Source: a virus
Virus record (IMG/VR): IMGVR_UViG_3300042937_000526
Coordinates: 1 to 44,232 of that record
Length of the DNA: 44,232 nucleotides
Direction: 5' to 3' (one strand)
Below, one piece after another: positions 1 through 44,232 of this stretch (position 1 is its first letter; each line of letters starts with the position of its first letter). The notes beneath the pieces were generated by a model, which saw nothing but the letters and a program-made list of their open reading frames with translations, was not told where the DNA came from and made no database searches. The position numbers were made by a program, and so were the translations under genes.

Positions 1-11
1 TGATTGGCAAG

Positions 12-257
12 ATGCGCCATATCAACGCGACGACCGTCAACGACTACCTCATTCCTCCGTGTCCTGATGCCATTAAGCTGATGGTCATGGCGATTCGCAA
101 GGAGGAGAACGATTTGATTCAGGAAGCAGTGGCCTACGAAGCCAAAGCGGTTCAAGCTGTTCAGGAGCAGACGATGCAGTATCTGGGCGATGCTGTCGCG
201 ACGATACGCATGGTCGGTGTAGGATTGAATGGCGGTGGATTCTCGCAATGGTTCTGA
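12..257 (+). CDS. Hypothetical protein, probably 5'-truncated
   Basis: 81 residues from the first ATG, but the frame is open to the left edge of the window, so the true start probably lies outside. I do not recognise the family. The middle (about residues 25-60) is helical and rich in Ala, Glu and Gln; the C-terminus is Gly-rich and ends in an aromatic residue. It precedes three ejection-type virion genes on the same strand with a 16-base gap, so a virion or tail-assembly role is an inference from position only. Confidence 0.5.
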   Translation: MRHINATTVNDYLIPPCPDAIKLMVMAIRKEENDLIQEAVAYEAKAVQAVQEQTMQYLGDAVATIRMVGVGLNGGGFSQWF

Positions 258-273
258 ACCAAAAGGATAATTT

Positions 274-1110
274 ATGGCAATAGGTGTTCCAGCGGCAATT
301 TTGGGTGGAGCGGCAATCTCCGGCCTTGGAAGTTTGTTTGGTGGACTGTTCGGTGGAAAAAGGCCGAAGGTTCCTGAGCTAAAGCCGATTGATTTTGCAG
401 CAGAACAGCGACAGGCGATTCAGCAGAATATCGCTGCGCTACAACCTGCCACCGAGCTAGCGCAAAAGACGACCGCTGCCGAGCAGTCGCAGCTTGAGGC
501 ACAGCTTCGTCGTGCCATTCCAGGCTATGACCAACTTGTTCAACAGGCTGGAGCGAACATTGGAGCAGCATTGCGCGGTGAGATTAGCCCTGAGGTTTCC
601 GCTCAGGTTCAACGCTCAACCGCTGGACGCGCTTTGTCTGGAGGATTCGGCGCAGGATCTGGATTCGGTCGTGCGCTGACCGCTCGCGATTTAGGGCTGA
701 CTGGCATGCAGATTCAGAATCAGGGTCTTGCTCAAGCTCAGAACTTTATCCAGCAGCAGCGGACGTTCGGCATGGTTCAACCGTTCTCGGTGAGCAGCAT
801 GTTCATCACGCCAGCGCAGCGCATTGGGGCGATTCAACAGCAGAACCAACTTCAATACGGTCGTGATTTGACCGCCGCTCAGGTTGCAGCCGCTCCTTCT
901 CCGATGCAGCAGGCGGCTCAGACTGCGTTCACGAACTTTGGTGGTGTTGCCGGTGGCGCGCTGTCGCAGTACGGAATGTATCAGGGGTTGATGGCGCAAA
1001 ATCCCGCAAATCTGTATTCTGCTCCTCCTTCTGGCTCACCATACGCTGGGGCTGGAGTTTCAACTGGATCTGACCCTCGACTTGTCGGTGTAATTCCTGA
1101 AGCTGGTTAA
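274..1110 (+). CDS. Internal virion / ejection-type protein (T7 gp14-like in style)
   Basis: 278 residues. Residues 1-30 form a Gly/Ala-rich hydrophobic segment (AILGGAAISGLGSLFGGLFG), followed by a long Gln/Ala-rich helical region (about 40-110), a Gly-rich patch (SGGFGAGSGFGRA, about 123-135) and more Gln-rich helix. A hydrophobic Gly-rich N-terminus plus Gln/Ala-rich helices is typical of small podovirus internal-core proteins that are ejected with the DNA. The leader has AAGGATAA a few bases before ATG. It heads a run of three genes spaced 4-6 bases apart, so they are probably one transcript. Function is inferred from composition and context, not a recognised motif. Confidence 0.6.
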   Translation: MAIGVPAAILGGAAISGLGSLFGGLFGGKRPKVPELKPIDFAAEQRQAIQQNIAALQPATELAQKTTAAEQSQLEAQLRRAIPGYDQLVQQAGANIGAALRGEISPEVSAQVQRSTAGRALSGGFGAGSGFGRALTARDLGLTGMQIQNQGLAQAQNFIQQQRTFGMVQPFSVSSMFITPAQRIGAIQQQNQLQYGRDLTAAQVAAAPSPMQQAAQTAFTNFGGVAGGALSQYGMYQGLMAQNPANLYSAPPSGSPYAGAGVSTGSDPRLVGVIPEAG

Positions 1111-1115
1111 ATCTT

Positions 1116-2522
1116 ATGGCCGACCAATCTCTTCAAGCATTTCAGCTAGGCGCAAGCCTCTACGACCGCGCGCAGACACAGAAGCGGATGATGGAGCAGT
1201 TGCAGCAGCAGACGGCGGAGTCTTTGCTCCAGCGCCAGGGCATGGAGCTTCAGAACAAGATTCGGGATGCTGAACTTGCCAACGGAATTTCTGAGCGCGC
1301 AAAGTTTTCCGCCGATCTTCCGAAGATTCAGCAGTGGCAATCAGCATATGTTCAATGGAACGCCAAAGGCGATCCGACTCAGCCATTTCCTGCTCCTCCT
1401 TCCGATCTTCAGAGTGCGACTGGTCTTAAGATGCTTGGCGACATGAGTGGGCCAGTTCTTCAGTCATTGCCGATGGCTCAGAATCGGTTTCTCGTTGAAA
1501 AGGCAAATGCCTCACAAATGGCAGTTCTAAATAAGGAAATTGATTTCCTTAATGAAAACGGGAAAAGCGATATTCCCCTTCAGTACAATGGTGGACTTGA
1601 TCCAAAAACTCAGCAAATAAACCCTGAGTTTAGAAAAGCAATCTTTGATGCTGCCGCTCCTCTTAGGCAAGAGCAGGCTAGATTGAAAAAGCTGACGGCC
1701 ATAGGCATGGCTGGCCAAAGAAATACGAAAGAAGGTCTTAAGACACTTTTTGATTCTGGAGATATTACCCAGCAGGAGTATGAGCAGCTTTTGCCGACTG
1801 CTAGGACTGAAGGTGGCGTTGTCGCCCAACGTGCAAATCAAGTTTTGGAAGGTCTTAAAAAACAGAAGATAGTTCAGACCGACGAAGACGAAATCAACGC
1901 AAAGGTGTTCCTTGGAGGACCAAACCAAGGAAAAGTTCCTGCTGACGTTTCAAAGGCTTTGACGGCTTCAAACAAAGCTGTAGTAGAGTTGGATGATGTT
2001 TTCAATAGGCTCAATGCTTTTGAAAGCAAATACGGAAAAGGGTCTTTCTCTGAATATGTTGGACCTATTGATGCGCCAGCGTTTGATCTTAAAGGAAGAT
2101 TTAAGGGTCTTACAACTAAAGAACAGGAAGATGCAAGAGACATACACGAAAAGATTCAGCTTGTTGTTACTGACTATCAAAACAATAAGTATGGAGCAAC
2201 ACTTACCCCATCTGAAGAAAGAAACCTTCAAAAGGTTGTAAGCACTCCTGCGCGTAACGATTACATTCAGGTTATCTCGTCTTTCAAAAACAATCTTCGT
2301 TCTGGTGCCGAAAACAGTATTTGGGAGTACAGGTTTTCACCTGACATTCCATACGACGTTAAGAAACGGTATCTTGAGGGTGCTAGGCAAAAGTTTGGAT
2401 TCGGCCAGCAGCAGCAAGCGGCTCCGGCTCCTTCGACTGGAAATGCTCCTTCGATTCCTGCTGGATTTTCATCGTCTCAAACAAATCAAATTGCTCTTCC
2501 TGCTGGATGGGGGGTTAAATAA
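1116..2522 (+). CDS. Internal virion protein candidate, 468 aa
   Basis: Starts 6 bases after the preceding gene. Residues 1-60 are a Gln-rich helix (QAFQLGASLYDRAQ, then MEQLQQQTAESLLQRQ), the middle is mixed alpha-helical and charged, and the C-terminus (about 425-468) is a low-complexity Gln/Ala/Pro/Ser tail. No catalytic motif is visible. In podoviruses the gene between the small core protein and the very large one is usually the second internal-core/ejection protein, and this fits in size and composition. The second half of the gene (about 1520-2350) is clearly more AT-rich than its surroundings, which may mean mosaic exchange. Confidence 0.55.
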   Translation: MADQSLQAFQLGASLYDRAQTQKRMMEQLQQQTAESLLQRQGMELQNKIRDAELANGISERAKFSADLPKIQQWQSAYVQWNAKGDPTQPFPAPPSDLQSATGLKMLGDMSGPVLQSLPMAQNRFLVEKANASQMAVLNKEIDFLNENGKSDIPLQYNGGLDPKTQQINPEFRKAIFDAAAPLRQEQARLKKLTAIGMAGQRNTKEGLKTLFDSGDITQQEYEQLLPTARTEGGVVAQRANQVLEGLKKQKIVQTDEDEINAKVFLGGPNQGKVPADVSKALTASNKAVVELDDVFNRLNAFESKYGKGSFSEYVGPIDAPAFDLKGRFKGLTTKEQEDARDIHEKIQLVVTDYQNNKYGATLTPSEERNLQKVVSTPARNDYIQVISSFKNNLRSGAENSIWEYRFSPDIPYDVKKRYLEGARQKFGFGQQQQAAPAPSTGNAPSIPAGFSSSQTNQIALPAGWGVK

Positions 2523-2525
2523 TAT

Positions 2526-5321
2526 ATGCCAACATTTACTTCCCCTTCAGGAAAAGAGTATCAATGGAATAATCCTAATCCTCCAACAAAAGCGGACATT
2601 GATGCACTTGTTGCGTATGATTCGCAGCTTAGTGGACAACCTCAGTCGCAAGGCCCAGCCACCATCGCCGAGATGCGTCGGCGTGAGGAAGCTGGCCAAG
2701 TCTCCGCGCTGACTCCTGCCCAGGTTCAAGAGCAGGTTGGTTCTCCTCAGCAGCTCGAACAGGCGGTTCAAGATTCAGGCAAGGTCGGAATGTTTGAACG
2801 GTTTGCTGGTGCATTTGCTGGCATGGCTGAACCGTCAGGACAAGTGGCCCCATTCATGGAAGGAACAGAAGCGAGAATCGCTCCTTCTGGAGAGCTTACT
2901 CCATTGGCGCAAGCTGAGGCTCGCGGAATGATGCGTGGAACAGCCATGGGCGCTAGGGCTATTCCCGCCTTGCTTGCTGCTCCAGCAAGCGGTGGAGCAT
3001 CTATTCCTGCGATGATGGGTACTGGCGCTCTTGCATCTGCAATAGGCGAGGCGGTCGGTCAAACAATCGAAAAGCTTTTTGGGATTAGGCAAGATGTTTC
3101 AGGGCGAGAAATTGCTGCATCTGCTGTTACTGGTGCTGCTCCAATTATTCCAGGAGGAGGTTTTCTTAAGCCGTTGGCAAACATCGCTATGCAGGGAGCT
3201 GGCGGCGTTGCTGGAGAGGCTGTTAGAACTGGAGAATTCGAACCGGGAGCTAGTATTGTCCCTGCCGCGCTAACTGCCGGATTTCAAATTCCCGGAGCAA
3301 TCGCTGGCCGTGCTGGCGCTGGATTTGAACGTGCTGCCGAGCGAGCAGCCACGGTGGAGAGAATTGGTGAAGGAGTTCAACCTACGTTTGGTCAGGCGAT
3401 GCCTCGTTTCGCTGGTCTTGAATCAAGAATTGAATCTCGCGCTGGGATGCCTCCAATCACCGAGCAACTCGCTCGTCAAGGTGAGCAGATTAAAACCGCA
3501 GTTCAAAAGTTGACGGGTGTTGCAGCTGAAGGAGCCGACACGCTAACACAAAAACTTCTTGGCGCACTAAGTGCCAATGAAATTGACGACATCGCAAACG
3601 CTTCAAGAAATCTAAAAGACGCTGAAACGATTTTGGAATCTGCTCGCGGACAAGCGCAGAAGCAGGCTCAGCAACGAGCGGTAGATCAGGCGCTTCAGGC
3701 ATATCAGGACACGGTGAAAAACACCTTGTTCAAAGGTCAGAATATTTCCGCGTTTCGTGTTGTTCCTGCTGGCCAACAAATTGAATCGCTCGCCGATCAG
3801 GCGAAAAATGCAATCAAGGCTGAAGCAAACAGAATCTACGGACCTGCCAACGCGGTTGAAAACGATCAGAAATTCAACCTTTTCAAGCCTGTTGGAAACA
3901 GCCCTTCTTTTGCCTCTCAAGCAAATGAGTTGCTGGCTCAAATTCCAGACATTCATGCCTCTGGCTTGAAAGAGGCTAGGAAGCTTTTGTCGAGAACAGA
4001 GACAATGATGACTCCATCATCGATGGACCCGACGCGGCCCGTGACAGTTTCAGTGCCTCAAAAGGCCAGTTTGAAGGAGCTGAAAGACCTTCGAGATGAG
4101 CTTTATGATTTTGCTGATTATGCCGGTGAAGCCATTGGAAACAGTCAGCAGAGGCAGGTCAAAAATCTCGCAACCATTCTTTCCCAAACGATTGCTGATC
4201 AGGCTCCGGAAGCCATAGGCGCTGAAGCCGCTGCGGCAAGAGCTGCCGGTGACGAGTTTTATGCGGCAACACGACCGAAGCTGAATCTTTTCGGAGTTCG
4301 CAGGGCGTTCACTCCAGAAACCATGGAGCGTGGCCAGCTTGGTCAGGCAATGGTCAGCGGAGTCAAAGCTCAAGGCTTGCTTGCCCCTGAATTTGCGAAC
4401 GTCGAATCACTTGTTAACACGCTGAAATCCCGTGGAGTTGCAAACGCTCCCGATCTTCAAGATGTGTACTCGTCTATCCGGTCTGGGATTGTCAGCGACG
4501 CAACGGACAAAGCCACTGGGGCAATCGACTACAAGAAGCTTGCCGGAACAATCAACAACCTAGAAACGCAGAGTCCCGGCGCACTTGAGAAGGTTGGTCT
4601 TGGATCAAAAGACCAGCTTTCCAAGTTCGTCAATTTCCTTGAAAGCACCGGCCAAAAAACTGGTCCTCAAGCGTTGCTGGACATTTTGCAGACCAAAACA
4701 CCTGCCGGATTTGCTGTAGCATCTGAAGCGGTTCAGTTGCTTCCAAATGTCAAGGATGTTGGATCTGTTGTTCGGTATCTTGAACGCGAGGCGGTTGCTG
4801 GAAACAAGCTGGCCAAAGAAGCGTTGATTTCGACTCGCGCTAGAGAGATTGAAGATATTCTTTTGGCCGAGACTGTTCTCGGTGGCAAAGGGCCGAATCT
4901 CAAAGGTGTTTTCAAAATAAATCGAGCTGAACAGATTCTTGGACCAACTCTGTACAAGCAAATTGTTGACGACATCATTCCTGGCTACAAAACCATCTTA
5001 ATAGCTGAACGTGCTGCTGGTGGAGGCGGTGCGCTTGTATCTGGTCAGGCTGCTGAAGAGTTGGTTGCTGGAATTCCTCAATCAGCTCTTAAGGTTGCCG
5101 CTGGAAAACCAGTTGAAGGAATCATGGGTGTAATCGGAACTGCGGTAAATGCTGGGTTCTACAATGTCGCAGCAAAGGCGTTGGCTCGCGCATCTGGATC
5201 TGCTGGTTATCGTAGCGCCGCAGATACGGCTCGAATTTTTGAGAAGTTCTCAAACATTCCTCGGGCGTCACTTTACGATGCTCTGAGCAAGTACGCTGAC
5301 ACTGGAGAACTTCCGAAATGA
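2526..5321 (+). CDS. Large internal virion / ejection protein, 931 aa
   Basis: The largest protein in the window. The N-terminus (MPTFTSPSGKEYQWNNPNPP) resembles a short 'fold-and-clasp' motif seen at the start of phage virion proteins. It is followed by a Gln-rich linker, an Ala/Gly-rich hydrophobic part (about residues 130-260, possibly membrane-active) and a long helical Ala/Gln/Lys-rich remainder. Size, place as third of the set and composition fit the largest internal-core protein that reaches into the host envelope in T7-like phages. I see no lytic transglycosylase motif such as the N-terminal domain of T7 gp16. It overlaps the next gene by 4 bases. Confidence 0.6.
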   Translation: MPTFTSPSGKEYQWNNPNPPTKADIDALVAYDSQLSGQPQSQGPATIAEMRRREEAGQVSALTPAQVQEQVGSPQQLEQAVQDSGKVGMFERFAGAFAGMAEPSGQVAPFMEGTEARIAPSGELTPLAQAEARGMMRGTAMGARAIPALLAAPASGGASIPAMMGTGALASAIGEAVGQTIEKLFGIRQDVSGREIAASAVTGAAPIIPGGGFLKPLANIAMQGAGGVAGEAVRTGEFEPGASIVPAALTAGFQIPGAIAGRAGAGFERAAERAATVERIGEGVQPTFGQAMPRFAGLESRIESRAGMPPITEQLARQGEQIKTAVQKLTGVAAEGADTLTQKLLGALSANEIDDIANASRNLKDAETILESARGQAQKQAQQRAVDQALQAYQDTVKNTLFKGQNISAFRVVPAGQQIESLADQAKNAIKAEANRIYGPANAVENDQKFNLFKPVGNSPSFASQANELLAQIPDIHASGLKEARKLLSRTETMMTPSSMDPTRPVTVSVPQKASLKELKDLRDELYDFADYAGEAIGNSQQRQVKNLATILSQTIADQAPEAIGAEAAAARAAGDEFYAATRPKLNLFGVRRAFTPETMERGQLGQAMVSGVKAQGLLAPEFANVESLVNTLKSRGVANAPDLQDVYSSIRSGIVSDATDKATGAIDYKKLAGTINNLETQSPGALEKVGLGSKDQLSKFVNFLESTGQKTGPQALLDILQTKTPAGFAVASEAVQLLPNVKDVGSVVRYLEREAVAGNKLAKEALISTRAREIEDILLAETVLGGKGPNLKGVFKINRAEQILGPTLYKQIVDDIIPGYKTILIAERAAGGGGALVSGQAAEELVAGIPQSALKVAAGKPVEGIMGVIGTAVNAGFYNVAAKALARASGSAGYRSAADTARIFEKFSNIPRASLYDALSKYADTGELPK

Positions 5322-5587
5322 AAACCTCCCTCTCCAAAAAAGGTAACACCTATCAGGGCAAGAAGGTGACGCTCAACAAGCCGTTCTACACGCCGGGAGA
5401 GCGGAAGAAGAGTGCTGTCTACGTTAAGAACGACAGCGGCAACGTCATCAAAGTTCGATTTGGCGACGCGAACATGACGATCAAGAAGTCGAATCCTGAG
5501 CGTCGTAAGAACTTCCGTGCGCGGCATAACTGTGCGACAGCGACGGATAAGACGACGCCTCGGCACTGGTCATGCCGAGCTTGGTAG
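5318..5587 (+). CDS. Small basic Cys-containing phage protein
   Basis: 89 residues, strongly basic. Its core reads KKSAVYVKNDSGNVIKVRFG, then an RRKNFRARHNC stretch and a C-terminal DKTTPRHWSCRAW. The pattern 'K-x-x-V-Y-V-K ... R-K-x-F-x-A-R-H-x-C ... D-K-x-T-P-x-x-W-S-C' recurs in marine and freshwater phages, alone or at the end of head proteins, and I recognise it as conserved but without a proven function. Two Cys and one His could bind a metal. It is the last gene of the ejection-protein run. Its stop codon abuts the stop codon of the convergent primase-helicase gene. Confidence 0.65.
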   Translation: MKTSLSKKGNTYQGKKVTLNKPFYTPGERKKSAVYVKNDSGNVIKVRFGDANMTIKKSNPERRKNFRARHNCATATDKTTPRHWSCRAW

Positions 5588-7399
5588 CTAACGCCTAGGT
5601 CGTCCGCCCCACGGCTTCTTCGACGCCGCCTTATCGACTACGAATACTTCAGGCGGTGCGTAGTCCCAAGATATGGTTCCTACACCTCGCTGGATGACAA
5701 TGGAGCCGGTTTTGTTTCCGTTCTTGTCCTTCAGTCCTGACCTGTCTCCGCGCTTCGCCATTCCGAGCATGAAGCGTCGTGGCTGATTGAATCCGACCTC
5801 CTTCAACACAATCACCTCTCTCGCCCAGTTGGTCAGGTCGGACGATCCAAATCCTGAGTAGGCCATATCTGCCACGCTCTCCGGCTTGTCGTCCTTACCC
5901 TTCGGCTTGGGGAAGTGATGAACCAGCACGATGACGACTCCCGTCTCCATCATAATCGGCTGGAGCAGATGCCGCGTGAAGTTCGCGCAGACCTCGATGT
6001 CCGATGGATTGCCACCAATGTAAGAGAGCAGAGGGTCGATGTAGACAATGTCTACTTTCGTCTTTCGGATGAGACGACGCAGCATGGTCGTGAAATCTAC
6101 GCCGGTACGAACAGCCTCGCGAAAGAAGAGCATGTCCGCACGGCGCAATCCATTCTGCCAATCGCTTCCGAAGACCATCTGCGCGGCTCCCTTAAGTGCA
6201 TCATGCTGATCGGCAATGTCGTTCTCAGCTTGGACGTAGGCCACCTTCAATGGTCGTACCGGCTGACAACCGAACCAATCTGAACCAATGGCCCACCTCA
6301 GTCCCTGATAGAACGCCATCGAGCTTTTGCCGCATCCGCTCTGACCGACAAAGAGAACCGATGAACCGCGTCGAATCCATCTGTCGCCAATGAGATTGTC
6401 AGGGTCATTCTCAGGATCGTAATCGATGATGCTCTGGAGCGTGAACTCCTGAGGCATGTCCTGGGACTCCAGATAGTCCGTGAACGCATCCCAGTTCACG
6501 ACACCTACATTGATGGCCAACAGCTTCTGCTCCTTGCCATCGCGCATCACACCGGCTAACCGGCTGAACCTGCTCGCGTTCTTGTTCTTCGGATCGATGC
6601 CGAGGGCTTCCAGATGGCGATAAACAACGTCGCGACGCTCGCCCCATTCCTCTTTGTTCGCCGCTTCGACTCTGACCCAGCCGTGCAGGCTCTTGCCGCC
6701 TGAATCAATGACGACCGATAGCGGCAGCTTCGAATCCTTAAGAATCGTCCATTGCTCGTCCTTCGTCTTCTCGTCCATCTCGACCAGCACATGGCGGAAT
6801 GCTGACACGCCAGAATCCGATCCGGTTTCGTCGAGACACGGGTTGACCCGTACATACGCGCCACGGCTGTCAGGACCGTTCCACATGGAACTTATGGGCG
6901 GCGTGAAATGCTTCTCAATCCATTCGTCGCGCTTGAGGAACGTACCCTTGGACGCTGGCCTACCTTTACCTTCCTCGTCGCAGATGATGTCGTTGCAGAT
7001 GCAGACAACTTCATCCTGCTCGAAGCAGGCTTTGAGGAAGTCGATAGTTGTAAATCGGGATTCCGGTTGCGGAATTGCTTGGATCTTCTGGACGACGAAC
7101 TTGCCGGTCGTTGATACGGGCGTTCCGCTCTGTGCGGAAAGAAGCCATCCCTTCGGCTTGTCGTGCGCCACGTTCATCGCTTGATTCACCTTGTGGGACA
7201 ATTCGTTGGTCTTCCACGGTGGAACGCACTTCGCGTTGTACTCGCTCAGCAGCATCTCTGCATCCGAGCGTGAAAGCTCGAAGCCGTGAACGAGAGCGGT
7301 GGCTACTGCGAAGGTTGCGTTATGACCGCCCTGGCCGCTGACGGCACCGGGGGTGTTGCGAAGCCATGCTCTTGCACGGTCGATATTTGAATTGCTCAT
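5588..7399 (-). CDS. Primase-helicase fusion (AEP-type primase plus RecA-fold ATPase)
   Basis: 603 residues, last gene of the long minus-strand operon. Residues 1-85 are a small helical domain (SGQGGHNATFAVATALVHGF) like those next to phage primases. About 120-300 carry archaeo-eukaryotic primase features: an acidic VEMDE near residue 205, GGKSLHGWVRVE near 230-240 and NASRFSRLAGVMR near 265. The C-terminal part is a RepA/DnaB-like ATPase with Walker A GQSGCGKSS (about 352-360), VAYVQAEND and Walker B VDIVYIDP (about 449-456). The predicted role is primer synthesis and fork unwinding. No DNA polymerase gene is seen, so host polymerase is probably recruited. Confidence 0.85.
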   Translation of the reverse strand: MSNSNIDRARAWLRNTPGAVSGQGGHNATFAVATALVHGFELSRSDAEMLLSEYNAKCVPPWKTNELSHKVNQAMNVAHDKPKGWLLSAQSGTPVSTTGKFVVQKIQAIPQPESRFTTIDFLKACFEQDEVVCICNDIICDEEGKGRPASKGTFLKRDEWIEKHFTPPISSMWNGPDSRGAYVRVNPCLDETGSDSGVSAFRHVLVEMDEKTKDEQWTILKDSKLPLSVVIDSGGKSLHGWVRVEAANKEEWGERRDVVYRHLEALGIDPKNKNASRFSRLAGVMRDGKEQKLLAINVGVVNWDAFTDYLESQDMPQEFTLQSIIDYDPENDPDNLIGDRWIRRGSSVLFVGQSGCGKSSMAFYQGLRWAIGSDWFGCQPVRPLKVAYVQAENDIADQHDALKGAAQMVFGSDWQNGLRRADMLFFREAVRTGVDFTTMLRRLIRKTKVDIVYIDPLLSYIGGNPSDIEVCANFTRHLLQPIMMETGVVIVLVHHFPKPKGKDDKPESVADMAYSGFGSSDLTNWAREVIVLKEVGFNQPRRFMLGMAKRGDRSGLKDKNGNKTGSIVIQRGVGTISWDYAPPEVFVVDKAASKKPWGGRPRR

Positions 7400-7620
7400 T
7401 CGATTCCAAGTTGTTTTCTCGCGAGTTCTCCAGACTTGCCAAGGTCAGTCTTGGCTATCTCCTGAAGAACAGAATTCGATTTCTCTAGCTTCTGAAAAAG
7501 GAGAGCAAGCTCTTTGGGAGTCATCAGGTACTTGCTCCATTGTTGAATGGGTATGGAGCGAGACTTGAACTTCGCAAAGAGCTGCTCTTGTGCGGCGATG
7601 TAATGTTTAGGGCTTCGCAT
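7396..7620 (-). CDS. Hypothetical protein, 74 aa
   Basis: Helical, mixed-charge protein (FAKFKSRSIPIQQW, PKELALLFQKLEKSN). No family recognised. Its TGA overlaps the ATG of the primase-helicase (ATGA), indicating translational coupling. It could be a small replication accessory protein, but only its position supports this. Confidence 0.6.
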   Translation of the reverse strand: MRSPKHYIAAQEQLFAKFKSRSIPIQQWSKYLMTPKELALLFQKLEKSNSVLQEIAKTDLGKSGELARKQLGIE

Positions 7621-7792
7621 CTAGCAGTACGAACTTGGCATTGAATTCAGCCTTAGTTCGAACGTAGAGCTTTCGTTTGCCTTCCCGCATGTAGGCCACT
7701 CCTTGCCACTTGGTTTCTCCGATCCGTATCTCTACGTCGTCGGAGAGGAGTTCAACCTGCACCGAGCTGTTTCCTAAGTTCTTGTATTTCAT
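7607..7792 (-). CDS. Hypothetical protein, 61 aa
   Basis: I chose the ATG at 7792 (MKYKNLGNSSVQVELL). The longer frame up to 7840 starts inside the upstream gene without support. The protein is beta-rich and basic (VEIRIGETKWQGVAYM, KRKLYVRTKAEFN), compatible with a small SH3- or OB-like barrel. It overlaps the upstream gene by 41 bases and the downstream gene by 14. No function is recognised. Confidence 0.55.
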   Translation of the reverse strand: MKYKNLGNSSVQVELLSDDVEIRIGETKWQGVAYMREGKRKLYVRTKAEFNAKFVLLDAKP

Positions 7793-7952
7793 CTTCGGAA
7801 GCGTCGTCAAGATGACCAGAACCGCTCGCATGCCAGACACCGTCTGGGTTTCGCTGAGGCTTCGGCTTGCTCATCCATCCACGGAGGATGGCATACTCAA
7901 CAAGGTTCGGGGCTTCCTTCAACAACTGTTGTCGCGTGATTTCAGAATTCAT
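7752..7952 (-). CDS. Hypothetical protein, 66 aa
   Basis: The N-terminus (SEITRQQLLKEAPNLVEYAI) is helical. The C-terminus is acidic (DDASEDEIQELRKQL). No family is recognised. It overlaps the genes on both sides, as is usual in this operon. Confidence 0.5.
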   Translation of the reverse strand: MNSEITRQQLLKEAPNLVEYAILRGWMSKPKPQRNPDGVWHASGSGHLDDASEDEIQELRKQLGAG

Positions 7953-8142
7953 CGGGTAGAGTCCGTTTGCCGCGTCGTTTGTTGGGTCGTTTCATTCCGA
8001 ATGCGCCGCCAATTTCATCGCCGAATCCACGGCGAATAAGCCATTCCTTGTACTTCTGATCGAAGTAATCGAAGTCGATTCGGATTGGTGTTTCATCGGC
8101 ATCTGCCACTCTGATCGTTGCGGGTTTGTTGAGGTTGGTCAT
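7942..8142 (-). CDS. Hypothetical protein, 66 aa
   Basis: A beta-strand start (ATIRVADADETPIRIDFDYF) is followed by KYKEWLIRRGFGDE and a very basic tail (KRPNKRRGKRT) that could contact nucleic acid. The ATG overlaps the stop of the upstream gene. No family recognised. Confidence 0.55.
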   Translation of the reverse strand: MTNLNKPATIRVADADETPIRIDFDYFDQKYKEWLIRRGFGDEIGGAFGMKRPNKRRGKRTLPDEF

Positions 8143-8333
8143 TTGTATATCTCGGTTATGTGTTTGTATTGTTGCTCAGCTTGGCCGCAGTGGTAGCAGA
8201 GGTCATGGCCCCCGTCACAACCGCAGCCGACAGTCTTGAAGAGAACCTTGGCCAAGAATTGGTATTCTGCGATGGCATTCCGCAGGGTTTCGATGTCGGT
8301 TTCTTCCGCTAACAGTTTTGTTGGTTCGCTCAT
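8139..8333 (-). CDS. Small Cys-rich, possibly zinc-binding protein
   Basis: 64 residues from the ATG at 8333 (MSEPTKLLAEETDIETLRNA). The longer frame up to 8468 overlaps two other genes and is rejected. The second half has CGC-x5-DLCYHCG, i.e. four Cys plus nearby His in a zinc-ribbon or rubredoxin-like spacing. The first half is an acidic helix. Probably a metal-binding small phage protein; partner unknown. Confidence 0.6.
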   Translation of the reverse strand: MSEPTKLLAEETDIETLRNAIAEYQFLAKVLFKTVGCGCDGGHDLCYHCGQAEQQYKHITEIYK

Positions 8334-8449
8334 TTGACGACGAAGAGAATGAAGTACGCGGCGGTGATGACCATGCCAGCGCAGAATGCGGCGATGAGGA
8401 GCTGCCTGATTTCGTCCGGTGAGGGAGGGCGGCTCGATCTGCGGATCAT
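8330..8449 (-). CDS. Tiny single-pass membrane protein, 39 aa
   Basis: The frame starts at ATG 8449, overlapping the TGA of the resolvase gene, and stops at 8330 within the ATG of the next gene. Residues 1-17 are basic and polar (IRRSSRPPSPDEIRQ). Residues 18-38 form one hydrophobic helix (LLIAAFCAGMVITAAYFILF) ending in VVK. The exact overlaps on both sides make this a real gene although it is very short. Function unknown; phage inner-membrane peptides of this kind often act on the host. Confidence 0.6.
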   Translation of the reverse strand: MIRRSSRPPSPDEIRQLLIAAFCAGMVITAAYFILFVVK

Positions 8450-8907
8450 CTGCCACCTCCCAGGGCATAGTGAAGGATCAAAAGCGCATCGCAGTTGCTC
8501 AAGGTGACTTCAAGGTTCGGATAGAGTTCCTGCGCCTTAGACCTCAGCTTACGCTTCCATTCTGGCCCTGTCGCACAGGATTTGCGTCCGCCTAGACCAA
8601 GCGGTTCCTGCCAGACCTTCGGCTCGACTCGATGCAGTGCATAGCCTTGAGCGTATCCTAGACCCTGAATGATGCCGTAGTTCTCATGGAGCGTCGCCAT
8701 GCTCGCGGACGATGTGAGCTTGCTCACGAACTTCGGAACCTTTTCGACCCAGAGATGGCTATCTGCCAATTTGAACTCCATTAGTAGTTTGGCCATGTCG
8801 GGCAATGACTCAGGCATCGAGTAAAGGAAAATGCCATGATTCGTGTTCACGGCTAATCCGCCGCCAACACCAGGATCGACCGCTACGATTGATTGATTTG
8901 TTTTCAT
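8446..8907 (-). CDS. RuvC-like Holliday-junction resolvase
   Basis: 153 residues from ATG 8907, which has a strong ribosome-binding site (AGGAGGAAT) just upstream and overlaps the previous stop; the longer frame to 8949 is not needed. It has an RNase H-like fold with the first catalytic Asp in SIVAVDPGVGGGLAV (D11), a second acidic strand LWVEKVP (E about 57) and a late Asp in LSNCDALLILHYALGG. This matches RuvC-family resolvases of phages. It would resolve branched DNA made by replication and annealing recombination before packaging. Confidence 0.82.
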   Translation of the reverse strand: MKTNQSIVAVDPGVGGGLAVNTNHGIFLYSMPESLPDMAKLLMEFKLADSHLWVEKVPKFVSKLTSSASMATLHENYGIIQGLGYAQGYALHRVEPKVWQEPLGLGGRKSCATGPEWKRKLRSKAQELYPNLEVTLSNCDALLILHYALGGGR

Positions 8908-9077
8908 TGATTCCTCCTGATCTGACCGCGCTTCACCTTCGAAATCCATCCAAGGCTGACCGCGTAGTCTTCCGCAATCTGTCGGTATGTCTTTCCACCT
9001 TTGAGGTCTTGCAAAACCTCCTCAACTACTGCATTCGGAATGTGTCCGTTCAATGGGACGTAAGTGTTTGTTTTCAT
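8904..9077 (-). CDS. Small helix-turn-helix DNA-binding protein, 57 aa
   Basis: The frame runs from ATG 9077 to TGA 8904, the stop overlapping the resolvase start. Residues 20-50 form a classic HTH (EVLQDLKGGKTYRQIAEDYA followed by VSLGWISKVKRGQI) like that of small phage regulators or transposase HTH modules. The strong ribosome-binding site of the resolvase lies inside its last codons. It sits between SSB and resolvase, so it could be a local regulator or a DNA-binding accessory. Confidence 0.7.
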   Translation of the reverse strand: MKTNTYVPLNGHIPNAVVEEVLQDLKGGKTYRQIAEDYAVSLGWISKVKRGQIRRNQ

Positions 9078-9081
9078 GTTT

Positions 9082-9441
9082 TTAATAGCACAGGATTGTT
9101 ACTTGTTCTGCTGCGATTCGAACCGCTGATTTTGTTGCTCCGTCCTCGCTCCACTTCTCGACCTTCACACGGCCTTTGACACGCACCAGCGCGCCATTGG
9201 CGACTTCCATGATCTTCTCAGCCACTTGTCCCCACGATGACAGCTCGAACTCATCGAAGTCTTCGTGGAATCGGCCATCTGCATCCGTCCAATGCCGAGC
9301 GATTGAGATGACCCGTCGGACCATCAATGCGCCGCTCTTGGTTTCTGTCTGTCGGCTGATTCCTCGTAGTTCTCCGATCAGGTAAACTACGTTCTCTGTG
9401 GGCGTGGCAGTATCATTTAATGTCGTATTTGATGCACTCAT
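9082..9441 (-). CDS. ssb: Single-stranded DNA-binding protein
   Basis: 119 residues from ATG 9441, which overlaps the helicase stop. The body is an OB-fold of SSB type: NVVYLIGELRGISRQTETKS, then RRVISIARHW, DEFELSSWGQVAEKI, NGALVRVKGRVKVEKW and AVRIAAEQVTIL. The acidic C-terminal tip usual in bacterial SSBs, which recruits partner proteins, is missing; the protein ends VTILCY. It should coat single strands for replication and RecT-like annealing. Confidence 0.82.
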   Translation of the reverse strand: MSASNTTLNDTATPTENVVYLIGELRGISRQTETKSGALMVRRVISIARHWTDADGRFHEDFDEFELSSWGQVAEKIMEVANGALVRVKGRVKVEKWSEDGATKSAVRIAAEQVTILCY

Positions 9442-10514
9442 TGGAAAACGCAACCTAGTTGACGGTAGCATTCCATTCGCTTCTTTGCGTGGTATGCTCC
9501 GATGGGGTGGAACTTGTCAGAAAAGTCCAGAATTGTCGCACAGTTTTTGGAATCTGTTTTCCGCAATGCGCGGCTCGCTCGCTGAATCGTCTTCTGCGAT
9601 GACCGTCCTCCGCTGACCATGATCAGCAGCTCGACATTCGGCAGATCCAATCCTTCGTCGGCCAATGATGTCGCAATCATGGTCCGCAGGTTCCCGGCTT
9701 TGAACTCTTCCATCGCTGCCTTGCGCTGCTTCTTGCCGATCTTCGAATGGACAAGGAGCGAGCGTGGAATCGCTGCCTCGTACTCCTCGCCCAGCGTGAT
9801 GCGCGGTATGAGGATGAGCGTCTGCATGTCGAGGTGTTCAATCGCGTAGTTGATGGCGTACTGATTGCGCACATCATTCTGGCAGATGCCGATGTCCACT
9901 AGGGATTCCCAGGCGCACATGCGTTTTAATTCGTCGTCACTTATCCGCATGTACCGCCGTCTTTTTACAAACAGACGGTCGATGTTGTCGTCGATCTTCT
10001 GCTTCAGGTTAGGATCGGTGGCGTCAGAGAGGTGAAGGTAAGCGTCGGCCAATGAATCGCCGATGTCGCTTCGCTTGATTTCGTAGGTGCGATTGTAGAA
10101 GAGCCTTCGCGTTACGGCGTTGCGTTCTGGATCGTCGCACCAAGGGGTTGCGTCGAATCCGTAGTGCAGCCCGTTACAGGACTCGATGATGCGACGCCAT
10201 CCAGCGGCAGGACTGTGCTTCGCTTCGTCCACTATAAGAAGGTTCTTCTCGCTGAAGTCTACCGACTCATGCGGACAACGAACGTCTACGATGCTGTCAG
10301 CAATTCCCGCGACTCTCAACGATGTGCGCGCTTGCTGACATGTCTCGCGTGTTGGAGCAAGCCATCCAAACCACATGTTAGGATATAATTCGTGGTAATG
10401 CTTGATGATGCTCGCGGCAATCCATGTCTTGCCGCTGCCAGCCGGTGCGATGATCAGGCCGTCGCTAGTTTTGGCCCACTCTACTGCGTTCTTTTGGTAG
10501 TCTCTTAGATTCAT
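9438..10514 (-). CDS. Superfamily 2 DNA helicase / ATPase (DEAK box)
   Basis: 358 residues from ATG 10514 (MNLRDYQKNAVEW), a typical Q-motif-like start; the frame continues to 10538 but the upstream gene's stop lies in between. Walker A is APAGSGKT (23-30), motif Ia is WLAPTRET, motif II is VDEAK (95-99), a DEAK instead of the usual DEAH/DEAD, and motif VI is near QRASRALRKT. This places it with the phage UvsW/RadD/SSL2-like helicases used in fork remodelling and recombination. It lies directly upstream of SSB. No Shine-Dalgarno is seen; its start context is copied at the neighbouring nuclease gene. Confidence 0.85.
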   Translation of the reverse strand: MNLRDYQKNAVEWAKTSDGLIIAPAGSGKTWIAASIIKHYHELYPNMWFGWLAPTRETCQQARTSLRVAGIADSIVDVRCPHESVDFSEKNLLIVDEAKHSPAAGWRRIIESCNGLHYGFDATPWCDDPERNAVTRRLFYNRTYEIKRSDIGDSLADAYLHLSDATDPNLKQKIDDNIDRLFVKRRRYMRISDDELKRMCAWESLVDIGICQNDVRNQYAINYAIEHLDMQTLILIPRITLGEEYEAAIPRSLLVHSKIGKKQRKAAMEEFKAGNLRTMIATSLADEGLDLPNVELLIMVSGGRSSQKTIQRASRALRKTDSKNCATILDFSDKFHPIGAYHAKKRMECYRQLGCVFQ

Positions 10515-10521
10515 AGTTTTA
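10502..10521. repeat. 20-bp direct repeat, copy 1 (downstream flank of nuclease gene)
   Basis: CTCTTAGATTCATAGTTTTA spans the helicase start codon and the stop of the nuclease gene. It matches copy 2 at 10911-10930 in 19 of 20 positions. In both copies the upstream TAA and the ATG hold the same relative places. Confidence 0.8.
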
Positions 10522-10923
10522 ATTACACTTAATTTCAAAATACTCTCTTCCGTTTAATTTTGTTTTTATGTGTTGATAGGTTTGAATGTTACTGTTCCAC
10601 GCTAATTCACATCCACATATCGAACACAACGCGGCGGCTCCAATACACATCTTAAAATTTGAAACAAACAATTTAGAGGATCGATGCTCTCCAATGTTTT
10701 TTTCTAAATCGCAAACAACCACATTTACTTCAATGCCACATGATTCTAGTGCTTTATGAATTTGCAATTGTTCTTCCGATGGTGAATCGTTTTTTGATTT
10801 AACTTCTACACACGAAACTATTCCGTTTCGGACAACTAAAAAATCCGGCCACCCCCGCCTGTAAACGGTTGTTCCATGATATGAAAGCAACGACTCGTAA
10901 ACTTTAGACTCTCTCAGATTCAT
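10519..10923 (-). CDS. VRR-NUC-like PD-(D/E)XK nuclease
   Basis: 134 residues. The N-terminal half carries the nuclease core: GWPDFLVV with D27, then VEVKSKND with E40 and K42, and SEEQLQIHKALESCGIEV, the usual VRR-NUC arrangement (PD ... ExK ... Q). The C-terminal part has CSICGCELAW, a possible Cys pair site. The gene is much more AT-rich than its neighbours and is flanked by near-identical 20-bp repeats, suggesting a recently acquired cassette. Likely role: structure-specific nuclease working with the adjacent helicase and SSB. Confidence 0.78.
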   Translation of the reverse strand: MNLRESKVYESLLSYHGTTVYRRGWPDFLVVRNGIVSCVEVKSKNDSPSEEQLQIHKALESCGIEVNVVVCDLEKNIGEHRSSKLFVSNFKMCIGAAALCSICGCELAWNSNIQTYQHIKTKLNGREYFEIKCN

Positions 10924-10930
10924 AGTTTTA
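10911..10930. repeat. 20-bp direct repeat, copy 2 (upstream flank of nuclease gene)
   Basis: CTCTCAGATTCATAGTTTTA spans the nuclease start codon. One mismatch to copy 1, exactly 409 bp away. The pair brackets the AT-rich nuclease gene, as expected if it entered by recombination at a gene junction. Confidence 0.8.
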
Positions 10931-11008
10931 GGAAATTTGCCCCTCCGCCCACTGCTTCATAGCGAGCGAAGGGTATTGTGCCGCCCACACGGGTGGCTTC
11001 GCCGTCAA
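10928..11008 (-). CDS. Possible 26-aa peptide with TTG start
   Basis: A short frame opens at TTG 11008, overlapping the stop of the RHH gene (TTGA), and ends at TAA 10928 inside the 20-bp repeat. It reads MTAKPPVWAAQYPSLAMKQW and six more residues. Support comes from the stop-start overlap typical of this operon and from the matching stop position at the other repeat copy. The rare start codon and small size keep confidence low. Confidence 0.35.
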   Translation of the reverse strand: MTAKPPVWAAQYPSLAMKQWAEGQIS

Positions 11009-11193
11009 GTGTTAGCTTCTGCCGATGGGGAGTGCGTTACTTGCGTCGTGACACACTTCTCATTCAGCAGCTTTCGCAACGCTTGGGTGGCGAGAAAGCC
11101 GATCTTGACTCCGTTCTCTTCGCAATACTTGCGAACCTCTTCGTGGAGTGCTGCGTCGATGGTGATTACTGTGTTCTTCTTTTTGGGTTTCAT
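11005..11193 (-). CDS. Ribbon-helix-helix DNA-binding protein, 62 aa
   Basis: A basic N-terminus is followed by a strand (NTVITIDAALHEEVRKYCEE) and helix GFLATQALRKLLNEK: the strand-helix-helix order of CopG/Arc-type regulators. The C-terminus is a short flexible tail. It may repress early phage genes. A second protein of this fold is encoded at 14283-14450. Confidence 0.65.
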   Translation of the reverse strand: MKPKKKNTVITIDAALHEEVRKYCEENGVKIGFLATQALRKLLNEKCVTTQVTHSPSAEANT

Positions 11194-11363
11194 GGTTTCA
11201 AAGCCTCTGCGGCGATCTGTGATTCCTCTGATCGGTTGCCACGATAGTCGACGTTCGCGATACGTCGGAGTGCTGCCTCCAGGTGCGCGATCCTGGCTCG
11301 GGCTTCTTCCAGCTCCTTGTAGGTCTTCAATCCGTCGATGGTTCTCATTTCTTCGATGGTCAT
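11190..11363 (-). CDS. Small coiled-coil protein, IKRLEE paralogue (divergent)
   Basis: 57 residues from ATG 11363, with ATGA overlaps at both ends. It consists of a helix (YKELEEARARIAHLEAALRR) followed by IANVDYRGNRSEESQIAAEA. The second part is nearly the same as the end of the protein at 12009-12248 (IANQDYRGNRSTESQIAFDA). It is therefore a member of the paralogous set at 11.2-13.2 kb. Function unknown. Confidence 0.65.
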   Translation of the reverse strand: MTIEEMRTIDGLKTYKELEEARARIAHLEAALRRIANVDYRGNRSEESQIAAEALKP

Positions 11364-11593
11364 GGTTTCTCGCTTAGTTCTTTGATGATCTTGGTCCTAG
11401 CTCGCCCATTCGTATTGACGATGAGTTGCAGGATGCAGATTGGGTCCACGGTGCAAACGTGATTCCATTCTCCCCTACGCTTTTGGGCAGAGCGTTCAAA
11501 CTTCCGTGCGTCTTCTGCACTAAGCACCATTACATCTCCGTTTGTTTTGTGCTTATAGATGAAGCAGATTGATAGGTCTGGTTGGATGTTCAT
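11360..11593 (-). CDS. Hypothetical protein, 77 aa
   Basis: A beta-strand start (SICFIYKHKTNGDVMVLSAE) is followed by a basic helix (ARKFERSAQKRRGEW) and a strand-helix end (PICILQLIVNTNGRARTKII). It looks like a small alpha/beta fold. No family recognised. The stop overlaps the next start. Confidence 0.55.
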   Translation of the reverse strand: MNIQPDLSICFIYKHKTNGDVMVLSAEDARKFERSAQKRRGEWNHVCTVDPICILQLIVNTNGRARTKIIKELSEKP

Positions 11594-11794
11594 TCAAAAC
11601 TCCATGAGGTGATAGACCCGCTTGCGAAGCTGTGCGACTTTGGCCCGCTTGCTGAACAGATCGTGATTGTGGGCAATGTTGTAGTGGACAGACCCATTGC
11701 TGTCGTGGAACGAGTTGCAGTACGCTTCAAGGAAAGCGATGCGCTCTTCCATGCGGCGGATGCGCCAGTTGCGATACCATTTGAATGGATTCAT
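11594..11794 (-). CDS. Small basic helical protein, 66 aa
   Basis: I chose ATG 11794 (MNPFKWYRNWRIRRMEERIA), which overlaps the stop of the upstream coiled-coil gene; the longer frame to 11953 runs through that gene. The sequence is Arg/Lys-rich and helical (SKRAKVAQLRKRVYHL). No function recognised. Confidence 0.55.
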   Translation of the reverse strand: MNPFKWYRNWRIRRMEERIAFLEAYCNSFHDSNGSVHYNIAHNHDLFSKRAKVAQLRKRVYHLMEF

Positions 11795-12012
11795 TTCTGC
11801 CCCCTCTCCTCCTCCAGAATCTGAAGCATTTGACTCGCAATATGACCGTCCGATCCGTCTCGGAAGAACGCTGATGCTGCTCGGTGGATGCGGTCCTCCA
11901 GTTGTTTGATGCGGTTTTGATCGGAGTTGAGTTCGCGTTCTAGCCTCCTGCACAGCATACCCAAGTCGCCTACGTTGTGCGGTGTTGAGTCTGAGATAGG
12001 GGTGTCGCTCAT
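11791..12012 (-). CDS. Small coiled-coil protein, IKRLEE paralogue
   Basis: 73 residues. It has an N-terminal MSDTPISD tag, then LCRRLERELNSDQNRIKQLE, the motif shared by the paralogous array (ERELN-x-RIK-x-LE), and a helical tail (SQMLQILEEERGQK). The N-terminal tag matches the paralogue at 12245-12505. Proteins of this kind are widespread in environmental phages without known function; oligomerisation through the coiled coil is likely. Confidence 0.6.
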   Translation of the reverse strand: MSDTPISDSTPHNVGDLGMLCRRLERELNSDQNRIKQLEDRIHRAASAFFRDGSDGHIASQMLQILEEERGQK

Positions 12013-12248
12013 TTCGCCTCCTTCAACGCATCGAAAGCGATCTGAGATTCAGTCGAGCGATTGCCACGGTAGTCCTGATTTGCGATTTGGCGGAGTGATT
12101 CCTCCAGCCGCTTGATGCGGGATTGCTGACGCATAAACGCTTTTGACAACTCTCCTAAAGCAACGAGCGGATCAACACCTTTACCAAGCTCGAAGGTTGC
12201 GTCGGCATTAACTCGGAATATCTCTAATGGTTTTTTGAACTCGATCAT
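12009..12248 (-). CDS. Small coiled-coil protein, IKRLEE paralogue
   Basis: 79 residues from ATG 12248, which overlaps the previous stop; the GTG six bases upstream is a less likely start. The N-terminal part (FKKPLEIFRVNADATFEL) is unlike the other copies. The C-terminal part has QSRIKRLEESLRQIANQDYR and GNRSTESQIAFDALKEAK, shared with the protein at 11190-11363. Confidence 0.6.
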   Translation of the reverse strand: MIEFKKPLEIFRVNADATFELGKGVDPLVALGELSKAFMRQQSRIKRLEESLRQIANQDYRGNRSTESQIAFDALKEAK

Positions 12249-12505
12249 TTGCACTCCTTTTTAAGAGCATCTCTTGCTGCGATTATCTCAGGCTGCTCGT
12301 CAACATCCCAAAATCCAGCGTCTCCGCTATCAGCCAGATCAACGATCCATTTTACGGTTCCTTCAAGAGCCTCCTCCAGCCGCTTGATGCGCTCATTGGC
12401 CGCGTTGAGTTCGCGTTCGATGTCTTTAGATTCCTGAAACAGCTCGTAGATACCCGCTCCAGTCGATGCAGTATAGGCCGCGTCCGTTCTCGGGGTGTCG
12501 CTCAC
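12245..12505 (-). CDS. Small coiled-coil protein, IKRLEE paralogue
   Basis: 86 residues, GTG start at 12505 overlapping the preceding stop (GTGA). It begins MSDTPRTDAAYTASTGAG, then KDIERELNAANERIKRLEEA, and ends in an acidic/aromatic tail with WIVDLADSGDAGFWDVDEQP. The central motif is the clearest form of the array's consensus. Confidence 0.62.
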   Translation of the reverse strand: MSDTPRTDAAYTASTGAGIYELFQESKDIERELNAANERIKRLEEALEGTVKWIVDLADSGDAGFWDVDEQPEIIAARDALKKECK

Positions 12506-12660
12506 AGCTTCGCCTCCTTTCTTTTTTCAAAATAAATAACAAACGGAACAATCGGCCACAGTACAAGCAGCATAATGCCGCCCAGTATAAAAAACACAAC
12601 AGCTAACGGAGTTATGAAGATAGATCCAATTGCTGGCCATATTGGTGAAATAGGTTTCAC
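12502..12660 (-). CDS. Small membrane protein, 52 aa
   Basis: The frame starts at GTG 12660, overlapping the stop of the upstream gene (GTGA), and ends overlapping the next start. Residues 8-44 are hydrophobic: PAIGSIFITPLAVVFFILGG then IMLLVLWPIVPFVIYF, which makes one long or two short membrane segments, followed by a basic tail (EKRKEAKL). It is AT-rich compared with its neighbours. It sits inside the coiled-coil array. Function unknown. Confidence 0.6.
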   Translation of the reverse strand: MKPISPIWPAIGSIFITPLAVVFFILGGIMLLVLWPIVPFVIYFEKRKEAKL

Positions 12661-12992
12661 AGCTTGGCCTCCTTGGCTTTGCGCCAGTTGGCTATCTGCT
12701 TCTGATCGTAAGAATCGTGACAGATTTCCTCATAAGCATTCGCCATCTCATCCCCAGCCTCCTCCAATCGCTTGATGCGCTTCTGAGTGCCGGTCAGCTC
12801 TCGCTTCAAAAGTCCCATGACATTTGAGCCAAGGAACTCCGGACGCTCACCAATTACTCCTTCGTACATTTCCTCCAACTGCTTGATGCGGTCTTCCCTC
12901 TTGCGGACTTCCAGAGCGATTGCGCGGAGTTCGCGTCGGTAATTACAATCCGAGAATGTCGATATGGTGATAATTTGTTCTTCGATGCTCAT
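12657..12992 (-). CDS. Coiled-coil protein with two IKRLEE units
   Basis: 111 residues. It carries the array motif twice: EVRKREDRIKQLEEMYEGVI (about 28-47) and ELTGTQKRIKRLEEAGDEM (about 66-84). The two units are separated by GERPEFLGSNVMGLLKR, so the gene looks like an internal duplication of the shorter paralogues. The C-terminus (ICHDSYDQKQIANWRKAKEA) is like a degenerate version of the family tail. Confidence 0.6.
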   Translation of the reverse strand: MSIEEQIITISTFSDCNYRRELRAIALEVRKREDRIKQLEEMYEGVIGERPEFLGSNVMGLLKRELTGTQKRIKRLEEAGDEMANAYEEICHDSYDQKQIANWRKAKEAKL

Positions 12993-13243
12993 AGCTTGGC
13001 CTCCTTGGCTATGCGTTTTATCTCATCAAAACTGTCCTGCAATATGCCAGTAGCGGCGTAAAACTCGATCTTATACAACGCCTCCTCCAGCCGCTTGATG
13101 CGGTCGTTGGCTTCGTTGAGTTCGCGTTCGAGTTGGCGGGCGAACTCAATCCGAATAGCTGACATCGTGCTGCCATCGTAGCCGATCTGATCGTTCGTCC
13201 TCGGCGTCTCGACCATTTTGTTGGTGTCACCAAGATGGCTCAT
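12989..13243 (-). CDS. Small coiled-coil protein, IKRLEE paralogue
   Basis: 84 residues from ATG 13243 (overlaps the previous stop). An internal ATG gives MVETPRTNDQ, which resembles the MSDTPRTDAA start of the paralogue at 12245-12505, so the first nine residues may be an extension. The core is FARQLERELNEANDRIKRLE. The tail SFDEIKRIAKEAKL is also like the other copies. Confidence 0.6.
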   Translation of the reverse strand: MSHLGDTNKMVETPRTNDQIGYDGSTMSAIRIEFARQLERELNEANDRIKRLEEALYKIEFYAATGILQDSFDEIKRIAKEAKL

Positions 13244-13443
13244 TTCGCCTCCCTCGCTCGGATCATTGCGTCGGCTATGTAGAACGCTCTTTTGGCTATT
13301 TCATCGGCACTTCGATCTGATCCTCTCGATGCTTTTTCCAACGCCGCCGCGGCGAAGTAGTCGCGGAGGGTTGGTCCGTCGTTGTGTTGTATTCCTGCCG
13401 GTGTCGGATACGCCGGTCCTCCGTCGTTGATTGGTTGGATCAT
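13240..13443 (-). CDS. Conserved phage protein (INDGGPAYPTP family)
   Basis: 67 residues from ATG 13443, which overlaps the stop upstream; the longer frame is rejected. It reads MIQPINDGGPAYPTPAGIQH, then NDGPTLRDYFAAAALEKA. I recognise the pattern 'INDGGPAFP ... G-x-TLRD-x-FAA-x-AL' as a very common small phage protein of unknown function. The C-terminal helix (EIAKRAFYIADAMIRAREAK) completes the usual length. Confidence 0.75.
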   Translation of the reverse strand: MIQPINDGGPAYPTPAGIQHNDGPTLRDYFAAAALEKASRGSDRSADEIAKRAFYIADAMIRAREAK

Positions 13444-13736
13444 TTCGCCTCCTCCCATTTGCCAATCGTGCGGAGGAAAGCTTCTGCGCGTTGGGCGGCG
13501 GTGGCATGCCACGCCCAAGAGCTAGTCATGCGCGTTAGCAGTCTCTCATACTTGCAAGCAGACCAATCATTTCTGCCAAATAGGGATGCTTCCACCTCAT
13601 GCATGGCGTTGAGGTCGTTGAGGTAGTTGGGAATGTGTCTAAGCCGGTCGGCTTGGTTCATGTATTCATGGGGCCAGCCGGAATGCCACTTTCCACACGC
13701 TTCCGCGATAGCAATGCGTTGTTGTTCTGGATTCAT
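13440..13736 (-). CDS. Conserved phage hypothetical protein, 98 aa
   Basis: Starts at ATG 13736 (MNPEQQRIAIAEACGKWHS), overlapping the stop of the gene before. Typical patterns are PNYLNDLNAMHEVE in the middle and WHATAAQRAEAFLRTIGKW at the end. I recognise this as a conserved phage accessory protein that often travels with the INDGGPA protein next to it. No function is known to me. Confidence 0.68.
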   Translation of the reverse strand: MNPEQQRIAIAEACGKWHSGWPHEYMNQADRLRHIPNYLNDLNAMHEVEASLFGRNDWSACKYERLLTRMTSSWAWHATAAQRAEAFLRTIGKWEEAK

Positions 13737-14095
13737 TTCGATTCCTCCACGACCCCACACGGGAGCCACGTTTTACCGCCGTCGGTGCTGTGTTCGCCTT
13801 GTTGAAGCCACGCTTTACGGGTATCATCAAGAGATGATGTGTTAATCAACCATCGGTATTCACTGTTTGTCATGTTTCTCATCCACGCCCCCAGAGGAAC
13901 CTCATCCGCAGTCCACGGGCGGAGCGTTGCGGTGGGTTTGATGCGGTAATCTAACACGTTCCAATAAAAAACCTGTTCCTGATGTAATACAGGAGTGGAC
14001 CATGATGCGGATGATTTCAATTTACACTCAATTTCCTTCCCATCAGCAAATGCCAACAGGACCTGTGCTGCTTCTCTTGCTTGCTCGCGTGTCAT
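13733..14095 (-). CDS. Conserved phage hypothetical protein, 120 aa
   Basis: A helical N-terminus (MTREQAREAAQVLLAFADGK) is followed by a beta-rich part with WNVLDYRIKPTATLRPWTAD and a C-terminal TDGGKTWLPCGV. The pattern 'Y-R-I-K-P ... W-T-x-x-E-V-P-L-G' is common in small phage proteins of unknown role. The ATG overlaps the stop of the upstream gene and its own stop overlaps the next start. Confidence 0.65.
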   Translation of the reverse strand: MTREQAREAAQVLLAFADGKEIECKLKSSASWSTPVLHQEQVFYWNVLDYRIKPTATLRPWTADEVPLGAWMRNMTNSEYRWLINTSSLDDTRKAWLQQGEHSTDGGKTWLPCGVVEESK

Positions 14096-14286
14096 TGCTT
14101 GACCTCCACTTTTACCATTTCAACAAAATCCAATCGGTTGTTCTCGTTGATTGCGATGCCCCATCCGTTGCGACGGCAGGATAACTCAATTGCGTTGTAC
14201 ACCTCACTCATCGTCTTTTCGGGCATGTAGAGGGACAGAAGCCCTTTCAATGTGATGCGGAATGTTTCCTCGGTTTTCTTGCTCAT
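14092..14286 (-). CDS. Hypothetical protein, 64 aa
   Basis: Compact alpha/beta protein (KTEETFRITLKGLLSLYM, MSEVYNAIELSCRRNGWGIA). No family recognised. Overlaps neighbours at both ends by four bases. Confidence 0.6.
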   Translation of the reverse strand: MSKKTEETFRITLKGLLSLYMPEKTMSEVYNAIELSCRRNGWGIAINENNRLDFVEMVKVEVKQ

Positions 14287-14450
14287 TGTTGCTCCTTTCG
14301 CTTGAGGTACTCTTGAATCGCTTCGTCGGCCACGCCTTGCATGTTGTACCCGTTCTTTTGAGCGTACGACTTCAACTCGGCATGAGTCTCAGGACTGACC
14401 AACACATACTTCACCGTCTCTCGAACTCGCTTTGGATATTTATCGTTCAT
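14283..14450 (-). CDS. Ribbon-helix-helix-like DNA-binding protein, 55 aa
   Basis: Runs from ATG 14450 to TGA 14283, the stop overlapping the next start. A basic N-terminus (MNDKYPKRVRE) leads to strand TVKYVLVSP and helices THAELKSYAQKNGYNMQGVA and DEAIQEYLKRK, the order of Arc/CopG regulators. It is similar in plan to the protein at 11005-11193. As the first small gene after a 55-base gap it may regulate the accessory block. Confidence 0.62.
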   Translation of the reverse strand: MNDKYPKRVRETVKYVLVSPETHAELKSYAQKNGYNMQGVADEAIQEYLKRKEQQ

Positions 14451-14505
14451 TGTATTCTTAGGTTTTGAGCGTTATCGCGGAATACGCTCCCCTCCGTGAT
14501 ACTGA

Positions 14506-14928
14506 TTAAAACGGCTTCTCTTCAGGTAAGAGCGGAGCCGCTGCCTTCATGTTCTTCACTCGGTACGTCTTCTTCTTCTCGCCGTTCACTTCGTACTCTT
14601 CAGCGCGGACCACGATGGCCAACTCCAATCCGATCATCGACCGGAGGAACGCAGCGTAACTGCCCTTCTTGCCGAGGAAATCCACTTCGGTTCCGTCCGG
14701 CACGTTGTGATTCGTTGCTGCCACGAGCTGATTGACTCGGAACCAGACATTCTCCTGGTTGATGAAACGGCCGGAGATGCTCGACCCGTCATCAGTGACA
14801 AACGTCACCTTGCAGACCTCGCGGCCCTTAGCGTCAAGACTCTCTTCGACCTTGGTGACGGTGACGATGTACTCGCCTTCTGCGTTGATGTAATTGCTGC
14901 CTGCGTCTTTACGATTTACGGTAAACAT
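14506..14928 (-). CDS. DUF669-like phage recombination-associated protein
   Basis: 140 residues, beta-rich: GEYIVTVTKVEESLDAKGRE, VCKVTFVTDDGSSISGRF, FLRSMIGLELAIVVRAEEYE and KKKTYRVKNMKAA. The order and the mixed OB-like strands resemble DUF669 proteins, which sit beside phage recombinases and are thought to bind single-stranded DNA. Here it lies directly after the RecE-like nuclease and RecT-like gene, which supports that reading. The family assignment is by eye. Confidence 0.6.
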   Translation of the reverse strand: MFTVNRKDAGSNYINAEGEYIVTVTKVEESLDAKGREVCKVTFVTDDGSSISGRFINQENVWFRVNQLVAATNHNVPDGTEVDFLGKKGSYAAFLRSMIGLELAIVVRAEEYEVNGEKKKTYRVKNMKAAAPLLPEEKPF

Positions 14929-14945
14929 GGGTTCTGATTTTGTTG

Positions 14946-15740
14946 TTATTGTTCGGATTTATTCAAGACCCACTTAGGGCATGAAAGGGTTTGCACGGCT
15001 GTCGGATAGGCTGGCCAACTGTCCAGTGCTTTGCATTCGTGGAGCAGCGTGATGGCCTTCCTGCGAAGGTTCGCACCGGCCTGAAGCCATTCGGCGTCCA
15101 GCTTGTAGATGCCAATCGCATACGGTGCCTTACGCTCCACGGCGACGAAGATGAAGTTCTCGGCCCCGGTCATCTCCAGATAATGCGCGGCCTGAATGTG
15201 GTAGCCGAAGCTCGTAACGGTACGGCTGAAACCTTCAACGCTCGCGTCGTCGGTCGTCTTAATATCGACGAGTGTGTCGTTATCGACCCACAAATCAGGA
15301 CGCGCCTTGAGAGGTAGGCCAGTCTCCTCATCTTCAGCGAAAACGCTCGCCTCGATCTTGTGCGGAAAATTGTGAATGTCCCAGAACGGATGTCGGCGAA
15401 CGCTGTTCGCGACTCCCTGGATGTCGATGTCCTCAGCGTGAGTCATGTGAATGCGCGACTTATGCTGCTCCTTCCACGCTTTGCCTTCTTTCGTCCTACC
15501 GTCGATGTCAGGCGGAACGACCGCGACAACCTGCGAGTACAAGTGCGGCTCCAGAACGGCAGTATGAATCGCCGTCCCCATCTGCATCGCTTTAGTCGGC
15601 TCCTGATGCTCCTCCAGCGCGGCTTTGTAATGCGCCGGGGACTTGAGGATCTTGGTCATCATCGACTTCGAGAGAGCGTCAACGGCATGGTACTTCTCCG
15701 CTGGCATGTTGAAGTTGATGTGTCGGTTGAGAATGCTCAT
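14946..15740 (-). CDS. RecE-like PD-(D/E)XK exonuclease
   Basis: 264 residues. The motifs of the RecE/Cas4/AddB-type nuclease family are in order: GTAIH (55-59), KARPDLW with D149, LVDIKTT with D159 and K161, and the QAAHY motif (183-187). The N-terminal SKSMMTKILKSPAHYKAAL is the usual start of phage RecE-type (DUF3799-like) nucleases. Expected activity is 5'-3' resection of double-stranded DNA to make single strands for the RecT-like partner, whose gene overlaps it by 4 bases. Confidence 0.85.
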   Translation of the reverse strand: MSILNRHINFNMPAEKYHAVDALSKSMMTKILKSPAHYKAALEEHQEPTKAMQMGTAIHTAVLEPHLYSQVVAVVPPDIDGRTKEGKAWKEQHKSRIHMTHAEDIDIQGVANSVRRHPFWDIHNFPHKIEASVFAEDEETGLPLKARPDLWVDNDTLVDIKTTDDASVEGFSRTVTSFGYHIQAAHYLEMTGAENFIFVAVERKAPYAIGIYKLDAEWLQAGANLRRKAITLLHECKALDSWPAYPTAVQTLSCPKWVLNKSEQ

Positions 15741-16570
15741 TCGGTCGGAGGGTTAGCGAACGCATTAGCCTTGGAGATGAAACCATCCGCATCGGCAATG
15801 ATCATGTTGGCCACCTTGGTCGAGACATCGCGGAAGTTCTGACCTTCCTTGATGAGGTTCTTCGAGAGGAGGAACGCATTCGCTGCCTCAGAATGTGGCT
15901 CAAGAATCTGCTCCAGTTTCGAGAGCATTGTGTTGATGTCAAACGGCGTCACATTGACCGTCTGGCGCGTCGGAGCGGTCGGAGCGGGTGTTGGTGAGGT
16001 AGCGGAGAAGTCGGCCACCTCCTCAGGCGTATAGCGTCCTTGCGTAATGCGCGGATCGAGCATGCGAGTCGCCTTGCTGACAACCCTCGCACGGAGCATC
16101 TCAGCAGGAAACTTCTGCCACCCGCTTCCAGGCTTCAACGGAATCAAGCAAGCCTGCTTCGCGTCTTCCATCGTGAACGAAATTCGAACCTTCTTCGCAC
16201 CCTTGCTGAAGTCGGCGATGGCGGCGATTGCGTCGAATTGAATCCAGTCAACGTCCCAACCAGCATTCATCAAACCGGCGAGCATGCTCTCCGATTTCAT
16301 GGTGATTTTCCCGTCGATGAGGTGATTCTCGCGCTTCCATGAAAGCGGAGTCATACGGCTGGAAATGCATTCCAAAGCAAGGACATATCCCTGCTCAGGT
16401 TTGACGCATCCGAACATGCCGGAGTGTGCTATCCAGTCGCCAAGCTGCTTGACAGAATCAAGCGATGTGCATGCTTGGGAATAGAACTCCGTGTCAGAGC
16501 TGACCGAAGTCAGTGGTTGCGGTGGTGTCGGGGACGGTACTGCTACCGTCAGTGTGCTGTTGCTGTTCAT
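15737..16570 (-). CDS. RecT-like single-strand annealing protein
   Basis: 277 residues. After a Pro/Ser-rich N-terminus come FGCVKPEQGYVLALECISSR, DGKITMKSESMLAGLMNAGW, KKVRISFTMEDAKQA, GSGWQKFPAEMLRARVVSKA and GRYTPEEVADFS. The 'W-x-x-x-P-x-x-M-L-x-x-R-A-x-S-x-A-x-R ... Y-x-x-E-E' pattern is typical of RecT/RedB-type annealing proteins of phages. Pairing with the adjacent RecE-like nuclease makes a two-component recombination system for concatemer formation and repair. Its first 77 bases overlap the upstream HTH gene in another frame. Confidence 0.8.
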   Translation of the reverse strand: MNSNSTLTVAVPSPTPPQPLTSVSSDTEFYSQACTSLDSVKQLGDWIAHSGMFGCVKPEQGYVLALECISSRMTPLSWKRENHLIDGKITMKSESMLAGLMNAGWDVDWIQFDAIAAIADFSKGAKKVRISFTMEDAKQACLIPLKPGSGWQKFPAEMLRARVVSKATRMLDPRITQGRYTPEEVADFSATSPTPAPTAPTRQTVNVTPFDINTMLSKLEQILEPHSEAANAFLLSKNLIKEGQNFRDVSTKVANMIIADADGFISKANAFANPPTE

Positions 16571-16787
16571 TTGTATTCGCTGTCTGTTTTGGTTTTCTCG
16601 GTGCGTAGGGGTTCACGGCTCCGGTCATTGCTCGACTCTCAAGAATCGCGGCGATGTCGGCTTCCGTGAACAAAATGCGTCGGCCAATTCTCCTGTGCTG
16701 GATGCCATCGGTGCGAACGATACGCCGAAGCGTCTCGCAGCAGATTTGCAGCATCGCGGCTGTTTGTTTGGCCGTATAAACTTTCAT
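16494..16787 (-). CDS. Excisionase / MerR-type helix-turn-helix protein
   Basis: 97 residues from ATG 16787 (MKVYTAKQTAAMLQICCETL); the ATG one codon earlier is possible. Residues 4-50 are a winged HTH of the excisionase family: TAKQTAAMLQIC, then RRIVRTDGIQHRRIGRRILF and TEADIAAILES. The C-terminal half is low-complexity (Pro/Thr/Gln-rich) and lies in the overlap with the RecT-like gene. No integrase is present in the window, so it may be a regulator rather than an excisionase. Confidence 0.7.
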   Translation of the reverse strand: MKVYTAKQTAAMLQICCETLRRIVRTDGIQHRRIGRRILFTEADIAAILESRAMTGAVNPYAPRKPKQTANTNEQQQHTDGSSTVPDTTATTDFGQL

Positions 16788-16796
16788 CAAAAAGGG

Positions 16797-16877
16797 TTGG
16801 CAACCGGATGTTCATCAAGGGTTAAAATCCAAAAACCCCGTAACAGGCTCGCCCTGTTCTCTATTTCCGGTTGCCAA
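16797..16877. promoter_or_regulatory. 12-bp inverted repeat enclosing a hairpin upstream of the HTH gene
   Basis: TTGGCAACCGGA at 16797-16808 is perfectly inverted at 16866-16877. Between them AACAGG (16842-16847) and CCTGTT (16853-16858) make a small hairpin, followed on the minus strand by ACGGGG and five T. It occupies the 162-base gap before the excisionase-like gene. It could be an operator for that protein, or a terminator/attenuator for transcription arriving from upstream. Confidence 0.55.
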
Positions 16878-16949
16878 AAATTGGTCATCGTTGCGGACGT
16901 AGTGTTGCAGTTGTCTGGAGTCGTGTCAACGGCGAGTTGAAGATTTTTT

Positions 16950-17363
16950 TCAACGACCGTGCGCTGCCAGTCTGTCGTAGATTTCCTTGAGGTAGGCTTC
17001 CTGCTCCGGCGTTCCACTCACGCCGCTTGAGTTTAGAAAGCTCACGCGCTGGTTCATCAGGTGCTTCTTCCGGCCAGCCCAATCTCGATCAGATTCCCCG
17101 TCGTTACGGTGGATTGTGTACGGCCCGTGGCTTAGCTCCAGGGTGTACGTTTCGGCATTCGGGTTGATCGGCTTCTGTGGAGGCTGCGGAATAAAGTCTT
17201 CCGATGAGGACTTCGATTTTGGAGATTCCAATAAGAATGCGATTTTTGAATCTCTCTCCCTGTTCATGGCTTCGCCGTCCTCAAGCCGCTTCAGGACTTT
17301 CTGAAGGACAGCGGTGACTGTCTCCAGTTTCTCTTTCGTGACGAATTGATTGGTGGTTTCCAT
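16950..17363 (-). CDS. Hypothetical coiled-coil protein, 137 aa
   Basis: The N-terminal helix KEKLETVTAVLQKVLKRLED is a likely coiled coil. A Ser/Pro-rich linker (KSKSSSEDFIPQPPQKPINP) follows, then a mixed C-terminal domain (YTLELSHGPYTIHRNDGESD and EQEAYLKEIYDRLAAHGR). The linker-domain design suggests a small scaffold or adaptor. No family recognised. Confidence 0.6.
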   Translation of the reverse strand: METTNQFVTKEKLETVTAVLQKVLKRLEDGEAMNRERDSKIAFLLESPKSKSSSEDFIPQPPQKPINPNAETYTLELSHGPYTIHRNDGESDRDWAGRKKHLMNQRVSFLNSSGVSGTPEQEAYLKEIYDRLAAHGR

Positions 17364-17374
17364 AAGAGTTAGAT

Positions 17375-17854
17375 TTAGGCGATTACTTCGTTCAGGAGCT
17401 TCTTCATCTCATCGATGTCGTCCTCACCGTCGTTGGCGGTCGGCTCTTCAGCAGGAGCTTCCTCCTCGGAAGTCTTCTTGCCCTTTCGCTTGGACTTGTT
17501 GCTCTTCTTCAGATCCTCGACATCCTTGGCCAACCTCCGCAGCTCGGAGCGAACCGCAGCAACCTGTCGCTCTAAGGACCGATGCTCCCGCAGCATAGAC
17601 AGTTCGCTTGTCTCCGCATCGCTCGGCCTGAAGGAGCATCCCTTCCATTGCCGCTCGATCTTGTCGAAGACCAGCACCCGACACTTCGGATGGCGCATCG
17701 AGTTGAAGAGCCGAACCGCCTTGGACATGTCGCAGGACATCTCCTGGCAGATGTAGGCCAGTACTTCAGACTTCGCCGTGTCAACGTCGTGCGTCTTCGG
17801 CGGCATCTCGCTGAACATTTTTCTGGGGGTTTTACCCGATGGTAGAAAGCTCAT
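17375..17854 (-). CDS. Hypothetical coiled-coil protein, 159 aa
   Basis: Residues 30-75 form a globular part with Cys (AYICQEMSCDMSKAVRLFNS, KCRVLVFDKIERQWKGC). About 85-118 is a coiled coil (LEVQ-type heptads, RSELRRLAKDVEDLKKSNKS), followed by a Lys-rich then Glu-rich tail (KRKGKKTSEEEAPAEEPT). The coordinates use ATG 17854; an internal ATG at residue 14 (MFSEMPPK) is also possible. No family recognised. Confidence 0.6.
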   Translation of the reverse strand: MSFLPSGKTPRKMFSEMPPKTHDVDTAKSEVLAYICQEMSCDMSKAVRLFNSMRHPKCRVLVFDKIERQWKGCSFRPSDAETSELSMLREHRSLERQVAAVRSELRRLAKDVEDLKKSNKSKRKGKKTSEEEAPAEEPTANDGEDDIDEMKKLLNEVIA

Positions 17855-17976
17855 ATCGAACTCTAGTCTGCGGTTAGATCATCCTCTTGTCAACACCATG
17901 TTTTTCGTTTCCTGAATCCACGGTTCGTTTCCTACACTTCTCGGTTAGCTTGCGTTGTTATCTATTTCACTAAAAT

Positions 17977-18019
17977 GAAACCCTCCTTGGTATTAAAAAA
18001 CCAAGGAGGTAAGGGTTTC
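17977..18019. other. Strong bulged hairpin with 9-bp perfect stem
   Basis: CCTCCTTGG (17982-17990) pairs perfectly with CCAAGGAGG (18001-18009) around a 10-base AT loop. The stem is extended by GAAAC (17977-17981) with GTTTC (18015-18019) across a 5-base bulge. The A6/T6 run lies in the loop rather than after the stem, so this is not a standard intrinsic terminator. It lies in the 426-base stretch (17855-18280) with no confident gene. Confidence 0.55.
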
Positions 18020-18229
18020 ATCCTGAAACCGTTTTGCTTCGCTCCCCGCCTTGAACGGCGGTGTCGCAAACGGTTCGGATGAAACGGAAGAGAAAACGCC
18101 GATCGATCGACCTATCGACATATCGCTCAAACGCTCTAAACGCCTCGCTGGCGCGTTTTGATTGTCGGATGATGTGTCGGTAGCGGACGGGGCTTTCGCG
18201 ACGCTAGAATCGAATCGATGAAATGACAT
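17993..18229 (-). CDS. Doubtful 78-aa frame in a long intergenic stretch
   Basis: The open frame begins MSFHRFDSSVAKAPSATDTS and ends in the loop of the hairpin described above. The protein is Ser/Arg-rich, low in hydrophobic core residues and has no recognisable motif. It does not show the tight overlap with neighbours seen elsewhere in the operon. It may be non-coding leader; the DNA also contains short ATCGAT-type repeats near 18100-18130. Confidence 0.25.
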   Translation of the reverse strand: MSFHRFDSSVAKAPSATDTSSDNQNAPARRLERLSDMSIGRSIGVFSSVSSEPFATPPFKAGSEAKRFQDETLTSLVF

Positions 18230-18280
18230 GGGTTTGGATGCGCTAGATTGGCCGACCAGAAAGTTATCTGGATCGGAAAG

Positions 18281-18544
18281 TTAGATGGACGATTTCGGTT
18301 TCATGTCGTCGCGTTCGCCCACCGGATAAATATCGTAATCCTCCGGCAAGTCCTTCGGCACGACCCGAATCCGACCTTGCGTGTACTCGCCAGGGTTGAG
18401 GTCTTTGGCCGCTTGCTCCGCTTCCTTGCGAGTCGCGAAGATGACCGTTTCGTAAATGACCGTCCTCTGCTTCAGGTCCGACCAGCCAATCGCCCCGTTG
18501 ATCTGGACCTTGTACCTCGTAGGCGCGAATTGATTGCGGCTCAT
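18281..18544 (-). CDS. Hypothetical protein, 87 aa
   Basis: Start ATG 18544 overlaps the previous stop (the longer frame has two extra residues). Beta-rich: RYKVQINGAIGWSDLKQRTV, IYETVIFATRKEAEQAAKDL, then GRIRVVPKDLPEDYDIYPV. The 'F-A-T-R-K-E-A-E-x-A' part resembles SPOR-like or phage small strand-helix-strand proteins, but I cannot name a family. Confidence 0.6.
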   Translation of the reverse strand: MSRNQFAPTRYKVQINGAIGWSDLKQRTVIYETVIFATRKEAEQAAKDLNPGEYTQGRIRVVPKDLPEDYDIYPVGERDDMKPKSSI

Positions 18545-18846
18545 TCGCATCCTCCATTTCGGATCAGCGAGACGACCGTCTCGGCATCGTCGATGAGCAT
18601 CCTCCGCAGGTTAGCCCCTTCAACTGTCGTGTCGCGGTACATCCGCGCATAGAAAAGTGAGTCTTCCAAGATCGTCGTCGCGCATTCAGCGTTGCGGAGC
18701 CGGTTTGCCGCTTCCTTAAGCACAGGCGAATGCATCAGGTACGCGAGTGATTCGAGTTTTTCGATCAGCTCCTTAAGCGGCATGGTACTCGCCTGAACCA
18801 GAGTTGTTTCGGATAAAGTCTGATAGAATGTTTTGCGGTCGATCAT
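18541..18846 (-). CDS. Hypothetical helical protein, 101 aa
   Basis: Mostly helix: LKELIEKLESLAYLMHSPVL, KEAANRLRNAECATTILEDS, LRRMLIDDAETVVSLIRNG. No family recognised. Coupled to both neighbours by four-base overlaps. Confidence 0.6.
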   Translation of the reverse strand: MIDRKTFYQTLSETTLVQASTMPLKELIEKLESLAYLMHSPVLKEAANRLRNAECATTILEDSLFYARMYRDTTVEGANLRRMLIDDAETVVSLIRNGGCE

Positions 18847-19085
18847 AGCGTCTCCAAGTCAGGGTTTCCCTCAAATCGCGGCATGATCCTGTCCCCGTCC
18901 TCTCGCTCGATGACCAGTTCAAGGATCTGCTGACCGTTCGCCGCAACGATGGAGCAAATGTGCTTGTCGTCGTCGTAAATGCTCAGCGGTTGCGCGCCGT
19001 GTTCCTGTACCTCGCCGTTGATGACGGCGTTGAAGAGGTCGATGATCGTTTGGGCGTTGGTTTTGGACTGGATGGTTAGTTTCAT
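18843..19085 (-). CDS. Hypothetical protein, 80 aa
   Basis: Alpha/beta: a strand (MKLTIQSKTNAQTIIDLFNA), a helix, then strands (KHICSIVAANGQQILELVIE). Acidic C-terminus (REDGDRIMPRFEGNPDLETL). No family recognised. Confidence 0.6.
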   Translation of the reverse strand: MKLTIQSKTNAQTIIDLFNAVINGEVQEHGAQPLSIYDDDKHICSIVAANGQQILELVIEREDGDRIMPRFEGNPDLETL

Positions 19086-19127
19086 ATTTTTACCTGCGGG
19101 TTTCGTTTTTACTTGCGAGTTGAACCG

Positions 19128-19472
19128 TCAAGGATTCGTTGACAGTTGCCGATCTAGTTCGCGCATGACCCGTCGGCCATAGGCGCGCGTGGAGGATCTT
19201 TTAGCTCCTTTTGGCCCACCTTGCCAGAGCCGAGCAAGCGATTCGTCGCTCAGGTTGCGTCCGTAGTGGCTGAGATATGCGTTGGCGATGAAGGTTGCGG
19301 TTGCGCGGTTGGTTACCTGCGCGTGGACATAATGCGTACCCATGATCCGATTGATGTCTCGGACCATGATCGGTCGAATCTGAAGCGCGCCTAGCTCGCC
19401 ATGACGACCTCGCGCATGATCGTTTCCATGAGATTCGATTTGGATAAGTGCTGAAAGAAGCAATGGATGCAT
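19128..19472 (-). CDS. SLT-type lytic transglycosylase-like protein
   Basis: 114 residues with a lysozyme-like (SLT) core: LLSALIQIESHGNDHARGRH with catalytic-type E13, followed by GELGALQIRPIMV, the counterpart of the G-A-x-G-x-x-Q-I motif of SLT domains. ATFIANAYLSHYG and SLARLWQGGPKGA fit the later part of the fold. No signal peptide or membrane anchor is visible. It lies in the early operon and not in the lysis cassette, so it could act in DNA entry, in assembly, or as the endolysin if carried across by the holin. Confidence 0.7.
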   Translation of the reverse strand: MHPLLLSALIQIESHGNDHARGRHGELGALQIRPIMVRDINRIMGTHYVHAQVTNRATATFIANAYLSHYGRNLSDESLARLWQGGPKGAKRSSTRAYGRRVMRELDRQLSTNP

Positions 19473-19545
19473 GATTTGATTCTCGTTTGCGGTTTATTCG
19501 TTCGATTTGCGCGTGGAACGGATGCGCGCACCCCCGGTTTACTTC

Positions 19546-19854
19546 TTATCCGCAGGTTTTCCACGCTCGAAGTTTTTCGCGGAAACTTTTCACTTCTGAA
19601 TCAGACGCAAACTCATGCGGGATTTCCTTCTCTATTTCAGCAATATCATCAATGGAAACAGGCCAGTTCGGCAAATCGTCTCCATCATACGCGAATGCCA
19701 ACCAAGTGGCCAAACATCCATTGCAGAATGATTTGATCCGCTCGCGGCTTTCCAATCTGACGTAAACAGCATGCTCGCAAACCTCAGACGATTCTCTAGC
19801 AGCACCGCACAACGGTTTTCCGGCGAAATAGCCAGTGTGAGTCAAATGCTTCAT
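19546..19854 (-). CDS. Conserved phage Cys-containing protein, 102 aa
   Basis: Reads MKHLTHTGYFAGKPLCGAAR, then a Cys/His pair (EVCEHAVYV) and FCNGCLATWLAFAYDGDDLP. The H-T-G-Y ... G-x-P-x-C-G-A ... C-x-x-C-L set is a recurring small phage protein pattern with Cys and His placed for zinc binding. The C-terminal half is acidic helix. Function unknown. Confidence 0.65.
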   Translation of the reverse strand: MKHLTHTGYFAGKPLCGAARESSEVCEHAVYVRLESRERIKSFCNGCLATWLAFAYDGDDLPNWPVSIDDIAEIEKEIPHEFASDSEVKSFREKLRAWKTCG

Positions 19855-20369
19855 TGGTTGCCTTTCGCCCTGGCAATGACCTCCCGCGCATAGTCTAGGT
19901 CTTCATCGTCGGCCATCGGATGCGCCAATCGTTCGAGAGCGGAGAGAAGATCGGGGGCGGAGGCGATTAGGCACGAATTCGATTCGTCTTCGTCACCGTT
20001 CTCGTTTTGCAACGCGCAAAAGGCAATCGTCCGTTCGTTTTCGTCGATGATGCCAATATGGCAAGGGCCGGAATGATCGACACGCCAAGGGCCGGGAGTA
20101 TGGGTTTTCAGGCTGTGGTCGTTCACAGAAACTAATGAAAGAACAATTCGATTCTCAGAAATTGAGCCATAACTTCCTCGCTCGATCAGCCATTTCTCAA
20201 ATTGAATTGTCGAATTCACAGGGAGTCCGCTTAAAGACAACGCTTCTGCAATGGATTCAGCGTAAACCTCAATCGTTTTGGATTCGATTGTGATTATGTA
20301 TTGGTTTTTGATCGGATTGTCTGGCGTTGAAGACTCAACCATCCAGTAACTGCTAGGATTTCTTTTCAC
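19851..20369 (-). CDS. HTPGPW-family protein with N-terminal extension
   Basis: 172 residues. The C-terminal half (about 89-172) is the very common phage/prophage 'HTPGPW ... LIASAPDLL-x-ALE' module: THTPGPWRVDHSGPCHIGII and SCLIASAPDLLSALERL. The N-terminal ~85 residues (YIITIESKTIEVYAESIAEA, FEKWLIERGSYGSISENRIV) are a separate beta-rich part not usually found with this module, so the gene may be a fusion. The next gene encodes the module alone. Confidence 0.7.
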   Translation of the reverse strand: MKRNPSSYWMVESSTPDNPIKNQYIITIESKTIEVYAESIAEALSLSGLPVNSTIQFEKWLIERGSYGSISENRIVLSLVSVNDHSLKTHTPGPWRVDHSGPCHIGIIDENERTIAFCALQNENGDEDESNSCLIASAPDLLSALERLAHPMADDEDLDYAREVIARAKGNQ

Positions 20370-20662
20370 TCGTTTCCTTTCGCTTTGATTTTTCGTGCAA
20401 GACTTTCAGATTCTCCAATCGCTCTCTCAATTACCGGACCAATGCGCGCCCGAATCCATTCGGGCGATTCGCCAGCGTTCGAGAAAATCAATTCGAGAGC
20501 GGCGAGCATCTCAGGCGCGGAGGCGATTAGTCGAGTGTTGGCCATTGTTTCATCGCTCAATCCACCGAATGAATCGCAGATAACCACGCGAGAGGTTTCG
20601 ACTTTTACGAGCTTCGGGTGATGGAATACCACGTGCCAAGGGCCGGGGGTGTGGTTTTTCAT
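20366..20662 (-). CDS. HTPGPW-family protein
   Basis: 98 residues from ATG 20662 (MKNHTPGPWHVVFHHPKLVK); the longer frame is rejected since the motif normally begins at the N-terminus. It continues with MANTRLIASAPEMLAALELI and a basic C-terminal helix (ARKIKAKGNE). Function of the family is unknown. It is a tandem paralogue of the C-terminal half of the following gene. Confidence 0.72.
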   Translation of the reverse strand: MKNHTPGPWHVVFHHPKLVKVETSRVVICDSFGGLSDETMANTRLIASAPEMLAALELIFSNAGESPEWIRARIGPVIERAIGESESLARKIKAKGNE

Positions 20663-20663
20663 G

Positions 20664-20897
20664 TTAGGCGCGAAGGGTTTTGGTTTCAATCTCAAGCCTG
20701 ACATTGTCGGCTTCCTGTTGCTGGCTTTCGTTCAGCCGCTTTCCGTCGCACAAGATAACTGTCGGGATGAACGAATCCTTGCCATTTGCTCGCTTGACCG
20801 CACGCGAGAAGCGATAGGATGCGCGCACAGCGGTTTTGATCGAACGATGAACCGAGATGGTCCGGAAGTTGAATGTGTCGTGTAGGGTGAATTTCAT
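20664..20897 (-). CDS. Hypothetical protein, 77 aa
   Basis: Coordinates use ATG 20897 (MKFTLHDTFNFRTISVHRSI). A GTG at 20975, immediately after the stop of the upstream gene, would add 26 basic residues (MAYPKRAIGQPVTRKG...) and is a real alternative. The body is basic helix (TAVRASYRFSRAVKRANG), then a strand (IPTVILCDGKRL) and an acidic helix. Stops one base before the next start. Confidence 0.55.
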   Translation of the reverse strand: MKFTLHDTFNFRTISVHRSIKTAVRASYRFSRAVKRANGKDSFIPTVILCDGKRLNESQQQEADNVRLEIETKTLRA

Positions 20898-20975
20898 GCT
20901 TTTGATTTGTTGCGGATAGAATGGCCTACCCTTTCGCGTCACCGGTTGCCCGATGGCGCGCTTAGGATAAGCCAC

Positions 20976-21182
20976 TCAATCGAGACTAGACCAGAGAGCT
21001 GTCTTGTTCCGTAAACCGGAATAGTGGACCTCGTAAATCGGAGGATTAGCAACGCCACTTTCGCGCCAGAGGTCTAGTTGCTGGTTTATGTAAGCGATTG
21101 CGTCGTCTTGGGACTTGGCCCAATGGACCAGTTGAGGTTTTGAGCCGCTCGAAAGCGAGGTTTGCATGACGTAGTAGTTCAT
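20976..21182 (-). CDS. Hypothetical protein, 68 aa
   Basis: From ATG 21182 (MNYYVMQTSLSSGSKPQLVH); the longer frame extends into the gene upstream. Contains WAKSQDDAIAYINQQLDLWR, a strand-helix plan. No family recognised. Confidence 0.52.
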   Translation of the reverse strand: MNYYVMQTSLSSGSKPQLVHWAKSQDDAIAYINQQLDLWRESGVANPPIYEVHYSGLRNKTALWSSLD

Positions 21183-21201
21183 GGATGCACGGGAAATGGG
21201 T

Positions 21202-21666
21202 TTAACGAACGAACGGCGCAATCTCCAGCTCAAGCTCTCGAATGCGCGATTGCAACGCTTCGATTTCCGCAAGATTTGAACGGACAATCTCAGGCGTGAA
21301 ATCGGAGCGGAAAACGACGCATTCCCAAAGCTCTTTCAAAGTGTCTCCGTCACGAATAGAACCGACTCCGAAACTCTGTTTGACGTAGGCGACAGAACCG
21401 CTTCTCGTCGGATAAGTTGCGTCAATTTCAACGTCAATGCGCCACTCGGAATGGCGGAAGAAAACGCGGAAGCCGCGCGCGCGGAAATCCTCCGCAATCG
21501 GTTCGACAACCGCTCGAGATTGCGCGGTCCATGAGCGGTGAGGCGTCACCTTGTGAACTTTCTTTCCCAGGAACGGTGCGAGAGCTTCGCGAAGTCGCGC
21601 GGACAATTCATTCGACGCAATGGCAACGCGGTTGACGGTTTCAATGTGGAGCGGATTTGGCTTCAT
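21202..21666 (-). CDS. Hypothetical protein, 154 aa
   Basis: N-terminal helix (VNRVAIASNELSARLREALA), a basic middle (GKKVHKVTPHRSWTAQSRAV) with strand FRVFFRHSEWRIDVEIDATY, and a C-terminal coiled coil (NLAEIEALQSRIRELELEIA). The acidic-basic strand pairs could be a small nuclease-like or DNA-binding core, but no motif is convincing. Confidence 0.6.
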   Translation of the reverse strand: MKPNPLHIETVNRVAIASNELSARLREALAPFLGKKVHKVTPHRSWTAQSRAVVEPIAEDFRARGFRVFFRHSEWRIDVEIDATYPTRSGSVAYVKQSFGVGSIRDGDTLKELWECVVFRSDFTPEIVRSNLAEIEALQSRIRELELEIAPFVR

Positions 21667-21738
21667 GGATGATTTAGTTTTGAATCGGGCTTGATTACCC
21701 GCCCCATCCCACGGTTGCCCATGGGACGGCGCGAGGAA

Positions 21739-21921
21739 TCAGGCGAGGTTGAATAGCTTTCGGAAGTCCGAGTAATCGTAGCAAAGGTCGGTTGAGAAGC
21801 GGTAGACTCCAATATCCTCCCGACCGTCGGGAAGGCGCACATTGACGTATTGCCACTTCTCCCCGTCCATTTCAAACGGATCTTCGAAGGAACGGGGGCG
21901 GAGGTATTCAAGGACTTTCAT
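21739..21921 (-). CDS. Hypothetical protein, 60 aa
   Basis: From ATG 21921 (MKVLEYLRPRSFEDPFEMDG). Beta-rich: EKWQYVNVRLPDGREDIGVY. No family recognised. Its leader is a 5-bp tandem repeat that runs right up to the start codon. Confidence 0.55.
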   Translation of the reverse strand: MKVLEYLRPRSFEDPFEMDGEKWQYVNVRLPDGREDIGVYRFSTDLCYDYSDFRKLFNLA

Positions 21922-21941
21922 GGGATGGGATGGGATGGGAT
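21921..21941. repeat. Four-copy TGGGA tandem repeat at a start codon
   Basis: TGGGA is repeated four times (21921-21940); on the minus strand this reads TCCCA x4 and runs from just after the previous stop codon into the ATG of the 60-aa gene. Copy changes by slippage would alter the spacing between the two genes in 5-base steps. Confidence 0.7.
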
Positions 21942-22183
21942 TAGCGTGACAAGATTGCCGGAGTTTCGACTTCATGGATTCCTAGCAAATAGCCCTTGCC
22001 GGTCGGCACGGTCAAATACTCGCCGTTGAAAAGGGAAACGTGAACCTTGCCGGATTCGAGGGACGAATACCATTTTGCAACCGGCTCCGGCAATGCGCCG
22101 GAAACGTAGTGGGATGTTTCGTTACCCCTAGGGTAAGTGCGGCGGACTTTCGATTGCGGAGCAAGATACATGACAGGTTTCAT
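21941..22183 (-). CDS. Hypothetical protein, 80 aa
   Basis: Starts MKPVMYLAPQSKVRRTYPRG. The second half is beta-rich (KVHVSLFNGEYLTVPTGKGY). No family recognised. Its start context (ATCCCATGAAA) is the same as that of the next gene. Confidence 0.55.
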   Translation of the reverse strand: MKPVMYLAPQSKVRRTYPRGNETSHYVSGALPEPVAKWYSSLESGKVHVSLFNGEYLTVPTGKGYLLGIHEVETPAILSR

Positions 22184-22204
22184 GGGATTTTGATTTGTTG
22201 AGGG

Positions 22205-22309
22205 TTAGAGTTGAGAAGCGAAGAAAAGGAAGTAAAACGCGTAACCTAGGACAGCGTAGGCAACGCATTGGAAGAGGAAGGAAGCGAGTTTTTTAAACGC
22301 GGTTTTCAT
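22205..22309 (-). CDS. Tiny membrane protein, 34 aa
   Basis: Reads MKTAFKKLASFLFQCVAYAV then LGYAFYFLFFASQL: a basic start and one hydrophobic helix. It is preceded at 11 bases by the same 14-bp element found before the gene at 22417-22647, and both proteins begin MKT. Function unknown. Confidence 0.5.
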   Translation of the reverse strand: MKTAFKKLASFLFQCVAYAVLGYAFYFLFFASQL

Positions 22310-22316
22310 GTCGGAG

Positions 22317-22330
22317 GACAGACTAGGGTG
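22317..22330 (-). promoter_or_regulatory. 14-bp leader element, copy A
   Basis: CACCCTAGTCTGTC on the minus strand ends 7 bases before the ATG at 22309. The identical element lies at the same distance before the ATG at 22647. It contains TAGTCT, a possible -10 hexamer; no good -35 is visible for this copy. Confidence 0.5.
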
Positions 22331-22355
22331 AAGGGTGGGGAGCATGGGATTTGAC

Positions 22356-22374
22356 ACGGTGAACCGTTCACCGT
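22356..22374. promoter_or_regulatory. Perfect 9-bp inverted repeat (operator-like)
   Basis: ACGGTGAAC-C-GTTCACCGT, a perfect 19-bp palindrome around one base, in the non-coding gap 22310-22416. Size and symmetry fit a dimeric repressor site. The gap also has several shorter GTTCA/TTCATC direct repeats. Confidence 0.6.
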
Positions 22375-22416
22375 CCACGATTCACCCTGTCGGATGAACC
22401 GGGAACGATGAACGGA

Positions 22417-22647
22417 TCATCGGACAGTTTGAAACCAGCGGAAGAGAAAGCCGAACGGACCTTTGCGGTCATTGACGAACGACTGGTGACTGTTCAGTCG
22501 GACCGTCATCTGGTCAATACCCATCCCGTCGGGTCGGACTGACAGGTCATTCAGGTTGGATCGGCATGTCTGAATGCTCGCTTCGATTCGATTGAGCTTG
22601 GACCAGTCGGCGGCAGTGGGGAGGGGAGGGAATGCGTTGGTTTTCAT
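22417..22647 (-). CDS. Hypothetical protein, 76 aa, first gene of the early operon
   Basis: ATG 22647 (MKTNAFPPLPTAADWSKLNR) lies just after a good promoter; the longer frame to 22686 would begin inside the promoter and is rejected. It continues with a helix (RIEASIQTCRSNLNDLSVRP) and ends in an aromatic basic tail (FGFLFRWFQTVR). No family recognised. As the first gene transcribed leftwards it may take part in host takeover, by position only. Confidence 0.55.
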   Translation of the reverse strand: MKTNAFPPLPTAADWSKLNRIEASIQTCRSNLNDLSVRPDGMGIDQMTVRLNSHQSFVNDRKGPFGFLFRWFQTVR

Positions 22648-22654
22648 TGACTGA

Positions 22655-22668
22655 GACAGACTAGGGTG
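22655..22668 (-). promoter_or_regulatory. 14-bp leader element, copy B
   Basis: Same CACCCTAGTCTGTC as at 22317-22330, again 7 bases before an ATG followed by AAAAC. It overlaps the -10 hexamer of the promoter below. Confidence 0.55.
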
Positions 22669-22686
22669 GACAGGGGAATCAGTCAA
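22658..22686 (-). promoter_or_regulatory. Sigma70-type promoter for the early leftward operon
   Basis: TTGACT (22686-22681), a 17-base spacer, then TAGTCT (22663-22658). The expected start of transcription is about 22651, only a few bases before ATG 22647, so the first message would be nearly leaderless. Confidence 0.55.
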
Positions 22687-22737
22687 AATGTTTTTTCGTT
22701 TTTTTTCAATGGTGGGGGAAAAGTGGGCTTTTGCTGA

Positions 22738-22793
22738 GGAAAACGAGGGAAAACGAGGGGGATTTAGACAGTGTCAGGATTGGAAAACGAGGG
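22738..22793. repeat. Iteron-like GGAAAACGAGGG repeats before the terminase-small-like gene
   Basis: Three exact copies of GGAAAACGAGGG at 22738-22749, 22748-22759 and 22782-22793; a degenerate fourth (GGAAAACAAGCG) lies at 22855-22866, inside the start of the gene. Copies 1 and 2 are 10 bp apart, one helical turn. This fits a binding site for the adjacent HTH protein, e.g. a packaging or replication-start site. An A/T tract lies just before it (22681-22710). Confidence 0.6.
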
Positions 22794-22845
22794 GGGGCGA
22801 AGGCGACGTTGAACGATTCACGACAACACTCTAAGGTGACGGGAA

Positions 22846-23292
22846 ATGAGGATTGGAAAACAAGCGTGGGAAAAGGCGAAGGCGAAGTACTTCGCAGGGG
22901 AGACTTGGGAGACAATTGCAAACGACTTGCAATTGAACAAGGCGACGTTGACGAACAAGGCCAGCATAGAAGGCATCACGAAAGTTAAGCGAGAGGCGAA
23001 GGCAATTTCCCCTAAAGATAATGTTTCCCTAGAAAGCCTGTCCGCTTTGGTCCGTTCGAAACTCGCACAGGATGCAGCCACCACGCTTGAACGCATCGAC
23101 AGCTATGCATTGGACGGAATCAAAGACGAATCCACACGGGAGCAGATCCTAGGAAGCGTGGCGAAGAGGTCGGCTCTAGTGTTCGGCTGGAGTGAACAAG
23201 GTGAACAAGCGAGCGTGTCCATTAATCTGCTCGGCTCCATGCCAGACAGAAGTCCGGTTGAAGTCATCGTCAACGAACCATCGGACAAGTAA
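22846..23292 (+). CDS. Terminase small subunit-like HTH protein
   Basis: 148 residues. The N-terminus is an HTH of the kind used by small terminases: WEKAKAKYFAGETWETIAND then LQLNKATLTNKASIEGITKV. The middle is helical (SALVRSKLAQDAATTLERID), which would fit the oligomerisation part, and the C-terminus is acidic and Pro-containing. Role: recognition of phage DNA for packaging. Supporting context is the iteron-like repeat upstream; against it, the large subunit lies 15 kb away on the other strand. A general transcription regulator is the alternative. Confidence 0.58.
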   Translation: MRIGKQAWEKAKAKYFAGETWETIANDLQLNKATLTNKASIEGITKVKREAKAISPKDNVSLESLSALVRSKLAQDAATTLERIDSYALDGIKDESTREQILGSVAKRSALVFGWSEQGEQASVSINLLGSMPDRSPVEVIVNEPSDK

Positions 23293-23368
23293 ACATAACA
23301 CGTATTGTGCAACGCAAGCGGACTGATAGTTAGGATTAGTTTTACTTATGGCACAAAAGAATTGTTTT

Positions 23369-23444
23369 CCTAGGGGCTGGCACGGACGGTGACGCCTAGG
23401 GGGCGGCCCCCTTTTGGGGGTGGGCTTCGTTTACGATACCCCCC
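23369..23444. other. GC-rich palindromic block, possible cos site or structure
   Basis: CCTAGGGG occurs at 23369-23376 and again at 23395-23402. It is followed by competing stems: GGGGG (23399-23403) with CCCCC (23407-23411), or CCCCC with GGGGG (23416-23420) across TTTT. A further C6 run lies at 23439-23444. No T-run follows, so it is not a standard terminator. The block sits in the 177-base gap after the terminase-small-like gene. Confidence 0.45.
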
Positions 23445-23469
23445 TCAAAAATTTTCCGACCTTTTGACC

Positions 23470-23985
23470 ATGATAAATAAAATCAAAATCGGTCAAACAG
23501 TTTCTTTATCCTATGCAGAACGTAAGCTCGCTCATTTTTTGGCGAAGCATAGGAACGGGAACAATCGTTCGTTCAACAAGGTGAATTTGAAGATCAGTTC
23601 GGAGGACGCGCATACGGTTGATTTGGAGGGGATGTGTGGCGAGATAGCGTTCTGTAAGCTGTTCAATGTGTATCCTGATTTGGATACGGAGCGTGAGCCG
23701 CCGCATCCGCTTTATGACTGTGTGCTATCGAATGGGATGAGGGTGGATGTGAAGACGACGAAGTACGAGAATGGGAAGTTGTTGGTGGATGCGCGTAAGG
23801 GTAAGAAGACGGATGGCGTGGATTTCTATGTGTTGATGACTGGAAGTTTCCCTGGGCCGTATGCGTTCAAGGGATTCATTGCGAAGACGAAGATCATCAG
23901 GCCGGAGAGGATTGGCGAACTTTGCGGGTACAAGAGTTACATTGCGGATCAGCGGGAATTGAGTGAGTCCGCTAAATCTGATTGA
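23470..23985 (+). CDS. PD-(D/E)XK endonuclease-like phage protein
   Basis: 171 residues from ATG 23470 (MINKIKIGQTVSLSYAERKL); the longer frame runs back through the GC-rich block. Motifs: MCGEIAFCKLF (Glu about 57), YDCVLSNGMRVDVKTTKYEN with D and DVK, and DFYVLMTGSFPGPYAFKGFI. This order (GE-x-A ... D ... V-D-x-K-T) is that of small restriction-endonuclease-fold proteins common in phages. It may degrade host DNA or take part in packaging; it lies between small terminase and capsid. Confidence 0.68.
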   Translation: MINKIKIGQTVSLSYAERKLAHFLAKHRNGNNRSFNKVNLKISSEDAHTVDLEGMCGEIAFCKLFNVYPDLDTEREPPHPLYDCVLSNGMRVDVKTTKYENGKLLVDARKGKKTDGVDFYVLMTGSFPGPYAFKGFIAKTKIIRPERIGELCGYKSYIADQRELSESAKSD

Positions 23986-24093
23986 CTTAGTAGGGATTCG
24001 TATGCGTCAGTGCGTGTAACGACCTTAAGCGAGGTGGTGGTTTGGTCAGCCACTGCAAACTGTCTAAGCGGCGATGACGCTCCGCATTGGTGA

Positions 24094-24135
24094 GGTAGGA
24101 TAATCATCCACTGTGTGGTGGATAGATGGCCTACC
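24094..24135. other. Nested hairpin in the capsid-gene leader
   Basis: Outer stem GGTAGG (24094-24099) with CCTACC (24130-24135); inner stem ATCCAC (24106-24111) with GTGGAT (24118-24123). It lies in the 186-base leader before the major capsid candidate. It could stabilise or regulate the late message. Confidence 0.5.
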
Positions 24136-24171
24136 ATAACGCAGATAACGTCGGTTTTAATTTTACTCATT

Positions 24172-25419
24172 ATGGCTTGTCCTAATGTTTTCAATGCGTT
24201 CGCCGTGGCGACTGAGTCGCTCGCGCAGGACGTTTACAAGCGCGCCTCGTATCGTTCGATGTGGTTGAACCTCATTGAGCGTGGCGAGTATCCTCAAGGT
24301 ACTGGTCTGACCCAGACCTCGTTCACTACCACTTCGATTGAGCCGACTGCGGCTGAGGAGTGGTCGGCCATCACCCTCGCGTCCGGCAACCCCGGCGATA
24401 ACGGTGGTGCTTGCGATGTCACCTACAATGACGTTCCGGTTGGATACAACGCTGTTACTTGGGGGCCTGAGCGTTTTGCGCTGAAAGGTCCGCTCTTGTG
24501 TAAGGATGATCTGACCTTTGATCATCGAGTTGAGGCGTTCTTGCGTGTGTACTTGGAGAAGTTGTCCATTCGCGCACAGCGTTCGTGGGAGACTCGCTAC
24601 CAGAACATGTTTGCCAAGTACGCCATCAAGGCGGTGGCCGACTCGTCCTTTACGCAGGTGGAGACGATTCCGTCTGGTGTGAATGAGTTGCCTTGGATTC
24701 AGACTGGTTCGGCTGGTCAGGCTTTGAACCAGGCTACCTCCGAGCTGACGCAGGAAATGCTCGATGTCGCTGCTGCTACGTTGATTCGTAATGGCGCGAC
24801 GAATCCTGATAGTTCGGGGTTCATCAGCTTCTCTAGCGACGGTCCGGTGTTCCCGCTCTACATCGGCATGGAGGCCAGCCAGCGTATTGCTCAGAACAAT
24901 GCTGCGCTGCGCGAGGATCTGCGGTTCGCTGACATGGGTTCTGGTGCCGGTGCTGAGCTGCTCCGTCGAATTGGCGCGAATCGGGTCATCAAGAACTTCC
25001 GCCATATCCCGAATCTGTTCCCGCCCCGCTTCAGCTATGCTGGCGGCAAGTACACGCTCATCCAGCCGTTCACCAGCACCTCCGGCACTAAGGGTACTGT
25101 GTTCAGCGTCAACCCGAGCTGGACGACCGCCTTGTACGAGGGTGCGTTCGTGCCGACTCCGTACGTCATCAAGAGCCATATCGTTCGCCCTGTGAACCGT
25201 GTTGGCGACTTGAGCTGGCAACCGACCAACTACATGGGCGAGTGGCAGTGGGTGACTGGTGCCTACAAGCTCGATGTGGATTGCGCCGATCCTCTGGAGA
25301 AGAAGGGTCAGCACTACGCTGAGTTCGTTCATGCTGTGGAGCCAGTGTTCACGAACCAGGGCATGACGATCATCTTCCGTCGTTGCACCGGCGCACTCAC
25401 TCAGATTATCTGCTCGTAA
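24172..25419 (+). CDS. Major capsid protein (candidate)
   Basis: 415 residues from ATG 24172 (MACPNVFNAFAVATESLAQD); an in-frame GTG at 24115 lies in the hairpin and is rejected. Features that fit a HK97-fold capsid protein are a helical N-arm (LAQDVYKRASYRSMWLNLIE), a long helix DHRVEAFLRVYLEKLSIRAQ, beta-rich middle and a C-terminal strand pair (MTIIFRRCTGALTQIIC). Very regular codon use, a long structured leader and a strong terminator directly after it indicate high expression. Ca. 415 aa is a usual length. I cannot prove the fold from sequence alone. Confidence 0.72.
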   Translation: MACPNVFNAFAVATESLAQDVYKRASYRSMWLNLIERGEYPQGTGLTQTSFTTTSIEPTAAEEWSAITLASGNPGDNGGACDVTYNDVPVGYNAVTWGPERFALKGPLLCKDDLTFDHRVEAFLRVYLEKLSIRAQRSWETRYQNMFAKYAIKAVADSSFTQVETIPSGVNELPWIQTGSAGQALNQATSELTQEMLDVAAATLIRNGATNPDSSGFISFSSDGPVFPLYIGMEASQRIAQNNAALREDLRFADMGSGAGAELLRRIGANRVIKNFRHIPNLFPPRFSYAGGKYTLIQPFTSTSGTKGTVFSVNPSWTTALYEGAFVPTPYVIKSHIVRPVNRVGDLSWQPTNYMGEWQWVTGAYKLDVDCADPLEKKGQHYAEFVHAVEPVFTNQGMTIIFRRCTGALTQIICS

Positions 25420-25440
25420 TTCGAGTTGAATAGCTAACAG

Positions 25441-25475
25441 ACCCGCAGGTCCAAAAGGCTTGCGGGTTTTTGCTT
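25441..25475 (+). terminator. Intrinsic terminator after the capsid gene
   Basis: ACCCGCA (25441-25447) and TGCGGGT (25461-25467) form a perfect 7-bp stem around a 13-base loop, followed by TTTTTGCTTTT. Confidence 0.85.
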
Positions 25476-25514
25476 TTGCATTGACAAGGATCAGTAGGAT
25501 CTGATGCTCCCCGT

Positions 25515-25796
25515 ATGCCGAGTTTTACTCTTCCAGAAGGCGTTGAGATTCCTGAGAATTTGAAGGAAGGCGAGGCGTTCCAGACGATGGCGACGATTGT
25601 CCTTGGTAAGAACGGCAAGGCTGAGTTCATCGAGATTGATGGCATGGCTATTCCAGGCTACGAGAACAAGTCGAAGGGCAAGAAGTTGGCTGAGCGTGGC
25701 GAGGAGGAGTACGAGGAGGAGGAGGAGGAGACGGCTCCCGGTGGTGGCGGTTTCATTGCTGAAGTGATGCAGCGCGGTGCTGGTCCGATGGCCTAA
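25515..25796 (+). CDS. Small acidic protein, possible head/neck component
   Basis: 93 residues. Begins PSFTLPEGVEIPENLKEGEA, has a beta-hairpin (ATIVLGKNGKAEFIEIDG) and a Glu-rich run (EEEYEEEEEE) before a Gly-rich end. Position directly after the capsid gene is where many phages encode a decoration or head-completion protein. No family recognised. Confidence 0.55.
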   Translation: MPSFTLPEGVEIPENLKEGEAFQTMATIVLGKNGKAEFIEIDGMAIPGYENKSKGKKLAERGEEEYEEEEEETAPGGGGFIAEVMQRGAGPMA

Positions 25797-25813
25797 TTCA
25801 AAGATAAAAGCGT

Positions 25814-26257
25814 ATGGCTGACATTACATGCACTGAAACAGCGACGTTGCTAAGTGAGGTTCAACCTCTTGGATGTCGCTCGCCGTGGGAGCGCGAGATG
25901 GCCAAGCTGGCCCTTCTGAATCGCATTGCTGATGGAACTGGAACGGCGGCGGCTAATGCTGCTGGGTTTGGAACTGCTCGTTCGGTGACGGCGTCCACGG
26001 CGATTTTGTCGAATGATTTCGCGATTATCGCAAACTCGACATCGGGAGCGATTACGGTTTCGCTTCCCCCGGCTGCGACGGCCAATGGTCGTATATTTTT
26101 CGTGAAGCGGGTGAATGCTGGCGCGAACAATGTGACTGTCGATCCGTTTGGTGCTGAAACGATTGATGGAGCGGCGACTCATGTTTTGACCGCTCAATGG
26201 CAGAGGGTTGAATTCATAAGCAACGGAACAGCGTGGTTCATCATAGCTCACCAATAA
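25814..26257 (+). CDS. Virion appendage protein with GCRSPWE module
   Basis: 147 residues. The N-terminal ~40 (ITCTETATLLSEVQPLGCRS, then PWEREMAKLALLNRIADG) is shared with the next gene. The rest is beta-rich: ILSNDFAIIANSTSGAITVS, FVKRVNAGANNVTVDPFGAE, WQRVEFISNGTAWFII, resembling the repeated strands of phage fibre/appendage domains. Likely a virion component; function of the N-terminal module unknown. Confidence 0.62.
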   Translation: MADITCTETATLLSEVQPLGCRSPWEREMAKLALLNRIADGTGTAAANAAGFGTARSVTASTAILSNDFAIIANSTSGAITVSLPPAATANGRIFFVKRVNAGANNVTVDPFGAETIDGAATHVLTAQWQRVEFISNGTAWFIIAHQ

Positions 26258-26258
26258 C

Positions 26259-26483
26259 ATGGCCGACGCATCATCCATCACTTGTACGGAAGCTGCTCAG
26301 TTGATTGCCGAGGTTTCGGCGACTGGATGTCGTTCTCCGTGGGAGATGGACATGCTTGAGCTTGCGCTTTTGAATCGCATTTCTGATTCTAGCGGCGGTT
26401 CGGTCGGATTTCCGCTGACGGCGGATTTGACATCGATTACTGCCGATGTGACGACCATTACTGCGGATCAGACCCAATTTTAA
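26259..26483 (+). CDS. Short paralogue with GCRSPWE module
   Basis: 74 residues, starting one base after the previous stop. Residues 6-44 repeat the module of the neighbour (ITCTEAAQLIAEVSATGCRS, PWEMDMLELALLNRISD). The C-terminus is a short repetitive end (SITADVTTITADQTQF) instead of a beta domain. It appears to be a tandem duplicate that lost or never gained the C-terminal domain. Confidence 0.6.
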   Translation: MADASSITCTEAAQLIAEVSATGCRSPWEMDMLELALLNRISDSSGGSVGFPLTADLTSITADVTTITADQTQF

Positions 26484-26509
26484 CAACGGTTTAGGAAACA
26501 CTTCATACT

Positions 26510-28246
26510 ATGGCACAGCAAACGATCAATGTCGGAGCCTCAGCCAACGACGGAACGGGGAGTCCGCTGCGGACGGCATTCCAGTTTACGAACAGCAACT
26601 TTACGGAGCTGTACGCGGCTCTAGGAGGTGGCACTGGCCTACCTGGAGCTACGAATCAGGTGCTGTTCAATAACGGAACCGCCATCGCTGGTGATGCCGG
26701 GATGACGTACAATCCGTCGACCGATACGATGACGCTCGTCAATTTGGTGCTGAGCGGAACCTTTGCTGCGCGTAATGGTGACACCCCCTCCGCCATCCGC
26801 GCCGCCGCTTCCGACTACGCTGCCGTGACGTTCGATGGGGCGACGAGCGGGACGCGCATTGTGTCTACTCTGACAAGCCAGAACATCGGCACGGGCGATA
26901 TGTCAATGTGGAACAGGTTTCGGGTATTTACCACGACCGGAACCACCCGATACATCGCTGCGCTATCCAGCAGCTCGACTGCTGCCGATCAGGCTAGTGC
27001 ATGCGCCTTGTCAATTTCTTCGACTGGTGGGCTTGTGTTTGTGTTGTTCGGATCGACAACCAGCGATTCGAGAATTGCCACCGTTGCAGGGTTTCAAACT
27101 GCGTATTCCGGCCAGGTTGTTGATATTGTTGTCACCCGTACCGGAACCACGCTTAAGGTCTACATCAACGGGACTGACACGGCTTACACTGAAACGACTA
27201 CTGGGACGCCCCCTGCGTGGAGCGCAACGATTACATCCACCAATCTGTTCATTGGTCAAAGCACAGGAACAACTTCCATCTTTACCGGCCGCATCTACCG
27301 CAGCGTCGTCTTTAACCGCGCACTGGCCGCAACCGATGTCACCGAGCTTATCACGACCGGAGTGAATCCGGCGGATCAGTGGGGGACGCAGACGGCGGCG
27401 TACACCAGCGATTTCTCGGCTGGTACGGATAGTTGGTCTGCGGCTCGTGGAACCGCTGCCGGAAATATCGACGGCATCTCTGGCGTGGATAACACGTTGA
27501 GGTTAACTGTAGACACAACTGCAACAAACTCTCATTTAGCTTTCCTCAACCCTGTTCCAGGATTGCTGGCCGGAAAACGCTATCGCGTTGGGTTCAACTA
27601 CTTCATCACGGCAGCGAATGCCACGATGAATGGTTTGGCTCTTTGGCAGCTTAGTCCGTCGGTCCAGATTTCAACGGTTCAATCAGTTACTGGCGCCTGG
27701 ACTTCAATTGCTCCTGTCGAGTTTGTTTCAGGTGAGACAAGGTTGGCTGTGTTGGGGGCGGCAGGTGGAAACGCTAATTTCACCGGCAACGGCACTGACA
27801 CGTTCTACCTGCACAGCTTTGTCCTCACCCGCATCGGCGCAATCGTCGATCTGGATTTCACCGTCGGCACCGGCTACCAAGCCACCGACCGCTCGACCAA
27901 CAACCTGCACGGTACGCTGTTCAACGGTGTGGAGTTCTCGCAGCCGCGGCAAATGGCTGTCCTTTACGCGACGACCGCGGCGTCTGGCAACACTCAGCTC
28001 CTCGGTTCGTTGGCCATCCCGACCAATGCAGTCATCGAGGACGTAATCGTCAACTCAACCGGATCCTCTACCGTCAGCGTCGGCAACGTCTCCGCTGGCA
28101 CCCAGATCGTCAACGGCGCATCGGTTGTCTCGGGCAGACAGAAGCTCACCATCGCCACGCCGTTCAGCACCACCGGCAATCTGTGGGTGAACAGTTCCGC
28201 AGCCGTGACGCTCCAATTCACCATCCTCTACACCATCGCCGCTTGA
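26510..28246 (+). CDS. Tail fibre protein with LamG-like lectin domain
   Basis: 578 residues. The start (QTINVGASANDGTGSPLRTA, then FQFTNSNFTELYA) is a well-known phage fibre N-terminal motif. About residues 100-290 look like a LamG/concanavalin-type jelly roll: YAAVTFDGATSGTRIV, VVDIVVTRTGTTLKVYINGT, LFIGQSTGTTSIFTGRIYRS and VVFNRALAATDVTEL. A second beta domain (about 310-450, FDWS-like carbohydrate-binding style, HLAFLNPVPGLLAGKRYRVG) follows, then a Ser/Val/Thr-rich end. Likely role: attachment to host-surface glycan. Confidence 0.75.
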   Translation: MAQQTINVGASANDGTGSPLRTAFQFTNSNFTELYAALGGGTGLPGATNQVLFNNGTAIAGDAGMTYNPSTDTMTLVNLVLSGTFAARNGDTPSAIRAAASDYAAVTFDGATSGTRIVSTLTSQNIGTGDMSMWNRFRVFTTTGTTRYIAALSSSSTAADQASACALSISSTGGLVFVLFGSTTSDSRIATVAGFQTAYSGQVVDIVVTRTGTTLKVYINGTDTAYTETTTGTPPAWSATITSTNLFIGQSTGTTSIFTGRIYRSVVFNRALAATDVTELITTGVNPADQWGTQTAAYTSDFSAGTDSWSAARGTAAGNIDGISGVDNTLRLTVDTTATNSHLAFLNPVPGLLAGKRYRVGFNYFITAANATMNGLALWQLSPSVQISTVQSVTGAWTSIAPVEFVSGETRLAVLGAAGGNANFTGNGTDTFYLHSFVLTRIGAIVDLDFTVGTGYQATDRSTNNLHGTLFNGVEFSQPRQMAVLYATTAASGNTQLLGSLAIPTNAVIEDVIVNSTGSSTVSVGNVSAGTQIVNGASVVSGRQKLTIATPFSTTGNLWVNSSAAVTLQFTILYTIAA

Positions 28247-28249
28247 TCT

Positions 28250-28480
28250 ATGGAAACCGAACTCGCAATCAAAACCGAGCCGCTCGAAACCATCATATTT
28301 GATCCTCCGATCAAGGTTTCGGAGGACAAGATCGTCGGTGGCACCATAGTCACATCGGCGGAAATTGAGCCTCCTGATGCGTCCGGTATGGTCATTGCAC
28401 GGATCTTGCCCATTGGCTACGTCATGGGCTTTCCGTTCGTTGACTCCAACGAGAACTCCATCAGGGTTGCCCTGAGCTGA
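28250..28480 (+). CDS. Hypothetical protein, 76 aa
   Basis: Beta-rich small protein (IIFDPPIKVSEDKIVGGTIV, GMVIARILPIGYVMGFPFVD). Four bases after the fibre gene and before the lysis cassette. Could be a fibre chaperone or capping piece; nothing in it proves this. Confidence 0.5.
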   Translation: METELAIKTEPLETIIFDPPIKVSEDKIVGGTIVTSAEIEPPDASGMVIARILPIGYVMGFPFVDSNENSIRVALS

Positions 28481-28490
28481 TCATCACACC

Positions 28491-28673
28491 ATGACCGAGT
28501 CCCACTTTATGCGAGACATGATTGCGGCAGCTAGTGGGCCATTCATCGGTATTCTCGGGAACGCGATTTTCTCAGACCCGAACCTCAAGACGGCATCGCT
28601 CGCGTTAGGTGCCGTCACCGCTCTTCTCGTCTGTCTAGCAAAAGCCATCGACCTGTACCGCAAAATCAAATGA
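28491..28673 (+). CDS. Small membrane protein, holin-like
   Basis: 60 residues. One clear hydrophobic helix (ASLALGAVTALLVCLAKAID), with a weaker one in DMIAAASGPFIGILGNAIF, and a basic end (LYRKIK). Size and layout fit a small holin or antiholin. An internal ATG at residue 7 is an alternative start, as in dual-start holins. Its stop overlaps the next start. Confidence 0.6.
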   Translation: MTESHFMRDMIAAASGPFIGILGNAIFSDPNLKTASLALGAVTALLVCLAKAIDLYRKIK

Positions 28674-28849
28674 ACCCTAACTTCACCTCTCTCATCCGCC
28701 ATCTTCTCTCCGCCGCTGGCGGTTTCCTCGTCGCCAAAGGTTTGGCAAGTGCCGATCAAGTCGCCGAACTTGCCGGTGCCGCCGTCAGCATCATCGGAGT
28801 CGCTTGGTCGATCTTCAACAATAAGAAGAACGCCTCGAAGACTGAATGA
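28670..28849 (+). CDS. Holin, Pam3-gp28-like family
   Basis: 59 residues from ATG 28670. Sequence plan: SLIRHLLSAAGGFLVAKGLA, then SADQVAELAGAAVSIIGVAW and a basic end (NNKKNASKTE). The 'RHLL-x-A-A-GG-x-L-x-x-K-G ... G-A-x-x-x-I-x-G-x-x-W-S' pattern is that of the Pam3-gp28-type putative phage holins. Two membrane segments are likely. Overlaps both neighbours by four bases. Confidence 0.75.
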   Translation: MNPNFTSLIRHLLSAAGGFLVAKGLASADQVAELAGAAVSIIGVAWSIFNNKKNASKTE

Positions 28850-29025
28850 ACTTCTTGGCCGACTTGGTGATGAAGTTGGTCATCTGGCTTCATGCACTAA
28901 CGAAACAAGACATCTCAAGTGAAGACGCCAAGAAACAATCTGATCTTAAGCGCGGTCTTCTTGATCGTGTGCGCGAGCATGAGCGTGAGCTGCGCGAGTC
29001 GAGTGATTTACGTCCCCCACGGTGA
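28846..29025 (+). CDS. Small i-spanin-like protein (candidate)
   Basis: 59 residues. Short hydrophobic N-terminus (MNFLADLVMKLVIWLHAL), then a charged helix (DISSEDAKKQSDLKRGLLDR, VREHERELRESSDL), the plan of an inner-membrane spanin (Rz). It is shorter than usual inner spanins. The next gene starts inside it in another frame and encodes a lipoprotein, which is the classic Rz/Rz1 arrangement. Confidence 0.5.
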   Translation: MNFLADLVMKLVIWLHALTKQDISSEDAKKQSDLKRGLLDRVREHERELRESSDLRPPR

Positions 29026-29149
29026 GCCTGTGCGCCTTGCTGAGAGCGTTAAAGCGAAAGTTTGGGTGGTTGACGCGAACGGCAAAAACGTGCGTAGTAA
29101 TAACCGCATCACCATCCATGAAGGCTGGTATGCACTTCCAAAAGAATGA
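28919..29149 (+). CDS. Outer-membrane lipoprotein, o-spanin-like
   Basis: 76 residues, GTG start at 28919 within the previous gene. A signal peptide (NNLILSAVFLIVCASMSVSC) ends in a lipobox-like SVSC, with Cys about residue 25 as lipidation site. The mature part is beta-rich (VIYVPHGEPVRLAESVKAKV, WVVDANGKNV, GWYALPKE), a pattern seen in several phage lipoproteins of lysis regions. It overlaps the previous gene by 107 bases. Probable role: outer-membrane disruption; a general virion-linked lipoprotein is the alternative. Confidence 0.62.
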   Translation: MKTPRNNLILSAVFLIVCASMSVSCASRVIYVPHGEPVRLAESVKAKVWVVDANGKNVRSNNRITIHEGWYALPKE

Positions 29150-29292
29150 GCAATAACGCGCCGTATAAAGGTTCTCCCGCCGTCGGTGGCAGTGGCAGCG
29201 GACCTTACAAGCAGTCGCCGCCTCCTAAGCCGCCTGTTCGACCTCAGCCTAGGCCGGTTCCGAGCGGAAGCGGTCCTTATCGAGGCAAGTAA
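29146..29292 (+). CDS. Pro/Gly-rich 48-aa protein
   Basis: From ATG 29146, overlapping the lipoprotein stop. Low complexity with a repeated GSGPY unit at both ends (GSGSGPYKQ and GSGPYRGK) around a proline stretch (SPPPKPPVRPQPRPVP). Last gene before the two-way terminator. Function unknown. Confidence 0.5.
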   Translation: MSNNAPYKGSPAVGGSGSGPYKQSPPPKPPVRPQPRPVPSGSGPYRGK

Positions 29293-29303
29293 TTGAAACA
29301 AAA

Positions 29304-29340
29304 ATCCCCCGGTGGCTAAGAAACCATCGGGGGATAATTG
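29304..29340. terminator. Bidirectional intrinsic terminator between convergent operons
   Basis: CCCCCGGTGG (29306-29315) pairs with CCATCGGGGG (29324-29333) with one G-T pair and an 8-base loop. Flanked by A-rich sequence on the left and T-rich on the right, so it can act both ways. Confidence 0.8.
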
Positions 29341-29343
29341 TTT

Positions 29344-30504
29344 TCAGCGTCCCAACGACTTCAAGACACTCGCAACGAAGTCCTCGCTCTTGGCAGCGTT
29401 CACATTCGCCGACTTGAAGCCGGGATTCGTCGCCTTCGAGCTAACTCCCGGCTCGCTGCCACGATACTTCGCTAGTTCGGCTTGCAAGCGTTTGTTTACC
29501 TCAACCTGAGAATAGAGAAGCTCACGGTATTTCGGAGCGGCAGCGGCCCAAAGAGCGGCCTTGGCGAGGTCTTCTTCGCTGTTCTCACCATTGAATATCT
29601 GCTTGGCGAGGCTCAGACGCTGGTTCAATTCACCGTTCCATTCCTCGTCGCCCTCACGCGGTTCGAAGATTTCAAGTGCGCGAGCGTTCTCGCTCACCTT
29701 CGCCCAGGTCTTACTGGCCGACTCCAATGCAGCCTTAGTACCTTCTTCGTTGTCCTTCTGGTATTTCGAGATGACCGCATCGTAATCAGCTTTCGCCTCA
29801 GACATCTCCGCAGTCTTTTCGCCGTTAATCTCGTCGTACTTGACGATCAACGCACCGAGCTTCGCCTTCTTGGCCGGTGAAAGACCTTCAACGATGTCGT
29901 CGATCTGCGAGTTCCGGTAGTCGCTCTCAGGCGACTTGAGTAGGCCAACAAGCCGTTCTCCATCGGTGCCGACAAGACCCTTCACCGATTCGAAGACGCC
30001 ATTGATCTTGCCCTCGTACTTCTTAACAAACTCAGGGTGACGCTCGATGTCGAGCAATCGGACACGCTCAGAAAGCGCATCACGCTCTTCCTGCAAGGTC
30101 TTGAGCTGAGCTTCGAAGTTCGGATTGGCAGTCTTGCCAGCCTTCAGCTCCTCTAATTGCTTCGCGAGCTGCGCCTTCTCCTCCTTGATCTTACGGAAAG
30201 CATCAGCGGCCTTCGTAGACTTGATCGACTCAGGAATGTCCGAATCAGCGGCTGCTGAATCCTTGGCGACTGCATCACCTTTCTTCGCGCCAAACAACCG
30301 CTCGATGTCCATCTCGGACTTGCTGGTAGGCTTGGTCGTTTCTGCGGCGGCTGGCGTTGCGGCTTTCTTAGGCTCCTCGGTAACAGGAGTCGATACGCCC
30401 TCATCGGCTTCGGCTCCCATGCGATTGAATGCCTCAAGAATCGAGTTGCCAAAGTCAGGCTGCGACGCCGGATTGGTCAGCGGAGAGTTCAGTGGTACGT
30501 CCAT
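29344..30504 (-). CDS. Capsid scaffolding protein (candidate)
   Basis: 386 residues, highly charged and helical. N-terminal Ala/Pro/Thr-rich part (about 40-70), long coiled coil (FRKIKEEKAQLAKQLEELKA and FEAQLKTLQEERDALSERVR, about 100-150), more helix (AKADYDAVISKYQKDNEEGT) and a basic end (EDFVASVLKSLGR). This is the usual composition of podovirus head-assembly scaffolds, which have a C-terminal capsid-binding hook. It sits downstream of the portal, as expected, but the capsid gene is on the other strand across the terminator. Confidence 0.72.
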   Translation of the reverse strand: MDVPLNSPLTNPASQPDFGNSILEAFNRMGAEADEGVSTPVTEEPKKAATPAAAETTKPTSKSEMDIERLFGAKKGDAVAKDSAAADSDIPESIKSTKAADAFRKIKEEKAQLAKQLEELKAGKTANPNFEAQLKTLQEERDALSERVRLLDIERHPEFVKKYEGKINGVFESVKGLVGTDGERLVGLLKSPESDYRNSQIDDIVEGLSPAKKAKLGALIVKYDEINGEKTAEMSEAKADYDAVISKYQKDNEEGTKAALESASKTWAKVSENARALEIFEPREGDEEWNGELNQRLSLAKQIFNGENSEEDLAKAALWAAAAPKYRELLYSQVEVNKRLQAELAKYRGSEPGVSSKATNPGFKSANVNAAKSEDFVASVLKSLGR

Positions 30505-30510
30505 AATTTG

Positions 30511-30786
30511 TTAGTATTGCTTATCAAAGGTTGCTTCAGGTTCCTTAGTAGTGTCATTCACCGACAATTTTCGAAGGTTTTCAAGACAATGCGCGTAGCC
30601 AGCGGTTACACCGGCAGCAAAAATAATGTCCGATTCCTTGCTCACGTTAGACGGCATCGGGATAGGCATCGACTCTGCAACGATACGAATTGCCATGCGT
30701 AGAATTGGAGTTCTGAGGATCTTGCCTAGCTCAGCATGCTGATCGGAATCTATCCAATCTTGGATGTTTACCTCAGGCAGCTCCAT
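30511..30786 (-). CDS. Small conserved head-region protein, 91 aa
   Basis: I chose ATG 30786 (MELPEVNIQDWIDSDQHAEL), which overlaps the preceding stop by 14 bases; the frame extends to 30843. It has KILRTPILRMAIRIVAES and SDIIFAAGVTAGYAHCLENL, a pattern I recognise as a small protein regularly found near scaffold or portal genes in podoviruses. Function unknown, position suggests a head-assembly accessory. Confidence 0.6.
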   Translation of the reverse strand: MELPEVNIQDWIDSDQHAELGKILRTPILRMAIRIVAESMPIPMPSNVSKESDIIFAAGVTAGYAHCLENLRKLSVNDTTKEPEATFDKQY

Positions 30787-32128
30787 CAGGTTCTTCACTG
30801 TCTCCTTGCGGTTCTTCGTCGAGCCTCTTAGCCAGTTGATCATATCGTGTTGTTAGATGTCGTTTGAGTTTATGCCTCTGCGGAATTGGGTCGAGAATGT
30901 CGTCTAGCTTCATCGGCTTCTCCTTGTTGACGACATCGCGCTTGGGACGAATCACCTTCGTCACCTCCAGCATGTCGGCCAATGGCAGCTTGATGTAGCC
31001 GCAATCAACGTCGTTGATGCCGTACGAGACGACGAAATGATTCTTTGCGCTGTCGTAGAACGCTCCGCACGGGAACACGACCGCAGGTAATCCCGGCCAC
31101 CAATCCTGCTGATTCGTGCCGGTGAGAAGCGGCAACGTCGTCATCCGTGCAATGCGAAACGGTGCCTTAGCCTCGAAGGCGTACGCTCCCATGTAGTAAC
31201 GACGCTTCTTGTTGATCCACGGCAATGAGCTGTGGAAGAAGGTCCAGTACAAGCCATCGACCAGAATCGGATTCGAGCCGCCGCGCACCTCGCCAAACTT
31301 CCAGAGCGGATTGAACTCGTCGGTGACGTACTCCGCTTCCTTCTCAAGACGCCCATTAAGGCGTACTACGACATGAGGATTGGCCGAATACACCATGTGT
31401 GGCGCGTTATCGTGCGTGAAGTAGAGCCAGTTCTTTTCATGGCCGTCGTTCACCATCGCCTGGGCGTAGTTGTTTCCGTAGATCGGATCGAATCGAGCGA
31501 CGTTCAGGAACTGCTTGTCCAAGACAAACATCGCCTGATGCGCGTAGCTCTTGAATGGAACAAATGTGCAGCAGCTTAGGCCGTACTTGTCGCCGAACTT
31601 GACGATGCGCGGATCTTCGAACTGCTCGTTTGGAAAATGCGAGGTAAGGTTGAGCAACGCCTTCTTGATTGCTCCAAGATCCTTGGTCAGCTCGAAGATA
31701 ACGATGTCGTTCTTCTCAAGGTAAACGTCCTCGTCCTTCTCGCGCTTGTTACGGCAGCGTCGGGTAAAGAGCAGGACCTGACCGTTTGGTTCCTGAATGA
31801 TTGCAGGGTTGAAGTAGTACGTTCCAACCTCCTCAGGAAGCGTGATTTTACCAACCTCCCAGTCGCATTGTTCGGCCAGCTTGGGTACGTCATTTTTTGC
31901 GTAGCTCATTAGAAACTCTGCTGCGAATTTGATTTCGTCGTATTCGGAAAGCCAATGATCGCGTTCCTCGCGGACCTCGGTCAGATGCTCTTCATGTTCT
32001 TTAGCTCGAATCTCAAGCGTCTTCCGCAAATCCTCGATCTGCATGAGCAAATCGGCTTGACCATCACCACCATTTGCAAATCGCTTGAGAGCTTTAAGAG
32101 ACAGACTTCGGATGATGTCTTTCATCAT
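30773..32128 (-). CDS. GH130-like beta-propeller enzyme with N-terminal coiled coil
   Basis: 451 residues. Residues 20-75 are a coiled coil (LLMQIEDLRKTLEIRAKEHE). The rest matches the five-bladed propeller of the GH130/GH43/GH32 superfamily: FNPAIIQEPNGQVLLFTRRC, FEDPRIVKFGDKYGL, NPHVVVRLNGRLEKEA, GGSNPILVDGLYWTFFHSSL, GAYAFEAKAPFRIARM and AVVFPCGAFYDSAKNHFVVS then YGINDVDCGYIKLPL. The end-to-end pattern is closest to GH130 mannoside phosphorylases/hydrolases. A phage-encoded member inside a head module is unusual. Substrate cannot be told from sequence; a binding-only role is possible. Confidence 0.72.
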   Translation of the reverse strand: MMKDIIRSLSLKALKRFANGGDGQADLLMQIEDLRKTLEIRAKEHEEHLTEVREERDHWLSEYDEIKFAAEFLMSYAKNDVPKLAEQCDWEVGKITLPEEVGTYYFNPAIIQEPNGQVLLFTRRCRNKREKDEDVYLEKNDIVIFELTKDLGAIKKALLNLTSHFPNEQFEDPRIVKFGDKYGLSCCTFVPFKSYAHQAMFVLDKQFLNVARFDPIYGNNYAQAMVNDGHEKNWLYFTHDNAPHMVYSANPHVVVRLNGRLEKEAEYVTDEFNPLWKFGEVRGGSNPILVDGLYWTFFHSSLPWINKKRRYYMGAYAFEAKAPFRIARMTTLPLLTGTNQQDWWPGLPAVVFPCGAFYDSAKNHFVVSYGINDVDCGYIKLPLADMLEVTKVIRPKRDVVNKEKPMKLDDILDPIPQRHKLKRHLTTRYDQLAKRLDEEPQGDSEEPDGAA

Positions 32129-32754
32129 GGATGCAATTTTGAGTTCTCTTGTGTCGCGAGCCTCGGAAGAACCCCGTAAAAGTTCATCCTAGGCATCGAA
32201 TCCACCAGCATCTGGATGTCGATTGGACACCAAACCTTCTGGTTCGTTTCGAGGAGTTTGCAGACACCTTCGTAATTTACAAGGTAGCAGTGGGTACACA
32301 TGCCTTGGGTCAGCTTGTAAATGTTCTGCCCAACATAGCGGTGCAACTTCACATCGTCTGTGCAACAGCTTCCAATGTACAAGACATGCCAATCTTCAGG
32401 AAGAACTGCCAAGTTTTTTGACAATGCAGTCTTCCAATCGGGGCATGTAAACTCAACGTCATCCTCGACGATCAGGAATGTACGATGATCAGTCACTTTC
32501 GACTCAACCATCCACTTGATGGCCGACCAGACGGAGAAGTGGCTGAGTCCGGCGACGATTGTTTTGACCTTCGCCTTCTCTTTTTCACGCGAATGGTAGT
32601 AGTCGGTCGAGATTCCGCAGTTGTCAGACCTGAATCCATACATCGGAACCGCATCGATTCCGAATGTCTTCATGTAGCGGATGCAGCGTCGCTCCTTCTC
32701 GCTCCCAGGCTTCGAGACGATGAAGCACGGCGTCTTTTCGAGCTGTAGTTTCAT
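32125..32754 (-). CDS. GT25-type glycosyltransferase
   Basis: 209 residues from ATG 32754, which overlaps the previous stop; the longer frame is rejected. Features of LPS-type GT25 enzymes: an N-terminal KTPCFIVSKPGSEKERRCIR, a central AGLSHFSVWSAIKWMVES and the acidic FLIVEDDVEFTC with EDD at 97-99 for metal and nucleotide sugar. The end has YVGQNIYKLTQGMCTHCYLV, another family trait. It should transfer a hexose to a glycan or protein acceptor; the acceptor is unknown. Confidence 0.75.
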   Translation of the reverse strand: MKLQLEKTPCFIVSKPGSEKERRCIRYMKTFGIDAVPMYGFRSDNCGISTDYYHSREKEKAKVKTIVAGLSHFSVWSAIKWMVESKVTDHRTFLIVEDDVEFTCPDWKTALSKNLAVLPEDWHVLYIGSCCTDDVKLHRYVGQNIYKLTQGMCTHCYLVNYEGVCKLLETNQKVWCPIDIQMLVDSMPRMNFYGVLPRLATQENSKLHP

Positions 32755-33341
32755 CGGTTCGGAAGGATGTAGATGATGCCACGACGCGCACCAACGCATC
32801 GACTTGGATGATTGTAGTAGTAGCTGTACCCGTAGTTCTGAGTCAGCGTCTTGGCGCGGTAAATCGCGTCCAGCTTCTCCTTGACGTAGCCAAGACAAAT
32901 ATCGTGGCCATTGTAACTGTCGTATCCAAGCTGTCCGGTCGGTTCCTTGAAGTCGTGGATGGCGATAACCGGATGCAGATCGTATTGATTGATTGCCTCA
33001 AGCTCTTCAAGCAGCGGCAAGTAGTCGTTCCAGTGGGCGTCGAGAAAGAAGATTGTGTCGTGTCCAATTCCGTGATGCGGAATGAACCAGTTCATGCAGG
33101 CATCGCTACTGCCCTCGAACATCTCAACGTGGACACTTTCGAGCTTGAACCTCTCCTTCGCTTTCTCGACACGATCATGGTCCAACTCGCATGAAACAAC
33201 CTTGAGGAAGTTTTTTGCCAGCCAAACGGTGGTGTCAGCTTCGTGAGTGCCGGTTTCGACAGCAGTTGTCAGCCCGAAGCGTTCTTTGAGGTAAAGAAAC
33301 TCCTGCTCGATAAACGTATCTCCATTGAAAGGTGAACCCAT
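32751..33341 (-). CDS. SAM-dependent methyltransferase-like protein
   Basis: 196 residues. Rossmann-type methyltransferase traits: LTTAVETGTHEADTTVWLAK (motif I, ETGTHE at 29-34), VVSCELDHDRVEKAKERF (post I), DTIFFLDAHWNDYLPLLEEL (motif post-II) and HPVIAIHDFKEPT. It resembles sugar or surface-polymer methyltransferases of the FkbM-like group more than DNA methylases; no NPPY-type motif is seen. Likely to modify a glycan made by the neighbouring transferases. Confidence 0.68.
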   Translation of the reverse strand: MGSPFNGDTFIEQEFLYLKERFGLTTAVETGTHEADTTVWLAKNFLKVVSCELDHDRVEKAKERFKLESVHVEMFEGSSDACMNWFIPHHGIGHDTIFFLDAHWNDYLPLLEELEAINQYDLHPVIAIHDFKEPTGQLGYDSYNGHDICLGYVKEKLDAIYRAKTLTQNYGYSYYYNHPSRCVGARRGIIYILPNR

Positions 33342-33367
33342 AATTTTAGTCGCTCTAATTGCAAAGA

Positions 33368-33985
33368 TTACTTCAACTTACGATAAATGGCAAAAACGCT
33401 CTCATTCAGTTCAAATCGAGCAATGAATTCGCAGCGTTTCAAGACGAACTTGAGAGCTGTCTGAGTAGACTCCCAGTTCACATCGTCCATGATCAGATAA
33501 CCACCAACCTTGAGCTTCGGAAGCCAGTTGACGACATCGCTCGTAGAAGGCCATTCGGCGTGATTGGCGTCGATGTGGACCATGTCCATGTCCGGCAGAA
33601 ACCGTGACGCATCCCATGAGGACATGCGGCAATACTGGATATGACGAACAACACCAGCTCGAACACTGTGGCCTACGAAAGATTCGTAATGCTTGCCCAG
33701 ATCAAGCGTTGACCACCATTCTTGGTTCGCAACCGCTTCATCGTCGATGCAGTCCTCTTTCTTCCAAGAATCAATAGCGTAAACGGTTCCGCTTCCGTTC
33801 AGCTTGCAAGCTTGGGCGAGAGCAATCGTTGACTTCCCCTCAAATACTCCAATTTCAGCGATGCGCTGAGGTTTTGTTTCGAGAACAAGTTTGGCGATTT
33901 CCAAACCTTTTTTCGGATCGCACCAACCGCCCATCTTCGGGAAGTTGTCGGCGATGAATTGAACAATGTTTTCTTCGCTCGTCAT
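33368..33985 (-). CDS. Class I SAM-dependent methyltransferase (Methyltransf_24-like)
   Basis: 205 residues. Motif I is RIAEIGVFEGKSTIALAQAC (41-60), then GTVYAIDSWKKED, DMDMVHIDANHAEWPSTSDV and LKVGGYLIMDDVNW. The 'E-x-G-x-x-x-G-x-S-T ... IDA-x-H ... GG-x-x-x-x-DD' order fits the Methyltransf_24 class often found in O-antigen and polysaccharide clusters. It sits 5 bases downstream of the GT-A gene, so both are probably in one transcript. Confidence 0.75.
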   Translation of the reverse strand: MTSEENIVQFIADNFPKMGGWCDPKKGLEIAKLVLETKPQRIAEIGVFEGKSTIALAQACKLNGSGTVYAIDSWKKEDCIDDEAVANQEWWSTLDLGKHYESFVGHSVRAGVVRHIQYCRMSSWDASRFLPDMDMVHIDANHAEWPSTSDVVNWLPKLKVGGYLIMDDVNWESTQTALKFVLKRCEFIARFELNESVFAIYRKLK

Positions 33986-33990
33986 AATTT

Positions 33991-34971
33991 TTAGATTTGA
34001 TTCAAATTCTCTCCGTCAAAATCAAAGTAATCACAATCTCCAACTGGTTTGAATTCCCCGGTTTTCCTGTAGAGTTCCCGTTCGCTAACTAAATTAAAAT
34101 TTGTGTCAATCGTTCTAAATTTTCTATCTGTGTATAAATGCTTTTGCTCAATCGCCTCCATTGTTTTACACATAAATTCGCTAACTTCTTCATGCCGCTT
34201 GTAATCTGACTTCCAAACCCGTTTCGCATAGAATTCATCAACAGGGTTTTCCGCGCACCAGTGCATCGCTTCATCTTCTATTACGAGGCAGTTCTTGTTG
34301 TAGAAAATACGACCTCTGTAACCAGCGTTTTCAAGTCGAACGCCAAGATTGCAGTCCTCACAGCCTCTGCGAGCTAGAAACTCATCGTAACCGTTGATCT
34401 TTTCCAAGAACTCTACCGGGAAACTCACGTTTTGACCAAAAACCCATCCACCCCCAATCGATATGTTTTCATCGCCAGGCTGAGCGGTCATTCTGGCGTC
34501 CATATTCTTAGCCTTGTAGCTCGTAATCTTGTTGTTCTCGATGACGATTTCCGAAACCTTGTCGTACGCACCGCAGAACACGAATTTTTCTGATGCGGCT
34601 TTCCGATGGAAATTTATCCACCCACTTGTCAGTGCGCTGAGGTCGTCAACGAAAACAACGTGGTCGTTTTTGGCGACTAAAATCCCAGTGTTTCTGGTCG
34701 AAGAAACATCGAAGAAGTTTGTCTTCGTCTTGCGGTGCTTTCCTCTCCAGATCGATGGCTTTGGCGGAATGTGAAGGTACTCGAATCTTCCGCCGACAAT
34801 CTTTTCGAGCTTTTCCTTTCGGCCCTCCTCGTAGTGCAGGAACGAGTCGATAAAAACAATCTGATCGGTGACAACACCTGATTCGTACTGGGAAATCAGG
34901 GTTTCAACGAACCACTGAAACATCGGCTGGCGTCTGCACGTTACATAGTTGATCGATAATTTGTTCTCCAT
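33991..34971 (-). CDS. GT-A glycosyltransferase (GT2 / Glyco_transf_7C-like)
   Basis: 326 residues. The N-terminal strand (LSINYVTCRRQPMFQWFVET) is GT2-like. The metal-binding acidic motif is VVFVDD (105-110). A galactosyltransferase-type second half has FLEKINGYDEFLARRGCEDC followed by NLGVRLENAGYRG, i.e. the 'G-Y-D-E ... E-D ... L-x-x-R-x-x-x-x-G' pattern. The last ~60 residues are extra. The gene is more AT-rich than portal and terminase next to it, which suggests acquisition from elsewhere. Confidence 0.76.
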   Translation of the reverse strand: MENKLSINYVTCRRQPMFQWFVETLISQYESGVVTDQIVFIDSFLHYEEGRKEKLEKIVGGRFEYLHIPPKPSIWRGKHRKTKTNFFDVSSTRNTGILVAKNDHVVFVDDLSALTSGWINFHRKAASEKFVFCGAYDKVSEIVIENNKITSYKAKNMDARMTAQPGDENISIGGGWVFGQNVSFPVEFLEKINGYDEFLARRGCEDCNLGVRLENAGYRGRIFYNKNCLVIEDEAMHWCAENPVDEFYAKRVWKSDYKRHEEVSEFMCKTMEAIEQKHLYTDRKFRTIDTNFNLVSERELYRKTGEFKPVGDCDYFDFDGENLNQI

Positions 34972-34974
34972 TTT

Positions 34975-37221
34975 TCATCCCTGACGCGCCAAGTTAGACT
35001 CGGCAGTTGCATTCGCTCGCTGGATATCAGCGGTTGTCTTCGCGTTCCGGCGAGCTAAATCTGCCATCGCCTTCTCGTTCTGACGCTGAATGTTGGCCAT
35101 AACCTCGGCGTTCTGGCGAGCGATTTTTGCTTGAACCTCGGCATTCATCATCGCCGTCTTCGGATCGACGCCCTGCTGAATCGCCTGAGCCTGCTGCATT
35201 TGCGCCTGAGCTTCCTGTTGCTGCTGCAACAGCTCACCAAGCTGCTGAACGGTCTGAACAACCATCTGGAGCTGCTGCGCGTACGCCTCGACCTGAGGAC
35301 GACGAGTAGGATCGGTGGAGAGGCGAGCCAAATGATCCTGAACGTGCTGGCCGATGCCTTGCAAGAAGAGCATAATCTCCTGCGGATTTCCGCCCTGCTG
35401 GATCGATGCAGCCGCCTCGTTCGCCGCCGCAAGATGCGTGTCGATGTGAACGATTTGATTCTGCGTATCCGTGACGATTGCCATGTTGCCCTGGCGCAAG
35501 GACGAATGCTCCAGAACAGCCAGAGCGGTCTGATCCTGAACTCGCGAAGACTGGATCTGAGTCGGCAGATAACGATCCACCATTTGTTGGCCAACCTGAG
35601 CGGCGATGTAGTCGCGCAAGAGGCTGACTTTGCCGCCCTCGGGGAGAGAACCGAGAAGTCCGAGCAGAGAGCCAAGGAGCTTCTGCTTCGCGAACTGAGA
35701 ACCTTGGCCGACCGTGCGAGTCGCTTCAACGAAGTCGATGTCCAGCATGGCTTGAACCGGAACGCCTCGTTCGGCGCAACGACGCTGGAACTCAATCGCG
35801 TCCTTATCCGACTTGGTAATCGGGTTCAGGTTAGGATTGGAGGCTCGGTTGTACCGCTCTTCGAAGAAGGAATCGAGCTGGTTGTAATACCGGCTGAGCT
35901 GCGTCTTACCGATTGCTGACTGCTGCGCCGAAATGATTTCCATTTCGGTGGCAGTTCTTGGGTTTCCTGACTTGGCGAGCGATTGGCGATACTGAGAGAG
36001 ATTGCCTTGAAGAACATTCTCAAGGTCCGCGTTGACCGCCATAGGAGCGTCGAGAACGCCAGCAATGTTCTGTTGAATGACTTCGTAGTCTGGCGGGAGA
36101 ATGGCATACGGTCCTTGCTGAACGACGCTCGTCTTGCTGAGAGCGTTCGGGTTGAGAGGTCGGAAGAGAATCTGCGTACGAGCAAATGCGCTATCCACCA
36201 TCGAGCAACGGAGCCGGTTCTTCAGCTCCATCGCCTGAAGCATCTTGATGCCAAGACCCTTCACACCGTGATGCTCGCCGTCACCACGGTCGTAATACAT
36301 CGGGTGAATGATCTGCTCCCACCGCTTGAATCGGCGCAGCTTCCGGTACATGAAGCTCTCGCTGTCCCGCTCATCAATGATGGCATGGCTGATCTGCCCA
36401 TCGAACTCCTTGTAGAAGATGTGGGACATCAGCACGACCTCTGACCGTGCGGAGAAGGTAATGTCGTTCGAGCGAAGCTGGCGTTGGAAGAACTCCCAAT
36501 CGTACTGAACACCGGAACGGTACGGCTCAGGCATCGCAGCGCGAATACGCTGACGGACATAGTTCACATCCCAACCGGCAGCAGTCGCCGCTTGCTCGTC
36601 TTGGATCTTCTCGAACAGATCATCCACACCCATGCGAGTGCGAACGCAGGCCACCTTCCAATCACTGACATTCGACTTTGTGCCATCGGGGACAAGAAGA
36701 TCCGTCGCCATGATGGCCTTGCACCGCCAGTTGGAGCCGTCTTCGAAGATCAGCGGACCATCTCCAATGAGGACCATCTCACGCTGCGAGAGCTGCATGA
36801 TGTAGTCGAAGTCCTTGTCCATCTTCTGAAGACGGTCGAACTCCTCGGTAATGATCTTCGACCATTCCTCCCGCTTATCCATGTCATTGCCGTAAGCGGT
36901 ACGGACGTTGGCGTAGGTCGGAACCTCGGCGAACACATCGTAGAAGGCTGACATGGCCAACGTGAGGAACGCTTCCGATTCGCGGAAGTTGACGTTGGTA
37001 CGGAACGCTTGGTTATTGCGCCGAAGCTCTGCCGGATTGTACGGAGGATTGCCGTCAACAAGACCACGGAGCTTTGCGCGGGTGCTATTCCGCAGCTCGT
37101 CGGCCATGATGAGCTTTTGGAATATCTCGCGAGCCGATGCCGCGTCGGCAATACGAGTTTCGGGAGCTTTACCCTCCTCGTTTATGGTTTCGAGCGGCAG
37201 TTGGGCTAGGTTTCCGTACAT
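34975..37221 (-). CDS. Portal protein (head-tail connector)
   Basis: 748 residues. N-terminal helical part (AREIFQKLIMADELRNSTRA), then clip/wing regions with FAEVPTYANVRTAYGNDMDK and a long stretch with ERDSESFMYRKLRRFKRW. The central part (LFRPLNPNALSKTSVVQQGP, MAVNADLENVLQGNL) is typical of large podovirus connectors. About 590-748 is a Gln/Ala-rich coiled coil with repeated NAEVxAKIxRQN-like units, which would form the portal barrel. Length is usual for such phages. Its start lies inside the end of the Cys-rich gene (16 bases). Confidence 0.8.
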   Translation of the reverse strand: MYGNLAQLPLETINEEGKAPETRIADAASAREIFQKLIMADELRNSTRAKLRGLVDGNPPYNPAELRRNNQAFRTNVNFRESEAFLTLAMSAFYDVFAEVPTYANVRTAYGNDMDKREEWSKIITEEFDRLQKMDKDFDYIMQLSQREMVLIGDGPLIFEDGSNWRCKAIMATDLLVPDGTKSNVSDWKVACVRTRMGVDDLFEKIQDEQAATAAGWDVNYVRQRIRAAMPEPYRSGVQYDWEFFQRQLRSNDITFSARSEVVLMSHIFYKEFDGQISHAIIDERDSESFMYRKLRRFKRWEQIIHPMYYDRGDGEHHGVKGLGIKMLQAMELKNRLRCSMVDSAFARTQILFRPLNPNALSKTSVVQQGPYAILPPDYEVIQQNIAGVLDAPMAVNADLENVLQGNLSQYRQSLAKSGNPRTATEMEIISAQQSAIGKTQLSRYYNQLDSFFEERYNRASNPNLNPITKSDKDAIEFQRRCAERGVPVQAMLDIDFVEATRTVGQGSQFAKQKLLGSLLGLLGSLPEGGKVSLLRDYIAAQVGQQMVDRYLPTQIQSSRVQDQTALAVLEHSSLRQGNMAIVTDTQNQIVHIDTHLAAANEAAASIQQGGNPQEIMLFLQGIGQHVQDHLARLSTDPTRRPQVEAYAQQLQMVVQTVQQLGELLQQQQEAQAQMQQAQAIQQGVDPKTAMMNAEVQAKIARQNAEVMANIQRQNEKAMADLARRNAKTTADIQRANATAESNLARQG

Positions 37222-37826
37222 GGTCGTTTTTTCCAGCAGTGAGCTGGCAAGTTTGCGTTCTCTGTAGCGTCCGTAAATTTATGGAGCGTTTCAATGGGAA
37301 ACCACACCATGCTTCTGATGAAGCAACCGCAAAATTCACAGCTTTGAAGCTGTTCGTCTAGTGGCGTTGTTCCGTGTTGAGAAAGTGTTCTGACAGCATC
37401 CTTAAGGACGCGAGCATTGCATCCGGTGCATCCGAGCGGCTTCCGGTTGAACTGACATCCAGCACAGATACTCGCCCTTCGAATCGCTTCTGCTTGATCC
37501 ACCTTGCCACCACCAACAGTGAGTCCATGAAGCAAACTCATGCTGAATCGGATAACGTCTCCAATCTGAAGAGATTTCAAACCTGCTGGCTTAGGAATCT
37601 CAACTTCGTCGTAGGAACAATCGGCACCGTTGCGACACTGATACTCGGTGATTAAAGTGTCGAGGTTGGCTGGAACCTTAACCGCGTTCGCCGTGTAATG
37701 GTTGCGGACAAACTCGCGCAACTGCGACAATGAACCTGCCGGTATCTCGATGCCGGTTTCAGGAACTCGATAGTTCCATCCGCCAGGAATGACATTGTGT
37801 TCGTTGAGGATCTTGTAGCCGCTCAT
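37206..37826 (-). CDS. Cys-rich, probably zinc-binding protein between terminase and portal
   Basis: 206 residues from ATG 37826 (MSGYKILNEHNVIPGGWNYR), which overlaps the terminase stop; the longer frame is rejected. About residues 120-206 have clustered Cys: ASICAGCQFNRKPLGCTGC, then LQSCEFCGCFIRSM and a late HCWKKRPC, at least eight Cys in CxxC pairs, i.e. two or more zinc knuckles. The N-terminal part is beta-rich. Conserved between terminase and portal in several environmental phages as far as I recall; function unknown. Confidence 0.65.
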   Translation of the reverse strand: MSGYKILNEHNVIPGGWNYRVPETGIEIPAGSLSQLREFVRNHYTANAVKVPANLDTLITEYQCRNGADCSYDEVEIPKPAGLKSLQIGDVIRFSMSLLHGLTVGGGKVDQAEAIRRASICAGCQFNRKPLGCTGCNARVLKDAVRTLSQHGTTPLDEQLQSCEFCGCFIRSMVWFPIETLHKFTDATENANLPAHCWKKRPCTET

Positions 37827-39505
37827 ATTTCTGCGTCGTAGTAAATTGAGTCTGCGTCTCTCACCAGCTTTTCCCATACCTTATCAGATTTTGTTGCTCG
37901 CGGTTCAAATGAGGCGGTTTTACGCACCAGATCAAGCAAGACTACAGCAGCGTCTGCTAAGTCAGGCGATTTACCAGTCCGCTGCTTCATCACGGTCTTC
38001 GATTCGACGGATATCTTCCGCTTGGAATCGTCGAACATTCGCGCACAGAACTCCTGCAAAGTCTCGATGTCCATGCCGCCGACCCGCTCCTCGACAACCC
38101 ATTTACGCATTGAAAACCAAAGTTCCGTCACCTTGCGGTCGTAAGCCTCATTGCATGGCCTACTATCTTCGTCGCTGACCGGAATAGTCGATGGAGAGCC
38201 GCCGAACTCGACGCGATGAACCACGCCCCATTCACGGGTCAGAATGTCCGCCAGACCGCCGCCTTCTCCGCTTGAATCAAGAGCGAACTTGTCCGGTGGA
38301 ACGCCGCGCTTGTTGCATTCCTCTTTAACTCGATTGGCTATCTGGTAATGAACCGGCTCAGTAAGCTGAGCGTTAGGCGATATCTGGATGATGTCCTGAA
38401 AGAGAATGCTCAGCTTGTCGTTAGCGGTGCCGACCTTGGCAAAGCGAAGGACGCATCTGTCACCTCCAAAGCCTGGGTCGAGAGCAGCAACGATCTGGAC
38501 GTTCGTAGTAAACACCAAATTTTTTGTAGGTGTGTGCGTCTCGATCAGCGACTCGGACAACACCGTCTTGACCATTCCGTCAGGACTCCAGAATCCGCGT
38601 GTGTACTTCCAGAACGTAGGACTCTGCTCGCCCTCATGGCGCATCGCCGACAAGACCTGATCGTGGGTGATGAGGTACGGATACTTCGTTCGACCCTCGC
38701 TGATGTTCGGCGACTTCATGCCGTCAAAACGTCGGCAGATGCCACGTTCTGTCAGCCAGTGCTGGTCCTCAATCGTAACGCTGCGCCACCCTTTTGCCGG
38801 TGTGCAGAATCTGCCGTGCGGATCGAACTTCGATGCCGGATTGCCGATGACGAGCATCTTGAACTCGCGGCAACCCTTGGAGAGGTTTGTACAAGCCTCG
38901 AACGCTGCTTCAGGCGTATCCGTCGCTTCGTCGATGATGACCATCACTCGCTCGGCGTGAATACCCTGAATGTTGGCCACTGCCTTCGAAGTGTTGCCTT
39001 CAGCGACGGCGATAGCCGAAATGGAATGTCGGTCGTCACCTTTAATAGCCTGTAACGTCATCTTCGAATCGACCATGTTGCCGGGGAATCCTGGCGATTT
39101 CCGAACAAGATCCTGAAGATTTGCCCACATACGCTTTCGGATCATTTTTGCGGTCGTCGATGTCAGGACAACCGTTGACTTGGCAGGGTTGGCTAACCAC
39201 CAGACCGCCGCAAAAAGCGTTGCGCCGAAGGTCTTTCCGCTCGCTCCGCATCCTGCCCATCCAACGTAGTCATGCTCGCAGAGGTCTTCTACTTGATTAT
39301 CAAGCCACGGATTCCAACTCATCTTCGGCCAAAGCATTTTCGTCGCATTGTGAAAATGTTCGACAGTGCCAAGTCCGCCCTCGTTTGGTTGGAGTCGATT
39401 GCGGAAAGCGTACAGCTCCAATTCAAGATCGGGAATTTTGACGGGCGAACGAATCCCGTACTTGTGGTTTATGAGCGGTTGCTCTTGGATGTTTTGTTCT
39501 TGCAC
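37823..39505 (-). CDS. terL: Terminase large subunit
   Basis: 560 residues. ATPase: Walker A GCGASGKT (85-92), Walker B MVIIDEAT (188-195), coupling motif LVIGNPAS (218-225). Nuclease (RNase H-like): first Asp in VAALDPGFGGDR (D343), second acidic site FALDSSGEGGG (D410), and last KSPDLADAAVV (D515/D518). It cuts and pumps DNA into the prohead through the portal. It is the first gene of this leftward block; 34 bases separate it from the divergent fibre genes. Confidence 0.9.
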   Translation of the reverse strand: MQEQNIQEQPLINHKYGIRSPVKIPDLELELYAFRNRLQPNEGGLGTVEHFHNATKMLWPKMSWNPWLDNQVEDLCEHDYVGWAGCGASGKTFGATLFAAVWWLANPAKSTVVLTSTTAKMIRKRMWANLQDLVRKSPGFPGNMVDSKMTLQAIKGDDRHSISAIAVAEGNTSKAVANIQGIHAERVMVIIDEATDTPEAAFEACTNLSKGCREFKMLVIGNPASKFDPHGRFCTPAKGWRSVTIEDQHWLTERGICRRFDGMKSPNISEGRTKYPYLITHDQVLSAMRHEGEQSPTFWKYTRGFWSPDGMVKTVLSESLIETHTPTKNLVFTTNVQIVAALDPGFGGDRCVLRFAKVGTANDKLSILFQDIIQISPNAQLTEPVHYQIANRVKEECNKRGVPPDKFALDSSGEGGGLADILTREWGVVHRVEFGGSPSTIPVSDEDSRPCNEAYDRKVTELWFSMRKWVVEERVGGMDIETLQEFCARMFDDSKRKISVESKTVMKQRTGKSPDLADAAVVLLDLVRKTASFEPRATKSDKVWEKLVRDADSIYYDAEI

Positions 39506-39539
39506 AAAAACTTAGTGGATTCAGAGTTTTAACACGGTT

Positions 39540-39965
39540 ATGCCAGCGCAACCCTACTTCGGATCTTCCTGCTCATCGCCCTGCGCGACACCGGCAACCG
39601 ACTGCCAACCTTCAGGTGATGATTGCGCCATTATTGGCATAATGACCACCAAAATAGGGGAGCAATTTGCAGTTTCGCTTTTTATTCCTGCCAACCCCCC
39701 TATCTCTTGGGCAGGAATTGTTGGCTATTCTCAGATCCGAGATTCGTCGGATGTTGTTCTCTACGACTTTGGAACCGTAGCTGGAACGGTCGATGGAAGC
39801 GGAAACGCTACGATCATCTTCAATGCTCCTGGCGTGTCCACCGCGACTTGGCCTGCGGGGACTTACTACGTTGATTTCTCGTTTGAGGTCGTCGGAACCT
39901 TTGGTCCGAAAACGACTGGAACATACAAGCTCATCGTCTGCGATGGGATTACAGTTGTGCCATGA
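39540..39965 (+). CDS. Tail/appendage protein with Ig-like or BppU-like fold
   Basis: 141 residues. Cys-rich beginning (SSCSSPCATPATDCQPSGDD) then beta strands: FAVSLFIPANPPISWAGIVG, YSQIRDSSDVVLYDFGTVAG, GNATIIFNAPGVSTATWPAG and YYVDFSFEVVG. The strand order resembles the N-terminal domain of baseplate/appendage adaptor proteins (BppU type). Role in the virion is inferred. Confidence 0.58.
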   Translation: MPAQPYFGSSCSSPCATPATDCQPSGDDCAIIGIMTTKIGEQFAVSLFIPANPPISWAGIVGYSQIRDSSDVVLYDFGTVAGTVDGSGNATIIFNAPGVSTATWPAGTYYVDFSFEVVGTFGPKTTGTYKLIVCDGITVVP

Positions 39966-40312
39966 GTAGCTACGACATTTCCATTCAACTTTCAGGGACT
40001 GGAGTCGTTTCAACGATTGCTGAAAACGAGCTGGATTACACGCTCAACGTCGTAAACGTCGTTTACACGGCACCGACTGTAACCAGTGTCGGGGTTTCCG
40101 GTGGAAGTACTGGACTGACCGTTGCGAATTCTCCAATTACGACGAGTGGCGTGATGACTCTTGGTGGAACTCTTGCTGTTGCAAGCGGAGGTACTGGGGC
40201 GATTACGGCTGCTTCCGCTCGGTCGAATCTTGACGCTCAAAAAACCATTACAAGCGGAACCGCATCGCCAACTGGCGGATCTGACGGGGACATTTACCTT
40301 CAATACATTTAA
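39962..40312 (+). CDS. Tail fibre fragment-type protein
   Basis: 116 residues, overlapping the previous gene by four bases. Contains GVSGGSTGLTVANSPITTSG and GTLAVASGGTGAITAASARS, a repeat pattern very common in phage fibre shafts. The N-terminal half is a strand set (YDISIQLSGTGVVSTIAENE). Its end (GSDGDIYLQYI) is also typical of fibre pieces. A separate adaptor piece of the fibre is likely. Confidence 0.62.
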   Translation: MSSYDISIQLSGTGVVSTIAENELDYTLNVVNVVYTAPTVTSVGVSGGSTGLTVANSPITTSGVMTLGGTLAVASGGTGAITAASARSNLDAQKTITSGTASPTGGSDGDIYLQYI

Positions 40313-40315
40313 TCT

Positions 40316-41311
40316 ATGGCCGACAACGTAGGATACACACCTGGAACCGGAGCTACAGTAGCCGCTGACGAAATCGCAGGAGTTCTGCATCAGCGCGTTA
40401 AGATTGGCGTTGGAACTGATGGCGTAGCGGTCGATGTCTCGTCCAGCAACCCAATGCCGGTGAGCGGCACGTTCTACCAAGCCACCCAACCCGTTTCTGC
40501 TGCCTCATTGCCGCTACCTTCAGGAGCGTCAACGCTGGCCGAGCAGCAGAGCCAGACGACGCTTCTCGGAACCATCGACACCGACACTGGTTCCATCGCG
40601 TCTTCAGCTTCAAATATCGACGGCAAGATGCCGACCCTCGTTTCCGGTCGTGTTCCTGTCGATGGGTCGGGCGTCACTCAGCCGGTGAGTGGCACGTTCT
40701 GGCAAGCTACCCAGCCCGTATCTGGAACATTCTTCCAAGCCACCCAGCCGGTCAGCATTGCCTCAATGCCAAGCACTCCCGTTACGGGGACATTCTGGCA
40801 AGCTACGCAACCAGTTTCAGGACCGCTGACAGATGTTCAGCTTCGAGCAACACCTGTCGAAATTGATGCTGCATTACTACCTCTGCCGACTGGTGCGTCT
40901 ACTTCTGCTCTTCAGACTACGGGAAACACATCCCTCAACAGCATTGACGGAAAACTTCCCGCACTTGTTTCCAGTCGAGTTCCTGTTGACGGATCGGGGG
41001 TTACACAGCCTGTTTCAGGACCGCTCACCGACACTCAACTTCGAGCCTCGGATGTGCCGGTGGCAGACGCTCAATCGGGAAACCTGCTGCTGCGGATCTT
41101 GCAGATGCTCATGGCTCCGTTGGGCTACGACAAATCGTTGGGCCGGCAGCGCGGGACGGTGGTGGTTGAAACGCTACCCACATTGGCAGCGGTTACCACA
41201 GTTACCACGCTTTCAAACATTGGAGCCATCGGCGGCTACTCAGCGCAGATGCAAGTTTTTGACACTAACCGCACTTCATGGGCGCAATGCGTCCGCACCC
41301 GTATTACTTAA
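40316..41311 (+). CDS. Repetitive virion fibre protein (TFWQATQPVSG repeats)
   Basis: 331 residues. Four copies of [GTF-(Y/W/F)-QATQPVS], and two copies of a longer unit with LVSGRVPVDGSGVTQPVSG. Such 'PVSGTFWQATQPVS' repeats are widespread in phage structural proteins and probably form a beta-triangle shaft. The C-terminal ~80 residues (LRILQMLMAPLGYDKSLGRQ, SNIGAIGGYSAQMQVFDT) are a different domain. Likely fibre or neck appendage. Confidence 0.68.
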   Translation: MADNVGYTPGTGATVAADEIAGVLHQRVKIGVGTDGVAVDVSSSNPMPVSGTFYQATQPVSAASLPLPSGASTLAEQQSQTTLLGTIDTDTGSIASSASNIDGKMPTLVSGRVPVDGSGVTQPVSGTFWQATQPVSGTFFQATQPVSIASMPSTPVTGTFWQATQPVSGPLTDVQLRATPVEIDAALLPLPTGASTSALQTTGNTSLNSIDGKLPALVSSRVPVDGSGVTQPVSGPLTDTQLRASDVPVADAQSGNLLLRILQMLMAPLGYDKSLGRQRGTVVVETLPTLAAVTTVTTLSNIGAIGGYSAQMQVFDTNRTSWAQCVRTRIT

Positions 41312-41320
41312 GGATAAAAC

Positions 41321-42937
41321 ATGGCAAACACCTTTAAGAAAGTAATCGACCAGCTAGTCTGGCGTCAGGTCAACCCAGCACCAAATGCTCACGCTGCGGC
41401 TTCGTCGATGGCGTCGGATTTAAGGTCGGACTTGTCCCGTAATCCGTTCGTTTACCAGACGGTCAGCAACACGGTGTTGAACCGCTACAACATCGTCACC
41501 AAAGCATGGCAACCAATGGCCTCGATGGCTTTGGCCGGTACGTTTGGCGCGGGTGCAGCGTCGGCTTTTGTGCCGTCGCTAGGATTGGTCGGCACCATCG
41601 CTGCCGGTGCGACGACGACGAGCGTGGTGCTGTCCACAGCCCTGCCCACTGCGGTCGGCGTCAACATGCTGGCCAACCGAGGCGGAAGTGGTGAGTACGG
41701 GTTCAAACTACGGATCATCGACACCGTGGCTGGCAAAACGGCAGAGAGATACATCACAGGCAACACGGCAGGCACCACGCCTACCATTCAGGTGCTAAGT
41801 ACCTTCGGTTTTACTCCATCCACAGGCGCACGCTACGAGATTATCGCGGGCCGACTGTTTTCTTTGGGTGCTGGTACGGTTGCGGCCAACATCTGGAGGT
41901 CGTTTGAGATTGCCAGCAACACGTTGTCCACCGGCTTGTCCACCACCAACCTGCCTGCAACCATCGGCACCGACTCGGACATCATGGTGCTGGACGAGCA
42001 ATACACGCCCTACAATTGCTCACCCGGAGACGGCATGGTAAAAGGGGCGTACAACTACGACACGGGCGTCGTGAGTCGGTTTGCTCTGACCGCAACGGCG
42101 GCGGGTGCTTCAACACTTACTGGCCAAGCCACATTAGGTGATGCAATAGTCGCGGCAAACGAGTACCGCAATTTTCAGATCCGCATCGTCGAAGACACCA
42201 CAAACGTCACGGCGGTGGGCCAACGCCGCATCATCGCAAGTCACACGGCTGGACCGAGCGCGGTCTACACGCTTGGAACTGCTTGGACGGTGACGCCGAG
42301 CGCAACGGCAAAGTTCGTCATTGAGCTGCCAAACCTGATGCTGGTGCGCTCGACCGCCACGACAACCGTTTACACCTACAACTACGGCGACGCGACGGTC
42401 AACAACGGCACCAACAGCATCGCCGCCAATGCGTGGTCAACGACCTACTTTGGCGCGGCTCCAGCGGCAGCGGCAGCGGGTGGCATGTGGATGCCGAGTT
42501 GGGGCATTCAGCCTGATGCGTCTCGCAACGCTCGCCAGTCGTTCTGTTACTTTTTCCGAGGTGGCGCGGTGACGCTGGACGTGTTGGACATCGCAGCCAG
42601 CATCACTGGCACATGGACTGGCAACGTGGCCTACGATGGCAACACGACGACCATCGGCGTTGGTAGTTGCGGCGGTTATGCCCCGTTCGAGAACGAGGGC
42701 CGGATGTTCTACATCAACGCATACGTTGCCAGCGTGAACAACCAGTTCTTTCGCTTCGACGTGCAGAACCGGGTGTTGTCGCCCTACACCAACACCGACT
42801 TCATTCAGAGCGGCACGGCAGCACTCGGCAAGCGAGTCGCAGCCTACGCCGCATTGGACGGCACCGACACCTACGACGTGGTGCTGCTCAATTCGCACCT
42901 TTCCACCATCTCCCAAGAACTTGTGGTCCTTGTATGA
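41321..42937 (+). CDS. Virion structural protein, 538 aa, beta-rich
   Basis: Leader has TTAAGGATAA before ATG. N-terminal helical piece (KKVIDQLVWRQVNPAPNAHA), a Gly/Ala-rich hydrophobic segment (MASMALAGTFGAGAASAFVP, then SLGLVGTIAAGA), then Thr/Ala/Gly-rich beta repeats to the end, with WRSFEIASNTLSTGLSTTNL and FENEGRMFYINAYVASVNNQ. I have seen this plan in phage appendage proteins of environmental genomes. A propeller-like or fibre head is possible; no catalytic motif is visible. Confidence 0.6.
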   Translation: MANTFKKVIDQLVWRQVNPAPNAHAAASSMASDLRSDLSRNPFVYQTVSNTVLNRYNIVTKAWQPMASMALAGTFGAGAASAFVPSLGLVGTIAAGATTTSVVLSTALPTAVGVNMLANRGGSGEYGFKLRIIDTVAGKTAERYITGNTAGTTPTIQVLSTFGFTPSTGARYEIIAGRLFSLGAGTVAANIWRSFEIASNTLSTGLSTTNLPATIGTDSDIMVLDEQYTPYNCSPGDGMVKGAYNYDTGVVSRFALTATAAGASTLTGQATLGDAIVAANEYRNFQIRIVEDTTNVTAVGQRRIIASHTAGPSAVYTLGTAWTVTPSATAKFVIELPNLMLVRSTATTTVYTYNYGDATVNNGTNSIAANAWSTTYFGAAPAAAAAGGMWMPSWGIQPDASRNARQSFCYFFRGGAVTLDVLDIAASITGTWTGNVAYDGNTTTIGVGSCGGYAPFENEGRMFYINAYVASVNNQFFRFDVQNRVLSPYTNTDFIQSGTAALGKRVAAYAALDGTDTYDVVLLNSHLSTISQELVVLV

Positions 42938-43098
42938 GTATCACCGAACTGATCCGTTTAATGGAAGCGCACCTTGCTGCGCTTAACTCCGCCCGAGCAT
43001 CGGCAGCAGCCATAGGAGACGTGGCGCAAATCACTCAACTCGAGGTTGACGTGCTGAAAACCCAGAACACGCTCGACCAACTCCGTACTCTGCAATAA
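42934..43098 (+). CDS. Small helical protein, 54 aa
   Basis: From ATG 42934 overlapping the preceding stop. It is helix-rich (ITELIRLMEAHLAALNSARA) and ends LDQLRTLQ, a likely coiled coil. The frame is too short and regular to name; it may trimerise with the fibres around it. Confidence 0.55.
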   Translation: MSITELIRLMEAHLAALNSARASAAAIGDVAQITQLEVDVLKTQNTLDQLRTLQ

Positions 43099-43100
43099 GA

Positions 43101-43259
43101 ATGCTTCTCACCCTTCTCTCCAACCAAGGATCTTCGCCAGCCAACAAGTTCTGGATCAAAATATCTGGAACTTGGAAGGAAGCGATTACTTGGATTAAGA
43201 TTTCGGGTGTTTGGAAGCAAGCTGACCCCAAGATTAAAATTGCGGGAATTTGGAGATAA
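43101..43259 (+). CDS. Small three-repeat protein (IKI-x-G-x-W units)
   Basis: 52 residues, two bases after the previous stop. Three tandem units: FWIKISGTWKEAIT, WIKISGVWKQADP and KIKIAGIWR. Trp-Lys beta-hairpin repeats of this type are found in small phage tail proteins. Function unknown. Confidence 0.55.
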   Translation: MLLTLLSNQGSSPANKFWIKISGTWKEAITWIKISGVWKQADPKIKIAGIWR

Positions 43260-43274
43260 GAGGACCATTTTCAT

Positions 43275-44232
43275 ATGAGCTGCACCAACCCATACGTCGT
43301 CAACATTCCAGGCCCTCGCGGTCAGGCTGGAACGAACGGAACAAATGGGACGAACGGCGTTGATGCCTTCTCCTACACGACGGCTCAGTTTTTTGTTCCC
43401 GCTCTCGGGTCATCGGTCGTTGTTCCGTTAAGCAGCACTAGCTTTCTCCCTGAATCAGTTGCCGGACAGTTCTTCGTTTCGATTCAGGGTGTTGGGTACA
43501 TGCAGGTAACGGATGTAACAGGACTCAATGTCACGCTTAAGAATCCTTCCTCTGGAGTTCTTGGAATTCCCAATGCGGTTCCTACGACATCAATTCCATC
43601 CGGTTCTCTTGTAACGCTTGCTGGAGGAGTTGGCCCACAAGGTGCGCCAGGAGTTTCTGGCGGTGCGCCGGATGGAGCTTCATACATCTGCCGGACATCG
43701 GACATAACTTTGACAAACGAGACAGCTCTCGACTCTTTGTCAGCCGGTTACATGAAGACAGCCGGATCTGGCGGTGCTGGTGCTGTCTCGACGGTTGCGA
43801 CGGTGCCTGTGGCCGACATCAGCGGTACGTTGCCGATTGCCAAGGGTGGCACAAACCTGACGACCGCTCCACTCAACAATATTCCGGTGGGTGATGGAAC
43901 CACCTATCTCCAGAAGGAAATCGTCGGAACAAGTCCGATTGTCGTCACGAATTCGGCTGGAAACATCACGATTTCAGCACCTTCCATTTCCAGTTCGATG
44001 GCGCGTGAGTTTGCGTACATCGCTGGCCCTAGTGCTTCACTGCTTAATAGCAGCGAAACTCACATTTATATAGGAACCACTTTAGATCAACCTACAACAA
44101 ACCCTCAATGGAATTCTGCATCAGGTCAATATACAGCACTAAATACTGGATATTTTAAGTTCACAGTTTGCGCTTATGCGACAGGTGATTTGGTTATAAG
44201 GTTGAAAAAGAATGGAACTATTGTAAGTCATA
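43275..44232 (+). CDS. Tail fibre / receptor-binding protein, 3'-partial
   Basis: From ATG 43275 (MSCTNPYVVNIPGPRGQAGT); open to the window end (319 codons plus one base). A short collagen-like G-x-y stretch (residues about 13-29, GPRGQAGTNGTNGTNGVDAF) follows the N-terminus. The middle has fibre-shaft repeats (VADISGTLPIAKGGTNLTTA, PLNNIPVGDGTTYLQKE). The end begins a C1q/TNF-like beta domain (GQYTALNTGYFKFTVCAYAT, DLVIRLKKNGTIV), typical of receptor-binding tips. From about 44040 the DNA turns AT-rich, as if the tip had been swapped in. Confidence 0.72.
   Translation, partial: MSCTNPYVVNIPGPRGQAGTNGTNGTNGVDAFSYTTAQFFVPALGSSVVVPLSSTSFLPESVAGQFFVSIQGVGYMQVTDVTGLNVTLKNPSSGVLGIPNAVPTTSIPSGSLVTLAGGVGPQGAPGVSGGAPDGASYICRTSDITLTNETALDSLSAGYMKTAGSGGAGAVSTVATVPVADISGTLPIAKGGTNLTTAPLNNIPVGDGTTYLQKEIVGTSPIVVTNSAGNITISAPSISSSMAREFAYIAGPSASLLNSSETHIYIGTTLDQPTTNPQWNSASGQYTALNTGYFKFTVCAYATGDLVIRLKKNGTIVSH

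Follow-up and report, generated by a model that had tools for sequence, protein, structure and literature searches.

Organization of the locus

The window, i.e., the whole stretch of DNA that was analyzed, is an entire IMG/VR virus record of 44,232 bp from an uncultured phage. This is a tailed phage, for which a PHROG scan of the window ORFs revealed genes for TerL (the terminase large subunit), RecE/RecT-like proteins, and primase/helicase. The segment 22649-22845 is a divergent control region: the first leftward ORF has its ATG at 22647, the gene of an HTH protein starts at 22846 on the opposite strand, and the divergence point marked in an earlier note on this DNA is thus where it was placed. 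The features are listed in Table 1. The gene that follows the HTH gene (23389-23985) matches DUF5843 (PF19161, E 1e-7) and phrog_18407.

Table 1. Features of the divergent control region and related genes in the window
Feature	Positions	Strand	Remarks
Excisionase-like HTH_17 protein, 98 aa, candidate repeat binder	16494..16790	-	PHROG E 1e-7; PF12728 E 3.4e-10
First leftward ORF	22417..22647	-	begins immediately past the leftward promoter
Leftward -10, TAGTCT	22658..22663	-	pattern kept in relatives
Leftward -35, TTGACT	22681..22686	-	17 bp from the -10
A/T tract	22687..22710		directly behind the leftward -35; A/T-rich there in relatives too
Looser copy, GGGGAAAAGTGG	22715..22726	+	GGAAAA core 59 nt from the leftward -10
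GGAAAACGAGGG, copy 1	22738..22749	+	exact; 80 nt from the leftward -10, a position kept in relatives
GGAAAACGAGGG, copy 2	22748..22759	+	exact; one helical turn on; 2-nt overlap with copy 1
GGAAAACGAGGG, copy 3	22782..22793	+	exact; 34 nt on; position not common to relatives
HTH-type-linked DNA, candidate HTH-protein site (operator and/or pac)	22800..22845	+	core TTGAACGATTCACGA at 22809-22823
Rightward -35, TTGAAC	22809..22814	+	
Rightward -10, TAAGGT	22832..22837	+	17 bp from the -35; 8 nt before the HTH ATG
HTH gene, 148 aa, probable small terminase	22846..23292	+	
Second AAGGCGACGTTGA	22939..22951	+	within recognition-helix codons
TerL	37823..39505	-	PHROG E 3e-22; ~15 kb from the HTH gene

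Related loci

In the searches for related loci, the best 80 of 183, 206, 236, and 189 confirmed stretches were kept; 334 sequences were scanned and gave 248 usable HTH genes, which were reduced to 102 distinct ones having 120 bp or more of upstream DNA. A leftward promoter was recognized in 74 of these 102 loci and not in the other 28. It should be noted that the 102 loci share ancestry, and the fixed spacing and coupled change described below are partly expected of linked, related DNA. Other searches gave no relatives: 20 kb of the window had no match in a search of a phage collection for near DNA, the HTH protein and the protein encoded at 24115-25419 had none in protein searches against phages, and the 21 stretches returned by a pattern scan of GTDB contigs did not encode a relative of the HTH protein. 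Searches of the open-licence literature showed no report on the present phage group. One relative with a single HTH match, G045 (IMGVR_UViG_3300021962_000056), has 92,531 bp, approximately twice the usual genome size, and is perhaps a dimer assembly or a hybrid.

Direct repeats in the window

The control region carries three exact copies of GGAAAACGAGGG, starting at 22738, 22748, and 22782, and the first two are 10 bp apart, as the earlier note described. This exceeds chance: a cluster of this kind (any 12-mer, three exact occurrences in 60 bp) was found in none of 2000 dinucleotide shuffles of 22649-22845 and in two of 2000 shuffles of 22301-22900. The next best matches have two mismatches, and the whole window contains eight matches with two or fewer mismatches, compared to 4.39 expected; therefore, the degenerate copy that had been added to the set, which falls within the HTH coding sequence (22855-22866), does not exceed chance and is not significant alone. 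The A/T tract reported beside the repeats is present (~22687-22710). The spacings of the GGAAAA cores in the window, including that of the looser copy, are 21, 10, and 34.

Between the repeats, at 22767-22775, lies a GACAGTGTC element, a further possible operator. The pattern GACAG.GTC has 11 occurrences in eight of 49 distinct upstream regions, compared to one in 444 kb elsewhere, and is sometimes paired at a distance of ~22 bp.

Fixed spacing between the repeats and the leftward promoter in relatives

A consensus sigma-70 scan of 21600-24300 returned no promoter, and both promoters in Table 1 were found by eye and comparison. From the usual distance to the -10, leftward transcription is predicted to start ~4 nt before the ATG, and the A/T tract behind the -35 may be UP-element-like. 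The strict leftward pattern is present in 65 of the 102 distinct relatives (shuffle mean 0.09, largest 1); these counts are descriptive and not a proof, because the list of -10 hexamers was picked after inspection of the data.

Conservation of the repeats in relatives, a check proposed in the earlier note, is evident in many loci. The shorter word GGAAAACGAG occurs 25 times in forward and never in reverse orientation in 49 distinct 200-bp upstream regions (16 of the 49 carry it), and elsewhere in the same contigs 0 times forward and twice reverse over 444 kb. Among 120 GGAAAA sites in the 74 loci with a recognized leftward promoter, 99 are located 57-60, 68-70, 79-82, or 89-92 nt from the leftward -10, i.e., at positions that step by about one or two helical turns; the 57-60 position accounts for 24 of the 120. 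A GGAAAA site occupies the 79-82 position in most segments (52 of 73 distinct ones) and sequence classes (10 of 11), and the DNA between it and the -10 has a mean identity of just 51%. In one locus (L004), four repeats follow each other at 10, 11, and 10. When measured from the HTH start, the same GGAAAA sites are scattered over ~100 bp, from -148 to -47, plus one at -22. The repeats are also shared across HTH types: GGAAAAC[GT] is found in 36 of 55 sequences that represent eight of ten HTH types, and GGAAAACGAG in 16 of 55 that represent six of ten.

Judging from these patterns, the GGAAAA repeats probably belong with the leftward (early) promoter and not with the HTH gene. Because their distance to the HTH gene varies and they span most HTH types, the idea that the HTH protein has its site in GGAAAACGAGGG is probably incorrect; what the data support at the divergence point is a regulatory region that probably binds protein.

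Some relatives lack GGAAAACG, and in these an alternative cassette with direct repeats of the TGTNGTGGTGTC type replaces GGAAAACGAGGG (L015, L039, L042, L049, L063, L068, L075, and L080).

Downstream of the leftward promoter, the leftward leader CACCCTAGTCTGTC recurs at 22317-22330, close to a perfect 19-bp palindrome, ACGGTGAACCGTTCACCGT (22356-22374). In relatives, e.g., L008, an ORF for a small membrane peptide directly follows the promoter; in the window, an 89-aa-frame ORF is seemingly inserted between the main promoter and this ORF.

Possible binders of the repeats

The GGAAAACGAGGG copies would serve the leftward promoter as binding sites arranged as direct repeats in helical phase, centered at about -70 to -103 relative to the predicted leftward start except for one more distant copy. 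They would be occupied by a direct-repeat-binding protein, for which the excisionase-like HTH_17 protein is one candidate. Its gene lies ~6 kb to the left of the repeats, and the protein is encoded in 20 of 21 contigs, including the window; the contig in which it was missed has just 5.2 kb on that side. However, no covariation of this protein with the repeats was seen in the 21 contigs, and it is nearly unchanged between G033, in which GGGGAAAA is present, and G037, which has the other cassette; therefore, this assignment is a guess. A search for any protein that co-varies with the repeat cassette gave no candidate among the 21 contigs, of which four have the other cassette and one (G007) was left unclassified; most of the ORFs compared were spurious.

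The latter result would be expected if the repeats acted through a host factor or through DNA shape alone, strengthening the leftward promoter with no phage protein involved, and the A-rich blocks behind the leftward promoter at turn-like steps are consistent with that. We consider this explanation unlikely, albeit not to be dismissed lightly, given that the search was coarse and that shape does not explain the conserved CGAGGG part of many copies.

DNA before the HTH gene changes together with the HTH domain

The rightward -10 is only 8 nt from the ATG, such that the transcript would be nearly leaderless. The rightward pattern is found in 66 of the 102 relatives (shuffle mean 0.24, largest 2) and was missed in 36, in several cases through the choice of a downstream start codon.

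The C-terminal part of the HTH protein is nearly invariant in the family, and the N-terminal HTH falls into ten clusters. Comparing HTH type with upstream DNA for 55 of the 57 distinct proteins, we found that the ~45 bp before the HTH gene, promoter included, co-vary with the HTH domain. HTH-domain identity is strongly correlated with the last 45 bp upstream of the start codon (Mantel r 0.84, 0 of 499 permutations, relatedness uncorrected), and the correlation falls to 0.16-0.23 for the next three upstream segments. This DNA also tracks the recognition helix. The pattern TACCTNG-N5-CAA[GA]GTA is present in all 27 sequences of two HTH types and in none of the other 28, whereas TTGAACGATTCACGA is present in nine of ten sequences of the window's HTH type and in none of the other 45. 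Where two proteins share the recognition helix and have diverged in helices 1-2, the identity of their sites is 0.74 (49 pairs, from few sequences), compared to 0.36 where both parts differ (3087 pairs); no pair at the set cut-offs showed the reciprocal combination, in which helices 1-2 agree and the recognition helix does not. L015 shares with the window the residues W8 to N31, yet has another recognition helix and the site of another type. It should be noted that this coupling is circumstantial, because adjacent DNA may travel together with the HTH-coding sequence without being bound.

Taken with the spacing of the repeats, these data lead us to favor, with moderate confidence, a division of the control region in which the phased repeats serve the leftward promoter and, separately, the HTH protein, most likely a small terminase, recognizes the ~45 bp that overlap its own promoter. 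Binding there would result in autoregulation, in whichever direction, and would probably mark the packaging-start site. The map is corrected accordingly, with the conspicuous repeats assigned to the early promoter and the HTH protein given a likely site that adjoins them. The suggestion that this protein has a site at its own gene remains plausible for the ~45 bp before the start, but not for GGAAAACGAGGG.

Identity of the HTH protein

The earlier label "terminase-small-like" is only partly sustained: the window protein has no database match that supports it at default cut-offs, whereas PHROG small-terminase families weakly match up to nine of 24 relatives (best E 4.2e-4). Structure models of the HTH protein have a mean pLDDT of 60.8 and 63.8 and are poor beyond the HTH. 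The N-terminal HTH itself is present (helices 5-16, 21-28, and 32-42, pLDDT ~80-87), followed by helices 62-86 and 95-112 at pLDDT ~59-68 and by residues 113-148 below 50. Comparison of the models to the PDB gave no match at E <= 0.001; the top eight Foldseek rows are chains of 2AO9 (E 0.4-0.9), which is treated as a phage small terminase in the pertinent passages of PMC4737164 and PMC11331095. An hhalign comparison to the phiCD27 TerS aligned 32 HTH columns at a probability of 2.9%. Small terminases are described, in the part of PMC9611059 that deals with their layout, as having an HTH, two long helices, and a short C-terminal segment, and the modeled layout of the HTH protein fits this. No other small-terminase candidate was recognized beside TerL among the ORFs scanned, and the annotated regions of phiM5 and ctjtQ328 contain no annotated small terminase. 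The assignment as a small terminase is the most likely one, although weak.

Alternatively, the protein could be a dedicated transcriptional autoregulator and no small terminase, the promoter-proximal DNA being merely its operator. Several types have a dyad across the promoter, e.g., TACCTTG-N5-CAAGGTA, as an operator might; the HTH gene is distant from TerL; and the model is matched best by general HTH domains, over residues 1-55 only (best Z 6.4, rmsd 1.4, 44 aligned). We nevertheless hold this to be improbable, in view of the layout, the weak small-terminase matches in relatives, the Foldseek rows (for all their high E values), and the lack of another candidate beside TerL. Furthermore, the HTH-linked site is single-copy at two or fewer mismatches in 17 contigs, some of them partial, i.e., a second site is absent, which argues against a wide regulon.

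Packaging and replication

The packaging-site idea of the earlier note finds support for DNA a few tens of base pairs beyond the repeats, as a candidate, but not for the repeats themselves. The HTH-linked DNA overlaps the rightward -35 and -10 and reaches the ATG, which is the placement of an SPP1-type pac. GGAAAACGAGGG could in principle also be part of a packaging site, either bound by the small terminase or located in the region cleaved by TerL, analogous to conserved cosN/cosQ beside a variable cosB. In the SPP1 pac, direct repeats are arranged in sets that span the terminase promoters and the gene start, according to the account in PMC4737164, and independence from HTH type is what one would expect of a cleavage region. 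In addition, 27 distinct left contig ends were counted over the 1.9 kb upstream, and seven of them fall at -48 to +132 of the approximate HTH start; however, this excess is weak and confounded evidence, as the DNA may physically end there or assemblies may break at a mosaic border. The distance of the repeats is free with respect to the HTH-linked site and fixed with respect to the leftward promoter, and in G003, G034, and G037, which carry the other cassette, TerL is still 93.5-93.7% identical to that of the window, making a packaging role of the repeats very unlikely.

The earlier note also mentioned replication origins, and phased direct repeats beside an A/T tract, replaced in some relatives by other direct repeats at the same place, would be compatible with origin iterons bound by an initiator that opens the adjoining tract. 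The evidence is mostly contrary. An initiator was not recognized among the 50 window ORFs scanned with PHROGs, and there is no DnaA box in the window. The GC-skew minimum lies 3-8 kb to the left of the HTH start in all 10 near-complete records, assuming a circular map, and the maximum lies 4-5.6 kb to the right in nine of the 10, i.e., both extrema are kilobases away. A circular map is suggested by 127-nt end repeats in two of 21 records. The A/T tract and the spacing are better read as parts of a promoter, and the origin interpretation is thus unsupported and, in our opinion, distinctly unlikely.

Comparison with known systems

In SPP1, pac overlaps the promoters, the start, and the HTH-coding part of the small-terminase gene (as outlined in PMC6316719), and in SPP1/SF6 the terminase (gp1) lowers its own transcription (from the section of PMC4737164 on these phages). 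The HTH-linked DNA likewise overlaps the promoter of the HTH gene, and since the HTH protein looks like a small terminase, it resembles this pac/promoter arrangement. The differences are that the HTH gene is far from TerL here, that the rightward promoter and start are nearly leaderless, and that about ten DNA types are coupled to the HTH domain. Covariation has a precedent in lambda, 21, and N15, where cosB sites and TerS recognition helices differ together among relatives (according to the corresponding part of PMC4669245), similarly to the recognition helix and candidate site here. Those are, however, cos phages with known cohesive ends, and here there are many more types.

For the repeats, the closest parallel is Apl of phage 186, an excisionase-type regulator whose operators, direct repeats spaced by one helical turn, lie between the main early promoters (described in the Apl portion of PMC7498355). 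The repeats at 22738 and 22748 are likewise 10 bp apart, and the present phage, like 186, encodes an excisionase-like protein. Unlike in 186, where the promoters converge, they diverge here; Apl requires three adjacent operators, whereas the window has a single pair at 10 bp, plus looser copies. Because of the GGAAAA spacings and the shortfall from three adjacent operators, we do not class the array as Apl-type. No integrase was found among the 50 ORFs scanned.

A possible specificity cassette

More tentatively, the small-terminase HTH and the promoter-overlapping DNA may be exchanged as a single specificity cassette of ~200 bp, in at least 10 versions, beside the conserved array of the early promoter; we put this forward as possible rather than probable. 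If true, a single recombination step would switch the packaging identity of a phage and could thereby let it evade packaging parasites or cross-packaging. Recognition helices and promoter-proximal sites are paired in 102 distinct natural loci, which constitute a data set for an HTH-to-DNA specificity code, as well as material on why phages diversify packaging or autoregulatory specificity.

Elements within the HTH coding sequence

The repetition of AAGGCGACGTTGA described in the earlier note is exact (22800-22812 and 22939-22951), and the upstream copy overlaps the rightward -35. Words shared by the upstream site and the gene were considered as a general second binding site and rejected: the mean longest match was 7.67, compared to 7.0 for non-cognate pairs. 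The HTH coding sequence also contains, at 22913-22935, an inverted repeat with 9-bp arms and a 5-bp spacer.
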